From the NCBI GenBank assembly GCA_030674185.1, contig JAPXFY010000026.1:37299709-37363708 (forward strand): 64,000 nucleotides of DNA. The letters run 5' to 3'. This stretch comes from Monoplex corrugatus. Lineage: Eukaryota; Mollusca; Gastropoda; Littorinimorpha; Ranellidae. The notes beneath the pieces were generated by a model. That model was not told where the DNA came from. It saw only the letters and a program-made list of their open reading frames with translations, and did not search any database. The position numbers were made by a program, and so were the translations under genes. This document shows, in pieces, positions 1 to 64,000 of this stretch (position 1 is its first letter; each line of letters opens with the position of its first letter).

Positions 1-159
1 ATCCATGTGAATCCGACGCTCAAAGCAACTGAGCTACTGGTTCCCGCAGAGAGAAGAGTTCTCGATGCCACAATAAAACTACAGTGGACTAATCATCAAG
101 GACGCATATCTTTCCATCGTCATGACCAAGAGCAAGCTGAAAAACCAAAAACAACACGT

Positions 160-745
160 GAAAGATGATATCCATGTCTCTTTCTTTCTTTCTTTTATTA
201 TTGCTGTTTAAAGCCCAGCCGACTGCGCAGAGCCATATCAGGGCTATTACCGCTTCAAAACACACAAAACTTCAACAGGAAAAAAAGAAAATGAAGTACA
301 CATATCAATGCATTCGCGCACATTATCTAAGGACATGCCCCCGGCGTAGGACCATTCCGTCCGATTTATCGCACAGGGGAGATTCAAAAAACACACCTGA
401 ATACAAATATAAGCACACATAAGGACTCCAAAACATATATAAAAAACAGGCATAAATTACCTAAAATTGCTTCCGCATATCTCACCTCCTTAGAGCCAAA
501 AGTGCACTTAATACATGTATCCAATTATCAATCCGAAGAAAAAGTACGTTAGACTTTATCGAAAAAATACAGGTGAACGGACCAGTAAGGCAGAAAATAA
601 ATAGAAATGACAGAAAGCAAGGCAACAAGGCAGAAACAAAGAGAGTGACAGAAAAGGGGAAATTTCTAGCACAGAATTTCCAGGTGGAGGATACTATTTA
701 TACTGAAAGAGCCCCCGGCAACCCAACGGGGGGATCCATGTCTCA
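160..745 (-). repeat. Dispersed repeat R, copy 1
   Basis: A ~570-bp repeat recurs at 11375-11945 (opposite orientation), 62690-63235, partly at 62340-62530, and decayed at 58950-59260. On the minus strand it begins near 740 with a TATA-box segment (CAGTATAAATAG, around 700-711) and ends near 205-245 with the motif GCCCTGATATGGCTC...GTCGGCTGGGC. That end is also the 3' end of the Jockey-type LINE copies in this window. No open frame is shared between copies, so it is probably a non-autonomous element. A TATA-type promoter plus a LINE-like tail suggests a SINE-like or internally deleted element; the family name is not known to me. Confidence 0.75.
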
Positions 746-1139
746 CAGAAGGGGTCTGGCACCATGATTGGCAACAATGGCCGCCATGCGCATGACTTCT
801 TTTGGGTCAAAAACACAGACGACGTTGACGACAACAACATCAACTTACGATACAGAAGAACAAGTGGACAGATGAGAGAGATTCAAAGCAGCCCCTTCCC
901 TTCACCACAACTTCGCTCTCAACATGGGGCAGTGGAGATAGGTGTCAGACGGACGAGGTTATCCATCCGATACCGTACACATGTCCCATACGAGAAGCAA
1001 GAAACTCAGCGGAGAACCAGGCGGCAGAAGGCCCACATAGGAGAAATCTTCGTCATCAAACATGTGTTTCGACCGAGAGCAGCTTCCAGGAGGAGCGAAT
1101 GAACCCGCTAAGAAACTAACAGACCAAACACCAGTATAC
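746..1139. other. No recognisable gene
   Basis: This stretch lies between repeat R and the leader of the LINE that follows. It contains an open frame of about 110 codons (764-1102, plus strand) with no recognisable domain and a composition typical of chance. I see nothing else in it. Confidence 0.5.
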
Positions 1140-1941
1140 GAGAACCTTAGCCACTGTTCAGGTCAGGTCGGATAGATGTATCCGCTACTGGTAACCTGGA
1201 ACCCAGTACTACCTGTCACAGGGTCGAATTGCTGGCGACTAAACCAGCAACCCCACCAGTCCTCTCAGGAGGATGGTGAGGAGGGTGGCTAGAAACCCTG
1301 GTGGAAATAAATTAGATCCATCAAAGGGCGCCAGCTCTGGAGAGCTACCCGCGGCCATCTAGCTAAGGGAGTAAACCCTGACAGTAAATCCGGTGTGGGG
1401 CCACTAAGGCTGTTGGATGGCAAACTTTGTCACTTTCCGGCAGCTCCTGCGGCCGCGTTGGCACCAACACGTAACAGCCCTGCTGTTCCTTTGGATCTGT
1501 CAGCGAGGTGGAGAGGGGGGACAAGTTGCATGGGCAACAACCTGTCTTCCATATTACACTGCCCAGGCTTACATCCGTCCATTCATCCACAAACACTCTG
1601 CACCTACGACCTGGAGAGGACACTCCAGCCTCGCTACTAACACTAGTGTCGGCACAACACGGAAAGCAACAGATACCGGTGATAAGTCATTGCTCAACTG
1701 GCGTAGAGCTGACGCCAGGGGTTGCTTTTGACGGTGGGAGAGACCTTCGTGTCTTACTGGACAGCTACCGCCCACCTAAGCTGGGCAGCCCCCAGCCAGT
1801 TAGGTGCTGTCCCGCCACGACCTGTCTTCTTCATTGGGTGCATGAAGATCAGGAGAAAATCTGACAAGCAGGTCGTTAATTACCGCACCAAACAAAAAGA
1901 AAAATTCAAATTCAAGAAACGGATCAGGAAAAGGATCAGCA

Positions 1942-3320
1942 GTGAAACTGGGCTGTTGGAATGTCCGAACAATGATGCCTGGGCTCTCCCAAGATCTGCA
2001 AGACATCAGCGACGCCAGAAAAACCGCCGTCATAAACAGCGAACTAAAGAGGCTCAATGTGGACATTGCCACTCTGCAGGAAACACGGCTGGCTGACTCA
2101 GGAACATTAAAGGAAAGGGACTACACCTTTTTCTGGCAAGGAAAGAGTTCTGATGCCCCAAGAGAGCACGGAGTAGGCTTTGCAGTTAGGAACAGCCTGC
2201 TGAACATGATTGAACCGGCAGCGGCGGTTCAGAACGACTCTTGACTCTCCGCCTCAACACCACCGAAGGCTATGTCACTCTCATCAGCGTTTATGCCCCA
2301 ACTCTGTCCGCCTCTCCAGACACCAAGGATGAGTTCTACGAAAATCTTGCATCAACCATAAGGAACATCCCCAGGACAGAACAACTTGTTCTCCTGAGCG
2401 ACTTCAACGCCAGAGTGGGTGCAGACAATGACTCATGGCCCTTCTGCCTCGGTTCCTTTGGAGTGGGGAAAATGAATGAGAATGGACAGCGACTGCTTGA
2501 GTTTTGCGCCTGCCATGAACTGTGCATCGCCAACTCCTTCTTCAAGACGAAGCCTCAGCACAAAGTCTCCTGGAGGCATCCCCGCTCAAAACATTGGCAC
2601 CAACTGGATTTGATCCTAGTAAGACGTGCCGCTATCAAAAACGTTCTCCACACTCGCTCTTATCACAGCGCAGACTGCGACACAGACCACTCTCTGGTAT
2701 GTTGCAAGATCAGGCTACAACCAAAGAAGTTCCACTGCTCAAAGAAACAAGGGAACCCTCGCATTGACGTCAGCAAGATGTCTCAGCCAGATCTTGTAGA
2801 ACAGTTCGCAGAGGCCTTTCAGAGAGAATACAATGCATTGCAGCCCAGAGACTCTGCCACTGAGAGATGGGAAACGCTACGAGACACCATGCACCGCATT
2901 GCTATGGCCACCTTTGGGAAGAAAACTGTGAAGTCCCACGACTGGTTTGAGGCCAAATCATCAGAGATGACTCCCACTGTTGAGGCCAAGCGTGCCGCAC
3001 TCACCAAGTATAAGCGGTCACCCAGTGAGAAGAACCTGCAAATCCTCAGGGCTGCCAGAAGTAAGGTTCAGCTTAACGCCAGGCGCTGCGCAAACGAGTA
3101 CTGGACAGAGCTCAGCGAAGAGATACAGAGTGCTGCTGAAAGAGGCAACATCCGAGGAATGTATGATGGCATCAAGAGGGCACTGGGACCAACACAGAGC
3201 AAGATCGCCCCCCTCAAATCCTCCACTGGGGAAGTAATCAGCAATCCTAGCCAACAGATGGAAAGATGGGCGGAACACTACTCCGACCTCTACTCCACAC
3301 AGAACATGAGTCCCCCTTAG
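1942..3320 (+). pseudogene. LINE endonuclease (exonuclease-endonuclease-phosphatase fold), frameshifted
   Basis: The N-terminal part of a LINE ORF2. The region opens with a LGCWNVRTM motif at about 1945, typical of APE endonucleases. It changes frame near 2235-2244 and continues with SVYAPT, DFNARVG (about 2402), a HQLDLILV motif and a DTDHSLV motif (about 2683), matching the usual Asn/Asp/His positions of the active site. In the intact family this domain nicks target DNA to prime reverse transcription. The canonical GDFN is SDFN here. After residue ~340 the frame shifts again (stop at 3318-3320) before the RT domain. The first apparent initiator at 1942 is GTG, so the true start of the ORF is not resolved. 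Confidence 0.85.
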
Positions 3321-3336
3321 CCCTCGATGCCATCAA

Positions 3337-5103
3337 GTGCATGCCGGTAATGGAAGAACTGTGGACGAACTCAGCAAGGCCATTGATAGCCTGGCATCAG
3401 GGAAGGCACCTGGCAACGACGGAATTCCCCCAGACCTCATCAAGCACTGCAAGACTTCTCTTCTGCACCCTTTGCACGCAGTTCTCTGTCAGTGTTGGAA
3501 TGAGGGAGCTGTACCAAAGGACATGAGGGACGTCAAGATCGTCACCCTGTACAAAAACAAGGGCGAAAGGAGCGACTGCAACAACTACAGAGGTATCTCG
3601 CTCCTCAGCATTGTTGGCAAAGTCTATGCTCGGGTCCTCCTAATCCGCCTGCAGAAACTGGCTGAACGCGTCTACCCGGAATCACAGTGTGGTTTTCGAG
3701 CAGAGAGATCCACGGTAGACATGGTCTTCTCCCTTCGCCAAATCCAGGAAAAGTGCAGAGAGCAGCGGATGCCCCTGTATGTGGCATTCATTGACCTCAC
3801 CAAGGCCTTTGACCTAGTCAGCAGAGATGGCCTTTTCAGGGCTCTCCGAAAAATCGGCTGCCCCCCCAAACTGCACAGCTTAATTGAGTCCTTCCACTCA
3901 AACATGAAAGGGATGGTGCAGTTCAACGGAAACCTCTCCAAGCCCTTCGACGTACGCAGCGGTGTGAAACAAGGCTGCGTCCTGGCCCCAACCCTCTTTG
4001 GAATCTTCTTCGCTCTCCTCCTGAGGCATGCGTTCAGCACAGCGCAAGAAGGGATCCACCTGCGGACCAGATCAGATGGCAGGCTCTTCAACCTCGCCCG
4101 CCTCAGAGCAAGGACAAAGGTCCGTGAAGCCCTCATCAGAGACATGCTATTTGCCGACGATGCCGCAGTTGTGACCCATACTCAGCGGGACTTGCAGTCA
4201 CTAATGGACCGCTTCTCCCAGGCCTGCAAAGATTTTGGTCTGACCATCAGTTTTAAGAAGACAAACGTCTTGGGCCAAGACACGCCATCTCCACCAGCCA
4301 TCACCATTGATGACTACGAGCTTGAAGCCATCCATCAATTCACATATCTTGGGTCCACCATCACCGATAACCTCTCCCTTGACACAGAGGTCGACAAGAG
4401 GATCGGGAAGGCAGCCACAACACTAGCCCGCCTCACACAAAGGGTGTGGACAAATCCCAAGCTGACCACAAAGACAAAGATGGCTGTATACAACGCCTGT
4501 GTCCTCAGCACCTTGCTGTATGGCAGCGAGGCGTGGACCACGCATGCTCATCAGGAGAAAAGGCTCAATACCTTCCACCTGAGAAGCCTACGGCGCATAC
4601 TTGGCATTTCCTGGCAAGACAAGGTGACCAACACCGAAGTCCTAACCTGCGCTGGCCTCCCAACCATGCATACCATGCTGAGACAGCGTCGGCTGCGCTG
4701 GTTGGACCACGTTCGCCGCATGGAAGATGGTCGCATCCCAAAAGACATCCTTTATGGTGAGCTTGCCACAGGGCAGAGAAACATTGGCCGCCCACAGTTG
4801 AGATACAAAGACGTTTGCAAGCGTGACATGAAGGCGCTTGAGATCAACACTGAGTCCTGGGAGGACCTCGCAGACGACCGCAACAGCTGGAGAACTACTC
4901 TCAAGAAACAGCTGCGGATTGGTGAGGACAAACTGTCAGCTGCTGCAGCAGAAAAGCGAGTTCGCAGAAAAGGGATGACAGCCAACAGACCAGCATCAGC
5001 ATACACATGCGACCGCTGCGACAGAGACTGCCTCTCTCGCATTGGTCTCTACAGTCACAGGCGACGCTGCTTGGACCAAGCAGAGAGCCCATCTAGACAT
5101 TAG
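3337..5103 (+). pseudogene. LINE reverse transcriptase with C-terminal C2H2 zinc finger
   Basis: The downstream part of the LINE ORF2, 588 codons open. Motifs in order: GKAPGNDGIPPDLI (RT block 1), NNYRGISLLS, QCGFRAERST, FIDLTKAFDLV (motif A, catalytic Asp), GVKQGCVLAP (motif B), FADDAAVV near residue 270 (motif C, two Asp), and a C-terminal CDRCDRDC...HRRRC finger near residues 562-580. In active relatives this enzyme copies the LINE RNA at the nicked target. The reading frame enters from a different frame upstream (the peptide before 3350 is open in the +1-shifted frame), so the polyprotein is broken. The catalytic residues themselves are preserved. Confidence 0.9.
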
Positions 5104-5442
5104 AACGGATGTACTTTGTCCATGGTCAGGCATGACCGAAGGAGGCCTACTATATACTATAGCCACTGTGAGAACTGTTGTCGATACAATCGCTAATATG
5201 AAGACTACCGGTACAACATGAACAGAAAGTTAATGATGGTGATCATGTTGATAATGATGATAATGGACTTTCGGACTCTTTTATCGATCAGACGATGAGT
5301 ACGCATACTGATGACACGAGAGCTACCACAAGGATAAATATGACAGAGGACTTTTATTGGAATGAGGAATATAACCACTACGATAGTCAGGATAAAGACT
5401 ACTGCAAGGACAACCAACAACAGCACAAAGAACTACCACCAG

Positions 5443-6435
5443 GACAACTGTCACCACAAGGACTACCACCATGACAACTGTCACCACAAGGACTACCACC
5501 ATGACAACAGTCACCACAAGGACTACCACCATGACAACAGTCACCACAAGGACTACCACCATGACAACAGTCACCACAAGGACTACCACCATGACAACTG
5601 TCACCACAAGGACTACCACCATGACAACTGTCACCACATGGACTACCATCATGACAACTGTCAACACAAGGACTACCACCATGACAACTGTCACCACATG
5701 GACTACCATCATGACAACTGTCACCACAAGGACTACCACCATGACAACTGTCACCACATGGACTACCACCATGACAACTGTCACCACAAGGACTACCACC
5801 ATGACAACTGTCACCACATGGACTACCACCATGACAACTGTCACCACAAGGACTACCACCATGACAACTGTCACCACATGGACTACCATCATGACAACTG
5901 TCACCACAAGGACTACCACCATGACAACTGTCACCACAAGGACTACCACCATGACAACAGTCACCACATGGACTACCACCATGACAATTGTCACCACAAG
6001 GACTACCACCATGACAACTGTCACCACATGGACTACCATCATGACAACTGTCACCACAAGGACTACCACCATGACAACTGTCACCACATGGACTACCATC
6101 ATGACAACTGTCACCACAAGGACTACCACCATGACAACTGTCACCACATGGACTACCATCATGACAACTGTCAACACAAGGACTACCACCATGACAACTG
6201 TCACCACAAGGACTACCACCAAGACAACTGTCACCACAAGGACTACCATCATGACAACAATCAACACAAGGACCACCATCATGACAATGTCACCACAAGA
6301 ACTACCACCATGACAACAGTCACCACATGGACTACCACCATGACAACTGTAACCACAAGGACTACCACCATGACAACAGTCACCACAAGGACTACCACCA
6401 TGACAACAGTCACCACAAGGACTACCACAAAGAAT
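5443..6435 (+). repeat. 30-bp minisatellite, about 33 copies, threonine-rich in one frame
   Basis: Tandem 30-bp units (core GACTACCACCATGACAACTG) run without phase change from 5443 to about 6285, with one small indel near 6285 and five more units after it. Because 30 is a multiple of 3, several frames stay open: a Thr-rich decapeptide (TTRTTTMTTV), a His/Asp/Tyr-rich one (HKDYHHDNCH) and, on the minus strand, a Val-rich one. The central part alternates two unit types (CACAAGG and CACATGG), forming a 60-bp higher-order repeat. The Thr-rich frame resembles a mucin-type O-glycosylated domain. The indel moves that frame from one phase to another, so it is not open across the whole array. Confidence 0.9.
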
Positions 6436-6446
6436 ACTGTAAGTAT
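6431..6446 (+). other. Candidate 5' splice donor after the minisatellite
   Basis: The sequence ACT|GTAAGTATG at 6436-6447 matches the consensus donor from +1 to +6 exactly. It falls right after the last repeat unit, in the frame (phase of 5362) that reads Thr-rich repeats from 6290 onward. No convincing acceptor with a pyrimidine tract was found upstream of the array, so an exon is possible but unproven. Confidence 0.25.
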
Positions 6447-6569
6447 GAGGTTTCATAACTACATCCCTTACCCGATTCCCCTAATTTCTTTTCATGTCTT
6501 GAAGTCTTTCTGTGGTATTCAAAGTACCTTCGATGGTTCATATAACAATATAAAAACACTGAGCATGAG

Positions 6570-6716
6570 TCACACACACACACAACACACACATGCACAC
6601 ACATATACACACACCGCTCGTTCGCACACACGCACGCACATACACCACACATGCACACGCACACACACACACTCACACACACAAGCAGAGGGGGAGAGAG
6701 AGAGAGAGAGAGAGAT
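6570..6716. repeat. (CA)n and (GA)n microsatellites
   Basis: Imperfect CA-rich tract at 6570-6685 followed by a GA run at 6692-6714. Open frames through it are repeat artefacts. Confidence 0.95.
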
Positions 6717-8085
6717 GCATGCATTGCGTTTGTCCAATAATCTTATTATTATCTTTAAATTATTTCAAATACCAATAGCAGGATTCCCTGTAGTTTTACC
6801 ATTTTCTCAGAAACAACCCAATTTCTGATCTCCAATACAAAAACATCCACAAAAAAAAGACTAAGTCAAAATAAAGGAGCTGTTTGAGTTATATCTCCCA
6901 TTCAATGCGGTCGATTTTGATATCTGATAAATAATAAAATGCCACAAACTTTAAGAAATTAGTTTCGACGCCAAAAGTAATATTTTGTTTTTCTCAATAG
7001 TTATAATACCAAAGGATACATCAGGGTTCTGCATTTGAAGCCAAGGGGGATAACCTGAGACCAGAATGGCAATGTTTCAGGGTTCTCAATTGGCTACCGA
7101 TGCTTAACCATTCCACATCAAAAGGCAAGTATTAAGCACACACAACGCGCCACACACACATATAGACACACACACAGACAGGCAGACAGCACACACAAAC
7201 GCAAACAAACAAGTAAACAAACAAACCAACACGAACAAACACATGATTGAACAAACACGAACAAACAGATGAATAAACAAACAAACACACAAAACAAACA
7301 AACACCTCCTCTCCCACACACAGACAAACCAAATGTTTTCTCTTTGCTGCTACGATTACTCGTTTTTAAAGTATTGAATCCGCTTAAAGAAACTTTTTTC
7401 TGCCTGTTTGAAGTAACTTTTCTTTTTCTTTTTGTGCGGCAAGGGACTTCGTTGCTTCCAAATGAATTTTCCATTAGGGGTGGGGGTGGCGGTCTCATGT
7501 GAAAGTCTGATGGGAGTTCATTTGGAGTCATTAAAGTCATTCAGGGCAATGAGGATCACTCAGGGTCCTAGGGTCACTTAGGGGTCATTCATGGCCATGT
7601 GCTTATTCGAAGTCATCTAGGGACATGAGATTACTACTAACTCGTCGCCAGGGGCCAAACACATCATATTTTGAAGAGTGATGGCCCTTGTTATGACGGG
7701 CAAAGTGTTGATAGTGGCGCAATTCTCCGTATCTCTCCATGAAGTTGAGAAAGAATAGTAACATCGATTAGGGCTCTCGGTTATTTCACTTATTTAAAAA
7801 AAAATCTCAAAAGTAATAGAACTTTGATTCTTTGGCACAAAAGAAACCGTGGACCCGAGATAGAAACATACACTTATCTGAGCGATTGTGAATTGTGCTA
7901 CTGGATAATGTGTTTGTTTGTGGGGTTTTTTGTTGTTTTTCTTTTCTTTTTCTTCTATCCAAATTACAAGAGCAACAGAATTCTCGTTAACTCGCGCCCA
8001 CTTCTGTCCACCTCATATTTAGTTTTAAATGTATGGTTATGGGCTTAAAGCATAGAAATGTTGCGTTCGATGACCAGTTTCTTTC
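6717..8085. other. No gene; simple-sequence patches
   Basis: Mostly AT-rich unique-looking DNA. It holds a CA/AAAC-rich patch (7131-7320) and a short run of imperfect repeats of the GGGTCATTCAGGG type at 7515-7630. I see no coding or RNA gene. Confidence 0.6.
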
Positions 8086-8089
8086 ATAG

Positions 8090-8845
8090 CATACTTCAGA
8101 ACTTAAATCTGTGTGTATTGTTGGGTTTGATGAATAATTTCTTTAATGATATACTCCAGAACTTAAATATATGTATATTGTTGTTTGATGAATAATTTCT
8201 TTAATGATATACTTCAGAACTTAAATATGTGTGTATTGTCGTGTTTGATAAATAATTTCCTTGATGATATACTCCAGAACTTAAATACATGTACATGTGT
8301 ATTGTTGTGTTTGATGAATAATTTCTTTAATGATATACTTCAGAACTTTAATATGTGTGTATTGTTGGGTTTGATGAATAACTTCTTTGATGATATACTT
8401 CAGAACTTAAATGTATGTATATTGTTGTGTTTGATGAATAATTTCTTTTATGATACCGGTATACTTCAGAACTTAAATGTGTGTGTATTGTTGGGTTTAA
8501 TGAATAATTTCTTTTTGATGATATACTTCAGAACTTAAATCTGTGTGTATTGTTGGGTTTGATGAATAATTTCTTTAATGATATACTTCAGAATTTAAAT
8601 CTGTATTGTTGTGTTTGATGACTAATGCCTTTAATGATATAATTTAGAACTTAAAATATTTTCATGAATAATTATTTTAATGATATACTTCAGAACTTAA
8701 ATCTGTGTGTATTGTTGGGTTTGATGAATAATTTCTTTAATGATATACTTCAGAAGTTAAATGTGTGTGTATTGTTGGGTTTGATAAATAATTTCTTTAA
8801 TGATATACTTGAGAATTTAAATCTGTGTGTATTATTGTGTCTATT
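8090..8845. repeat. 60-bp tandem repeat, about 12 copies
   Basis: Units of about 60 bp (core GATATACTTCAGAACTTAAAT followed by a TGTGTGTATTGTTGGG segment) run from 8090 to 8845 with small indels. The unit is 20 codons long, so one plus frame reads a 20-residue repeat (MNNFFNDILQNLN...) over 8185-8538 before indels close it. The frame is AT-driven and hydrophobic; I treat it as non-coding satellite DNA. Confidence 0.9.
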
Positions 8846-9129
8846 TGTATGCATTCTATGCAAGGGTTTCAGAGACTGCAATGCATGAGTATACCTAGAC
8901 TGTCTGAAACTTCAGCAAGAGGGAAAAGACATCATGGCATTCGAAAATGTCCAACACTAGGCATCAAAATACACCTGCAATATCTACCTGGATAAAAGAT
9001 CTCTTTGTAAACATTCAACAGATGGGACAGCCTGGAACAGCGCAGTTAACACAACAGATCTTTGATAAAATATCGTTTCAAGAATGGACTGGTAGGTATC
9101 AGCATCTCTTCCCCACATCCTAACACCAT

Positions 9130-9330
9130 TGTGATCCTAGGAGCAGAGGAGCAATCAGATTCATTCAAGAGTATATACGTTATTTCGCTGTATTTCGTTT
9201 CGTTTCTTCTTCCTTGAAATAATGGATGTGTGGAAGCAGTTGCCTAAGTCAGCAACCTCGGCGCCATCACTGGAAGCATTCAGAAGCTGGCTGGGCTACA
9301 GCCTCTACAACTTGCAATCAACATCACCAC
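9130..9330 (+). pseudogene. LINE reverse-transcriptase C-terminal fragment
   Basis: The plus-strand peptide around 9222-9300 contains VWKQLP..ATSAPSLEAF, which fits the conserved tail of many non-LTR RT proteins (pattern WN-LP----APS---F). Only this terminal piece is recognisable; the frame then runs into a (CA)n tract. Confidence 0.55.
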
Positions 9331-9343
9331 TACCTCCTTCTGT

Positions 9344-9344
<1 letters not shown>

Positions 9345-9418
<74 letters not shown>
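9345..9418. repeat. (CA)n microsatellite
   Basis: A nearly pure CA run with one CC interruption at about 9377. Confidence 0.98.
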
Positions 9419-9419
<1 letters not shown>

Positions 9420-9659
9420 TTTTTTCCCCTGGACCGACAGCACATACATTATAAATAGTGTTAATCTCAGATTTCCAGACACTGTGCTGGAACTGATTCA
9501 AATTTTCTACCAAAGTCTTGTACATATAGAGACACTACTCCACAGTCAAGTTCGTCTCAAAGAATCTGGTTCTCACCTAGAACAACAAAGAAAAATACAA
9601 GAAATACAAAACTAAAGTGCTTTATTGAGAAATAAGTACAAGAAAACAATCATCACCAT

Positions 9660-10610
9660 CCTCCCCATCGTGTCATGCCACATGACGTTGGCTATCATAG
9701 CCTTCCAGACGAATCTATCCTGTCGCTGCAAGTATATCTTCTACCGTTTCTCTCTCTATCCACTCTTCAAAACTGTTTAATATTTTTCCCTGGGTCTACC
9801 TGGTGCTCTTTTCCCCTCTAGCTTTCCTGTTATGACTAGGTGTTAAATTTACCTTGCCTCATAAAATGGTCTATACGTGCTGCTTGTTTTTGTCCTAATC
9901 TCCATCAGTAATGAACTTTTTGTGTTTGCTACTTTCAAGACTGTTTCGTTTCTTTTCTTTGCTGTCCACGGAACTCACATGTGTATTAAAAACATTTTAT
10001 CAGACTTAATTTTGTTCTTATTTTGCTTGATTTTCCGGGCTTCGCATCGGTACAACAGTTTTGGTTCTATGTTTCAGCCTAAATTTCCTTATTATAGGAT
10101 TATGGTCATTGTTGCAGTCTACGCCTGGTAATGTTTTTGTTATCAGTAATGAATTTCTAAATCTCTGTATCTGTCAGGATGTAGTCAATTTGATTTCTTG
10201 TGCTGTCGCCTGGATTCATCGATGTCTATTTTCTTCTGTTAAGTTGCTCAAACCAAGTGTTTACTACTATGAATTTATTTCCTAGGCCTATTCAGAAATT
10301 TCTCTTCCCTTTCATTTTGCATGCCTAGGCTATGTCATCAACTTGTTCCTGTCCTACTTTACAATTAAAATCTCTCATTATGGTTGTAACGTCCAGTGAT
10401 TTACATTGAGCCTTTGTTTTTTTTCAGTTCTACATGGAAGTTGTCAATTTCTTCCTCAGTACTTGCTGGATGTTGGCGCATATAGTTGGACAGTATTGGT
10501 GTCAAAAGGCTTGCCATCCAATAGCTGGTAAAACACAGTCTCATATCATGTGGACCAATATCTACTGATGGATTTGACTTATCATTGTCCATTATGATGC
10601 CAGTCTCTCA
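9660..10610 (-). pseudogene. Decayed LINE: endonuclease plus RT tail, RT core deleted
   Basis: On the minus strand the reading starts near 10590 with an endonuclease region: EEEIDNF at about 10455 and an MRDFNCKVGQ motif at about 10365, corresponding to the GDFN-KVG box. RNQIDYIL follows at about 10195 and DCNNDHNPII at about 10110 (the terminal DH box). After about 9900 the peptide jumps to the far C-terminal motif of the same kind of element (GKRAPGRPR at about 9820, then DRFVWKAMIANV at about 9700). The RT core between them is missing. Multiple frameshifts and stops are present. The domain order and orientation agree, so I read this as one internally deleted LINE. Confidence 0.7.
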
Positions 10611-10634
10611 TGTTGAAGGACAGAAATTCCAAGA

Positions 10635-10860
10635 GTTTAGAAACAAAAAAAATTAAAAAATACCACCACCACCACTACCACAACAACAACAACAACAAAA
10701 TCATATCAAACAAGAAAGAAAGGAACGTTTTAGGTCTGTGTGACTTCGGAAGTTCCGAATTTACGTTTCCGTGAATCTTCAAAGATCTACACTTTTCAGC
10801 CAAATTTGGTAAAAAAAAAAAAAAATCAGATAATCACCCATACAAACACACAAAGACCTC
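10635..10860. repeat. CCA/CAA- and A-rich simple sequence
   Basis: Short (CCA)n and (CAA)n runs at 10663-10698 and an A tract at 10811-10824, with no gene. Confidence 0.8.
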
Positions 10861-10886
10861 CCAAGAATACAAAAACAATTTTCTTC

Positions 10887-10948
<62 letters not shown>

Positions 10949-11160
10949 TGCGTGTGTGTGTGTGTGTGTGTCTATGTGTGCTTGTTATGTGTGCGTGTGT
11001 GTGGATGTGTGTGTGTGTGTGGTGTGTGTGTGTGTGTATGTCTGTATGTGTGTGTAGGGGATGTGTGTGCATGTGTGTTCGTTCGTTATTTCTTTTAACG
11101 TCTATTCACACTATGTGCTTTTAGACGAGTGCATGTGTGTGCTTGTGTGTGTGTGTGCGT
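10887..11160. repeat. (GT)n microsatellite, long and interrupted
   Basis: GT-rich DNA with TATG, GCGTGCG and other interruptions. The Cys/Val-rich and His/Thr-rich open frames across it are artefacts of the dinucleotide repeat. Confidence 0.97.
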
Positions 11161-11374
11161 GAGTATGTGTCTGCACGCATGAAGAAGTGGGGGGGGGGGA
11201 ATAGAGACATCTCATCAATGACTTAGTTTTTTTGAAAATGTTTTTTTCGATGCCCTGTCAGTTTTGATGTGAGTCTTGGATTAATGGATGTCTTTCACTT
11301 TTTTTTTTTTTTTGTTGCTTTCTTTCTTCACCCCCACCCCATCTTTTTTCTTCCACTTTAGCAGGCAATCGTTT

Positions 11375-11945
11375 ACCCCCACGGGGATGCCAGGAGCTCT
11401 TTCAGTATAAATAGTATCCCCACCTTCTAGAAATTCTGCGCTAGAAATGTTCTCTTTTCTGTCACTCTCTTTGCTTCTGCCTTGTTGCTTTGCTTCATGC
11501 CATTTCTTCCTATCATTTTCGGCCTTGCTTGGTCCATTCCTCTGTATGTGTTCAATAAAATCTTACATACTTTCTCTTAGGATTGATAATTAGGTACGTA
11601 GATGTATTTAGTGTATTTTAGGCTCTAGGGAAATGGCATATGCGGGAAGCAATATTCGATAATTTAGGGCCGTTTTTATCAATGTTTTAGTGTTCTTAGT
11701 TATGTTTGAATTTGTATTCAGGTGTTTCTTTTTTTTTAAATCCCTTGTGTGATAAATTGGACGGAGTGGTCAACGCCAGGGGCATCTCCTTAGATTATGT
11801 AGGCGACTGCATTGACATGTGTACTTAATTTTATGTTCTTTTTTTTTCTCCCTGTTTAAGTGCTGAGTGTGTGTATTGAAACGGTTATAGCCCTGATATG
11901 ACTCTACGCGGTCGGCTGGGCTTTAAGCAGCAATAGCAATAAGAA
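11375..11945 (+). repeat. Dispersed repeat R, copy 2 (plus orientation)
   Basis: The best-preserved forward copy. It starts near the CCCCCACGGGGATGCC segment and has a TATA box TATAAATA at 11406-11413. It ends with GCCCTGATATGACTC and GGTCGGCTGGGC at about 11900-11935. An AATAAA at about 11551 is not conserved in the other copies. The internal region shows no conserved open frame. See copy 1 for the interpretation. Confidence 0.75.
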
Positions 11946-12309
11946 CAAAGCAAGCGTTTCGATTATTATCAGCCAGAACGGTGTATCACACACTGACTGA
12001 ACAAGAGTGTTACACCATTCTCACTGGTAACCTTTGAATTTATATACCGCGTGGCTTGTGTCAATGCAACAACGCTCGCAGCATCTTCCAACTGTTCTTC
12101 TGTCCAACCTGCTCCTCAGTGTCAGTCAATGCTGTTTCAGCTCCACCAGACAAGGAGACGCCCTAGAAACACAGCACATTTCGTTCCAACAATTAGGCCT
12201 GATGATGATCTCTGTCCAAATCTCTGAATGCCAAAGAACTGAAGGAGTAGAGAAAGTAAAGAAAAAACGTTTTCATATTTCTTGGACTGGTGTTGGAAGT
12301 AGAAAAAAA

Positions 12310-12640
12310 AGCATCAAGCAGAGAAGAGAAAGAGAGAGAGAGGGGGGAGAGGAGAGGGGGGTGGGGGGGGAGAGAGAGAGTAGAGAGAGAGAGAGAGAGG
12401 AGACAAGAGAGAGAGGCAATGAGAGAGGGAGGGGGACAGACAGACGGACAGACATAGAACAGAAACAGGGACAGAGCGAGAGACAGAGAGAGACAGAGAC
12501 AGAGAGAGGAAAGAGAGAGTGAGAGATACAGACACAGAGACTGACAGACAGAGGCTGACAGACAGAGGCAGAACTGAAACGGGGACAGAGACAGACAGAC
12601 AGACAGACAGAGACAGACAGACAGACAGACAGAGGGTTTA
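12310..12640. repeat. (GA)n / (GACA)n low-complexity tract
   Basis: GA-rich and GACAGACA-rich simple sequence. The Arg/Glu-rich frame crossing it (12034-12522) gains its length from the repeat and is not credible as a gene. Confidence 0.95.
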
Positions 12641-12819
12641 TTCAGATGGTTTCAGGTGGTTTATTCATATAGGCCACAGCCCCTTAGAAGGGGGATCACA
12701 TAATTATGCATCCTCACAATCATATAAACATTAACTAGGCAATAACCATATTTCTAATCTGAAATATTTTGTACAAGTGCATAACAAATAAGCGAAAAGA
12801 ACATGAGAAAAACATTCTA

Positions 12820-13614
12820 TTCATATTCGAGCCTTGCGTCCGTTGGGTAGAATTAATTCTAAAAAGACTCAAGAAATTGCTGTCTCTCTAAATTTAAGCG
12901 CTTTGTATAGAAATAAAGCTAAATTTCGAACAACTTTAGTAGAAGCTGATGACATCAATAAAGTGAATTTAATTCAGGAAAGTTGTCTATAATATTTTGA
13001 GCTTATATATTTCTCACGAATAGAATGGAGCGCTGGACAACATAATACAAAATGTACTTCATCTTCTTTTGATATTTTGCACAATGGACATAATAGATCA
13101 TTATCACTATGTGCTCTGTATCTAAACAATGAACTGTGATTTCTGATATACCTAACCTAAATCGTGTCATTGTATATTTTAGATGTCTGTCCATATCTAT
13201 CTCTAAATATGGTTTCAAATCATGTATACCAGAAAAAGTACTGTATATGTTATACCTCTCACTATTTTGAGTATGTTCGTTCCATTCCTGCCACCTACAA
13301 TCAATTAAACGTTGACGAAAAACACGAATGAATTGATTCAGTCTGCCAATACCTTGACAAAACCATACAATACCAAAACCATATTTAAACAAGCAAATAC
13401 GTACATTGGATGCCCAGTTTTGCTTACATACAGCATCTAAATCATATAACATATTATATGCTTTTCGTGGAATTCTACGGTCTTTTATATGCAACAATTT
13501 AAACCAATAACAAACACAATTAACTGCAAAGTTTATGGATATGGGATGGTGGTTTGTTTCACCATATACAAGATCATTAGGTGTTCGCATATCAATTCCT
13601 AGAAATTTCTTCAA
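12820..13614 (-). pseudogene. LINE reverse-transcriptase C-terminal region
   Basis: A 203-codon minus-strand frame (13003-13614), continuing decayed to 12820. It reads in order FLGIDMRTPNDLVYGE, YWFKLLH, RIPRKAYNMLYDLD, ASNVRICLFKYGFG, FRQRLIDCRWQEW and DMDRHLKYTMTRFRLG. This is the conserved post-RT domain of a LINE lineage that is abundant in molluscs and cnidarians. Beyond the stop near 13003, the shifted frame still shows ISSASTKVVRNLALFLYKA, the normal end of that protein. The 5' side is cut off at a (GA)n tract (13616). No RT catalytic core remains, so this is a dead 5'-truncated copy. Confidence 0.75.
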
Positions 13615-13615
<1 letters not shown>

Positions 13616-13678
<63 letters not shown>

Positions 13679-13725
13679 AAGAGAAGACAGAGACAGACAG
13701 ACAGACAGACAGAGAGAAAGAGAAG
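13616..13725. repeat. (GA)n microsatellite
   Basis: A pure GA run of about 50 bp followed by GACA repeats, abutting the truncated end of the LINE fragment. Confidence 0.97.
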
Positions 13726-13854
13726 AAATCCTTGCTTTCATAAATATAAAAGCATATCACTATTACAATCATCATGTCAACGTATTTATCATGGGTGTCG
13801 TCGTTATTACGGGTGTCTATTAGTGTGCAAAACTAAACATGAAAATAATGAGAC

Positions 13855-14265
13855 GTCTGCTCAGGACCATCATGACATACGTAACTGAAGGATGGACCTT
13901 CAAAAAGAACAACATAAAGAAAATATATTCAACTGAAATGTGGTTCTATAGATATCGCTTAAGGGTTAGCTGGAAAGACAAGAGAAGGACAAGAGCATAC
14001 TAAAAAAAAAAACCTCGAAGAAAAGATGTACAGGTCATGCTCAAAAAAGAAAATTGACCTTCTTTGGACATGTGTGCAGAAAGAAAAAAATGCACTCTCA
14101 CGAAAGATGTCATTCAGGGAAAAGGTCGAGGGCAAACAAGGAAGGCGAAGACCACGAACAGATTACCTGGGAAACATCGAATGGACAGGTCGTAATAGCC
14201 CGCATATTTTTAACCTGGCTGAGGACAGAGAGATACTGAGGACAGAGACCCGCCGGGGGCATGAA
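13855..14265 (+). pseudogene. LINE reverse-transcriptase tail fragment
   Basis: Plus-strand reading, changing frame several times. It shows EGWTFKK, EMWFYRYRLRVSW (about 13935), LTFFGHVCRK (about 14055), VEGKQGRRRPRTDYLGNIEW (about 14130) and a final LAEDRE piece. These are the ordered C-terminal motifs of endonuclease-RT LINEs. No RT catalytic motif is present. Confidence 0.7.
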
Positions 14266-14690
14266 CGGGAACACAAGTAACAAGCAAAGTATTAGCCATT
14301 TGCCTTTCACTAGACACCAAATCGGGAATACAAGTAACAAGCAAAGTATTAGCCATCTGCCTTTCACTGGACACCAAATGGGGAATACAAGTAACAAGCA
14401 AAGTATTAGCCATCTGCCTTTCACTGGACACCAAATCGGGAATACAAGTAACAAAGTATTAGCTGACTGCCTTTCACTGGACACCAAATGGGGAATACAA
14501 GTAACAAGCAAAGTATTAGCTGACTGCCTTTCACTGGACACCAAATCGGGAATACAAGTAACAAGCAAAGTATTAGCCATCTGCCTTTCACCAGACACCA
14601 GAACGGGAATAGAACAAGGAACAAGCAAAGTATTAGCTGACTGCCTTTTACTAGACACCAGAACAGGCAAAACACCAGAGACCGACAATA
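14262..14690. repeat. 57-bp tandem repeat, about 7.5 copies
   Basis: Units share the core GGGAATACAAGTAACAAGCA and an AAGTATTAGCCATCTGCC segment. The unit is 19 codons long, so frames remain open on both strands (plus-strand repeat GNTSNKQSISHLPFTGHQ). The plus frame runs on to 15013 through unrelated DNA. It starts inside the LINE tail fragment, so I do not call a gene. Confidence 0.9.
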
Positions 14691-15870
14691 CAGGAAATGC
14701 ACGGAGAACTACATGTACATCGGACAGTCCAGCCGGCGGGCCTGATCACCCGAACTGCCGACGCGTAGCGGTGCCCGGGCCCTCTCCTTGTCATACTAAA
14801 CCCTACTGTTTCCCCCTCTTCTCCCCCACTCCACCACCTACCAGTACTGCTATGTCATTTCTATTTTCCATGTCATTTTATTTTCTACGTCACTTTCATT
14901 TACCACTTTTCATTCACTTGACAAAGAGCCTGAGGTCGAAACGTTGTGCTTATATTACTCCAAAGGATCTTTCACAAGCAAGCTACTTTTCAATGTTTTA
15001 TGTTTTATCCTAAAGATCCAGCGGTAATATTTTGTTTTTACCTACATGATACCTAAGATTTTATATGAACATATTTCCAACAGGTAGATCAACCATTCTG
15101 GGCAGAAATCAATCAATGTACCGGCAACAGAAAACACAAATGGTTTTAATCTGGGCACATGCAGTTCGACCACAATGTCAAGTGCCAGAATCTCTTCTAA
15201 TACTTTACTACTTGGCACCATTTTACTGCAGTATCAGTTCTACTTACAAAAGAAATAAGAATACATCTGTATATTAGGCTGGACATTGCACAGTCAGTAT
15301 TTGATTCCACATTTCCCATGAATGGCAGTCATTCTGGCGGTCTGCGTGCTGTAACTTGGCCTAAACTTTCTTTGATACAAGCTTGATACCTAATAATTAA
15401 AGGTGTGGTGTGGTTCAAAATAAAGATTAGAATGCCAATATTCTAATAATTGTGATCTAGAATTTCCATAAGTTATTTCATTATTTTACAAATATCCGAT
15501 TACCTTCACAGTTTACTGGTCGGGAATTTGAACAGTGCCAAATGATCAAACAACAAAATTATTGATTCTGCTGACAAACACTACCAACAGAGGTAACGTA
15601 CCTTCCACACTGACATGCTTATGATCCCGCGACCCTCAAGCATTGTTGGTATGATGTAAACATACCACTGCACCAGTTGCCTCCACCTCTCATGGTCTGG
15701 GCAAGTGTCCGCACTATGATCCATTCTGTCATTTTGTCTGAAATGCTGTGAAAGCAAAGGTACTCAAGAAAAACACGAACCAAAGGCTAATTTAATTTGA
15801 AAACTAACGAGTCTACTGCAATACTTGCACTAAAAATGGAGTCCATAAAGATATGCCACAGCCATGAGGG
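14691..15870. other. No recognisable gene
   Basis: AT-rich DNA with no credible coding region. The segment near 14925-14950 contains CTGAGGTCGAAACG, a short sequence seen at the ends of some retroelements, but nothing around it confirms an element. Confidence 0.5.
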
Positions 15871-15875
15871 GTACA

Positions 15876-16125
15876 CAAGTTAAGTGGTTAAGACATCAGA
15901 CTTCCAACTGGAAGGTCTGGAGTTTGATCCTGTCTGGGTACCATCACCATGGTGGGTAAAAGGTGGAGATTTACCGATCTCCTCAATCAGCATGTGTGCT
16001 GACCTCTAAGCTCCTAAACCCCCTTAATGTGTATATGCACGCAGAGTATCAAACATTTGTGCTGAAGATCCTTTAAGATCGTCTATGTCATGTCAATGTC
16101 TGTGGGCTTATTTTAACATGAAGAC
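15876..16125 (+). mobile_element. tRNA-derived SINE
   Basis: A tRNA-like head shows an A-box-like TTAAGTGGTTAAGAC at about 15887 and a B-box-like GGAGTTTGATCC at 15919-15930. The body contains TGGGTAAAAGGTGGAGAT, CGATCTCC and GTGTATATGCACGCAGA. The same body recurs at 32037-32215. I recognise this body as one seen widely in gastropod SINEs. RNA polymerase III boxes imply transcription from the left end and mobilisation by a partner LINE. Confidence 0.75.
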
Positions 16126-16489
16126 ACTCGCAAGCAAGAAGATACAGATTGTGCAATAACATAGCAGTGTGATAAACTTGCCCAACAATTCGAGTTCTAC
16201 ATGCTCCAATGAATAAGTCCAATTACACATTATGCAGAGTCCAAATGAAATTTGAGAATAGTGCTGTTTAAGAATGATCTATATCAATAAGAATAACCAC
16301 CTTCATATACACAGTCTATAATGATATGCTACAATACCACTATAATTTGTATAATGTAATGACTAATACCATATCGTGATGACAAGTTGTACACAAAACA
16401 AATAAGCCACAAAAACGAGTGGGAGAGCCACCAAACAGCCACCTCATCTAACAGCCAGCCACCAGACTCCTAGTGTTGTCACATATCCC

Positions 16490-16880
16490 CATCTGTACTC
16501 ACCTCTTAGCGTAAACACAAACCACTTCTACATCACATGACACACAGCTGTCTAGTACCTCACCTCTTAGCGTTAACACAAACCACTTCTACAATCACAT
16601 GACACACAGCTGTCTAGTACCTCACCTCTTAGCGTTAACAAACCACACACATAACCACTTCAGTACAAGTTCCACACCATTCACAATCACATGCATGTCT
16701 AGTACCTCACCTCTTTGTGTTACCACACAACACTTTTACAGTCACATGACACAAGCTGTCGTACTACCTTTGTTTACACACAAACCTTCTACAATCACAT
16801 GACGCAGCTGTCTAGTCCCTCACCTCTTAGTGTTACACACAAACCACTTCTACAATCACATGACACGCAGCTACACAACA
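16490..16880. repeat. About 61-bp tandem repeat, about 6 imperfect copies
   Basis: Repeating core CTAGTACCTCACCTCTTAGC and CAATCACATGACACACAGCT, with copies getting more diverged and shorter to the right. It is not CRISPR-like because there are no unique spacers. Confidence 0.85.
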
Positions 16881-17383
16881 CCCTCCTGCCAAAAAAAAAT
16901 AGATAAATAAAATTAAAAAATAAAAGGTCTCTCCTAACCCAAGTTAAACCCACAACCCCACCCCAAAAAGAAAAAAAACAAAAAGGAATTACAAGAAGAC
17001 AGGAAACAAAAAATCTTTTACCTAAGTATACCACTATCCCTATTCTCCCACATCAACACAGAGATACCTGAATAAACACATGATGTGAGGATGGATGGAT
17101 GTACATGTATGAACGGAAGGACGGATGGAAGAATGGATGGGACAGATTGTTAAGAAAACCTTACCTGAAGCAGAATTTACAACCGGGTGGGAACACTGTT
17201 ACCAATGCTTGCGTCAAAGGTTAACAGTTCAAACCTCAGAAGGTTCATATACACAAACAGTGGTCCGCACCTTGCACAAAGGTCAAATCTCTAGAAGTCA
17301 TATTTCATACACAATGGAACACATCCTGAACAATCAAAAGACAACATTTCAAACCTCAGGAGGTCGGAGTATACACAGTAGTC

Positions 17384-17665
17384 TCACCTGTCGGCATCAC
17401 CAGGTTCAGTGTTGGCCACTGCACATCTGGATGCCATCATCTTCCTCCAGACCGCTCTGTCTTGACTTTTGTGGACAGTTTCTTGAATATTTAGGTCACT
17501 GATGTTGGTTATGTTCTCGATATATGGGACTGGAGGTCTGCATTTCTTCCTTTTTGCCACCATTTTTCCTTGAAAGATACTGCCATGAGATCCGTGTTCT
17601 TGTTGCTCAGTAGCTGGCGTCGTGAGGGCACTCTGTACTGCATTACCCACCAAAGAGAGAGCCAT
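17384..17665 (-). pseudogene. LINE reverse-transcriptase C-terminal tail
   Basis: A 93-codon minus-strand frame ending in DLNIQETVHKSQDRAVWRKM followed by a TEPGDADR end. This fits the last 40-50 residues of endonuclease-RT LINE proteins (pattern W---S--EA---A-DR--WR). The N-terminal half is unrecognised. A GTGAGA follows the last codon on the minus strand, but no splicing is supported. Confidence 0.5.
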
Positions 17666-17814
17666 GAAGAGTCAGTGACCGCATGGAATGGTTACAGTGG
17701 GAGGGCAGAATCAGGAAGGGACATGTGATTGGGGGAGGGGGGGGGACAGGGGCGTTGTCCCCTAGTGCTCTTGTAAGTGTAGGATGTGACAGAGTGTCCA
17801 GAAGAAATTCAGTT

Positions 17815-19318
17815 CAGTTCAGTTCATACTGCTCATAGCCCAGCCGACTACTAGAGCCATATCAGGGCTAACACCACGTAAAAACAAACAAACAAACAAA
17901 AAAAATGTAAGATAAAAGACAACAGTGAAAAAAACATGCTCACCTTTAACCTTGCAAATCTAAAATGTGATTTAAGAAAAACATGTAAAATCACATCAGG
18001 TGAAATCTATTGATCTCTTGTAAAAACTGGAAAATTGCATCAGGAGGGACGTCTCGTAAGAGCTTCTTTTAAGAGTCCGCCGTGTAGTGCTTTTGTCTCA
18101 CATCGTACAAGTCCCAGCAATCAAGGAGGAGGTGTCTGATGCTTAACGGCTCATCACACGGTATACACCATGGTGCCTCTTCATTTTTCGAAAGGTACGA
18201 GTACAGTGAGTGTAGGATGTGTGACCCGTGCGTAATCTACATAACACTGTCTCCTTCTTATGGTTTCCTGCAGCAGATGGGAGAATTTAGTTTGTTATCT
18301 GTCTGTTTATTCCAATTCTCCTGCCACAGATTTCTTACGTAACTGTGTACTCTTGATTTGACATCTGTGTAAGGAATCAAGGACTTAGACATCTTTGTCA
18401 TTGTAGCCTTCTTGGCCAGGTAGTCTAGTCAGCCTTTTCATTGCCTCCAATACCACATGGCCAGAAATCCAGGCAAAAACAATCCCGTAACCTTCATTTG
18501 TAAGAATAGAATACAGTTCGAAGAACTTTACACTGTTTTGGCAAGCAATTGCCTGCAAAGCGGAAAGGGAGTCAGAAAAAAGAGAAAGTCTTTGTGTTTG
18601 GATTTGGATACCATTTTTAGTGCCAAAACCAGAGCAGTCAGTATAAACGGAACTTTCAGATGGAATATGTTTTGAAAACGCTCGATTGGGAATCCCGGAG
18701 CAGAAGGCAGCGGCAGCAACACCTTCATCAGACTTGGATCTATCAGTGAAGATTCTGTGGGATGACAGAGATTTCTCACACAGTTCTACATAAAACGACT
18801 TGTACGCCAGTGCTCTGGTATTGTCTTTATGGAAGGAAGCAAGATCAAAACAAACCTTTGGTGTTTTCAAGGTCTGTGGTGGGCTATATGGAAATTTTGA
18901 GAAGTCGTTAACAACTGCTAAATTTATATCTGCCTTTTCCATATGGGGACGGATAAGAGTCCTACAGAAGAAGTCACTTTTGGAATGTTTTTCAAAATCA
19001 CTTTGAAATCTGGGGTTGAAGACAGTCGTAAGCTGGGTTTTCCGGTTCGAGAACAGTTTCAAACAGAAATTTTAAGTTTAGTTTCAGTCTATGGTTGCTC
19101 AGGGAGGGCTCCCCTGCCTCCGCATGCAAACTACACACAGGAGTTGTTCCGAATACACCAAGGCATAGGTGCAGCCCTTGATGGCAAATGGGATCCTGTG
19201 CCTTTAGGTACGACGGTCTCGCAGCCATATACTACGCAGCCATAGTCCAGTTTAGAGCGAATTAAAGCTCTATACATGTGCTACTAGTGGCATTTTCTTG
19301 TCGGCACCCTAGTCTATG
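17815..19318 (-). mobile_element. Jockey-type LINE, 5'-truncated copy A
   Basis: Minus-strand LINE 3' portion. The 3' end lies at 17815-17880, with the tail motif GCCCTGATATGGCTC...GTCGGCTGGGC and a terminal (CTGAA)-type pentamer run. Upstream comes a zinc-ribbon-like CIPCDEPLSI region (about 18150), then an RNase H domain (18385-19062). Homologous copies: B 25917-27112, C 53926-54888, D 57361-58683, E 60395-62310, F 43665-43985. All are in the same orientation. Confidence 0.85.
18385..19062 (-). pseudogene. LINE RNase H domain (copy A)
   Basis: A 225-codon frame with the RNase H motifs RIFTDRSKSDEG (canonical TDGSK altered to TDRSK), SSVYT (the AEL that follows in other copies is lost), SLFSDSLSALQA and VFAWISGHV. 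In the family this domain removes RNA from the RNA-DNA hybrid during retrotransposition. The Gly-to-Arg change, a scrambled segment after SSVYT and the missing RT show that the copy is dead. Confidence 0.8.
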
Positions 19319-19350
19319 AGTGTCATGTGCACAGGGTAATGAGTGCACGT

Positions 19351-19381
<31 letters not shown>

Positions 19382-19606
19382 CATGTGCACAGGGTAATGT
19401 GTGCACATGTTTTTTGTGTCATGTGTTTGGATGCTATCTAGGAGTCTGTAACTCTTTAACTCCTTGATACTTACGTCTCTTTGGGGGGTCGTCAAGGACA
19501 ACAACGAGCGGAGATGACAATCCCGCAACTGCTGTCTCGCTGTTTTTATCGTAAGGACTTCCGCCACAGTCACAGACCTACCACGCACACACGAAGCCAT
19601 CTGAGA
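19319..19606 (+). repeat. Probable Ty3-type LTR remnant
   Basis: The stretch starts at the edge of LINE copy A and ends at a primer-site-like sequence at 19607. It contains two copies of a GTCATGTGCACAGGGTAATG segment around a (GT)n run. A similar segment lies at 48620-48690 in front of another Ty3 gag. The 5' edge is not defined. Confidence 0.5.
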
Positions 19607-19624
19607 TGGTGTCAGAAGTGACAT
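19607..19624 (+). promoter_or_regulatory. Retroelement primer binding site (tRNA-Leu-like)
   Basis: TGGTGTCAGAAGTGACAT starts here. TGGTGTCAGA is shared with the sites at 28398 and 49720. All three lie just before a gag gene, and I take them as complementary to the 3' end of a tRNA, most likely Leu. Confidence 0.6.
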
Positions 19625-19742
19625 ATTGCTGGTGAGTACGTGATTTTCGAAAGAAGCTCGAAGCTCGACTCGATTGGACTTTTTGTGATTGAAGATCTAG
19701 ATCTAAATCTAAGACGATAATTGACGTCATTTTGTTGACAAT

Positions 19743-20081
19743 ATGGCTGCAGCTGCAAGATTTGATCCACCACCATGGTTTAGCTTCAGAGCTGCCGACT
19801 GGGAGGACTGGAGGGACGAATTTCTAAGGTTTTGGCGAGCTAGCAAACTTCACAAAGAGACGGAGATGTGCAGAGAGACGCTTTGTTGTATGCCATGGGG
19901 ACAAAACAGGCGGTGCAAATTATGTACGTCACAATCGGCGATTACGCGTGTGCGAAAAAATTTATCGGGAGACTGTGACCGTCGTGGCGGCACACGCGAG
20001 AGGGTAGGCACCATGATGACCTGGTCATTTTCACGAGCTTCTTCTCAACGGCTGACGTGGCAGTGGTGGTGTGGATTGTGA
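19743..20081 (+). pseudogene. Ty3/gypsy gag N-terminal fragment
   Basis: Starts at an ATG in AATATGG 119 bp after the end of the primer site. The first ~45 residues (FDPPPWFSFRAADWEDWRDEF, then FWRASKLHKE) match the N-terminal matrix-like part of mollusc Ty3 Gag proteins. A frame change near residue 50 destroys the rest, although the LSGDCDRRGGTRERVG segment still echoes the family. There is no zinc knuckle or protease. The fragment ends near 20081. Confidence 0.65.
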
Positions 20082-20444
20082 TTGTGCGGCCGTTATGTTA
20101 TCTCCCAAACTTACAGGTATGATCTCGAGTTCAATTGAAATTAATTACCAATAAGAACATGCATTTTCCTGCTGATGTGTAAAATTTGGTGCAGATTTTA
20201 GTCCCTGAAACCGTTTTAGGCCATATTACACATAGTTGGTGTGGTGACCGTTGTTATTGCCTTGTTATCAATGGCCGTCAGACTTATCAGTGCCGATTAA
20301 CCGTTTTCATTTTGTATACCAGCTACACCTATTGGCTTAAGGTCTTCATTTTTCACGACATATAAAACAATGCATTTTTAGCTCATTGTGTAAAATTTGG
20401 TGCACAGATTTGAACCTGTATTCGAAATACAAGCTTCAGTTTGA

Positions 20445-20535
20445 CGCTGGTTGTCAGTCTAGATCTATCTAGTAGACGCTGGTTGTCAGTCTAGATCTAG
20501 ATCTAGTAGACGCTGGTTTTCAGTCTAGATCTAGA
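20445..20535. repeat. CTAGATCT-type short tandem repeats
   Basis: Three imperfect ~37-bp units carrying GACGCTGGTTGTCAGT and AGATCTAGATCTAG runs. Related TCTAGATCTAGA strings occur at 19690-19705 and 20690-20700. Confidence 0.8.
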
Positions 20536-20869
20536 TGACTGCAAACTGCGGCGATGGGCAGTCGAACTTCGAAGGTCTGCTGCCCCCTCATTATCAGCTT
20601 ATAGAATTCTGGACTTTAGATTGTCAGATTGGATCAGATTAAAACTCGCACTACTACTGTACTAGGCAAGTTTAGCAAGAATCAAAGTGTAGATCTAGAT
20701 AGGACTACTCTAGTAAAGGATGGCGAGGGACAATGGATATTGGTCACAGTATTGTCACATCTCCTGATATGTGTACACCAACACAACACTCTTGCTGACT
20801 GATGTTTGACAGACACAGCTCCGTGACTACACACACACACACACACACACTCAAAATTTCGCTTCTTGC

Positions 20870-21345
20870 ATCAAACATGTAGCACAAACATATCCAAACT
20901 CAAAGATTGTCATCAGCAAGGTCGCCCCTGTGCAACATGCACGTATGGAGGTTCGGCGGAATTTATTTAACGCTTTTTGATCTGCTGAGCTTATTTACAT
21001 AAAAAACATATCATTTGTCTCTCATGAAAACCTGCGTACTAACCAGCAGTTTCTTTACGATAATATTCACCCCACTGCCAGAGGAAGCAGCGTGATAGCG
21101 GGGAACCTTGGAAGACACGTTCGGGAACTGTTTTGGGAGACCCCTAGGAGACCAGGAGGATCACGATCTTCATGGCTACACGCCTCTAGATTCCCCCGAG
21201 GACAGTTCCCCTATTTTGACAGCTGTGAACCATGGTGGCGTCATATAATATGTTTTAAAATGAATCGTCGTAGATCTACAGTTATCAACGTCACAGGACT
21301 TTTTCCTCGTCATCTCTGACAGTTCTTTGTTGAAAGTGTACAAAC
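20870..21345 (+). pseudogene. LINE ORF1 remnant, SGNH/esterase-like domain
   Basis: Plus-strand readings in changing frames give NSKIVISKVAP (about 20898) and then RRNLFNA, FVSHENLRT (about 21020) and DNIHPTARGSSVIAGNLGRHVREL (about 21060-21130). The order (block with a serine-type start, then H-NL, then D-IHP---G) is that of the esterase-like domain in ORF1 of some CR1/Jockey LINEs. It lies directly upstream of the endonuclease remnant at 21626 in the same orientation, as expected for ORF1 followed by ORF2. Confidence 0.5.
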
Positions 21346-21625
21346 GCTAGGATTCAGTCAGGACTCAGACTATAATATCTGTACATTTGAAGGCGTGTAT
21401 ACTATTGTTTTATTTTTATTTATTTGTGATTTGTTACTGTTCTAAATCTAACTCTTATCTAGATTAGTAGGACTTCTTTTCTCCATAGTTTTACTACATT
21501 TTTTTTCTACCTTAAATTCGTAGTAAAACAATCAATTTTTCCCCCATTTTCCTCGTACACAGAAAACCAAAGCATTCCTATTGTCAAACAAATCACCGTT
21601 AATTTAAAATATAGATTAACCAACA

Positions 21626-22555
21626 ATGAAAATCAAATTTTTACAGTGGAATTGTAGGTCTATTTCCACCAATTCAGCATACCTGGAACATTTCCTCGCC
21701 TCAAATCAAGTGTGAAATCTTGATTCTGCAGTCGCTTAATGTTGTACCAACCAAACTTCCCAATTTCCCAAATTATTATTATCCACCAGTGTATGACTAT
21801 GGGAATCCCGGGAAGAAGGTAGCCACTGCAATATATACACTTAAAAAGTTACAGTATCACATAAATTACTTCCCCAGTTTTAACATCAACTGAAGACTTG
21901 CACGCTTGTGCCGCCGCAGTACAATTCGGTAATTCTTTTATCCTGAACGTTATGTCAGTCTACCTGCCGACAGGTCCAAATGACCACAACACAGAATGGC
22001 TGCACACGATTTCGGATCTGCAGCACGGTAAATGGCTAATAGGTGGAGACTTTAATTCCCACTTCCCCGTTTTGGGAAAAAGATTGTTGTACTGTTACAA
22101 GCAATCGGTTGGTAGAAAATATAGTTGACTGTGCGCTTTACCTTTTTGAATGATGGGAGCGTCACTAGAATTCCTGATGTTTCCAAACATCGGGCAACAG
22201 CTATCGACCTGTCTTTAATTTCACCAGAATTAGTACCTTGCTGTACCTGGGACACTCCAGAGATACTTTAGGAAGTGATCACTTGCCTATCCTCATAACA
22301 TTAACTAACGAAAACATCAGGATGAAAAACAGCACTCCTGATATTATACCAAAATATAATTACACACGCGCTGATTGGTCCTTGTTTCAGACTGCTCTTA
22401 CCAATCAAGATTACACACATTATGAACGTGAAAATTCGACGTTATGTTTTCTAAATTCCAGGAGTCAGGTTCTAGCTGCTGCAGACCTATCCATCCCGAA
22501 ACTCAGGAAACAAGCATCAACAGTGAATCTAGTTGTAAGAAGAGCTGTCTGATGA
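21626..22555 (+). pseudogene. LINE ORF2 endonuclease remnant
   Basis: Begins at ATG 21626 with LQWNCRSISTN, the standard start of the APE-type endonuclease. After frame changes it shows MSVYLPTGPND, WLIGGDFNSHFP (about 22035), ATAIDLSLISPEL (about 22198) and a GSDHLPI box (about 22272), all in the expected order. The catalytic Asn, Asp and His boxes are visible, but at least three frameshifts are present. The peptide ends before any RT motif. It may be the 5' half of the Jockey-type LINE family found elsewhere in this window. Confidence 0.75.
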
Positions 22556-23130
22556 AGACTGTAACCCCCCTCAAAAGTATCTTACCGAAAACCTTTGGGA
22601 GGTTCCATAGTGTGTCCATTGTGCGCTTGGAATGAGACTTGTCTCCCTTTCATAAATATTATAGTAAAATTTCAGTATAGATAAAAATTGTATTGTAAAG
22701 ATCAAGTAAATTTTATATTTAGTAAATTCTGGTGGGTTGAAGTAATATTCAAGTTTGGTCTTTGTGTAATTTCTAGTGAACTTGATTTGAATATTAGCGG
22801 ATGTTGTTCAATTTCCGGGTCAAATCGGTCGGACATGGTAATGAGCGCAAACAGACAGTGGTTGATATCGGCTGAGCGGACGCCGGTTTACTGTTAGGTT
22901 TCTAAATCAGGATGGTGTTTATGCATTATTATAGTTTTGTTGTCACATGATTGTTTATGTGTGTTTAAGTACTACTTGATTGTATTGTAGGAAATAATTG
23001 ATCGAAACGATGTTTTTGATGTTTGGTTAATGGATGGTGGGATACCATACCATACCATACCATACCGCTGCAGGCTGGTTTAGGCTATTCAGCCTTTAGT
23101 CTGGTCTTTTTCACGAAAAAGTTAGTCAGT
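22556..23130. other. No gene; (CCATA)n patch
   Basis: Unassigned DNA with a short CCATA pentamer run at 23044-23066 just before the CR1-like LINE end. Confidence 0.5.
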
Positions 23131-23131
23131 C

Positions 23132-23872
23132 TACAATTTAAAACTTCAGCTTAATGATGACAAGACAGAAGCTATCCTCATTGGCACCCGTCAGAAACTT
23201 TCTCAGCTGCCTCCTCTTTCTCTCCCATTATGTAACACATCAGTCCCAATTTCTGATTCAGCTAAAAACCTTGGTGTCTGCATTTACTCTACCCTCTCCA
23301 TGAACAACTTTGTTTCTCAAACTGCCAGATCTTGCTACTATCACCTCCATCGTATAAGCCTGATCAGGAAGTATCTCTCTGTCGAAACAACTGCAAAACT
23401 CGTTCTCTCCTTCATACTGTCTCGCATTGACTGTTGCAATTCACTCCTGTCTGGCCTTCCTGCCTCCACCATTCACATCCTGCAGCGCATTCAAAACAAT
23501 GCTGCACGCCTTGTACTAAAAAAGAAAAAAGCTGACCACATATCTCCTCTCCTGGCACAACTTCACTGGCTCCCTGTATCAAAGCGCATACAGTACAAAC
23601 TAGACACCATGTGCTACAAAAGCCTCAATAACGCAGCCCCCGATTACCTGTCAAGCCTACTTGAGATCTATGTTCCCTCACGTACCCTCCGCTCTGCCTC
23701 CGATCCTCTGACTTTTCGCTTTCCACGCACTAAGCTCAATACCTATGGTCCACGAGCCTTCTCTGTTTCTGGTCCACTTTCCTGGAACAAACTTCCTCTC
23801 TCAGTCCGTCAGCAACCTACTTTTGTCTCCTTCAAGTCCGCTCTCAAAACTCACCTTTTCTCCTTTGCATAA
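23132..23872 (+). pseudogene. CR1/L2-like LINE RT C-terminal region
   Basis: About 245 uninterrupted codons of the post-catalytic part of the RT, including LVLSFILSRIDCCNSLLSGLP, LQRIQNNAARLVL, LHWLPVSKRIQYKL and the LPLSVRQ end. Long uninterrupted reading suggests a rather young insertion. It has no start codon of its own and no YADD box. Confidence 0.85.
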
Positions 23873-24115
23873 AATCCTGACCTCACTCAATCCCCTATGC
23901 AGCCTGTCTCCACTCGGAGAGGAATCACATTGTAATATATAATTGTATATAATATGCTCTCTATAATTTTCCATTGCTTTTATTCTTTCTCCCCATTTAT
24001 AGCCGTGTGTGTGTGTGTGCGTGTGTTGTGTGCGTGCGTGTGTGTCTGTTTTAGCGCTTAGATTTGATTTTATCAAGATTTTGCGCTATATAAAATATTG
24101 TATATTATATTATAT
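23132..24115 (+). mobile_element. CR1/L2-like LINE 3' end
   Basis: A 5'-truncated LINE. The open frame runs from about 23132 to the TAA after 23872. It starts with LKLQLNDDKTEAILIGT and SAKNLGVCI, typical of the RT thumb region, and ends with SWNKLPLSVRQ followed by F-SFKSALKTHLF, the characteristic C-terminus of this LINE group. The region after the stop contains a (GT)n patch and terminates in GCGCTATATAAA plus TATTA repeats (24080-24115), the usual 3' end of these elements. The RT core is missing because of 5' truncation. Confidence 0.85.
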
Positions 24116-25000
24116 TATTGATGTGTGGAGATCGTTATAAAGGAAAAAAAAACCTAATGATGATCGTTATCATCATTAGGCATTGGAGATGTTTTGGATT
24201 GTTGTTATTCAACACTAATATGGATTGGGGAAAAAGATGATTGTTATCATTATTAGACATTTTGAAATGTCTAATTTTGTTGTAATTCAACACTTGTAAG
24301 TGGATAGTGGTGAGTGTTGTCAAATAACACTGATCAAACCATTTTCTATTTATATTTTGATAAAATATAATCTATGGAATAATCTCTGTTGAGATATGGA
24401 AGTCTATAATGGTAGTTTCCAGAAAAGCATAATGGGAATAAATAATGCATAAAACGGTCGATGAGTAAGAGTAAATAGAGTCAATCTGTTTAGTATGTTT
24501 TTTTATGATTGAATATATTTTTTTCCTTTCAGTTGGTGTATTTCATGAGTGGATAATTAGAACAAAATATTAAATACTTGGTGCTATTCATGTTTCAGAG
24601 GCCTCTTAAGTCTCTTGTTCGCCATCATTGTTACATCATATAATTTTTTTTTTTAATTTTGATTTGATTTTTTTCATTTCGTTGTGCTTTATTTTATTAG
24701 GTTGGTTCTTTCCAGTGTTTTGGAAAATAAAATAAAAAGATGTAATTGGATTTATTGGGGTTGTTATTTTTCCTTTTGATTTAAATTCTAACATTTTTTA
24801 TTTATTTAGATCCTCTCTCTTGTCTATTTTTCTTATTATTTTGTTTATTCTGAATATACAAAAATTATTTCTATTTTGAATCTGTAGTTCCTTTTTAATG
24901 ATACCCTCCTGAAGTTTAGGTTAAATTCCTCAACGGAAGGAGGGTTACACAACGTTGCATCTGTATTGATTTTGTACTTTACAAGACATTAATTTGTTAC
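24116..25000. other. AT-rich DNA without a gene
   Basis: A duplicated ~110-bp segment with TTATCAT(T/C)ATTAG...TTGTAATTCAACACT lies at 24160-24305; the remainder is T-rich. No element or gene is recognised. Confidence 0.5.
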
Positions 25001-25019
25001 CTGAGACCATCGACTCATA

Positions 25020-25510
25020 TATTGCAACGTTGAGGAAGTCAGCTAAGCAGTGTAACTTCAAGAGCCAGATCGCATGATCCGTGATCGAGTAGTGATTGGC
25101 ATCTGTGACAAAACAGAGGGAAACTTCTGGAAGAGAAGAGCTTAACTTTGGATAAGGCCACTCAGATCCGCCGTGCTCACGAGACGTCCAAATCACAGAT
25201 CCAATGTATGTCAAATTCCAGCCAAGAGCTAGCCGTACACAGCTGAGTCAGCGTGGCGGACAGAACAAGAATGTAGGACAGCAGCATGGGGGTGGAAGAC
25301 AGCAGCATTACAAGAACAGCTAGAACGACCACCAGAACAACTCACAGCAGTTTTCCAGGTGTGGAAAAGGCAACCACAAGAAAAACGTGTGCCCAGCTAA
25401 GAATGCAATGCGCAGAAAGTGTCGCAGGTGGGACATTATGCAGCACTGTATAGGAACAAAAATATTCATGTACTTGCCGAAGAAGAGGAAGAGGATGTAG
25501 CTTACTGCTG
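25020..25510 (+). pseudogene. Decayed Ty3/gypsy gag with zinc knuckle
   Basis: The plus strand reads LRKSAKQCNF (about 25033), corresponding to LRQLAKQCNFG in the gag genes at 28511 and 49834. It continues with remnants of KATQIRRAHETSKSQIQ (about 25155) and a CGKGNHKKNVCPAKNA knuckle (about 25357). Many stops and frameshifts are present and no protease follows. Confidence 0.65.
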
Positions 25511-25686
25511 CTTAGGCCTATTATGACGAACACAACAATCATCTAAGAGACATAACCCTTGCAACCATGCTAAGCTTATCCGACGATACACATACTTTGA
25601 CATAACTCATACAGTTAAAAGTTACAAATATGAATAGAAAGAGAGAGTTGAAAGGGAGGTGTAGCATAGGACTATTATGACGAACA

Positions 25687-25916
25687 CAACTATAGCCAGT
25701 CAAACAATTTTAACATGTTTTTCGATTTTTCGTCTGCTACAAATGTGATTTCCGACAAAACCGGAAATGACGTTTCAGTTTCATCCGAGTATTGTTGGAA
25801 CCATAGCAACATAAGCGCTTTCACCGTAACGGTTGCCAACCCCGAAACATCGCAGTAACTCAAATTCAGGTATGTGTAAATTTTTCATTGTTGTAGTTGG
25901 TTTTAGAGTAAATTAA
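25687..25916 (+). repeat. LTR fragment of the large Ty3 family
   Basis: Starts TAGCCAGTCAAACAATT and matches the first ~230 bp of the LTRs at 34449 and 43132, including CCGGAAATGACGTTTCA and CGTAACGGTTGCCAACCCC. It is cut at 25916 by LINE copy B. No matching LTR continuation is visible beyond that LINE. Confidence 0.85.
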
Positions 25917-27112
25917 TTCAATTCAATTCAATTCAATTCATATTGCTTATAGCCCAGCCGACCACTAGAGCCATATCAGGGCTAACACCACGTCAAAAAG
26001 AAAAGAACAACCCGTTAAGATAAACAGATAAAAACCATGCTCACCGTCAACCTTGCAAATCTAAAATGCCATTAAAGAAAAACACGTAAAATTACATCAA
26101 GTGAAATCTATTGATCTCTTGTAAAAACTGGAAAATTGCATCAGGGGGGGACGCCTCGGAAGAGCTCCTTTAAGGAATCTGCCGTGTAGTGCTTTTGTCT
26201 CACATTGTACATCCCAGCAATTGTGGGGAGGTGTTGGATGCTCAACGGCTCATCACACGGTATACACCATGGTGCTTCTTCATTTTTCAAAAGGTACGAG
26301 TGAGTGTAGGATATGTGACCCTTGCGTAACCTACATAACACTGTCTCTTTCTTACGGTTCCAGCAGCAGATGGGAGAATTTCTTTCAGGTTAGGGCGGAT
26401 TTGGAAGAGTTTGTTATCTGTCTGTTTATTCCAATTCTCCTGCCACAGATTTCTTACGTAACTGTGTGCTTTCGATTTGACATCTCTGTAAGGGATCAAG
26501 GACTTAGACATCTTTGTCATTGTAGCCTTCTTGGCCAGGTAGTCAGCCTTTTTCACTGCCTCCAATACCAACATGGCCAGGAATCCAGGCAAAAACAATC
26601 TCGTAACCTTCATTTGCAAGAGTTGAGTACAGTTCAAAGAACTTCACAATTTCAGGGTGACTAATGTTTCGGCAAGCGATTGCCTGCAAAGCAGAAAGGG
26701 AGTCAGAAAAAATGAGAAGCTCTTTGTATTCGGATTGGGACACCATTTTTAGTGCCAAAACCAGAGCAGTAAGTTCAGCAGTGTAAACAGAACTTTCAGA
26801 TGGAATACGTTTTGAAAATGCCCCATTGGGAATCTCGGAGCAGAAGGCAGCGGCAGCAACACCTTTATCACACTTGGACCCATCAGTGATGATTCTGCGG
26901 GATGGTGGAGATTTTTCACACATTTCCGCATAAAACGATTTGTACGTCAGTGCACTGATATTATCTTTACGGAAAGAAGCATGATCAAAACAAACCTTCA
27001 GTGTTTTCAACGTCCATGGTGGACTAACTGGAAACTTGGAGAAGTCGTTAACAACTGCTAAATTTATATCTGCCTTTTCCAAATGGGGACGGACACGCAG
27101 CCTTTTGTGCAT
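25917..27112 (-). mobile_element. Jockey-type LINE copy B
   Basis: The 3' tail with an (AATTC)n pentamer run lies at 25917-25940 and the conserved tail motif at 25950-25990. The minus-strand C-terminal CIPCDEPLSIQHL region is at 26220-26270 and the RNase H domain at 26543-27100. The RNase H reads IITDGSKCDKG, SSVYTAELTALVLALK, IFSDSLSALQA and VFAWIPGHVGIGG, so all acidic catalytic positions are kept, but a frameshift near 26560 separates the C-terminal region. The copy is 5' truncated near 27112. Confidence 0.85.
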
Positions 27113-27660
27113 CTGTCCTTGATGTGGCCAAACAACGGAAGCAGCGCATTGGTGATGGCACATACGACACTTTCACCTTCAAGTATCCAATTTTCAGGTC
27201 TTGGGGTATAGCAGGAGAGCAAAATGTAAGAAAGAGCGTGTTTGTTGGGATTTTGTCAAACCCTTGTGTGACGGATGTGCTTTTATCATTTTCACACTGC
27301 TGTTTTTGTATTTTTCTTACTGTTGTATAAGGTGTTTTGGCTCATTTTGCTTTTGTGGAATGATCAAGTGTTCTTTCGCTGGCACATCACTGATGACGAG
27401 CATCCTCCTGAACGTCATCGTCATCACGAAAATGAAATTTGCTTTACGTGTTACATACAATGACGCAGTTATGTGAAACTACGTGAGGAAGTATTGATTG
27501 GGTGCTAAGGAACGAGAACAAGAAATTTGGGGAGGATACGAGCGTAACGGTATCAGGAGGACAGGAGACGAGAGGACATCAGGCACTGAGGACGGAGGTT
27601 CTCTGCAGGGAAGAGACTGCGAGATCTGTACAACGACGCCAGTGGTCGTGTGATGATACG
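27113..27660. other. No supported gene
   Basis: A plus-strand open frame (27124-27330) starts MAKQRKQRIGDGTYDTFTFKYP, which I do not recognise. It sits between LINE copy B and the LTR minisatellite and may be flanking host or LTR sequence. Confidence 0.4.
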
Positions 27661-27664
27661 GCAG

Positions 27665-28255
27665 ACGTTTCTGTAACTGTGAAATTGTGCGCTGGTTATT
27701 ACAATACTACGTTTCTGTAACTGTGAAATTGTGCGCTGGTTATTACAATACTACGTTTCTGTAACTGTGAAATTGTGCGCTGGTTATTACAATACTACGT
27801 TTCTGTATCTGTGAAATTGTGCGCTGGTTATCACAATACTACGTTTCTGTAAATGTGAAAGTGTGCGCTGGTTATTACAATACTACGTTTCTGTATCTGT
27901 GAAATTGTGCGCTGGTTATCACAATACCAACTTTCTGTAACTATGAAAATGTGCGCTGGTTATTACAATACTACGTTTCTGTATCTGTGAAATTGTGCGC
28001 TGGTTATCACAATACCAACTTTCTGTAACTATGAAAGTGTACGCTGATTATCACAATACCAAATTTCTGTAACTGTTAAATCGTGCGCTGGTTATTACAA
28101 TAATACGTTCCTGTAACTGTGAAAGTGTACGAGGTTATCACAATACTACGTTCCTGTAACTATTAAAGTGTACGCTGGTTATCACAATACCAAATTTCTG
28201 TAACTGTGAAATTGTGCGCTGGTTATTACAATACTACGTTTCTATAACTGATTGG
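27665..28255. repeat. 44-bp tandem repeat inside a Ty3 LTR, about 13 copies
   Basis: Units of 44 bp share TTTCTGTAACTGTGAAATTG and GCGCTGGTTATTACAATAC. The array ends about 140 bp before the primer binding site at 28398, so it lies within the upstream LTR of the Ty3 element. Outer units are more diverged than inner ones. Confidence 0.85.
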
Positions 28256-28397
28256 ACGTTATATATTTGTCTCTGTTGTAGAATAATGGTTTACATTATT
28301 AGCCAATCAGCAAATAGATGTCTGTATTCAGCCCGGGATAGTGATCGACTCATAGGCAACCTAACGACGCATGCCGAGACAACAACATAATACGACA

Positions 28398-28417
28398 TGG
28401 TGTCAGAACCGGGATCG
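28398..28417 (+). promoter_or_regulatory. Ty3 primer binding site (tRNA-Leu-like)
   Basis: TGGTGTCAGAACCGGGATCG follows an LTR-like end ...ACGACA. The gag start codon is 93 bp downstream of its end. The same TGGTGTCAGA core precedes the gag genes at 19743 and 49834. Confidence 0.75.
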
Positions 28418-28510
28418 AATTCACTGCATTGATGGTTCTACTGAATTTTTTTACTAGATCAAAGACTGTGAGTGTGATTTGTCTTGATTAGCAAACAACT
28501 GACGTTAACG

Positions 28511-30335
28511 ATGGCGGTAACATCGTCAGTAAGCCAAGTGAAGCAGTTGACAGCCAGTGTGCCTGCTCCAGCCAAACTAGACACTAGATCTAGCGATTTG
28601 GGAAGCAACTGGAAAAGATTCCGAAGGCAATGGGAAAATTATGCAATTGCAACCAGGCTGAACAAAGAAGACCCTGAATTTCAGAGAGCAGTCTTCCTAG
28701 CAACAATTGGAGAAGATGCTTTTGACATTTTTGAAGGGTTTAGATTTGAAAATGAAGATGATGACAAAAACGTGAACAAGATTATAGAGAAGTTCCAAGA
28801 GTTCTGTGTTGGTGAAACGCATGAAGCGTATGAAGCTTACAAATATCATTGCAGACGACAAGAAGTCTCAGAATCTATTGAAGCTTTTGTTTCTGTTCTT
28901 CGCCAGTTAGCAAAGAACTGCAACTTTGGGCAACAAGAGGACAGAATGATTCGACATCAAGTTGTTGTAGGCGTAAGAGATGACAATCTCCGTGAGAAAA
29001 TGTTGGAAGTCAAGAAGCTTGATTTAGCTAAATGTCTGTGTGTAGGGAGAGCCCATGAGACCTCCAAGCAACAAGCACACGCAATGACAAGCCAAGAAGA
29101 GGACAGTCTCCATGTCAACAGAATCCCAGCAATGAAAAGAAGAAACCAACCTGCAAAGTTTCACTCCCAAGGAAACAAGAAATGTCCACGTTGCGGAAAG
29201 GGTCCAATGCATGGAAGAAAAGACTGCCCAGCAAAAGATGCTGAGTGCCGAAACTGCTCTGCAAAGGGTCACTATGCTGTCATGCGTAGAAGCAAGAAGA
29301 AAGTCCACAACATAGATGACGGTGAAGAAGAAACAACCTTAGGCTCCATTGTGGAATGCAAAGACAAAGACGATGTCAACTCAGTGAAAGAAGATCTGTG
29401 GCATGCTACACTGCAAATCAATGGAAAATCAGTCAAATTTCGTGTCGATACAGGTGCTGATGTCTCAGTTGTTCCAAGACGACTTTTCAAAAAGAACTCT
29501 CCTTTAATTGAGAAAACCAACAAGAAACTGTTATGTCCAGGGAAGACAGAAATCAAGGTTGTAGGAAAATACACTGCCACTCTCAAGACTGAGAAGACAG
29601 AGACTGAGCAAGATCTCTACATAGTGGAAAATCTGCAAGAGCCACTACTTGGGAGGCCTGCCATAGAAGCACTTCATCTTATTGAAAGGGTGAACTCCGC
29701 ACAGCAAAAAGAGAGTCCACAATCCAAGTTCCCCAAACTCTTCACTGGTCTGGGAAAGATGAAGACTGTCTATAAAATCAGACTGAGAGAAGACGCGCAA
29801 CCATTCTCCATAGCAGCGCCTAGACGTCTGCCGCTCCCTATGAAGACAAAAGTAAAGGAAGAACTGGCTCGACTGGAAAAAGAAGACATCACCAGACCTG
29901 TCACCACTCCGACTGATTGGTGTGCACCGATAGTGGTTGTGCCGAAATCAAATGGGAAAGTGAGGCTGTGCATCGATTTCACAAAGCTCAATGAAAGTGT
30001 GCGTCGAGAGAACTTTCCACTTCCCACAACTGATCAGTTACTAAATACTAGCCCAGTTGGATGGTGCCAAGGTGTTCACAAAACTGGATTCTAACAGTGG
30101 TTTCCGTCAAATACCCCTTCATTCAGACAGCCAGGAGCTGATAACATTCATAACTCCGTTCGGGCGATATTGCTACAAGCGTCTGCCGTTTGGTATCAGC
30201 TCAGGACCAGAGGTTTTCCACCGAGAGATGACACATCCTCGAAGAAATACCTGGAGTCATCTGTGACATCGATGATGTTCTGGTTTTTGGAAGAAACCAG
30301 AAGGAACACGATGAGAGACTAAAAAGAGTGTCTGT
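28511..30335 (+). pseudogene. Ty3/gypsy gag-protease-RT, truncated
   Basis: A gag-pol polyprotein in one frame from ATG 28511 to 30094. Gag contains LRQLAKNCNFGQQEDRMI and a CPRCGKGPMHGRKDCPA zinc knuckle (about residue 227) with a damaged second knuckle (HYAVMRR lacks the final Cys). The retropepsin reads FRVDTGADVSVVP (about residue 310). The RT follows with KVRLCIDFTKLN. A frame change near 30045 passes to FTKLDSNSGFRQIPL, then KRLPFGISSGPE. A second change near 30240 leads to CDIDDVLVFG, the catalytic box. The sequence stops being recognisable at about 30335, without RNase H or integrase. Closely related to the gag at 49834 and possibly to the integrase fragment at 59475. Confidence 0.9.
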
Positions 30336-30339
30336 TATT

Positions 30340-30965
30340 AGGTAGGCCTACCGGCAGGCACGTCATTTTGCTGACATCATTGTGAAAAATTGACGATTTT
30401 GGTGTTTTTTATCACAACGCATATTCAGCTGTCACATCGCTACTTCTTCAAACCATTAAGAGAAAAATAAAGATTGATTTCTCTTCTTTCAATCGAGTGT
30501 ATTCTTGTTATTACTGAGTGTGTGTGGTGAATGGACGATGACAAAATACGAGCCGTGTGTGTGATCGCTTTCCGCGTGTTGTACCGCTTTTTTGGTAGAG
30601 GCCGAGTGAAGCCCCAAACTGACACTCGTTTTTTCAACTGAAAGTCTACGCGCGACACTCGCACTGCATAGCTATATGTAGTATCAAAATGTCGGTCAGG
30701 CCATGAGGAAATCGAAAACCTAACAGCCAGTCTGATTTGATTAACCATTTGCAAGATATTAACCCTTTTGTACGCACTGTGTTCTAAAAGTTTGAATTCT
30801 GACGAACACGAATCTTGAAAATATGCCATCTTCAGGTGAAAACATAAAAGAATAAATACTCTTTCGTGTGCGCATGGTTACAGTCACATTCATACGCTGT
30901 CGCGAATAGACTTTTGTCAGTTTGAATGAGTACCGACTTCCATCGTCTGCCGATCTCAAACCAAA
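30340..30965. other. Non-repetitive stretch, possible promoter region
   Basis: More CpG-containing DNA than its neighbours, without transposon motifs. It directly precedes the possible first exon at 30966. I can point to no specific promoter element. Confidence 0.3.
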
Positions 30966-31026
30966 ATGACGTCGAGTACTTTCGATTCTGTGCCATCAGT
31001 TTTTGATGAAATTCGAGTACATATCG
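30966..31026 (+). CDS. Possible first coding exon of a host gene
   Basis: An ATG in a favourable context (AAAATGA) opens a 20-codon frame beginning MTSSTFDSVPSVFDEI. It ends at ATCG|GTAAGT, a perfect donor from +1 to +6, leaving splice phase 1. No matching downstream exon could be established: acceptor-like pyrimidine tracts ending in CAG at about 32455-32474 and 32628-32640 do not give a long open frame in that phase. It lies in the least repetitive part of the window, which is the main reason to mention it. The product is unknown and the call could be chance. Confidence 0.2.
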
Positions 31027-31204
31027 GTAAGTATGGATGAATTAAATCACATTTTTTCATCTTATGAGTAAGTTGTACTCTGCTGTGGGATTAGATGAAT
31101 GGATTTTAAGCTATTTGATCAGAACTGGCAACAATCATTTCAATCACAAACCAGCACATGTTTTCACAGAAGAGAGAAAGCCAGGCAACTTAAGTTCGTC
31201 TTTT

Positions 31205-31730
31205 CCATAAATATTGACTGTCAGCGATGAATAATTTCCTTTAAATAATTTCCTTTAAAAGTTATAAAAAAAAGTCTATAGCCTAATCTGAATTATTTTC
31301 ATGAATGTTTACAGATCAAACACGATTATATAGATCTATATAAGATCAGCGATAAACAATTTCTATAAAAATCTATAAATACAAGAAGTCTTAGAATCTG
31401 ATTTTTTTAAATGAATGTTTACAGATCAAACATGGTTATATAGATCTATATAAGATCAGTGATGAATAATTTCTTCAAAAAGTTATACAAAACGTCTTAG
31501 AATCTGAATCTTTTTTAATGAATGTTTACTGATCAAACATGATTATATAGATCTATATAAGATCAGTGATGAATAATTTCTTTAAAAAGTTATATAAAAA
31601 GTGTTAGAATCTGAATTTTTTTTATGAATGATTGTTTACAAAGTAAACATGATACCTTAATATATAAGATATCTACAGAATCTGAATTTTTTTTTTTTAA
31701 ATGAATGATTGCTTACAAAGTAAACATGAG
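31205..31730. repeat. AT-rich tandem repeat, unit about 105 bp, about 5 copies
   Basis: Units share TATAGATCTATATAAGATCAG, a GATGAATAATTTC block and ATGAATGTTTACAGATCAAACATG. Copies decay toward the right end. Confidence 0.85.
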
Positions 31731-32036
31731 CATTATATAAGACCTACTGTTTCTGTAGATCAAGAGTGCAACTGTTGTTGGATACAGTGTATTACATGCG
31801 TGTAAGCATGTGTGTGTCACTGTGTGTGTGTGTGTGTGTGTGCACATGCGAACAGTGCTATACTAGACAAGCACTTCAGTATTATGGGTTGATTTTCATC
31901 AAATTTTTATCTGTAGTATCAATAGGTTAAAAACATTCAGCTATCTCATCTCCCCTTTTCATCCTTCTATTACATTTATTGAAACATTTATTTATTTAAG
32001 CATTGATTGCATATGATGGGTATGATAATCAAATAG

Positions 32037-32215
32037 GCTGCCAGGTAGTCAGAGCATCAAAACTTTACAGGAGTATCTACGGTTTGGATCCTGTCTGGGT
32101 CTGATGGGTAAATACTGAAAGGTGGAGATATTTCCTATCTCCAAGGTGAACTTAACTGCAGACCTGTTAGTGCTTGACCATCTTCATGTGTAGGCATGCA
32201 GGAGATCAAATCATG
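32037..32215 (+). mobile_element. tRNA-derived SINE, second copy (partial)
   Basis: Shares with 15876-16125 a B-box-like ACGGTTTGGATCCTG, GATGGGTAAA, AAAGGTGGAGATAT, CTATCTCC and GTGTAGGCATGCAGGAGATCAAAT. It is more diverged, and its 3' end blends into flanking DNA. Confidence 0.7.
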
Positions 32216-34120
32216 TAGGAGGTATTATAGGCCCTACATATTACTGATCCCAAAATCAAAAAATGGATATGACTTCCTACTTGGCTGTTATGATCCATTA
32301 ATGAAAACACATGTGGGACTTGCAGCTCATGATCACAAAAGACTGTCAGTCTTGTATTCAGTCATTTCTTTTCCAATACTTGGGAAGACACACATGCAGA
32401 TAAAAATTTGATCTCTCTCCATCTATACACATACAATAAAAGTCATTGAGACTGTCTTCCTCTATGTCATCAGGTGATGCTGCTGATGGAGCAGGGCAAC
32501 AAGCCATTTGATGGGGCAGCACAGTTCCTCCAGCAACTGTTTCCATCTGCTGAAATTTCCAGACTATGCTATCTCCATCAAAACTGAGACAAAGTTGAAG
32601 ACTACACACCCATCTCAGAGAACAGCTTTTCTTTCTCAGACTGTGCTGCTAACTGAGTGTTAGCCCTTTCCCTGAAGAGACTGGACTTTCACGTTCACAG
32701 CTTCTTTCAGGAAATCAGGTGTTGTCTTTTGTGCCTCAGTCTTTTGGTCTTCTCAAAGACATAAATTCTCTACAAAAGAAGGAAGATAAGCCTTTTTAGG
32801 TCAGAAGAACATGATGTAGTTTACAGAAAGTACATCATTTCATCAGATATAGAGTTGGTCCCTTCATCAACCAGCAGAAGAACCTGGAGTTTGGCCAACT
32901 TGGATGTAATTAAACCCAAATTGAGGCTTTACATGACCCTGTTTTTTTTACATAAGAAAGCAAACTAGTACCACTTGTATTACTATTACTCTAGTCTAGT
33001 AATAGTACAACTCTATGCCTGTTGTGTCAACACAAATCGTACAGTCATTTTTCAACATTGGTCCCTTTGGAACCCTGGCATTTGTTTATGAAATCATTTA
33101 TAAGTATAGCATAAACACTGACACACTTCATCAATACAGAGTGGACATAACTGCTAGAAAGTAGGCACGCTTAAAATTCAGGTTCTTGCTTTCATAATGG
33201 CCATCTGTCATGATGTGACTAGCATAACTTCACATTGGGCTCATGAAATTTGGGTATTTTAGTGAGGGATTGAGCTCATACCTTCTTCTGATTTGAATAC
33301 AAGTAAATAATGTAAAAGAGGACAGCATTCTGTGTATTGTGTCCAAATATGAAGTCAATCCAACAACTGGTTCAAAAGTTACAGTCGTTTGTACTCCTAT
33401 GTCAGCTTGGTGCCTCCGTCACAGGTGATTTTGGCAATTTCATGAAGTTTTGATCTCTATAACAAACAAACGTGGCTACTGTTCATCTTCAAAAAAATTA
33501 GACTAAGTCTATATAGACAGTTGTACTAAAGTACAAACACAAGTTGCAATTAAAGCACATCTTCGCCAAGATATGAACCTGTAAATATACCCTGCCGTGC
33601 TAATTTGAACTTACGTAAAATACGCATTTTGCTACTTTTGCTCCCTTATAACTCTCTTTGTAACTGAGTAAATGTCCTGCTTTTCTGTTTTCGTGTAACC
33701 TTATATTACAATGAATCAGTTATTTCAAAATGAAATCTCTAGTTGTTCTTGTTTTTCTTAATACACATAATCAAAAACAGCTTTCCATAGTGTTTTTGCG
33801 TGTTACGTAAAAGGTGTCATCTTAAAACGTCATTACCTCAGGAAAGAAAACAGACAGAACGTTACTTTTTTTTTCATTTTGTTTCTATTAAAAAGTTCTA
33901 TACGAACAGTATGAAGACTAAGCTCTTCATGTTTATCCTAAGTTTGCCTGCCGGTACCTACTGTTATTATATGTTTGGGGATGAACTGAGGGATTCTGAC
34001 TGATTATAAAATATTTAAATATACTAATTTGTTTGCAGAGGTTGTTGAAGTGACTGAATGGAGGGTTGTGTGTGATTGGGGAAAACACGTAGAACACGCA
34101 TCTACACACATACAGTCTAC
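32216..34120. other. No recognisable gene or element
   Basis: AT-rich DNA without transposon motifs or long frames. A 67-codon frame at 33800-34003 ends in SLPAGTYCYYMFGDELRDSD, which I do not recognise. Confidence 0.5.
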
Positions 34121-34124
34121 TTTC

Positions 34125-34240
34125 ATTCTATTTCTGTCAGTCACACATAAACAGACTTCTGTCTGACATTCTATTTCTGTCAGTCACACATAAACAGACT
34201 TCTGTCTGACATTCTGTTTCTGTCAGTCACACATAAACAG
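34125..34240. repeat. 43-bp tandem repeat, about 3 copies
   Basis: Units share TTCTATTTCTGTCAGTCACA and CATAAACAGACTTCTGTCTG, with near-identical copies. Confidence 0.9.
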
Positions 34241-34448
34241 AACATGGCCCGGCGTACCTCTACAACGCCCTGGCTTTTCAGTTCCGTGCGGATCTCCTCC
34301 TCGGACACTCCTCTCAGCTCAGGGCACCTTATGACTCCTTTGCTGCTGTTCAGTCCTTTGTGTGGAGTGACTTTATTGCACGATCAACTAATACCAATGA
34401 TTTAAGCAAGCGATCTGACTGCTTGTTGTCTTTGCACTCCACAAGGTA

Positions 34449-36360
34449 TGTAGCCAGTCAAAAAATTCTAACAAGTTTTTGGATTTTTCGTCTGCTACAA
34501 AACCGGAAATGACGTTTCACTTTCATCCGGGTGTTGTTAAAACCATAGCAACGTAAGCGCTTTCGCCGTAACGGTTGCCAACCCCGAAACATCAAAGTAA
34601 CTCTAAATTGTCTAATTCAGGTTTGTGCTAATTTTTCATTGTAGTAGTTGGTTTAAAGCTGAATTATTTTAGAGAAATTAAGACACTTTTGAAGTATATT
34701 CATGGGAATTTAACATAGGAAATTTTAAATCAATATTTTTTGTTTGAAAGCTAAATGATAAATAATTCAGGATGGGGTTAGTCCGATACGCAGCCTATTC
34801 GTAGTTTGCGAACATGATCATTTATATAATGTTGTTTTTTTTTATATTAAACAATTGCTTAAATGTTTTTGTGGAAAAAAGTGAAGACGTGAATGAACAT
34901 TTTTCATTGTAATACTAGAATAGTATTCTATGGGAAAAAATGTGATTCATTACCAAAATGGTTGTGGTGCACTGACAGTTATTAATTTATCAGTTTCATG
35001 GTTAAATAAATTTGGCCTAGTTGTACATTTTTTCTGTTAAAGCATATGTAGTTGTTTGTTAACACTAACTTTTTTTTTTGTTCAGTTATTACATTTGTGA
35101 AATACTCGCACATAAAAAAAAACATAGAGAGGTCTCATAAACTTTTTGATTAGCAAATTGTCAAGTGGATGTGAAACAGTAACCATTTTTTGTGGAAAAG
35201 AGAATACAAAATTTTTGTAAAATGGATAATAACAGGTTCTATTATTCAGTAAGGAGACAAACCAAACATATTGTCTCCGGATCATTGTGTAGTCCTTTGG
35301 ATAGTTGTTCATGAATTATCTTGATCAAAAGGGACATGACTTTGAATCCAAAATTGTATAATACTTAAAGAACATTGTGTTCACGGAAAGGAAAATCATT
35401 TTCATAAATGTTTTGTAAAGACTCCTAGATGGTGTGATAGATGCACACCATTTCATGTGTGTGTGTGGAATAGGGTTCATTTTGTTTATTGGAAACATAA
35501 GCATGTGTGGTCTACTGTTAATGTTTATTATTCTTCTTTCACTGGATTATTCATGTTTTTTATAGTTCATGATTATTCATTCAAACATTTAACTGTATTT
35601 TTTCTTAAGGCTATTCATCATAATGTCATATCATATATCATATCATATCATATCATATTATATCATATCATATCATGTCATATCTCATACCATACCATAC
35701 CATATTATACAGGGTCAACTATTGAGGTTGATGGTGTCCAAGGTCGTGCTTTGTTTTGCTGAGTACTCTCATGTGGGATCTCGGGCTATAGTGTCTGATG
35801 CACACAGGCGGCTGCTTACTTGATACTGGATGGATCACTCTACAGTAGTATTGATCACTCTACAGTATTGGTCCTGGCTTTTATTGCTGTATGCTTTTCA
35901 TATCGTATCATATCATATCATATCATATCATATCATATCATATCATATCATATCATATATCATTTCATATTTTATCATGTCATAATCACATCTTATATAT
36001 GATTTACTTCAAATGGAAAACTGACCAAATGAATGTATGCAATCTGTTGCAGAGCTACCTGAGGTTCTCAAGTGTTTCTGCTGGGGTTGACTCTGTACCG
36101 CTAGTTTTAATTTGTCAGTCTTTTCCCAAAAAGGGGTTATCCCCGTGAGAACAAATTGTGGTCACTTGTAATAGTTGTAAGTTGTATTTATTGTGTTTCA
36201 TTCTATTAAAATTCAAAGATCTGTATTTTGGCTTTAAAGGTTTTTTGGAAGTTGACTCAAAACCCACAAATGTGAAATCACTCCACATATACACCTATAC
36301 ATACATACCTACATACAATATATAATCACATATTTCTCATAAATCATAGGAGTGGTTACA
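34449..36360 (+). repeat. 5' LTR of the large Ty3/gypsy element
   Basis: Begins TGTAGCCAGTCAAAAAATTC, matching the 3' LTR start at 43132. It is inferred to end just before the primer binding site at 36369 (...GGTTACA). At ~1.9 kb it is long for a Ty3 LTR. Only its first ~400 bp can be compared with the truncated 3' copy, and these are nearly identical apart from a few substitutions and a 9-bp indel. It carries (CATAT)n runs at 35622-35705 and 35897-35985. An inserted sequence within the LTR cannot be excluded. Confidence 0.75.
35622..35985. repeat. Two (CATAT)n pentamer arrays
   Basis: Arrays at 35622-35705 and 35897-35985 are separated by ~190 bp of unique sequence inside the 5' LTR. Confidence 0.95.
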
Positions 36361-36368
36361 CAAATTTT

Positions 36369-36386
36369 TGGCGCCCAATGTGGGGC
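36369..36386 (+). promoter_or_regulatory. Primer binding site, tRNA-Lys type
   Basis: TGGCGCCCAATGTGGGGC differs by one base from the tRNA-Lys(1,2)-complementary site known from several retroviruses. It lies 8 bp after the inferred LTR end and about 107 bp before gag. Confidence 0.8.
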
Positions 36387-36492
36387 TGAGAGTCAACAAA
36401 TCTGAAAAAAAAAAATATATATATATATATATAAATATAAAAACAAAACAAAACAAAGTTTTAGACAAGTGACATAAAATTGTGCAGTCACG

Positions 36493-37574
36493 ATGGAGGA
36501 ATCTGACTGTACAAATGTTACGCCGGATGACCAACAAGCATCCACGTCTCAGCAAGGACATTCAGAAGAAGGAGAGTCGGTGTACACTGTGGAGATACAA
36601 CGTCTCCAACAGAGAATTTCCGAACTGCAACTGAAGCAGCAACAGCTGGAGCAGCAACAACAACAGCAACGACATCAGCAGCAGCAGCAATTTTTTCAAC
36701 ACAACAACAGTTTCCACCAACAATACCAACAATTCAAGTCATTTCACCACCCAATATTAGGCTGAAAACATTCACAGGACTCCCTCCAACTGGAGGAAAT
36801 GAAGTTTCATTTGTTGACTGGCTGAACAGTGCCGACCAACTACTACATGATAAATCCATTCCCGATCTGAAAGATAAACTGTTGAGTAGTTTGAGAGGTT
36901 TGCCTTACAAACAGGTCAAAAAATGTAGCAGCCCAAGGGATATAATTTCAAAGCTCAAAAATTTATATGGCAACATCAAGACAGGAGATGACAGACTATT
37001 AGATTTTGTTTCCATGTCCCTTTCTCCCAAGGAAAGTTCATCCGGATTCTTGTGTCGTCTGTGGTCAGAGATGGCCAAACTAACAGAAGAGAAAATACTA
37101 GACAGCAGTGAAGGCAGCCGGAAGGTGTATCACATCTTTTCAAAAGCAATTAACCCTATGCTCGCTGTTGAACTCCGTGGAAAGTTTGGGTTTCCTGGGC
37201 AAGTTTCTCCTGACCTGGAAGAGCTACTGACCACTGTCCGAATGTTAGAAGATGCTACTGCGACCATGTCCAGACCTCATGTCAGAGTCATGTCTGGAAC
37301 CAGTACATCTCCACAGAATCTGACTGCGGAACAGATGGACAAGATAGCTGAACGGGTGGTGGAAAAATTGAAGGGACAGGAAAAACGAAAACCGGAGCAG
37401 CGAGCACCCAGAGGTCCATGCTGGAGATGCGGGGAAAGAGGAAGCCATTTCGCCAGGGAGTGTCAAAATGAGCCTGATCGGGAGAGAGTGTCCAGGGAGC
37501 AGAGCAGATGGCACAACAGACAGACGGGAAACGGAAATCTGTCGATGTTAGGGGGCAAACATCGACAGGTCTGA
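36493..37574 (+). CDS. gag: Ty3/gypsy Gag (one frame break)
   Basis: Starts at ATG 36493 and codes for a Glu/Gln-rich coiled-coil-like N-terminus with a polyglutamine stretch (about residues 48-75). It then changes frame in or near a T6 run at about 36690 and continues as a capsid-like region (TFTGLPPTGGNEVSFVDWLN at about 36775) to a CCHC zinc knuckle CWRCGERGSHFARECQ (about 37420). Gag forms the particle and the knuckle binds RNA. The single break could be a real mutation or a homopolymer sequencing error. The stop at 37572-37574 lies inside an overlap with pol. Confidence 0.85.
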
Positions 37575-40500
37575 GCCCCAAAGAAGAACAAACAAGATTC
37601 CAAGCAGTGAACATCTTAGAAGAGAAATTAAAACCAGTAAGACTACGGAACATCAAATTAACCTTAACACCAGGACAGAGCATTCAGTTACAAGGAGTAG
37701 TTCCTGAAAATTCTCAGTTGTTCGTAAGAAAAGAAGAAGCTTTACCAAAGGGTGTGACCATCATCAGTGCTGAAATAAAAAACTGTACCTGTGTTCTTCA
37801 AATTCAGAACAGTCATAAAAGAAATTCTGTGAAACTCACACCTGACATCATTTTAGCAGAACTGAAAACCGATTCTTCCTGTTTAGAAACTTTAGTGGGA
37901 CCATGCTGTGAAACACAGATCAAAATTGAAGGGGAAAATGTTATGTGTCTTTTGGATAGTGGTTCACAAGTAACTGTCATTTCTGAAACATTCTTTCGAA
38001 ATCATTTGAAACATATTCCTCTAAAAGAACTTGGGGCAGACTTAGCAGTAACGGGAGCTGGGGGACAACAAGTTCCTTACAAGGGAATGGTGTCTGTAAA
38101 ATGTACACTGCCTGCCTGTGTTGCTGGGAAAGAACAAACAATCGACACTGTAGCGCTTGAATGTCAAGATACGGAGTATTCTCAGAGAGTACCAATCATT
38201 ATTGGGGCAAATGTGTTTAAGAAACTGCCACAAGTCACAGTATCAGAACAACTACTGAGGGGCGAAGCTGCTTTTATGTTTGCTCATCAGTCAGATGTGG
38301 GTGAAGATGGAAGATGTCGAAGTATCAGGATGAAAGATCATACTTTTGTTTTGCATGTAGGCGAGTCTGTGACAGTGAAGGGACAAGCAAGAGTGAAACG
38401 TCTGCTTACTCAGAACTCTGTGTTGATTCAGGAACCAACTTTGGCAAACACACCCGCTGAGTTGGGCGTAGTAGCAGCAAAAGCAGATATTGGGGCCTTA
38501 CATTCTGTAAAGGTTACTTTGTGCAATTTGGGTGAAGAAGACCTTATCATAAAAAAGAATCAGGTGATTGCAGATGTGTTTACTGTGCTCACAACATATG
38601 ACGTTGAGAATGTGTTGAAAGAGTTGCATACTCATGGGCAGCAGGTAAATGTTTCAGATGCAAGTGATAAAATGGAGTCAAAGGCAAAAAAGCAAAATAC
38701 TTCTTTATTGTTCAAGTTTGGAGAAAACACCCCATCAGAATGGAGAGAACGCTTTACTGCCAGGCTACAGAACTATCAAGATGTTTTCATTCAACATGAA
38801 TTTGACCTTGGAAACATTAGTGAGGTTCATCATGACATTGAACTAGAGCCAGGATCTACAGTACGAGAACGGCCAAGACCAATTCCTCCACATGATCTGG
38901 AAGAAGTGAAAGAACATATACAACAACTGTTGGATGCTAAAATCATCACTCCATCAGCTTCACCATATGCAAGTCCTATTGTTCTTGTCAGAAAGAAGAA
39001 TGGAAGTCTCCGAATGTGTGTAGATTATCGGAAAATAAACTCAAGAACAATTAAGGACAGTTATGCAATTCCAAAAATCGAAGATTTGTTCTTGACACTG
39101 AGTGGTGCACGTTTCTTCACTTCTATGGATTTGAGCAAAGCGTACTATCAAGTTCCTATGTCTGACAGGGCGAAACGGATTTCTGCATTTACAACTCCGT
39201 TTGGACTGTTTCAATTTGAACGCATGGCAATGGGATTGAAAAATGCACCGCATACTTTCCAGCGTCTCATGGAAAAAGTGTTTTGTGATATGAATCTTAT
39301 AGATCTCATTGTTTTCTTTGATGACATTTTGATCCATGGAAAAGCATTGGAGGAGCTGGAAGAAAGGACTGCAGCAGCTCTTGAACGCTTGCGGAAGTAC
39401 AACTTGAAAGTTGACCCAGAAAAATGTGTTTTCGCTGCCTCTGAAGTAAAGCATTTGGGACATATCATTTCAGACAAAGGGATTAGGCCAGATCCTGAAA
39501 AGACAGAAGCTTTGACAACATGGCCCAAACCAGAAACTGTGAGAGACATTAAGTCCTTTATTGGTTTTGCTGGATTCTTTCGTCGCTTTATTCCTCATTT
39601 TGCACAGATAGCACGCCCTTTGAATGATTTGTGTATCGGTTATGTACCAAATGGAAAGCAAAAAGGACTTGGGAGAAATAAAAAGTCAACGCTTACTCTT
39701 AAGTCTGACATATCACATCTTTGGGGAGAAGAACAGCAGGCTGCATTTGAAAAGTTGATTGAACTGTTGACTTCTGAACCTGTTCTTTCCATTGCTGATA
39801 GAGGAAAACCTTTTGAACTTCACTGTGATGCTAGTGGAACAGGTATTGGAGCAGTACTGTATCAGGTGCAAGATGGACAACAAAGAGTGATTGCTTATGC
39901 TAGTCGTGGTTTAAATAAAACCGAGAGAAACTATCCAGTTCACAAGCGAGAATTTCTTGCTCTTAAATGGTCTATGACAGAAAAGTTCCATGATTACATA
40001 CTTGGTTCTCATGTTACAGTGGTGACTGACAACAATCCGTTATGCTACATTTTGAAGAACGCCAAACTTGATGCAACCAGCCACAGATGGTTAGCAGCAC
40101 TGTCAGTCTATGATTTTGATCTCCAATACAAGAAGGGTACATCTCACATTGATGCAGACGCTTTGTCCAGACGACATCCTGAAGCTCCTGAAGAAGACAT
40201 GGAGTATCAAAAGTTCATGGAAGATACCAAGTTTTTGCGGGAAAAAGCTGTGAAGTTTGATCAACAGTGTGGTGGTACTGTAAAAGTAAGCCAAGAAGCA
40301 GTATGTGCAATAATGAATGCTAAGGGAGTGTTCTGCTCAGTTGTCAGTAACAGTACTGAAAATCAGGATTTGGATACAACAAAATCACAAGAAAATGTTA
40401 AATCCACTGTAGAATATGTACCAGCAGTAGAACAGTTAATTCCAAACCCAAAACTAATAGATGATGATGTGTTAGAACCCAAGCAAAAAGGACTGCATAC

Positions 40501-40858
40501 AATAAGTACATCTGAATGGAGGAAATATCAGCTAGCAGACCAGACTCTAAAGTGGGTGATAGAACATGTTGAAGCAGGAAAGAAGATGGAAACACAAGGG
40601 AAAGAAGTCACTCCTGAAATGAAAGTTTTTGTCAGAGAACAAGAGAAACTGGTGATGAGGAATGGAGTTCTGTACCGACAAATACAAAATGAGGAAGGCA
40701 GTACTCAGAGACAGCTTGTGATTCCTAAGTCTCATCGGAAGGAGGCTATGAAGGGTGTTCATGAGGACCTATTTCACATTCACTTTGAAAGTGCACTAAA
40801 GCAAGCCCGTCTTCGTTTCTTTTGGCCTACATGGCGAATGAGATGGAACGCAAGATAA
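37508..40858 (+). CDS. pol: Ty3/gypsy Pol: protease, RT, RNase H, integrase N-terminus
   Basis: 1116 codons. Retropepsin motif LLDSGSQVTVIS near residue 149; RT motifs LRMCVDYRKIN (about 500), FFTSMDLSKAYYQ, TPFGLFQFERMAMGLKNAP and LIVFFDDILIH (about 600, the YxDD box); RNase H with HCDASGTGIGAVL (about 770), NYPVHKREFLALKW and TDNNPLCYI; then the integrase H2C2 start with HEDLFHIHFESALKQARLRFFWP (about 1082). The frame is lost at about 40835, where the integrase continues in a different phase. Expected to be made as a Gag-Pol fusion through the slippery site at 37526, although a local ATG also exists. All RT and RNase H catalytic acids appear present. Confidence 0.92.
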   Translation: MAQQTDGKRKSVDVRGQTSTGLSPKEEQTRFQAVNILEEKLKPVRLRNIKLTLTPGQSIQLQGVVPENSQLFVRKEEALPKGVTIISAEIKNCTCVLQIQNSHKRNSVKLTPDIILAELKTDSSCLETLVGPCCETQIKIEGENVMCLLDSGSQVTVISETFFRNHLKHIPLKELGADLAVTGAGGQQVPYKGMVSVKCTLPACVAGKEQTIDTVALECQDTEYSQRVPIIIGANVFKKLPQVTVSEQLLRGEAAFMFAHQSDVGEDGRCRSIRMKDHTFVLHVGESVTVKGQARVKRLLTQNSVLIQEPTLANTPAELGVVAAKADIGALHSVKVTLCNLGEEDLIIKKNQVIADVFTVLTTYDVENVLKELHTHGQQVNVSDASDKMESKAKKQNTSLLFKFGENTPSEWRERFTARLQNYQDVFIQHEFDLGNISEVHHDIELEPGSTVRERPRPIPPHDLEEVKEHIQQLLDAKIITPSASPYASPIVLVRKKNGSLRMCVDYRKINSRTIKDSYAIPKIEDLFLTLSGARFFTSMDLSKAYYQVPMSDRAKRISAFTTPFGLFQFERMAMGLKNAPHTFQRLMEKVFCDMNLIDLIVFFDDILIHGKALEELEERTAAALERLRKYNLKVDPEKCVFAASEVKHLGHIISDKGIRPDPEKTEALTTWPKPETVRDIKSFIGFAGFFRRFIPHFAQIARPLNDLCIGYVPNGKQKGLGRNKKSTLTLKSDISHLWGEEQQAAFEKLIELLTSEPVLSIADRGKPFELHCDASGTGIGAVLYQVQDGQQRVIAYASRGLNKTERNYPVHKREFLALKWSMTEKFHDYILGSHVTVVTDNNPLCYILKNAKLDATSHRWLAALSVYDFDLQYKKGTSHIDADALSRRHPEAPEEDMEYQKFMEDTKFLREKAVKFDQQCGGTVKVSQEAVCAIMNAKGVFCSVVSNSTENQDLDTTKSQENVKSTVEYVPAVEQLIPNPKLIDDDVLEPKQKGLHTISTSEWRKYQLADQTLKWVIEHVEAGKKMETQGKEVTPEMKVFVREQEKLVMRNGVLYRQIQNEEGSTQRQLVIPKSHRKEAMKGVHEDLFHIHFESALKQARLRFFWPTWRMRWNAR
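37526..37532 (+). promoter_or_regulatory. -1 ribosomal frameshift slippery site
   Basis: GGGAAAC is read as G_GGA_AAC in the gag frame, fitting the X_XXY_YYZ rule. It lies inside the 67-bp gag/pol overlap, and a -1 shift moves ribosomes exactly into the pol frame. A downstream pseudoknot was not modelled. Confidence 0.7.
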
Positions 40859-42549
40859 AGAAATGCAGCCGCTGCATTCAACGAGGTGCATTAGCTCAAA
40901 AGGCTCCCATGCAAACCATTGTGACAACTCAGCCTCTTGAACTGATTTCTATAGATTTTCTTACAATAGAAGCCAAAGGTCAGAAACAGTCTATATTAGT
41001 TATTATGGACCATTTCACAAAATTTGGACACGCCATTTTGACTCGAAATCAGATAGCAAAGGTGGTTGCCAAAGCATTATGGGAACAGTTTTTCATGATC
41101 TACGGTTTTCCCAAAAGAATTCTATCCAACCAGGGAAAAGACTTTGAGTCAAACCTAGTCAAAGAGCTGTGTGCTGTAGCAGGCATTTCTAAATGTAGAA
41201 CTACACCCTATCATCCAGCAGGAAACCCTGTTGAAAGATGGAACCGGACTCTTATTCAACTGCTGAGAGGCCTGGAAGATGATAGGAAGCAAGACTGGCA
41301 GAGAAGTCTACTGGCTGTCGTACATGCGTACAACTGTTGTGTACATTCAAGCACTGGATTTAGCCCTTATTTTTTGTTTTTCGGTCGACATCCTCGACTG
41401 CCAGTTGACATTGCTTTTGGCATTGATCTTGAAACAGGAAATAAGAAATCTCCACGGCAGTATGTACAAGATCTAAAGAAACGTCTCAGTGATGATTATT
41501 CCTCAGCTACCAAGCAGATGGAAAAGATGGCGAACAAGAACAAAACCAGGAATAATGCCTCTGCTCATGCTGTTGAATTGGAAATAGGTGACAGAGTACT
41601 GGTCCGAAAAGTAGGACCTCGTGTAAACTCTAAAATTTCCGATCGGTGGGAGAAGGACATTTATGTCGTTAGAGACAAGAAAGCAGATATACCTGTGTAC
41701 ACTGTGCAGCAGGAAGGAGGAAGTGGACTCAGCAGGACTCTGCACAGAAATTTGTTACTACCCATTGGAGCTTTAGATATAGGTATTGAGCAGATGAGCA
41801 AGAAAAAAGAAAAGGGTGAAACTGTGAAAACCAAGGTAGTCACATCCTCAGAAGTGGAGAACAGTAGTTCAGATGATGAAAAAACACTTCCAAAGTTGTT
41901 AGTAAAATGGAAACCCAGTTCACTTCGACCCGATGCTCCAGTTTTTGTGCCTGCAGAAAATGTTTCTGCATCTGAGAAATCTGAAGATGGAAAATCAGAG
42001 CACACACAGAACACTTTACCATCTCCAGAATCAGATTCTGTTGGTCATGCAGAGTCCTCAGGAAGAGAAGTGGTGAAAGAGACTGCATACCTGCCTGGAT
42101 GTGCTGTGGAAAGTGATCCTGAAGACAATCCATTACCAGATAGTATGAGTATGAATTTGAGTGAGCATGAAAATACTGAAAATGTGAATGAAGATAGTGA
42201 TCTAGCTGAGGAAAATTTGGAGTTAAATGAAAACTGTCAATCTGAACAAGAAACACAGAATGAGCCAGTGGAAATGCCATTGCCTCGGAGGTCTACTAGA
42301 ATCAGGAAACCTGTTGATAGGCTGAATCTTGTTCATTGGGCTACATCAGAGAACTTAAGAAAACGCTTTCCAACCAAGATGCAAGACAAAAGACCATATG
42401 CAGAAAACACTGAAAGTACTGATTGTTGTGATGAGGAAAGTTTCAGTTATGCAATGAAATGGCTGGACAATTTGGAAACAAGTACTCAGACATTACTGGA
42501 CTACATAAAAAATCTCAACATGTATAATCTTTGCAAGAAAGTAATATAA
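40822..42549 (+). CDS. Ty3/gypsy integrase and long acidic C-terminal tail
   Basis: 575 codons in the phase after the break at 40835. CSRCIQRGALAQ completes the zinc domain. The catalytic core shows SIDFLTIEA (first Asp), then ILSNQGKDFES where the family has SDQG, so the second catalytic Asp is Asn (codon 41128-41130, AAC). The Glu in NPVERWNRTL is kept. A GPY/F-like region (VGPRVNSKISDRWEKDIYVV) and a ~230-residue Ser/Glu-rich tail with RRSTRIRKPVDRL follow. The Asp-to-Asn change would be expected to abolish strand transfer. The long tail may act in chromatin targeting, which is inference. Confidence 0.9.
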   Translation: MAYMANEMERKIKKCSRCIQRGALAQKAPMQTIVTTQPLELISIDFLTIEAKGQKQSILVIMDHFTKFGHAILTRNQIAKVVAKALWEQFFMIYGFPKRILSNQGKDFESNLVKELCAVAGISKCRTTPYHPAGNPVERWNRTLIQLLRGLEDDRKQDWQRSLLAVVHAYNCCVHSSTGFSPYFLFFGRHPRLPVDIAFGIDLETGNKKSPRQYVQDLKKRLSDDYSSATKQMEKMANKNKTRNNASAHAVELEIGDRVLVRKVGPRVNSKISDRWEKDIYVVRDKKADIPVYTVQQEGGSGLSRTLHRNLLLPIGALDIGIEQMSKKKEKGETVKTKVVTSSEVENSSSDDEKTLPKLLVKWKPSSLRPDAPVFVPAENVSASEKSEDGKSEHTQNTLPSPESDSVGHAESSGREVVKETAYLPGCAVESDPEDNPLPDSMSMNLSEHENTENVNEDSDLAEENLELNENCQSEQETQNEPVEMPLPRRSTRIRKPVDRLNLVHWATSENLRKRFPTKMQDKRPYAENTESTDCCDEESFSYAMKWLDNLETSTQTLLDYIKNLNMYNLCKKVI

Positions 42550-43131
42550 AAAGGCATAACTTGGGTCAGGATAAAATAGTTGCTGGATAGTTTAGATCAC
42601 TTGAATTATCATTTCTATGAAGAGGTGAAGACTGGACTACCTGTGTGATTCATGCCATTTTTGTTAAAGCATTCTCATTGTAAATCTATGTGCCTTTTTC
42701 CAGAGAGACTCATATGTGACTTGTAAGAAAAATTCTGAGGATAAAGAGACAGAGAATAATGCAGTTGATAGTGTTGAGGTTGAAACCCTCTGTTCTCTAG
42801 CACTGTGTAGCTCTTTAATAAGATTCTCAACACAGGATTCAAGCTTCCTGTAAGGATATTGGTGTGCTTTAGACTATATACAATATATAGTTTTGAACAG
42901 AGCTGTATTCCAGTTCATTCTAAAGGCATAACACCATATTATTGTTGCTATAAAACTATTTTTATTTTTGGGATGTAACTACGGGTATAATTATGTGTTC
43001 ATGTGTGAGCGTTAGTATTTTTTCTGTATAAATTTTGTTTGAAATTTGAACTAAACTTAGCAACTGAAGTCAACCCAACTAAATATTTCAAAATTTGTTA
43101 ATTAATGAAACATTTTCTCAGGGGGGGTATA
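42550..43131 (+). other. Ty3 3' non-coding region and polypurine tract
   Basis: Non-coding sequence between the integrase stop and the 3' LTR. The run CAGGGGGGG at 43119-43127 immediately before the LTR start is the likely plus-strand polypurine primer. Confidence 0.65.
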
Positions 43132-43531
43132 TGTAGCCAGTCAAAAAATTCTAACAAGTTTTTGGATTTTTCGTCTGCTACAAAACCGGAAATGACGTTT
43201 CACTTTCATCCAGGTGTTGTTAAAACCATAGCAACGTAAGCGCTTTCGCCGTAACGGTTGCCAACCCCGAAACATCAAAGTAACTCTAATTCAGGTTTGT
43301 GCTAATTTTTCATTGTAGTAGTTGGTTTAAAGCTGAATTATTTTAGAGAAATTAAGACACTTTTGAAGTATATTCATGGGAATTTAACATAGGAAATTTT
43401 AAATCAATATTTTTTTGTTTGAAAGCTAAATGATAAATAATTCAGCGATGGGGTTAGTCCGATACGCAGCCTATTCGTAGTTTGCGAACATGATCATTTG
43501 TATAATGTTTTGGTTTTTTTATATTAAACAA
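43132..43531 (+). repeat. 3' LTR of the large Ty3 element, truncated
   Basis: Starts TGTAGCCAGTCAAAAAATTC and matches 34449-34855 closely (differences include a 9-bp indel near 43286 and scattered substitutions). Similarity stops at 43531, where LINE-derived sequence begins, so about 1.5 kb of the LTR is missing. Confidence 0.9.
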
Positions 43532-43620
43532 TCCTGGGGCTTTTCCTGGTTTCATCTTTTTCAGTGCTGCTCTAACTTCATCTTTCATTATGGGTGGTCC
43601 TTCAAAAAACAAATCTTTCT
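43532..43620 (-). pseudogene. LINE RT fragment (block 1)
   Basis: The minus strand reads GPPIMKDEVRAALKKMKPGK followed by APG, the conserved start of the RT domain in endonuclease-RT LINEs. Only ~25 residues remain. Confidence 0.6.
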
Positions 43621-43664
43621 AGCAAATAGCCCCCGTCAGCATAGCTCAAGGGATCATTGGGACC

Positions 43665-43985
43665 TCAAGCCCCCCGACCACGGCAAGGTGGTGGTCCCGT
43701 TGGGGGGGGGGGGGGGGCAATAGTCCAAGCAAAGACAACTGGTAATCTTCCCTGATAAATATGAATTGAAAACATTTCAAAGAACCTCAGAAGCTCTGGG
43801 TAATGTTTCGAACAGCAATTGTCTCCAAAGCAGAAAAAAATCAGAAAATCTTTATGCTTGCATTGGGACACTATTTTTAGTGCCAACACTAGAGCTGTCA
43901 GTTCAGCAGTATAACCAAAACTGTCAGACAGAATAAGTTTTGAAAATGAATGATTGGGAACAGCGAACAGAAGGCAGCAGCATCA
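43665..43985 (-). pseudogene. Jockey-type LINE RNase H fragment (copy F)
   Basis: Minus-strand pieces (LALKIVSQCKHKDFLIF, RFFEMFSIHI, VVFAW) match the RNase H region of the LINE copies at 18385 and 26543. The right-hand part (43890-43985) matches their upstream RNase H sequence in broken form. A G17 homopolymer at about 43702-43718 borders it. Confidence 0.7.
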
Positions 43986-44116
43986 ACACCTGTAATTTTG
44001 ATTCTATTTGTTCATGCTTTTCAGTAGATTAAAGCCACAACATCTGATCAAATGAACCGGGACGCATGCGCAGTAAGCATGGGCGGAGCTAAACTAAATA
44101 AAGAAAAGTACGTGGC
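43986..44116. other. Flanking DNA left of the Harbinger element
   Basis: Unassigned sequence that includes a GCATGCGCAGTAAGC string at about 44065. It ends at the target-site TAA. Confidence 0.5.
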
Positions 44117-44119
44117 TAA

Positions 44120-44400
44120 CACCCCCTTCCCACTATGAGCGAAATGACGGAGTGATCGTGTTTTTGGGCCTAAAAATTCAAAGTTCTCGATGAATCCTGT
44201 AGCATTCCCACTACCAGACCCTTTCACTCCTAGCCAGCTTTGAGTGATTGTGCACGGTCAGATCACTCCGTGGTCGAGATTTGTGTTCAAACATGTTTAA
44301 ACACAAGTGGCACCTACTGCATCCATCGTGTCCAATTTGCATACCGCGGGAAAATTTTCGGTTGCGTGCGAGCCTTGCCAGCCACAGTGCGAGGCGAGGC
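44120..44400 (+). repeat. Left terminal inverted repeat of the Harbinger element
   Basis: Starts CACCCCCTTCCCACTATGAG and is complementary to 48321-48609. It contains an imperfect palindrome TGTTCAAACATGTTTAAACA at about 44284 and two GATCACTC-type motifs. Confidence 0.95.
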
Positions 44401-44690
44401 GAGCGTGGCCCACAGGAAATGCTTGGGTCAGCTCCCCAAATAGATCACTCACACTGATCACCCAAATGCATTCCCACTATTTTGGAGTGAAAGGGCCCTT
44501 TGTCGCTTCACTCCTGAGTGCTCCACGATCACTCAGAACTTTCACGCACAACTTTCACTCCGACAGTGGGAACGCGGTTTAAAGCATTCATCGTGCAATA
44601 GGAAGAAAAAGAAGGGGACGGTTCACTCAAAACACGCGCACCGATCACCCCAGAGTCATGCGCAATCACTCCAAACGCTTGATCACTCCA
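44270..44690. promoter_or_regulatory. Subterminal GATCACTC motif array
   Basis: GATCACTC or close variants occur at about 44261, 44445, 44457, 44529, 44645, 44669 and 44681, and as the complement GAGTGATC near the terminus (44151). Matching motifs lie in the right TIR. In Harbinger transposons the Myb/MADF partner binds short subterminal repeats, so these are candidate binding sites. Confidence 0.55.
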
Positions 44691-44700
44691 ATTGGAAAGT

Positions 44701-44708
44701 TATAAAAG
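44701..44708 (+). promoter_or_regulatory. TATA box of the MADF-protein gene
   Basis: TATAAAAG about 109 bp upstream of the ATG at 44810, in a GC-richer context, on the same strand as the gene. Confidence 0.65.
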
Positions 44709-44809
44709 GCGAGCGTGAGTTTGTTTGTTTTTTTCACTTGCCTGCCGAATTGCTGTGCTACTCGACTACACGATTTTCGTCTTCTTCTGCATTCTGGTCA
44801 AGACCAAGA

Positions 44810-45985
44810 ATGTCTTCACCTGCTTCATCTGGGGAGTCGGACACGAATCAACCCCTGGACTTGTCAGTCCATGAGCACGATCAAGGGTCTACGAGTCAAC
44901 AGCCATCTCAAGATGTCCCCCCTGCACCCTCGATTGGTCGAAAGAGGAGGAAGCGCACTCCCAAGCGCTACATGACCAGGGCTGTTTTGACAGAGCCTCA
45001 GACGCTGCAGATCCTCGAGTATCTCAAAGAGCACCCCCAGCTCTATGACAAGAGGAATACCCACTATAGAGAGGCTGCGAACAAGAAACGACTTTGGCAC
45101 GATTTGGCCAAGCAGATGGGGGTGGAATACAAGGATATTTGGAACTGGTACCGCTCGAAGCGGCAGTTGCTGAACAAGATCCGGAAGATGTTCACCAAGA
45201 GCGGTGCCCCTCCTCCCAACCTCACTGAGAACCAACAGTGGATCCTGACACACATGGGTTTTTTGATGCCCTACTGTCAGACCGTGTTTGGGAACTCCAG
45301 GGAGATGGGGATGGAGGGGACACAAGCTGAGGTGGACTCCTCCGAAGATCAGGCTGATGATGATCCTGATGAGGATGATGATGGTATTTCACCACCACCT
45401 GTGAAGCGTCGAATGGTGGCAAAGTCAGCACCTGCACCTACAGCCCCAGTGCCTCAGTGCACCAGCACTCCTGTAGCCAGGAGGAGCAACAGTCCTCTGC
45501 CAAAGTCAAAGTCCAAGACCATGGCTGCTCCACTACGTCATGACTGCTGCTCTGAGCTCATTGATGCAGTTCGAAGAAGTGAGGCAAGAGGCAACAACCA
45601 CCAGGTCCAGTTCTGGGGGTATTTGCAGTGGAGGACGTCTGCGATGTTTGGAGAGATGCGACATAAGATGGAGACAGAAGTGTTGGGTGTAGTGCAGAAA
45701 TATGTGGATGCCTTCCATGCTTCCCAAAGCTATCCACCGACCATCACTCCTCCAAGTTATGCCACTCCTCCAACACAAGCACAAACCAAACCTGGCTGCT
45801 CTTCATGGCCTGATGCAGCCTTGACCGTGCCCATGCCCAGTGACGCTCCAACGGGAGGTGAAGTGTCTGCCACTCCAGGACAGGCCACTCGCTCCTCCAC
45901 ACCTGAATGGGCTGGCCCAGATCTCCTCAACATCAGCGGCTTGGGGGATGTTGACTTCCAGATACATGCAGGAGTCTTCCAGTAG
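44810..45985 (+). CDS. Harbinger-associated MADF/Myb-like DNA-binding protein
   Basis: 391 codons from ATG 44810 (context AGAATGT); the frame is open further upstream but only without an ATG. The N-terminal ~40 residues are Ser/Pro-rich, followed by a basic patch (RKRRKRTPKR). A MADF-type domain spans about residues 60-135 (ILEYLKEHPQLYDKRNTHYR, AANKKRLWHDLAKQMGV, IWNWYRSKRQLLNK). Then come an acidic Asp/Glu tract (about 180-195), a Pro/Ser-rich linker and a C-terminal helical region. The second protein of PIF/Harbinger elements binds subterminal DNA and brings the transposase into the nucleus; I infer that role here. It converges on the transposase gene, and AATAAA at 46084 is a plausible poly(A) signal. 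No breaks are seen. Confidence 0.88.
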   Translation: MSSPASSGESDTNQPLDLSVHEHDQGSTSQQPSQDVPPAPSIGRKRRKRTPKRYMTRAVLTEPQTLQILEYLKEHPQLYDKRNTHYREAANKKRLWHDLAKQMGVEYKDIWNWYRSKRQLLNKIRKMFTKSGAPPPNLTENQQWILTHMGFLMPYCQTVFGNSREMGMEGTQAEVDSSEDQADDDPDEDDDGISPPPVKRRMVAKSAPAPTAPVPQCTSTPVARRSNSPLPKSKSKTMAAPLRHDCCSELIDAVRRSEARGNNHQVQFWGYLQWRTSAMFGEMRHKMETEVLGVVQKYVDAFHASQSYPPTITPPSYATPPTQAQTKPGCSSWPDAALTVPMPSDAPTGGEVSATPGQATRSSTPEWAGPDLLNISGLGDVDFQIHAGVFQ

Positions 45986-46489
45986 CAGGAAGACTCCACT
46001 GCTCCACTGCTTTTCAAAATACACACACACACACACACCCACAAGCAAGAGAGAGAGAGAGAGTGGTTCTATCACTAAATGCAATAAAGTTTCTGTATAT
46101 TTGGCACTCCATAGCATGCAAGCAATGCACAAACCTCGGAAGGTCAAACAGAAACGCAGACAGATGTAAATGAACCATGATATTAAAGTTCAATTTTGGT
46201 CCATTTTTACATTTAAAAACACATACAGACACCAGACCAATGCAGAAGGGACGCTCAGTCACAAACTTTAATCGTCGAAAATAAACGTAAAGAAAATAAC
46301 CATGTGGCTTTAGTAGCAACCCTGCATGCAACTGAGGTCTTAAAAAAAAATAGAGAGAGAGAGGGAGAGTGAGCCTACTGAAGTGCCTGGATTGAAGCAA
46401 TGGGTTAATTGTTTGGGGGAGGGAGGCACAGACAGAGATAAAGAGAGAGAGTTGATTATTATTAAAGTTTTCGTGGTCCTGAAGAGGAC
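45986..46489. other. Intergenic region between the Harbinger genes
   Basis: Contains (CA)n at 46019-46038, GA runs at 46048-46062 and 46350-46370, and AATAAA at 46084-46089 for the plus-strand gene. On the minus strand ATTAAA at about 46265 is possible but lies upstream of the transposase stop on the coding strand's far side, so the transposase poly(A) signal is unresolved. Confidence 0.6.
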
Positions 46490-47884
46490 CTATATGTAGA
46501 CAGGATGCTTGATACTACCAAGATCAATCAGACTCATCAGTGTCAGACCAAGGTCGAACGGGGGCGCAGGAGGCTCTGGCTGTGGGTTTCGGACCTGTGC
46601 TCTGTCCCACTGCCATGGCACGATGCCTTGAGGACTGCCAAAGAAGTTTGTGAGATTGATTCTCACCTGGAGTGCTTCATTGGTTGCACGTCGAGGACCA
46701 GGCTGGGTGACTTCAGGCCAGATGATGTGGTCCCTCCACTTGCCCCTGATGACTACGTGGTTGTTGTCCTCCCGGTCAAAGACATGACGTTCTGGTGGGA
46801 CCCTTGACAACATGATGTTGTGCAGTACAACAGTGCAGTTGATCACACTGCGTACAGTTCTAGGCCCCAACTCCAGGACCTTGAGGAGGCAGCGGAATCT
46901 GGTTGCCAGGAAACCAAATGCATTCTCCACTACCCTGCGTGCTCTGGAAAGACGGTAGTTGAATATCAACTCCTTGGGTTCCAGATTCCTCCTGGAGTAG
47001 GGCTTGACGCAGTAGGTCTTGCTTGGGAATGCATCATCTGCCACCATGAAGTATGGTACCAGAACGTCGTCCTCTGGGTCATCAGTGAGGGGGCTTGGAG
47101 GAGGAAGATTCATCTCGTCATCATCCAGACGCTGTCTGAAGGGGCAATCTCCAAAGATTTGGGCATCCCCCATGCAGCCTTTGGCTCCAGACTCAGTCCA
47201 CAAGAAGCGGTATTCTGCATCAACAAGCGCCAGGAATGGGATGGAGAAGAAGCCCTTGTAATTGTAGTACTCGCTGCCTGAGTTGTAGGGCTTGTGAATG
47301 GACACGTGCTTTCCATCAATGGCTCCAATGCAATGGGGCATGTTCCACCTCTCCCAGAACTGGGCTGCCTTGGCCTTCCATCCGTCAGCATCGAGCCCCC
47401 TTGGAAAGGCTTCAGGTCTCAGAGCATCCACAATGGCATCGCAAACTTCAGGCAGGAAACGACAGATCGAGGACATGCCCACTGCAAAGGCATAGCTCAG
47501 TGACCTGTAGTTATCACCTACTGCCAGGAAACGCAGGGTCACTGCCAGTCCAGGCTCCAGGGCCAGCCTGAAAGTCGTGTCTTGCTTTGTCAGGGCTGGG
47601 GTGATGAGATCAAGAATCTCAAAGAAGACTTGAGGAGGCATGCGTGTGTAGTTCCTGAAGAGTTCAATGTCACGATCACGCATCTCAGCATCCAGGAGGG
47701 TGTAGTAGTGTCCCAGAGCCCTCCTCCTCTCCTCCAACAGGTAGGGTCGGACCCAGAAACGCCTTCTTGCTTGTTGTCGTCTCCGGTGGACTCGAGGGCC
47801 TTGTTCTTGATCTTGGTCTTGGTCTTGGCCTTGATCTTGGTGGTGTACATGCCTTGTGTGCCACGCAACCAGAGCAGCATACAT
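46490..47884 (-). CDS. PIF/Harbinger DDE transposase
   Basis: 464 codons from the ATG at 47884-47882 (MYAALVAWHTRH); the frame is open further upstream, but the TATA box at 47943-47950 makes this start the most likely. A Gln/Asp-rich stretch (residues 16-30) and an Arg-rich patch (RRRQQARRR) precede a helical N-terminal domain. The DDE_Tnp_4 catalytic core shows CIGAIDGKHV (Asp190), YFMVADDAFP (Asp283) and RRVVENAFGFLATRFRCL (Glu320), all intact. It would cut the element at its TIRs and insert it at TWA targets, working with the MADF protein encoded convergently. No frameshifts or missing residues were found. Confidence 0.95.
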   Translation of the reverse strand: MYAALVAWHTRHVHHQDQGQDQDQDQEQGPRVHRRRQQARRRFWVRPYLLEERRRALGHYYTLLDAEMRDRDIELFRNYTRMPPQVFFEILDLITPALTKQDTTFRLALEPGLAVTLRFLAVGDNYRSLSYAFAVGMSSICRFLPEVCDAIVDALRPEAFPRGLDADGWKAKAAQFWERWNMPHCIGAIDGKHVSIHKPYNSGSEYYNYKGFFSIPFLALVDAEYRFLWTESGAKGCMGDAQIFGDCPFRQRLDDDEMNLPPPSPLTDDPEDDVLVPYFMVADDAFPSKTYCVKPYSRRNLEPKELIFNYRLSRARRVVENAFGFLATRFRCLLKVLELGPRTVRSVINCTVVLHNIMLSRVPPERHVFDREDNNHVVIRGKWRDHIIWPEVTQPGPRRATNEALQVRINLTNFFGSPQGIVPWQWDRAQVRNPQPEPPAPPFDLGLTLMSLIDLGSIKHPVYI

Positions 47885-47942
47885 CGTGAATTCCAGCAGC
47901 AAACAAGTTGTGACGAACTGAACTGGCTTGCTGGGACACCCG

Positions 47943-47950
47943 CTTTTATA
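47943..47950 (-). promoter_or_regulatory. TATA box of the transposase gene
   Basis: The minus strand reads CTATAAAAGCGGG, about 60 bp before the ATG. It mirrors the TATA box near the other TIR. Confidence 0.65.
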
Positions 47951-47984
47951 GCCAAAAACATACTGTGTCAATCACACCAGAGTC

Positions 47985-48320
47985 AACAAACATGACTCCA
48001 GAATCATGTGGCAACACACAATCAACACACTCGACACACACCCAAAACCAACACAAGCAAACACATACGACACACACTCACATACATATCACACTGAAAA
48101 CAAAGAAAAAACAATCAACATACACATCTAGATACTTTTCGACACACATACAAACACAAACACACACACACAAACATACACACGGACCTAGACCACTTTA
48201 TTTCATAAAAATCCAAACAAGTCCAACAAAAACACGATGACTCCGGAGTTATTGCGTGTCGAGACCATTTCAATCCAAAAAATGCCAAGTCACTCATATT
48301 GGAATACTATCGCCCGCGCG
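47985..48320. other. Harbinger right subterminal region, CA-rich
   Basis: Upstream of the transposase gene and inside the right TIR. It consists of imperfect ACACA and CAAACAC simple repeats, with CTCCGGAG-type palindromic pieces near 48240. No gene. Confidence 0.7.
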
Positions 48321-48609
48321 GCCTCGCCTCGCCTCAGACTGTGGCTGGCAAGGCTCGCACGCAACCGAAAATTTTCCCGCGGTATGCAAATTGGACACGA
48401 TGGATGCAGTAGGTGCCACTTGTGTTTAAACATGTTTGAACACAAATCTCGACCACGGAGTGATCTGACCGTGCACAATCACTCAAAGCTGGCTAGGAGT
48501 GAAAGGGTCTGGTAGTGGGAATGCTACAGGATTCATCGAGAACTTTAACGAATTTTTAGGCCCAAAAACACGATCACTCCGTCATTTCGCTCATAGTGGG
48601 AAGGGGGTT
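48321..48609 (-). repeat. Right terminal inverted repeat of the Harbinger element
   Basis: The inverse complement of 44120-44400, ending ATAGTGGGAAGGGGGTT directly before TAA. Its last base pairs differ from the left end (AACCCCC against CACCCCC on the outward strand). A 3-bp insertion lies near 48548. Confidence 0.95.
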
Positions 48610-48612
48610 TAA

Positions 48613-49719
48613 GGGTAGTTGTCATGTGCACAGTGATGTGTGCACATGTTTTTTTGTGTGTCGTGTGCATGGGGTAATGTATGCACCAAATGTGGACTGT
48701 AAGCACGCGACGTCATACGTCATCCAGATGACGTCAATGTTCTCGTGACGTCACGGAGAGTAATACGTGCAACGTTGTGTGCGTACCGTGTTGTCTGATG
48801 CTCGGGACTAAAAAAGTCTGTTGAAACTCTGGAAGTTCCATGAGTGTTGTAGAAACAGGAATATTTTCTACATTGACAGGCACATGAGTGTAGAATAATG
48901 ACGAGCATTATTTACAAACCAAAAACAGGACACTAGACTAAGTGCGAAATGCATGATCCGCTATTTTAAAGGCTTGTCGGTAATAGTTGTCTTGGCAACG
49001 TAACAACTGAATATGAACGTTCAAAACCATCTCTCTAGAGTGTCAGTCTTTATTTCGTGTGTGTGACTGTATCCGAGAATAATCGATATGTTGTGTCGAC
49101 CGAAGTTTAGCAGACGAGGACTGACCCGGAAGTAAACCCTCTGTGTTTACATAATTGACGTCAGGACTTGCGCAGAAGTTTTGGGAGCACAACGGCCAGC
49201 AAACCGAAACAGAGAAGACCTGTCCAAAGAATTCTCCAACGATATCAAGATCTATACCAATATTTAACTATCATTTTACCTTGATCTACTGTGAGTGACG
49301 TCCGTGTCATCCCTGAACGACTTTCCTTCAGGATCAAGTGTCCTAATTCCAGGATTCGTCAGGTGAACCGTAACTTCCCAACGGGTTGTTACTGGTTCAA
49401 GACACGTTGATTCCTCGCAGTAGGTCTACCGTTACGAGACGTTATCCACCAGATAGACAACAACTGTTGGGGGTTCCGGACCTTCATCAGCAGACCGGCA
49501 CCCTCAAAGCAAAGTGAACCATGGCCAGGGAGCCTGGGCAGAGTACACAGTCGTCTTGACCCCCAATTTATCAGTAAGTGCTACTTTCTACTCTGTGGAA
49601 TCTATTGTTTAGGAATACATCTAGATCAAGTTCCACACGCCCATAGCGACACACAGATGTTCAGGGCCAGAGCACGCACTTAGGGTAAATAAAGAATCAC
49701 TTTAGATACAAACACGACA
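48613..49719 (+). repeat. Probable 5' LTR of a Ty3 element
   Basis: The right end is set by the primer site at 49720 (LTR end ...ACGACA); the left edge is unclear. It contains a GTCATGTGCACAG segment shared with 19319-19430, one 44-bp unit (48832-48890) of the minisatellite found at 50745-51150, and a ~128-bp core (48961-49088) repeated at 50604-50732. Confidence 0.6.
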
Positions 49720-49737
49720 TGGTGTCAGAGGTGGGAT
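49720..49737 (+). promoter_or_regulatory. Ty3 primer binding site (tRNA-Leu-like)
   Basis: TGGTGTCAGAGGTGGGAT, sharing its core with the sites at 19607 and 28398, 96 bp before the gag ATG. Confidence 0.75.
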
Positions 49738-49833
49738 TGCAACAGAGAAGATGGAAAATCAATGAGTGGTGAGAAAACTGTGACTGACTGTAAATAGAAA
49801 AAATTTACAGATCAGCGTAATTCAGTATTGGAC

Positions 49834-50603
49834 ATGACGTCGGCTTCGGAATCGTCAACAAGCCGAGAAATGAAACAGTTTATTGCCAGTGTACCAGCTC
49901 CAGCTAAACTGGATTGTGGGAGCGGGTTGCCAAACAACTGGCGAAAATTTAAAAGGCAATGGGGCAATTATTCGGTTGCAACTCGACTGAATAAAGAACA
50001 AGAATTTCAAACGGCAGTTTTTATGGTAACCATTGGCGAGGAAGCAATGGACATTTATCAAGGTTTTAGCTTTGATAGTGAAGCAAACAGCAAACATTTA
50101 GCGAAAATAATAGAAAAATTTCAAGATTTCTGTGTGGGTGAAACAAACGAAGCGTTTGAAGCATACAAGTTTCAATACAGAAAACAAGAAACTTCAGAAT
50201 CAATCGAAGCTTTCATCTCAGCTCTTCGCCAGTTAGCTAAACAGTGCAACTTTGGACAACAGGAAGACAAAATAATTCAAAACCAGGTCGTCATGGGACT
50301 GAGAGACGAGGTTCTCAGAGAGAAAATGCTGGAAGATAAATATAACATCTTGACTTAGACAAATGCCTTGAGTATTGGTAGAGTTCATGAGACTTCCAGG
50401 CAGCAGGCACATGTAATGACAAGTCAGGAACATATGCCAATTAACAGAATTCCAGCAAGGTATAGGAAAAATCAGCCAGAAAAATTGAAAACTGGATCAT
50501 TTAGTCCTCGAGAACACAAGAAGTGCACACGTTGTGGCAAAAGTCCAATGCATGGAAGAAAGGACTGCCCAGCCAAAGACGCAGACTGCCACAAATGTTT
50601 TCA
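49834..50603 (+). pseudogene. Ty3/gypsy gag, truncated
   Basis: Starts at ATG 49834 and reads as a Gag closely related to the one at 28511 (KQFIASVPAPAKLD, NNWRKFKRQWGNY, FCVGETNEAFEAYKF, LRQLAKQCNFGQQEDKII). A frameshift near 50340 stops the main frame at 50358. The shifted frame continues with RVHETSRQQAHVMTSQE and one CCHC knuckle (CTRCGKSPMHGRKDCPAKDA). The second knuckle breaks at CHKC, exactly where an LTR-like core begins (50604). Protease, RT and integrase are gone. Confidence 0.85.
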
Positions 50604-50735
50604 CTATTTTAAAGGCTTGTGGGTAATAGTTGTCTTGGCAACGTAACAACTGAATACCAACGTTCAAAACCATCTCTCTAGAGTGTCAGTCTTTATTTCG
50701 TATGCGTGACTGTATCCGAGAATAATCGATACCAA
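50604..50735 (+). repeat. LTR core segment, second copy
   Basis: Matches 48961-49088 over ~128 bp with about five differences (shared GGTAATAGTTGTCTTGGCAA, CTCTAGAGTGTCAGTCTTTA, CCGAGAATAATCGATA). Its position after the broken gag suggests a 3' LTR piece left by internal deletion. Confidence 0.8.
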
Positions 50736-50739
50736 CATG

Positions 50740-51155
50740 ACAATGAGTAGTGAGGAAACAAGAATATTTTCTACACTGACAGATACATGAGTGGTGTGTG
50801 GAAACAGGAATATTTTTCTACATTGACAGGCACATGAGTGGTGTGGAAAAAGGAGTATTTTCTACATTGATAAACACATGAGTGATGTGGAAAAAGGAAT
50901 ATTTTCTACATTGACAGACACACGAGTGTTGTGGAAACAGGAATATTTTCTACATTGACAGGCACATGAGTAGTGAGGAAACAAGAATATTTTCTACATT
51001 AACAGGCACACGAGTGTTGTGGAAACAGGAATATTTTCTACATTGACAGACCAATGAGTGGTGTGGAAACAAGAATATATTCCACATTGACAGGTACATG
51101 AGTGGTGTGGAAACAGGAACATTTTCTACACTGACAGGTACAGGAGTGGTGTTGA
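50740..51155. repeat. 44-bp tandem repeat, about 9 copies
   Basis: Units share GAGTGGTGTGGAAACAGGAA and TATTTTCTACATTGACAGGC. One unit lies inside the upstream LTR at 48832-48890, so the array is LTR-derived. Confidence 0.9.
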
Positions 51156-51416
51156 AAGAGGAACAGGAAGAGAAGAAAAAGGAGTAGAAAAAGAAAAGAA
51201 GAAAAAGGGGAGAAGAGAAAAAAACGTTAATGTGAAGGTGCGTGGTTATGAATGTTGTATGTGTGATGTGTGAAAGTTAATAGTAATAAATGTAAAAAAA
51301 AAATTTAATATCGTGATCTGTTTAGTGCCATTGGTTGAAAGGAGTGCGTGCGGTTGCGTGACGGACGAATGCTTTTTGCATGTTTTGATTGCGTGAACAT
51401 GTAAGAAGCATGACAT

Positions 51417-51434
51417 TGGTGACCCTAACTAAAG
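51417..51434 (+). promoter_or_regulatory. Possible primer binding site of another Ty3 element
   Basis: TGGTGACCCTAACTAAAG follows an LTR-like ...ATGACAT end and precedes the gag at 51681. TGGTGACCC starts are common primer sites in the Ty3 group whose Gag has this type of domain. Confidence 0.5.
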
Positions 51435-51680
51435 AACAGGTTTAAATTTTGATTTGTGCCCCTCTCACAGTTGTTTGATTTCTGTTTCTTTTTGTGCAGT
51501 TGTTTCACTAGATACTGATCTCCATTTCAAAATGATGATTGTTGCAAAGCCACTGTTTGCTTCATTCATTGTGCTTTATCTTTTGTCATAGGTGACCTTA
51601 GAGTTTGTGCATTTGTTTGTGTGTTACTTTTCTGACATTTTTTTTTCTTTTTGACAATCTTGTTTGCCCCAGAAAGTAAA

Positions 51681-52990
51681 AATGGATAACTTTGATATTT
51701 TGAACAAGCTCAGCACTTGCAATTTTCTGGGGAACAAGTAAATAACTATATCCAACAATGTATTGAGCTTGCAGAAAGACAGAGAGAGAGAGGGGAAAGT
51801 GAAAAACAAAGAGAATATGATAAAAAAAACAAAGAGAGCATGAAGAAAAAGAGAACATGAAAAAGAAATAAAGGAAATAGAAGATAGTAAGGAAGGATGT
51901 AACTTTAAGTTGCATCAACTGGAATTGGAAGCAGAGATAGAATTAGAGAGATTGAAATTCCAAAAAGAAACCAAATATTTGCCCTCTGAAACTTCTTCCA
52001 ATAGTTCTCAGCCCAAGACCTCCTATATCCCAAAACTTCCTCCGTTTGATGAACATAGGGACGACATAGATTCGTTTCTTTTTCGTTTCGAGAGTCATGC
52101 GACTTCTTGCGGTTGGCCTCAGGAAAAATGGACTCTTTACATCGCATCACTCTTTAAAGGAAGTGCGTTAGTACTATACCATATCCTTGCGGCAAAAGGA
52201 CTGACTTGTATCAGTTGAGAGAGGAACTTCTGAACAAATTTCAATGTACCGCCGAGGGTTTCCTTGAGTCCGTCCTGAGAAAGGTGAATCTTTCCCATCA
52301 TTTCTGATAAGAATATCTCATTATTTAGACCGATGGATCGATCTGTCAAAGACAAAAGAACTTTTGAGGGCATTCGCGATCTTTTTCTCAGAAGCAAATC
52401 CTCCAGAGTGTTTCAAAGGATTTAGCTGTATTCCTTAAAGATCAATCAAAAATGCTGAAGAAATGTGCGAATTAGCGGATCAGTATCGCTCAGCTCACCT
52501 GGAAAAAGTGGTTGCAAAAAGTGGACATACTCAACCAGTCTTAAGTGGAAATGTGAGCTCATCGGTCGAACCTCAACAATACACAAGAAGTAGCAAATAC
52601 CAGTACGGAAATCGTGGTATGGGCTCTTGCTTTACACGCGGTAACTTTGGTCGAGGATGTTTTCAAAATTCGGGCCCGTATCAGCAAAACTCCCATACCT
52701 CCACACAAAGTAGTCGAGGGAATTTTTCTTCTTACAATCAAAAAGACAGTTCACCACATGGCAGTTTCGCAAACAAGACCACCGGGTACCCATCTGTACA
52801 AAGGGGCAACTACCAACCCGTCATGCGTGGAAGTAGAGTAGGTAGAGGTAAAAGCTTTTCACAGCCATCACAATACTGGCCCAATACAGACATTTCTTGC
52901 TGGCACTGTGGTTGTGTTTCACAGACGAAACACCTGTCGTTACATTGGCTCAAATGCAAATGTAGCCTCACAGACTGATGATGTAAAAGA
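51681..52990 (+). pseudogene. Ty3/gypsy gag with SCAN-like capsid region, decayed
   Basis: Begins near an ATG (MDNFDILNK) and passes through a coiled, charged region (QQCIELAERQRERE). The capsid-like part then reads YIPKLPPFDEHRDDIDSFLF, RFESHATSCGWPQEKW and LYIASLFKGSALVLY (51910-52218). The pattern P-F-----D-----RFE-----W----W----L---L-G-A is the SCAN-like Gag of a Ty3 lineage found in animals. A later part (CELADQYRSAH, 52463) and a damaged zinc knuckle (ISCWHCGCV, 52890) follow in other frames. There are several frameshifts. Confidence 0.75.
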
Positions 52991-53274
52991 GCACTCTGAT
53001 CAGAATGTGACTTTGCATGTTGATGATGAAAATGTAATGGCAGTGAATGTAGCTTCACATAGGGTGAGTGACAATAATGTTACACAGGAGGAGGGACATC
53101 AGACCTTAGTTTCACAGGCATCTACTGCTGGATTGAGCGTAGAGACATGCAGTGTAAACGGGTATGATGCTACTCTTCTGAGAGATACAAGCTGTACTAC
53201 AGCAGGGCTCAAGAAGTCTCTGGTGCGACCAGAGCAATACACAGGTGAAACACAGACATGCCGTTTTAGTTTGG

Positions 53275-53445
53275 GTTTTTTTTTTCGGGGGCAGAATTGA
53301 AAGATTTCCTGTAGCAAACATTGAAGTCTCAACCACCTATTTTGCAGGAACACTTGTGGCCTGTGTCATTGAAGAACCAGTCACTGATTTAATACTAGGT
53401 AATTTGCCTGGGATAGCAACTGTGCACGGGGTCAGGGAGGAACAT
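53275..53445 (+). pseudogene. Ty3 aspartic protease remnant
   Basis: RIERFPVANIEVSTTYFAGT followed by LVACVIEEPVTDLILGNLPG fits the C-terminal half of the retropepsin in this lineage. The catalytic DSG motif is not visible upstream, where a T8/G run (53277-53290) coincides with a frame change. Confidence 0.65.
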
Positions 53446-53504
53446 TTGTTCCATGCAATGTATCTACTAGGCAACAGGCTAGACAGCAGTCAGGTGCCAA
53501 ACCT

Positions 53505-53925
53505 TTGCCAACCCCTAACATTCCCTCCATTGATGTATCCTCCTCAGAACTCATACACTTACAACAAACAGATGAATCTCTGGCAGCTCTGTATAAAGAT
53601 GCACTTTCCCATGTACCACTCAACTGTGACAGGCCATGCTTTGTCAAAGACGAGGGAATACTCTACCGTATTTTCCCAAAGAATGGGTCAATCACAAAAC
53701 AAATCGTTTTTCCTTCGTCTCTGAGATGTACGGTCTTGCAGACAGCACATGACGCTATGTTTGCAGGTCACTGTGGAACCACGAGAACTCTACTTCTTTC
53801 TTTTGGCCAGGCATTTCGAAGTCAGTTGCGGAATACTGCCGTTCTTGTGACATTTGCCAAAAAACAATCCCCAATCTCAAAAGGTCGCATTCCCGCAGTT
53901 CCATTGTGTCATATGCCAGTCATTT
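53505..53925 (+). pseudogene. Ty3 integrase-type H2C2 zinc-domain region
   Basis: HLQQTDESLAALYKDAL, DEGILYRIF and HDAMFAGHCGTTRT (about 53747) are followed, in another frame, by FFWPGISKSVAEYCRSCDIC and QKT, the second half of the HHCC zinc domain. The element is interrupted at about 53926 by LINE copy C. The part from 53791 is duplicated at 57226. Confidence 0.8.
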
Positions 53926-54888
53926 CAATTCATATTGCTTATAGCCCAGCCGACCACTACAGCCATATCAGGGCTAACACCACGTCAAAAGAAAAGAACA
54001 ACCCGTCAAGATAAAAAAAACAACAACAGTTAAAAACCATGCTCACCGTCAACCTTGCAAATCTAAAATGCCATTAAAGAAAAACACGTAAAATTACATC
54101 GAGTGAAATCTATTGATCTCTTGTAAAAACTGGAAAATTGCATCAGGAGGGACGTCTCGGAACAGCTCCTTTAAGAAATCTGCCGTGTAGTGCTTTTGTC
54201 TTACATCGTACAAATCCCAGCAATTGAGGAGGAGGTGTTGGATGCTCAACAGCTCATCACACGGTATACACCATGGTGCTTCTTCATTTTTCAAAAGGTA
54301 CGAGTGAGTATAGGATGTGTGACTCGTGTGTAACCGACATAACACTGTCTCTTTCTTACAGTTTCCTGCAGCAGATGGGAGAATTTCTGTCAGGTTAGGG
54401 CGGATTTGTAAAAGTTTGTTATCTGTCTGTTTATTCCAATTCTCCTACCACAGATTTCTGACGTAACTGTGTACTTTCGATTTGACATCTGTGTAAGGGA
54501 TCAAGAACTTAGACATCTTTGTCACTGTAGCCTTCTTGGCCAGGTAGTCAGCCTTTTCATTGCCTCCAATACCAACATGGCCAGGAATCCAGGCAAAAAC
54601 AATCTTGTAACCTTCATTTGCAGGATTAGAATACAGTTCAAAGAACTTCACACAAGTTCAGGGTGACTAATGTTTTGGCAAGCGATTGCCTGCAAAGCAG
54701 AAAGGGAGTCAGAAAAAATTAGAAACTCTCGTGTCTGGATTGGGACACCATTTTAGTGCCAAAACCACAGCAGTCAGTTCAGCAGTGTAAACAGAACTTT
54801 CAGATGGAATACGTTTTGAAAATGCTCCATTGGGAATCTCGGAGCAGAAAGCAGCGGCAGCAACATCTTCATCACACTTGGACCCATC
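53791..54888. repeat. Direct repeat, left copy (1.1 kb) flanking the Rep insert
   Basis: 1098 bp that recur at 57226-58325. By eye the copies differ at only about four places (one-base insertion near 57427, T/A at about 54029, C/T at about 54682, one-base insertion near 58165), i.e. ~99.6% identity. The repeat contains the end of the Ty3 integrase fragment and the 3' part of a Jockey-type LINE, so it is host transposon DNA and not an LTR. Confidence 0.95.
53926..54888 (-). mobile_element. Jockey-type LINE copy C (interrupted)
   Basis: 3' tail with AATTC motif at 53926-53936, conserved tail motif at 53941-53985, CIPCDELLSIQHL region at 54240-54280, then the RNase H part up to 54888, where it is cut by the Rep insert. 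In the right-hand repeat the same LINE continues to 58683. Confidence 0.9.
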
Positions 54889-54960
54889 TCGTGGGCCGAT
54901 CTTAAGCAGGGGAGATAACTTAACATACGAGTCTGATGCGATTTTAGAAAGGAAAAGGAG

Positions 54961-55055
54961 GATTATGACGTCATAATCTTTTAATCCCCTGCGTCATAGA
55001 GATAGATACGTCATTGTTATCTTTATCACATCCGTCATCACAGATAATACGTCAC
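54961..55055. promoter_or_regulatory. Palindromic CRE and CGTCA cluster upstream of Rep
   Basis: A perfect 18-bp palindrome GATTATGACGTCATAATC at 54961-54978 contains the CREB/ATF site TGACGTCA. It is followed by four more CGTCA half-sites at about 54993, 55008, 55031 and 55047. Either a promoter of the Rep gene or Rep-binding iterons would explain the regular recurrence. Confidence 0.5.
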
Positions 55056-55086
55056 ACCTACGTGGTCCAATCAGAGACCGCCAGCT

Positions 55087-55135
55087 AGAGCCACATATTG
55101 CATTGTGGGTAATACTGCTTCGCTTAAGAGCCACA
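55087..55135 (-). other. Candidate rolling-circle origin region
   Basis: The minus strand carries CAGTATTAC at 55117-55109, fitting the NANTATTAC nonamer cut by circovirus-type Rep. It is bracketed by two direct copies of AGAGCCACAT (55087-55096 and 55126-55135), which could be Rep-binding iterons. A clear stem pairing around the nonamer is not visible, so the origin may be decayed or the match may be chance. Confidence 0.35.
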
Positions 55136-55188
55136 TGCCCCATCAGTGCTCTTCACTTTGGCGGTCCCTTTTGACGACAGAACTAGAA

Positions 55189-56388
55189 ATGGCTACAACA
55201 GCAACTAACCAGGTCGACCACAAATGTGTGAACTGGTGTTTCACATGGAACAATTATACCGATGAGGATTTAGAAAAAGTACAGCTCTTCGCACAATCTA
55301 CCGCCTGTAAGTACATGATTTACGGTAGGGAACATGTGAATGCACTCGACTGTACAAGACATTTGCAAGGATATATGCAGTTGAATGGAAGGAAGAGGCT
55401 TTCTTATTTAAAAAAAAATTTATCCAATACTGCTCATTTCGAAATAGCGAGAGGAAAACCGGAGGAAAATATTAAGTATTGTTCGAAAGAAGACTTTAAA
55501 CCTTTCGAATTCGGTGATCCATCAAACACAGTGAACGCCCCAAGAACCGACATTTCAAAACTTTTGGAGAGAATGCAGGAAGAAAATGTCAAAGAAAAAA
55601 CTCTGATCGACGAGTTCGGCATAGATTACCTGTCACGGAAAAAGCTGTTGAGGGACGCCATTGCAGACATGCGTAATGACGAGACCAGGGATACAATGAT
55701 CGCGCAAATGTCGTCCATGGAACTCTTTCCTTGGCAAGAATACGTTTTACGCAAACTAGACCATCAGTGTCAACGCAAGATTTTGTTCGTGGTGGACGAG
55801 GAGGGGAACACTGGAAAAACCCACCTTGCGAAATACATGGTAGCAGCAAAAAATGCGTTTTATACCAACAGTACGTCCTACCATGACGTTTTATACGCCT
55901 ACCAGCAGCAGACTATGGTGATATTTGATCTCGCTAGAGACCTCACCGACAAATTGAATTACGGTCTCATTGAAACGTTGAAAAACGGGTTGGCCTTTTC
56001 GAAAAAGTACGAGTCAAGAATGAGAACCTTTCGACCCGCGAAAGTGATGGTGCTGATGAACTCGCCACCCGATGAAACCAAACTGTCAAAAGACCGATAT
56101 GACATTATCTACATTGATATTTTGAAAAACCAACTCGCAATAGAGAAGACAACAGGAAGAACTGTTCTGACACCCTCACGAACGGCAAACAGTCCAGGGT
56201 CAGATCCATTCAGGTCTCCAATTCTTTCTCCGGTTACACCTCTCGCTTTCCAACCAATCCAGAGTCCACAACCATCGTGTAGTTACACGACGACGACTAC
56301 TACTACTACTACAGATCTTCCAACAGACGTTGTCGAGGATCAAATCCCTCTAGATGTGGTGCAACTCATCCTCGACCAATCATTCTAG
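55189..56388 (+). CDS. rep: CRESS-DNA-type replication initiator protein (Rep), intact
   Basis: 399 codons from ATG 55189 (context GAAATGG); the open frame extends upstream without an ATG. The HUH endonuclease domain has motif I CFTWNNYT (residues 17-24), motif II HLQGYMQ (58-64) and motif III YCSKED (97-102) with the nicking Tyr97. The superfamily 3 helicase domain has Walker A EEGNTGKT (204-211), Walker B MVIFD (243-247) and motif C VMVLMN (286-291). It nicks and rejoins origin DNA and unwinds it for rolling-circle replication. The ~80-residue C-terminal extension is Pro/Ser-rich with a nine-Thr run. All key residues are present and there is no stop, unlike every retroelement gene nearby. 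Confidence 0.93.
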   Translation: MATTATNQVDHKCVNWCFTWNNYTDEDLEKVQLFAQSTACKYMIYGREHVNALDCTRHLQGYMQLNGRKRLSYLKKNLSNTAHFEIARGKPEENIKYCSKEDFKPFEFGDPSNTVNAPRTDISKLLERMQEENVKEKTLIDEFGIDYLSRKKLLRDAIADMRNDETRDTMIAQMSSMELFPWQEYVLRKLDHQCQRKILFVVDEEGNTGKTHLAKYMVAAKNAFYTNSTSYHDVLYAYQQQTMVIFDLARDLTDKLNYGLIETLKNGLAFSKKYESRMRTFRPAKVMVLMNSPPDETKLSKDRYDIIYIDILKNQLAIEKTTGRTVLTPSRTANSPGSDPFRSPILSPVTPLAFQPIQSPQPSCSYTTTTTTTTTDLPTDVVEDQIPLDVVQLILDQSF

Positions 56389-56638
56389 ACTGACACCAAA
56401 ACCATGTTCTGCTCGTTTCGTTATACAAGTTTATTCAAAATGTTTGTTAGTTAATTACAAATTGTTAGTTCTACATAAATTCAAATGTTTCACTTGTTCT
56501 ATCGTTCCAGGTCTCTCTTCAAAAGGGACCGCTAGGGGTACATTCCTTTGGGTCTGTCTGTTATTCATACACAGCAGTCCTATTGGATACCTCTTAGCGG
56601 TTATCATAGACCTTCACGTTCCGACGGTGGATTCACAC
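56389..56638. other. Region between Rep and the opposite-strand gene
   Basis: No gene is recognised. On the minus strand a third frame continues with KFKGVLETLGVNPPSERE over about 56590-56665, so it may hold the decayed end of the opposite-strand gene. Confidence 0.4.
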
Positions 56639-57201
56639 CTAACGTCTCCAAAACACCTTTGAACTTCGTGGCCTCTGCTGCTGGATGGCAGCTGCACCTA
56701 CACCAGGTAGAAGAACGTCTGCTGTCTTCTCCACTATAGCCTTGACAGCTAACCTGCTAGATCTTTCAAAAACTTTCGGGATCCACCATCTTCTTCTGTA
56801 GCTGCTCTCTTTCCTACTTGATCTCCGGTAGGATACCATCCTGCACCAGAAGCTGCATAACGGTAAGGATATTTACTATCCTCTCCAGCTCTCTCAAAAG
56901 CTATATCTCCAGGGTGATCCTCACCACTGTCTTTCGCAAGGAGCTTAATACCTGCGTATTCGTCCACACCACCGATGAAGATCTTTGGATCTTGGATAAT
57001 GTCATTAAAATGTGATTTGTTAACCACAAAATGTTTCCACCACCAGTTTCTGTGTTGCCACCATGACTCGGTAACCAATCTACCGTGAACGCATATACTC
57101 GATTTCTCTAAAAAACCTAACGGAGAGGCACGAAATTGACTGTGTAAAGGAGCGAAATACACAGCATTGTGCCACGGACTGTCGTCAGTCTTGGTTACCA
57201 T
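56639..57201 (-). pseudogene. Unrecognised opposite-strand gene of the Rep insert, broken
   Basis: Starts at the ATG at 57201-57199 in a good context (CACCATGG), only 25 bp inside the insert edge, and reads 150 codons to 56749. Visible features: a Trp-rich segment (ESWWQHRNWWWKHF), FNDIIQDPKIFIGGVDEYAG and YRYAASGAGWYPTGDQ. A second frame (56639-56839) continues with VKAIVEKTADVLLPGVGAAA, so a frameshift near 56800 is likely. I do not recognise the family. Its position and orientation match those of a capsid gene in circovirus-like genomes, but the sequence itself does not prove that. The Rep gene beside it is unbroken. Confidence 0.45.
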
Positions 57202-57225
57202 GGTGCTTCTCTCATGGTCTTTTCA

Positions 57226-58325
57226 TACTTCTTTCTTTTGGCCAGGCATTTCGAAGTCAGTTGCGGAATACTGCCGTTCTTGTGACATTTGCCAAAAAAC
57301 AATCCCCAATCTCAAAAGGTCGCATTCCCGCAGTTCCATTGTGTCATATGCCAGTCATTTCAATTCATATTGCTTATAGCCCAGCCGACCACTACAGCCA
57401 TATCAGGGCTAACACCACGTCAAAAGGAAAAGAACAACCCGTCAAGATAAAAAAAACAACAACAGATAAAAACCATGCTCACCGTCAACCTTGCAAATCT
57501 AAAATGCCATTAAAGAAAAACACGTAAAATTACATCGAGTGAAATCTATTGATCTCTTGTAAAAACTGGAAAATTGCATCAGGAGGGACGTCTCGGAACA
57601 GCTCCTTTAAGAAATCTGCCGTGTAGTGCTTTTGTCTTACATCGTACAAATCCCAGCAATTGAGGAGGAGGTGTTGGATGCTCAACAGCTCATCACACGG
57701 TATACACCATGGTGCTTCTTCATTTTTCAAAAGGTACGAGTGAGTATAGGATGTGTGACTCGTGTGTAACCGACATAACACTGTCTCTTTCTTACAGTTT
57801 CCTGCAGCAGATGGGAGAATTTCTGTCAGGTTAGGGCGGATTTGTAAAAGTTTGTTATCTGTCTGTTTATTCCAATTCTCCTACCACAGATTTCTGACGT
57901 AACTGTGTACTTTCGATTTGACATCTGTGTAAGGGATCAAGAACTTAGACATCTTTGTCACTGTAGCCTTCTTGGCCAGGTAGTCAGCCTTTTCATTGCC
58001 TCCAATACCAACATGGCCAGGAATCCAGGCAAAAACAATCTTGTAACCTTCATTTGCAGGATTAGAATACAGTTCAAAGAACTTCACACAAGTTCAGGGT
58101 GACTAATGTTTTGGCAAGTGATTGCCTGCAAAGCAGAAAGGGAGTCAGAAAAAATTAGAAACTCTTCGTGTCTGGATTGGGACACCATTTTAGTGCCAAA
58201 ACCACAGCAGTCAGTTCAGCAGTGTAAACAGAACTTTCAGATGGAATACGTTTTGAAAATGCTCCATTGGGAATCTCGGAGCAGAAAGCAGCGGCAGCAA
58301 CATCTTCATCACACTTGGACCCATC
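57226..58325. repeat. Direct repeat, right copy (1.1 kb) flanking the Rep insert
   Basis: Begins TACTTCTTTCTTTTGGCCAG like 53791 and is identical to the left copy apart from about four single-base differences. At the right edge (GGACCCATC at 58325) the LINE sequence continues uninterrupted into 58326, whereas the left copy switches to the Rep insert after the same CCCATC. Confidence 0.95.
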
Positions 58326-58683
58326 AGTGAAGATTCTGCAGGATGACGGAGATTTTTCACACAATTCCGCATAAAACGATTTGTACGCCAGTGCACTGGT
58401 ATTGTCTTTATGGAAGGAAACAAGATCAAAACAAACCTTCGGTGTTTTCAACGTCCATGGTGGACTATCTGGAAACTTGGAGAAGTCGTTAACAACTGCT
58501 AAATTTATATCTGCCTTTTTCAAAGGGGGATGGACACGCAGCCCCAAAGGTGGAGTCACTTTTGGATGTTTTTCAAAGTCACTTTGAAATCTGGGGTTGA
58601 AGACAGTCATAAGCTGGGTTTTCCGGTTCAGAGAACAGTTTCAAACTGAAATTTAAACTTAGTTTCAGTCTACGGTTGCTCAG
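57361..58683 (-). mobile_element. Jockey-type LINE copy D (continuous)
   Basis: The same LINE as copy C but continuing past the repeat edge. The RNase H domain reads RIFTDGSKCDED, SSVYTAELTAVVLALK (58155-58420) and VFAWIPGHVGIGGNEKADYL (57960-58020). The 5' end is truncated at about 58683, before a CT/CA microsatellite. A frameshift lies near 58150. Confidence 0.9.
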
Positions 58684-58705
58684 ATTTTATTATAGTATCA
58701 CCGTC

Positions 58706-58817
<112 letters not shown>

Positions 58818-58949
58818 GCAAAGGATTCAATTTTAGATTTATGTTATTCAAAGTCCAGCTGGCTGCTCAAAGCCTTAACAGTGCTGAAACTATCTCAAGC
58901 ACTACACTTCTATGTAATCGTCGAAAAATGAAAACATGGAGAAAAAAAT

Positions 58950-59260
58950 GTTAAGTTCACGTATTATTGCAGTCAAGCAAATAAAGAATATGCCCCTGGC
59001 ATTGACCTTCTGCCCAATTTGTCATCAACGGGACTAAAAAAACTTGAATACAAATGCTTTATACTTAAGTACACAAAACACACAGAAATTGTAAATAATC
59101 CCTAAAATTGTCACTGAGCAGTTCACATGTTCTTCACACTACAAATCTGCTTAATGCATAGGTACAATTGGTTATTAATCCAAACTGACAAAAAGTATCT
59201 TAGGCTTTGATAGAAAAAAATAACTGAATAAATTAGCAAAGCAGAAAATACATCAGTGCA
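58950..59260 (-). repeat. Dispersed repeat R, decayed copy
   Basis: Shares ATGCCCCTGGC(A/G)TTGACC, CCAATTTGTC and the ATTGGTTATTAATCC block with the middle of repeat R (R4 at 62850-63060). Both ends are missing. Confidence 0.5.
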
Positions 59261-59404
59261 TTTTACCTCTCTCACATAGGTCTATTTCACACACACATAC
59301 ACAGACACACATGCACACACAAACGTTTTAATGCATCCATTCCTTCACTTACGTCCACCTATTCATTTCAATCCAGAATCAGCACGACGTCCGAAGCCTC
59401 AAAT

Positions 59405-59472
59405 TCAAGTTCATATCGCTTATATCCCAGCGGACTACTAGAGCCTTATTAGGGCTTACACTACATCCAAAA
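59405..59472 (-). repeat. Jockey-type LINE 3' tail fragment
   Basis: TCAAGTTCATATCGCTTATA, CCCAGCGGACTACTAGAGCC and TATTAGGGCTTACAC correspond to the tail of LINE copies A-D. It is cut at 59472 by Ty3 integrase sequence. The LINE body of copy E resumes in the same orientation at 60395. Confidence 0.7.
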
Positions 59473-60125
59473 CAACCAGCAGTCCGTATTACCCGCAATG
59501 TAATGGTGAAGCAGAACGTGGAGTTCAAACCATCAAAAATTTGCTGAGGAAGGCAAAAGACCCTTACCTCGCGCTAATGATGTACCGTGCGACACCACTA
59601 CAGCATGGAAGCAGTCCAGCTGCCTTCTGATGGGGAGGAAGATGAGAACAACAGTCCCCACAGTGAAAGCAAATTTGACCCCGAGACAGCAAAATGATTT
59701 CAAGGCCCCAAAGACATGAAAATGAAAGAGAAGATGAAGAACAACTTCGACAGAGCTCATCGAGCGAGAGATGCACCTTCTATGTCCGTTGGTCAGCCAG
59801 TGTGGGTGAAACCTCAGGACACTCCAGGCACCATTGTCAGACCATTGGGAAATCGGTCATACGAAGTTGTTACGCCATTTGGAAAACAGAGCAGGAACCG
59901 CTGACATTTGTTCCCAAGACGACTACAAGGCAGGCCGTCGATCAACCACCCTCATGAGAACAGTCTTGCACCCAAAGACTTTGCCGAGCCTGAAGAGCCC
60001 TACACTTTCGAGCTGCCGCCACAGACCGAACAGCCCTCGACAACAGTTGATGTACCGTCTACGTCTGATCGTGCAGAATCTTGCAGAAGCCAAAGACAGT
60101 ATACACCCTATATGGCCGTGAAGTG
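59473..60125 (+). pseudogene. Ty3/gypsy integrase C-terminal region
   Basis: [20 protein letters not shown] followed by [20 protein letters not shown] contains the third catalytic residue (Glu of EAERGVQ) and the end of the integrase core. After stops and a frameshift near 59625, the frame at 59716 gives FDRAHRARDAP, VGQPVWVKPQDTPG and LGNRSYEVVTPFG, the GPY/F-type C-terminal domain. The upstream core is missing. It may belong to the same family as the gag-pol at 28511. Confidence 0.85.
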
Positions 60126-60394
60126 AAGAAACCAAACGTCTTGAACTTGTGAAGTGATAGTTAATTTGCAGCAGCTGTCATTGTTCACTGAACTCAAGAA
60201 TGGAGGATGTGAGGTTTGCTATTGAGACTGTAATTTGTATTGCAGCCTTACATACCCAATGATGATATTGTATACGTCACTAAAGATATGACGTTGTTTT
60301 AGAGAAAGACAGTTGGGTTGATGTTCCCAGTCTTGGCAACTTTATTTTGTTACAGATCTCTCTCCGAACTAACCTAGCTGTATTCACATATTTA
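60126..60394 (+). other. Probable Ty3 3' end and LTR start
   Basis: A purine-rich AAGAATGGAGGA at 60195-60206 is followed by TGTGAGG, which fits a polypurine tract and LTR start. The putative LTR is cut off at 60394 by LINE copy E. Confidence 0.45.
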
Positions 60395-62310
60395 TGTGCC
60401 TCCAATAGCAACATACAACCCTGTAACCTTTATTTGTAAGACTAAGAGAAATAAAACAGTTCGAAGAACTTCACAAGTCCAGGGTGACTAATGTTTCGGC
60501 AAGCAATTGCCTGCAAAGCACAAAGAGAGTCAGAAAAAATGAGAAAATCTTTATGCTTGGATTTGGACACCACTTTTAGTGCCAAAACCAGAGCAGTCAG
60601 TTCAGCAGTATACACAGAACTGTCAGACGGAATATGTTTTGAAAATGCTCGATTGGGAACCGCGGAGCAGAAGGCAGCAGCAGCAATCCTTCATCAGACT
60701 TGGATCCATCAGTGAAGACTTGTACGCCAGTGAACTGGTACTGTCTTTACGGAAGGGAGCCAAATCAAAACAAACTGTCGGAATTTTCAAGGTCTATGGT
60801 GGGCTGTCTGGAAATTTCGACAAGTCGTTAACAACTGCTAAATTTATACCTGCCTTTTCCATATGGGGACGGATACGAAGTCGTAAAGGAGGGGTGGCTT
60901 TCGGGTGTTTTTTCAAATTCGCTTAGAAATCTGGGGTTGAAGACAGTCGTAGGCTGGGTTTTCCGGTTCAGAGAACAGTTTCAAACAGAAATATAAGCTT
61001 AGTTTCAGTCTACGGTTGCTCCCCTGCCTCCGCGTACAAACTATAGACAAGTATTCTGAATGCACCAAAACTGCAGCCCTTAATGATGAATGGGATCCAG
61101 TAATTTAAGGTATGATGGTCTTGCGCAGTCATAGTCCAGTTTATAGCGAATTAAAGCTCTGTACATGTGAATTGGCGTTTTCTTGTTGGCACCCCAGTCT
61201 GAATGAGCTACAACTCGAAGAATATTCAAGAGCTTTCTGGTACGAGGTTTTCAGATGTTGGATATGACTGAGAAAATTCAGCTTTTCATCAAAGATCAAG
61301 CCCAGGAATTCAGCTTCTTTTACAGCTGGACTGATGGACTTTCCCAGATGGATTTCTGGATCAGCAAAGAATTGTTGCAGGTCATGAATAAGGATACAGG
61401 GTGTTTTGGTTGTGGAAAAAGTAAAGCCATTTGTCTCTGCCCAATGTAAGACCCTATCTACGCACAGCTGAACGCCGGCATAGATGCTTCCACTTGCGTA
61501 GACTACAAAATCATCCACAAATAGGGAACACTCAGAGTCCTGCTATACAGACTTTACTATAGTGTTGATCTCAATACTGAAGAGAGAATGCTCCCATGTG
61601 GTACACCCAGCTCTTGCTCATGGATGTCGAACATAGCACCAGCCCGCAACTGGAAATGTCACACTGCCAAAAAAATTTGGAATAACTGGGGTACGACCCC
61701 GAAAACCCAGTTTGTGTAGATCCACAAGTATTCCGGATTTCCAGATGGAATCATAAGCTTTCTCCAGATCAAAGAAGATAGCTACTACATGTTATTTGTT
61801 CAGAAATGCATTACAGATGGTCGATTCAAGGTGGATTAAATGGTCCACTGTGGAATGGTGCTTGTGAAAACTGCATCGTTCCTTAGCCAAGATGCCATTT
61901 TTCTCCAGTTTCCACATCAATCTGCTGTTTACCATTTTTTCCTATCACTTTGCAAAGGCAACTGGTTAGGACTATTGGCCGATAGTTGGAAGGATTAGAT
62001 ACACCTTTTCCAGGTTTAACTAGAGGGATGTTCAGAGGTTTCCACCAGGAGGGAAGAAAAAAATCCTGTCGTCCGTATGTAACTGTACACATGTGAGAGG
62101 ATTTTTAAATCCTTTTACAGGAGATGCTTCAGAAGTTTGTAATGAATTTCATCCAGGCCAGAAAAAGAGTAGAGCGAGTCAGAAGAGCAGTTTTAAATTC
62201 GGTGAACGTCAGTGGAAGATTCTATTCTTCCGTGTTAGCAGATGAAGTTACAGGCTGTCTTTTCTTTCAGGGTTTTGTGTTTAAGCGAAAAGCGCCGATT
62301 TGTAGGCTGA
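60395..62310 (-). mobile_element. Jockey-type LINE copy E, longest copy, includes RT
   Basis: The minus strand runs from RT to RNase H. RT block 1 is a decayed LTFTEFKTALLTRS (about 62210), then IPLVKPGKGVSNPSNYRPIV (about 62010), FFDLEKAYDSIWKSG (about 61770, motif A), VDDFVVYASGS (about 61510, catalytic DD) and NGFTFSTTKTPC (about 61420). An RNase H remnant lies at 60480-60930. Many frameshifts and stops. The 3'-terminal ~600 bp expected from copies A-D are absent at 60395. Confidence 0.85.
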
Positions 62311-62339
62311 GGTAGAGTTGGTTTCAAGTTATAGAGACA

Positions 62340-62530
62340 CATACATATGAATTAACCAACAAGGCAGAAAATGATCGGAAGAGATGACTGAAAGCAAAGC
62401 AGCAAGGCAGAAACAAAGACAGAGACAGAAAAGAGGAAATGTCCAGCACAGAATTTCCAGAAACTGGGGGGAGGGGTACTATTTATACTGAAAGAGCCCA
62501 TGGCATCCCTGTGGGGAAGGCATCCACAGT
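62340..62530 (-). repeat. Dispersed repeat R, 5' half only
   Basis: Contains the AAAGAGGAAATGTCCAGCAC block, the TATA segment (CAGTATAAATAG on the minus strand, about 62485) and the CCCTGTGGGG end. It lacks the tail. Confidence 0.7.
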
Positions 62531-62689
62531 TGCATGTTACTAGAAGCCATACGCACAGTTTTTCTCAGGTGTTGATTGGCCCGGTGCAAACCCAAGCAGT
62601 CAACATTGTGAGGCAGGAGCTCTATCTCTACACCAACCTGGCTCTGAAAGGAGAAAATACCTCAGGATAAAACACACTTTTTCTCTGAC

Positions 62690-63235
62690 TTATTTTTGTT
62701 TAAAGCCCAGCTGACTGTGTTGAGCCATATCAGGGTTATAACCGTTTCAAAACATACACAATATTTTGACATGAAAAAAAGGAAAAGAAAAGTAAGTACA
62801 CATATTAATGCACTCGTACACGTAATATAAGGTGATGCCCCTGGCGTTGACCACTCCATCCAATTTATCACACAGGAGATTTAAAATAAACACAATACAA
62901 ATTTAAACATAACTAAAGACACTAAAACTAGTAAAACACAAAAACAGGCCCAAATTACCTAACATTGCTTCCGCATATCTCATTTCCCTCGAGCACTTAA
63001 TATATCATTTACCCAATTATCAACCCTATGAGAAAGTACTTAAGACTTTGTAGAACATATACAGGTGAAGACACCAGCAAGGCTTCTAGAAAATGACAGG
63101 AAGAAATGACAAAGCAAAAGAACGAGGCAGAAACAAAGAAAGTGACACAAAAGAGGAAATTTCTAACACAGAATTTCCAGAAAGCGGGGGCTGCTATTTA
63201 TACTGAAATAGCTCCCAGCATCCCCACGGGGAGTT
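62690..63235 (-). repeat. Dispersed repeat R, copy 4
   Basis: A near-complete copy. The tail motif GCCCAGCTGACTGTG...GAGCCATATCAGGG is at 62704-62735, and the TATA segment and CCCCACGGGG end at 63195-63230. It closely resembles copy 1. Confidence 0.8.
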
Positions 63236-63755
63236 TCTGACTTGCTATTGGCGCAAGTAGACAAAATTTCAACTTGCGCCCTCCCCACCCCCACCCCATG
63301 CAAAATCACTTACCCACCAACTAGTGACTATTTCATCAAATACTGAGAGAAAACTTGGAAGAAAACAACGCACACATCCTTACTCGCATGCACATTTTTA
63401 GTACACACAGACGCGTAGGCTTACCTTCAAACACAACTCTGAAGGCTGGTCGGCTCTTGTAATAGAGATGTGAACTCAAGACTTGTTATCTTAACTCCTG
63501 TCCCAACCTGCAACACATAAAGTTACCTGTTTGCTGCCCAATTCACTGCTTCCATAGTTCTGCTTGTGTCAGATTACTGTTTCAGATGATCAGCTTTCTC
63601 CCACTACATTCTCTTTTACTTCAAGACTACTAGGCTCAAGGAGTCTGCCAGATAACCTTGGGCAGAAAGGTTGGAGTGCATATGGAATTGTCCGAATGTC
63701 ATGAATCCCTTTTGAACTTGACTCTAAATACCTTCAACTTATGCTCACACAGGGG
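63236..63755. other. No recognisable gene
   Basis: Unique-looking DNA between repeat R and the terminal tandem repeat. A short frame opens at 63658 but runs into the repeat. Confidence 0.5.
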
Positions 63756-63757
63756 TT

Positions 63758-64000
63758 TGCCCTTTGGGCCCCCGTCTCATTGGGTCCCCGTCTCATTGGG
63801 CCCCCGTCTCATTGGGCCCCCACACTTTTCTGTAGTAATAAGAAAACGTGTCATTGGGCCCCGTCTCTTTGGGCCCCGTCCCTTTGAGCCCCCATCTCTT
63901 TGAGCCCCCGTATCATTGGGTCCCCGTCTCATTGGGCCCCCGTCTCATTGGGCCCCGTCTCATTGGGCCCCCACACTTTTCTGTAGTAATAAAGAAAACG
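63758..64000. repeat. GGGCCCCCGTCTCATT tandem repeat with higher-order unit
   Basis: A ~16-17-bp unit repeats to the end of the window. A longer block (CCCCACACTTTTCTGTAGTA, then ATAAGAAAACG) occurs twice at ~160-bp spacing (63818 and 63969), so the array has a higher-order repeat and continues beyond the window. Confidence 0.9.

What the first reader, a model, noticed from the sequence alone, without database searches (positions are those of the whole stretch)
53791..58325. CRESS-type Rep insert flanked by 1.1-kb, ~99.6% identical host direct repeats: trace of a recombined ~3.4-kb circle
Seen: 53791-54888 and 57226-58325 are the same host DNA (a Ty3 integrase end plus a Jockey-type LINE), differing at about four positions. 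Between them lies 2337 bp of unrelated DNA with an intact Rep gene. The left repeat switches to the insert after CCCATC, whereas the right repeat runs on into the normal LINE. A transposition target duplication of 1.1 kb is not known. Inference: a circle of about 3.4 kb, made of the Rep replicon plus 1.1 kb of captured host sequence, recombined at the homologous locus (Campbell-like), or Rep-driven replication copied host DNA. Tandem duplication or an assembly error are alternatives.
Basis: partly seen in the sequence, partly recalled or inferred. Interest (0 to 1): 0.92.

Follow-up and report, generated by a model that had tools for sequence, protein, structure and literature searches.

The report
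Viral fragment between duplicated host DNA
A piece of a small circular DNA virus, with an open replication gene and its origin motif, sits in an animal-sized genome between two copies of the same 1.1-kb stretch of host DNA, most likely a scar of virus integration during DNA repair that copied the target site, as seen for some tumour viruses.

Summary
53791-54888 and 57226-58325 are the same host segment (1098 and 1100 bp, four differences) and flank 2337 bp of unrelated DNA. Both outer edges lie inside host repeats that are colinear elsewhere (Ty3 left, LINE right), so the ancestral locus had one copy. The insert is not a whole replicon. It is about two thirds of a CRESS-type viral genome: an open Rep gene (399 aa), a conserved nonanucleotide origin motif on the opposite strand, and the 3' part of an antisense capsid-like gene. 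Relatives in this genome form head-to-tail arrays with 3.0-3.6-kb units; the window copy lacks about 1.27 kb of such a unit.

Best explanation: a partial viral genome was joined at a chromosome break and repair synthesis copied 1.1 kb of target, the 'Z-pattern' integration described for Merkel cell polyomavirus. None of 7 assessable other viral loci shows such repeats. No reads were available, so misassembly is not excluded. The virus lineage, with a capsid-like protein for which four kinds of search found no homolog, may be the more novel part.

The parts
53791..54888 (.). Left copy of the duplicated host segment H: 129 bp of a Ty3 element, then the 3' part of a Jockey-type LINE in antisense orientation
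54889..57225 (+). Viral insert V, 2337 bp, about two thirds of a CRESS-type viral unit
55109..55117 (-). Nonanucleotide CAGTATTAC, putative rolling-circle origin motif, on the strand opposite Rep; it or TAGTATTAC is present in 11 of 11 extracted sequences (window plus 10 picked by similarity)
   Evidence: a hairpin is not supported by DNA folding of the window copy
55189..56388 (+). Open Rep gene, 399 aa: HUH endonuclease and helicase motifs (motif names recalled) plus a C-terminal extension of about 80 aa
56619..57210 (-). Remnant of a capsid-like gene (matches residues 309-506 of a 513-aa open ORF at locus L024, in three pieces); cut off by the insert's edge and out of frame in places
57226..58325 (.). 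Right copy of H, running on into the rest of the LINE
54886..54891 (.). Junction J1 (host to virus), 3-bp microhomology against one viral relative (L022)
   Evidence: chance of 3 bp or more 0.056
57223..57228 (.). Junction J2 (virus to host), no microhomology; a 13-bp deletion relative to viral relatives lies 15 bp inside the insert

Best explanation
Integration of a truncated CRESS-virus genome with duplication of the target ('Z-pattern'). A linear, partial viral DNA was joined by one end to a broken host chromosome (J1). Its other end primed copying of host DNA about 1.1 kb away, up to the break (microhomology-mediated break-induced replication); alternatively the break had 1.1-kb staggered strands that were filled in on both sides of the captured fragment. 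Either way left-H-right becomes left-H-V-H-right in one event. Shown: the layout, one H in the ancestral order, a truncated viral insert, near-identity of the copies. Inferred: the break, the polymerase path, the order of steps, and that the event was in the germline.
For: H edges fall inside host repeats that are colinear elsewhere: of 21 places matched by a 440-bp probe across the left edge, 11 (own locus plus 10) cover it whole, and 8 of 8 held LINE relatives run past the right edge. The Ty3-LINE composite was found only in these two copies (40 of 5256 candidates scored). The copies differ at 4 places in 1100, while the 8 LINE relatives differ from them by 5.2-6.1% of aligned bases. The insert lacks about 1.27 kb of a viral unit, as expected for a broken linear viral molecule. 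J1 has 3-bp microhomology and a small deletion sits near J2. The same architecture with about half a viral genome is reported for MCPyV (PMC7470373, passages).
Against: MCPyV Z-pattern duplications were over 17 kb in most cases, with one 6-bp case (passages); 1.1 kb is short for break-induced replication and long for a staggered break (my judgement). J2 has no microhomology and J1's 3 bp is borderline (P 0.056) and rests on one relative that is not the true parent. No other assessable locus repeats the pattern (0 of 7). No reads and no empty allele were seen.
Confidence: 0.6

Rival explanations
1. Campbell-like integration: a hybrid virus-host circle of about 3.44 kb (V plus H) formed first, replicated through the viral origin and Rep, and recombined homologously into the locus H came from.
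For: V+H = 3435-3437 bp, close to the 3618-bp Cap-to-Cap spacing in the C13 array. V holds an origin motif and open Rep. Hybrid circles with 478-1058 nt of host DNA are known in a geminivirus (PMC6293997, passages and section 6 part 1), whose authors write that in theory minicircles should integrate too.
Against: Needs two rare events. Other unit spacings here are 3153 bp (Rep-to-Rep in the same array) and 3014 bp (C7 array), so the size match is weak. No second copy of H with its join, nor of V at near identity, was found. The geminivirus circles hold 332-763 nt of viral DNA, too little for a whole Rep gene (my inference from the table).
Confidence: 0.17
2. Assembly artefact: two haplotypes, or a real extrachromosomal V-H circle, were threaded into one path.
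For: The copies differ by only 0.36%, within what allelic variation could give (inference). No reads were available. A circle sharing H with the chromosome could assemble in this way.
Against: No Ns in the window. Both junctions are seamless in the sequence, each copy carries private variants, and no alternate haplotig of H with the Ty3-LINE join was among the scored matches.
Confidence: 0.12
3. Rep-driven integration as in adeno-associated virus: Rep nicked the host at the left edge of H, host DNA was copied by strand displacement, and the strand switched to viral template.
For: AAV Rep is a related HUH/SF3 enzyme (recalled). [quoted passage not shown] that paper is not held). The host reads T/AC at the left edge, as in the nonanucleotide cut (cut site recalled; sequence).
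Against: No NANTATTAC in 53001-59000 other than the viral one. A three-base match is chance-level. V does not start or end at its own origin motif.
Confidence: 0.07
4. Ordinary transposition of a Rep-coding mobile element.
For: The sequence is multicopy: 45 matched places.
Against: Copies differ in extent and are 67-94% identical to V; the end shared at insert position 2322 is where V's own 13-bp deletion lies, with the gene continuing in 16 of 17 relatives' rows, not an element end. The duplication is 1.1 kb. The inverted repeat around Rep is not kept in the L022 and L024 units.
Confidence: 0.02

Closest known systems
Z-pattern integration of Merkel cell polyomavirus (PMC7470373; 12 of 44 passages seen)
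   Same: Partial genome of a small circular DNA virus flanked by direct copies of adjacent host DNA; proposed MMEJ plus MMBIR
   Different: Tumour cell lines and one tumour, mostly >17 kb duplicated (one case 6 bp); here 1.1 kb, in a genome assembly, CRESS virus
AAV Rep-dependent integration with target-locus duplication (Henckaerts 2009; title seen in a reference list)
   Same: Rep-coding ssDNA virus; host target partly duplicated
   Different: No nonanucleotide at the host edges here; AAV is linear with terminal hairpins (recalled)
Geminivirus virus-host hybrid minicircles (PMC6293997; passages and section 6 part 1)
   Same: Viral origin region joined to about 0.5-1.1 kb of host DNA
   Different: Free circles with a short viral part, plant host; here chromosomal, with Rep
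Endogenous circoviral/CRESS elements (PMC6372831, PMC3198968; search listing with start of abstract only)
   Same: Chromosomal Rep sequences
   Different: Here a capsid-like gene without detected homolog, head-to-tail arrays, and a long host duplication at one locus

Membership tests
CRESS DNA virus-derived endogenous element | Rep with HUH and SF3-like helicase motifs | tested here: met
   Pfam PF02407 E 1.8e-19 and PF00910 E 6.3e-5; motif residues among the invariant columns of an 11-row alignment (motif names recalled); 8 PDB sequences with Rep-type names, best E 1.3e-11
CRESS DNA virus-derived endogenous element | Nonanucleotide origin motif | tested here: met
   CAGTATTAC or TAGTATTAC in 11 of 11 sequences; 10 of them chosen by similarity to the window over at least 41 nt, shorter matches dropped
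CRESS DNA virus-derived endogenous element | Origin stem-loop | tested here: inconclusive
   DNA fold of the window copy no better than shuffles, z 1.66; an RNA-parameter fold without control gave -15.7 kcal/mol
CRESS DNA virus-derived endogenous element | Capsid gene | tested here: inconclusive
   Antisense 513-aa Arg-rich ORF at L024, no homolog by Pfam, protein, IMG/VR or PDB search
CRESS DNA virus-derived endogenous element | Circular genome | tested here: inconclusive
   Head-to-tail units in two arrays, as circles would give; no free circle could be looked for
Z-pattern viral integration | Virus flanked by direct copies of adjacent host DNA, one ancestral copy | tested here: met
Z-pattern viral integration | Microhomology at junctions | tested here: inconclusive
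   3 bp at J1 (P 0.056), 0 at J2
Z-pattern viral integration | Single reads spanning the locus | not testable with these tools
   no reads held
Virus-host hybrid minicircle | Closed circle joining viral origin and host DNA | not testable with these tools
   no reads or circle-enriched data
Transposon | Constant ends and short target duplication | tested here: not met
   1.1-kb duplication; relatives cover different parts of V; no short flanking direct repeats in 7 of 7 assessable loci at E 1e-3, a test that would miss duplications of a few bases

The most novel reading that the evidence does not exclude
The locus is the chromosomal form of a virus-host hybrid replicon. A 3.44-kb circle with viral origin, Rep and 1.1 kb of host DNA in place of the missing capsid-gene part replicated in an animal and recombined home, and the flanking repeats can still release it. 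It would be the animal counterpart of geminivirus hybrid minicircles and a route for carrying host DNA between genomes.
Probability: 0.15. Interest if true: 0.85.

Novelty: new variant of a known kind. Interest (0 to 1): 0.5.

Why it matters
How CRESS viruses enter animal genomes is mostly inferred from decayed fragments (my knowledge). A young insertion (copies 0.36% apart) with both edges and both target copies preserved records the repair path. If spanning reads confirm it, it extends target-duplicating integration from tumours to a genome assembly and gives a locus whose repeats could release an origin-plus-Rep circle. Three literature searches on endogenous CRESS elements (20 of 38, 15 of 37 and 4 of 4 papers listed, titles and abstract starts only) showed none that describes a long target duplication; that is not proof that none is in print.

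Tried and rejected
Transposon with terminal inverted repeats: the 28-nt inverted repeat 55161-55188/56505-56532 is not kept in the L022 and L024 units. Two independent LINE insertions: rejected, both copies share the Ty3-LINE join, which no other scored place has. Donor elsewhere in the genome: none seen; the nearest relatives are about 97% (capsid remnant, one L022 unit, 18 of 620 bases differ) and about 87% (parts of Rep), so V came from a virus or a sequence not in the assembly. Selection keeping Rep open after integration: not needed; from 4 changes in 2198 bp, half of them indels, about 1.1 indels are expected in 1200 bp, P(0) 0.34. Capsid remnant decaying before integration (as a passenger on a circle): three indels against 0.56 expected gives P 0.02, but one of them is the 13-bp deletion next to J2 that may belong to the event; with two, P 0.11. 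Suggestive only, and it leans towards the circle model.

Host naming by a family search (PF14830) and a count of all Rep genes (PF02407) did not complete. Phage records gave no match; IMG/VR gave none for Rep or capsid as single queries and five distant Rep loci (28-48% identity) with the alignment A1, not followed up. NCBIfam gave nothing.

Full report
Check of the observation. Repeats at 53791-54888 and 57226-58325 (1098 and 1100 bp) were found directly and aligned: two substitutions and two single-base length differences. Between them lie 2337 bp. The window has no Ns. It lies at C26:37299709-37363708 of a 3.018-Gb assembly of 7621 contigs.

What H is. A 440-bp probe across the left edge matched 21 places, of which 11 cover it whole (own locus plus 10), so the left edge is no natural boundary; one further row is the right copy, starting exactly at the edge; the other nine are partial. 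The search with H gave 41 rows: the two copies, 38 long LINE matches at 91-93% and one short one (40 of 5256 candidates scored). I held 8 of the 38 as loci; 8 of 8 run past the right edge and 6 of 8 go on to about 58683. Only the two H copies contain the Ty3-LINE join among the scored places. So the ancestral order was left-H-right, and one H copy is new. Against the 8 LINE relatives, the left copy is the derived one at three of the four differing sites and the right copy at one; at one of the left copy's three sites (near 57426) the right copy differs from the relatives too. Both copies have therefore mutated on their own.

What V is. Rep (55189-56388, 399 aa) matches Viral_Rep and RNA_helicase in Pfam, 8 Rep-named PDB sequences and 77 proteins in the large protein set; the top-ranked is 42% identical over 74% of the query, and a named one is Delphin virus 1 at 37%. 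Catalytic motif residues are among the invariant columns of an 11-row alignment (motif names recalled). The nonanucleotide CAGTATTAC lies at 55109-55117 on the minus strand; it or TAGTATTAC occurs in 11 of 11 extracted sequences, 10 of which were picked for similarity to the window. A stem-loop is not supported for the window copy. Downstream and antisense lies the remnant of a capsid-like gene: it matches residues 309-506 of a 513-aa arginine-rich open ORF at L024, in three pieces. The remnant has two single-base deletions not seen in the nine relatives aligned, and a 13-bp deletion 15 bp from the right junction.

V is truncated. In relatives the capsid-like gene continues where V stops: of 17 boundary rows, 16 continue in a common way and one (L032) breaks off into a simple repeat. 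In the C13 array units run head to tail: the Cap-to-Cap spacing is 3618 bp, the Rep-to-Rep spacing 3153 bp because one intergenic region is shorter, and the C7 array has 3014-bp units. Measured on L022, V lacks 1257 bp plus the 13-bp deletion. V+H is 3435-3437 bp.

Relatives and age. The insert matched 45 places, its own included. Rep dN/dS against relatives was 0.03-0.10 in 4 of 7 pairs (dS 0.78-2.69), and dS was saturated in the other 3: the gene evolved as a working protein before insertion. The capsid remnant is nearest to one L022 unit (18 of 620 bases differ) while Rep is nearest to other places at about 87%, so the lineage seems to recombine. With 4 changes in 2198 bp since duplication, an undamaged Rep is unsurprising (P 0.34).

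Junctions. J1 shows 3 bp shared by host and one viral relative (chance of 3 or more 0.056), J2 none. The relative is not the true parent, so this is approximate.

Is it systematic? I compared left and right flanks at 15 other viral loci; the C13 array was not tested. Eight were not assessable: satellite-like repeats on both sides (L024, L032, L035), a tandem array (L029), many Ns (L025, L034, L038), no left flank (L036). In the other seven (L026, L027, L028, L030, L031, L033, L037) there was no direct repeat at E 1e-3; L027 and L031 had one short inverted match each. About 2 to 6 kb of flank was held on each side, so a farther duplication would be missed. On this sample the duplication is a one-off.

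Mechanism. A partial viral genome between direct copies of adjacent host DNA is the Z-pattern described for MCPyV, where one case has a 17-kb duplication around about half a viral genome and the authors propose end joining followed by microhomology-mediated break-induced replication (PMC7470373, 12 of 44 passages; review PMC12363244, passages). Tandem duplications can also arise from breaks with protruding ends (PMC5730883, passages), which with a captured fragment would give the same product (inference). Both are one-step. The circle model adds a capture step and a homologous step; geminivirus hybrid minicircles make the first step credible (PMC6293997, passages and section 6 part 1). Sequence alone cannot separate them. 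I put 0.6 on the one-step repair, 0.17 on the circle, 0.12 on assembly.

Twist. Whatever its origin, H-V-H could by recombination between the repeats release a 3.4-kb circle holding origin motif and open Rep. That is inference; no circle was looked for in reads.

Novelty. A new variant of a known kind: target-duplicating viral integration, here by a CRESS virus in a genome assembly. The capsid-like protein had no homolog in Pfam, the protein set (single and 5-row profile), IMG/VR (pattern-based scans) or the PDB (the PDB profile search gave one row at E 0.78, a ribosomal protein), so the virus lineage deserves its own study.

On re-reading the calls I corrected the boundary-row count (16 of 17), the call that shows the 13-bp deletion, the description of the PDB names, the identity ranges and the wording on derived sites.

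Noticed in passing
L021-L023 (C13:82012001-82040500): Head-to-tail array of related viral units mixing two Rep lineages; the second is about 54-70% identical to the window Rep at protein level
   Followed up: partly
L029 (C7:87253000-87262900): Tandem units of 3014 bp, 98-100% identical over most reported stretches (one third copy 69%), with an inverted partial unit next to them
   Followed up: partly
L024:5784-7322, L026:2068-3636, L033:3360-4919, L034:4139-5809: Open capsid-like ORFs over the whole gene length; the L026, L033 and L034 proteins are 75, 76 and 63% identical to that of L024 (L026 and L033 resemble each other). Suggests several entries of a diverse virus lineage.
   Followed up: partly
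L022:2935-3270, L022:6463-6888, L024:6977-7324: Open frame overlapping the arginine-rich start of the capsid-like gene, similar in all three; may be a real overlapping gene or a by-product of codon use
   Followed up: no
window 56142-56388: C-terminal extension of Rep of about 80 aa (Ser/Pro/Thr-rich), shared with L022; the nine outside Reps aligned end earlier or have unlike tails
   Followed up: no
window 58712-58819: CT/CA microsatellite just downstream of the right LINE copy
   Followed up: no
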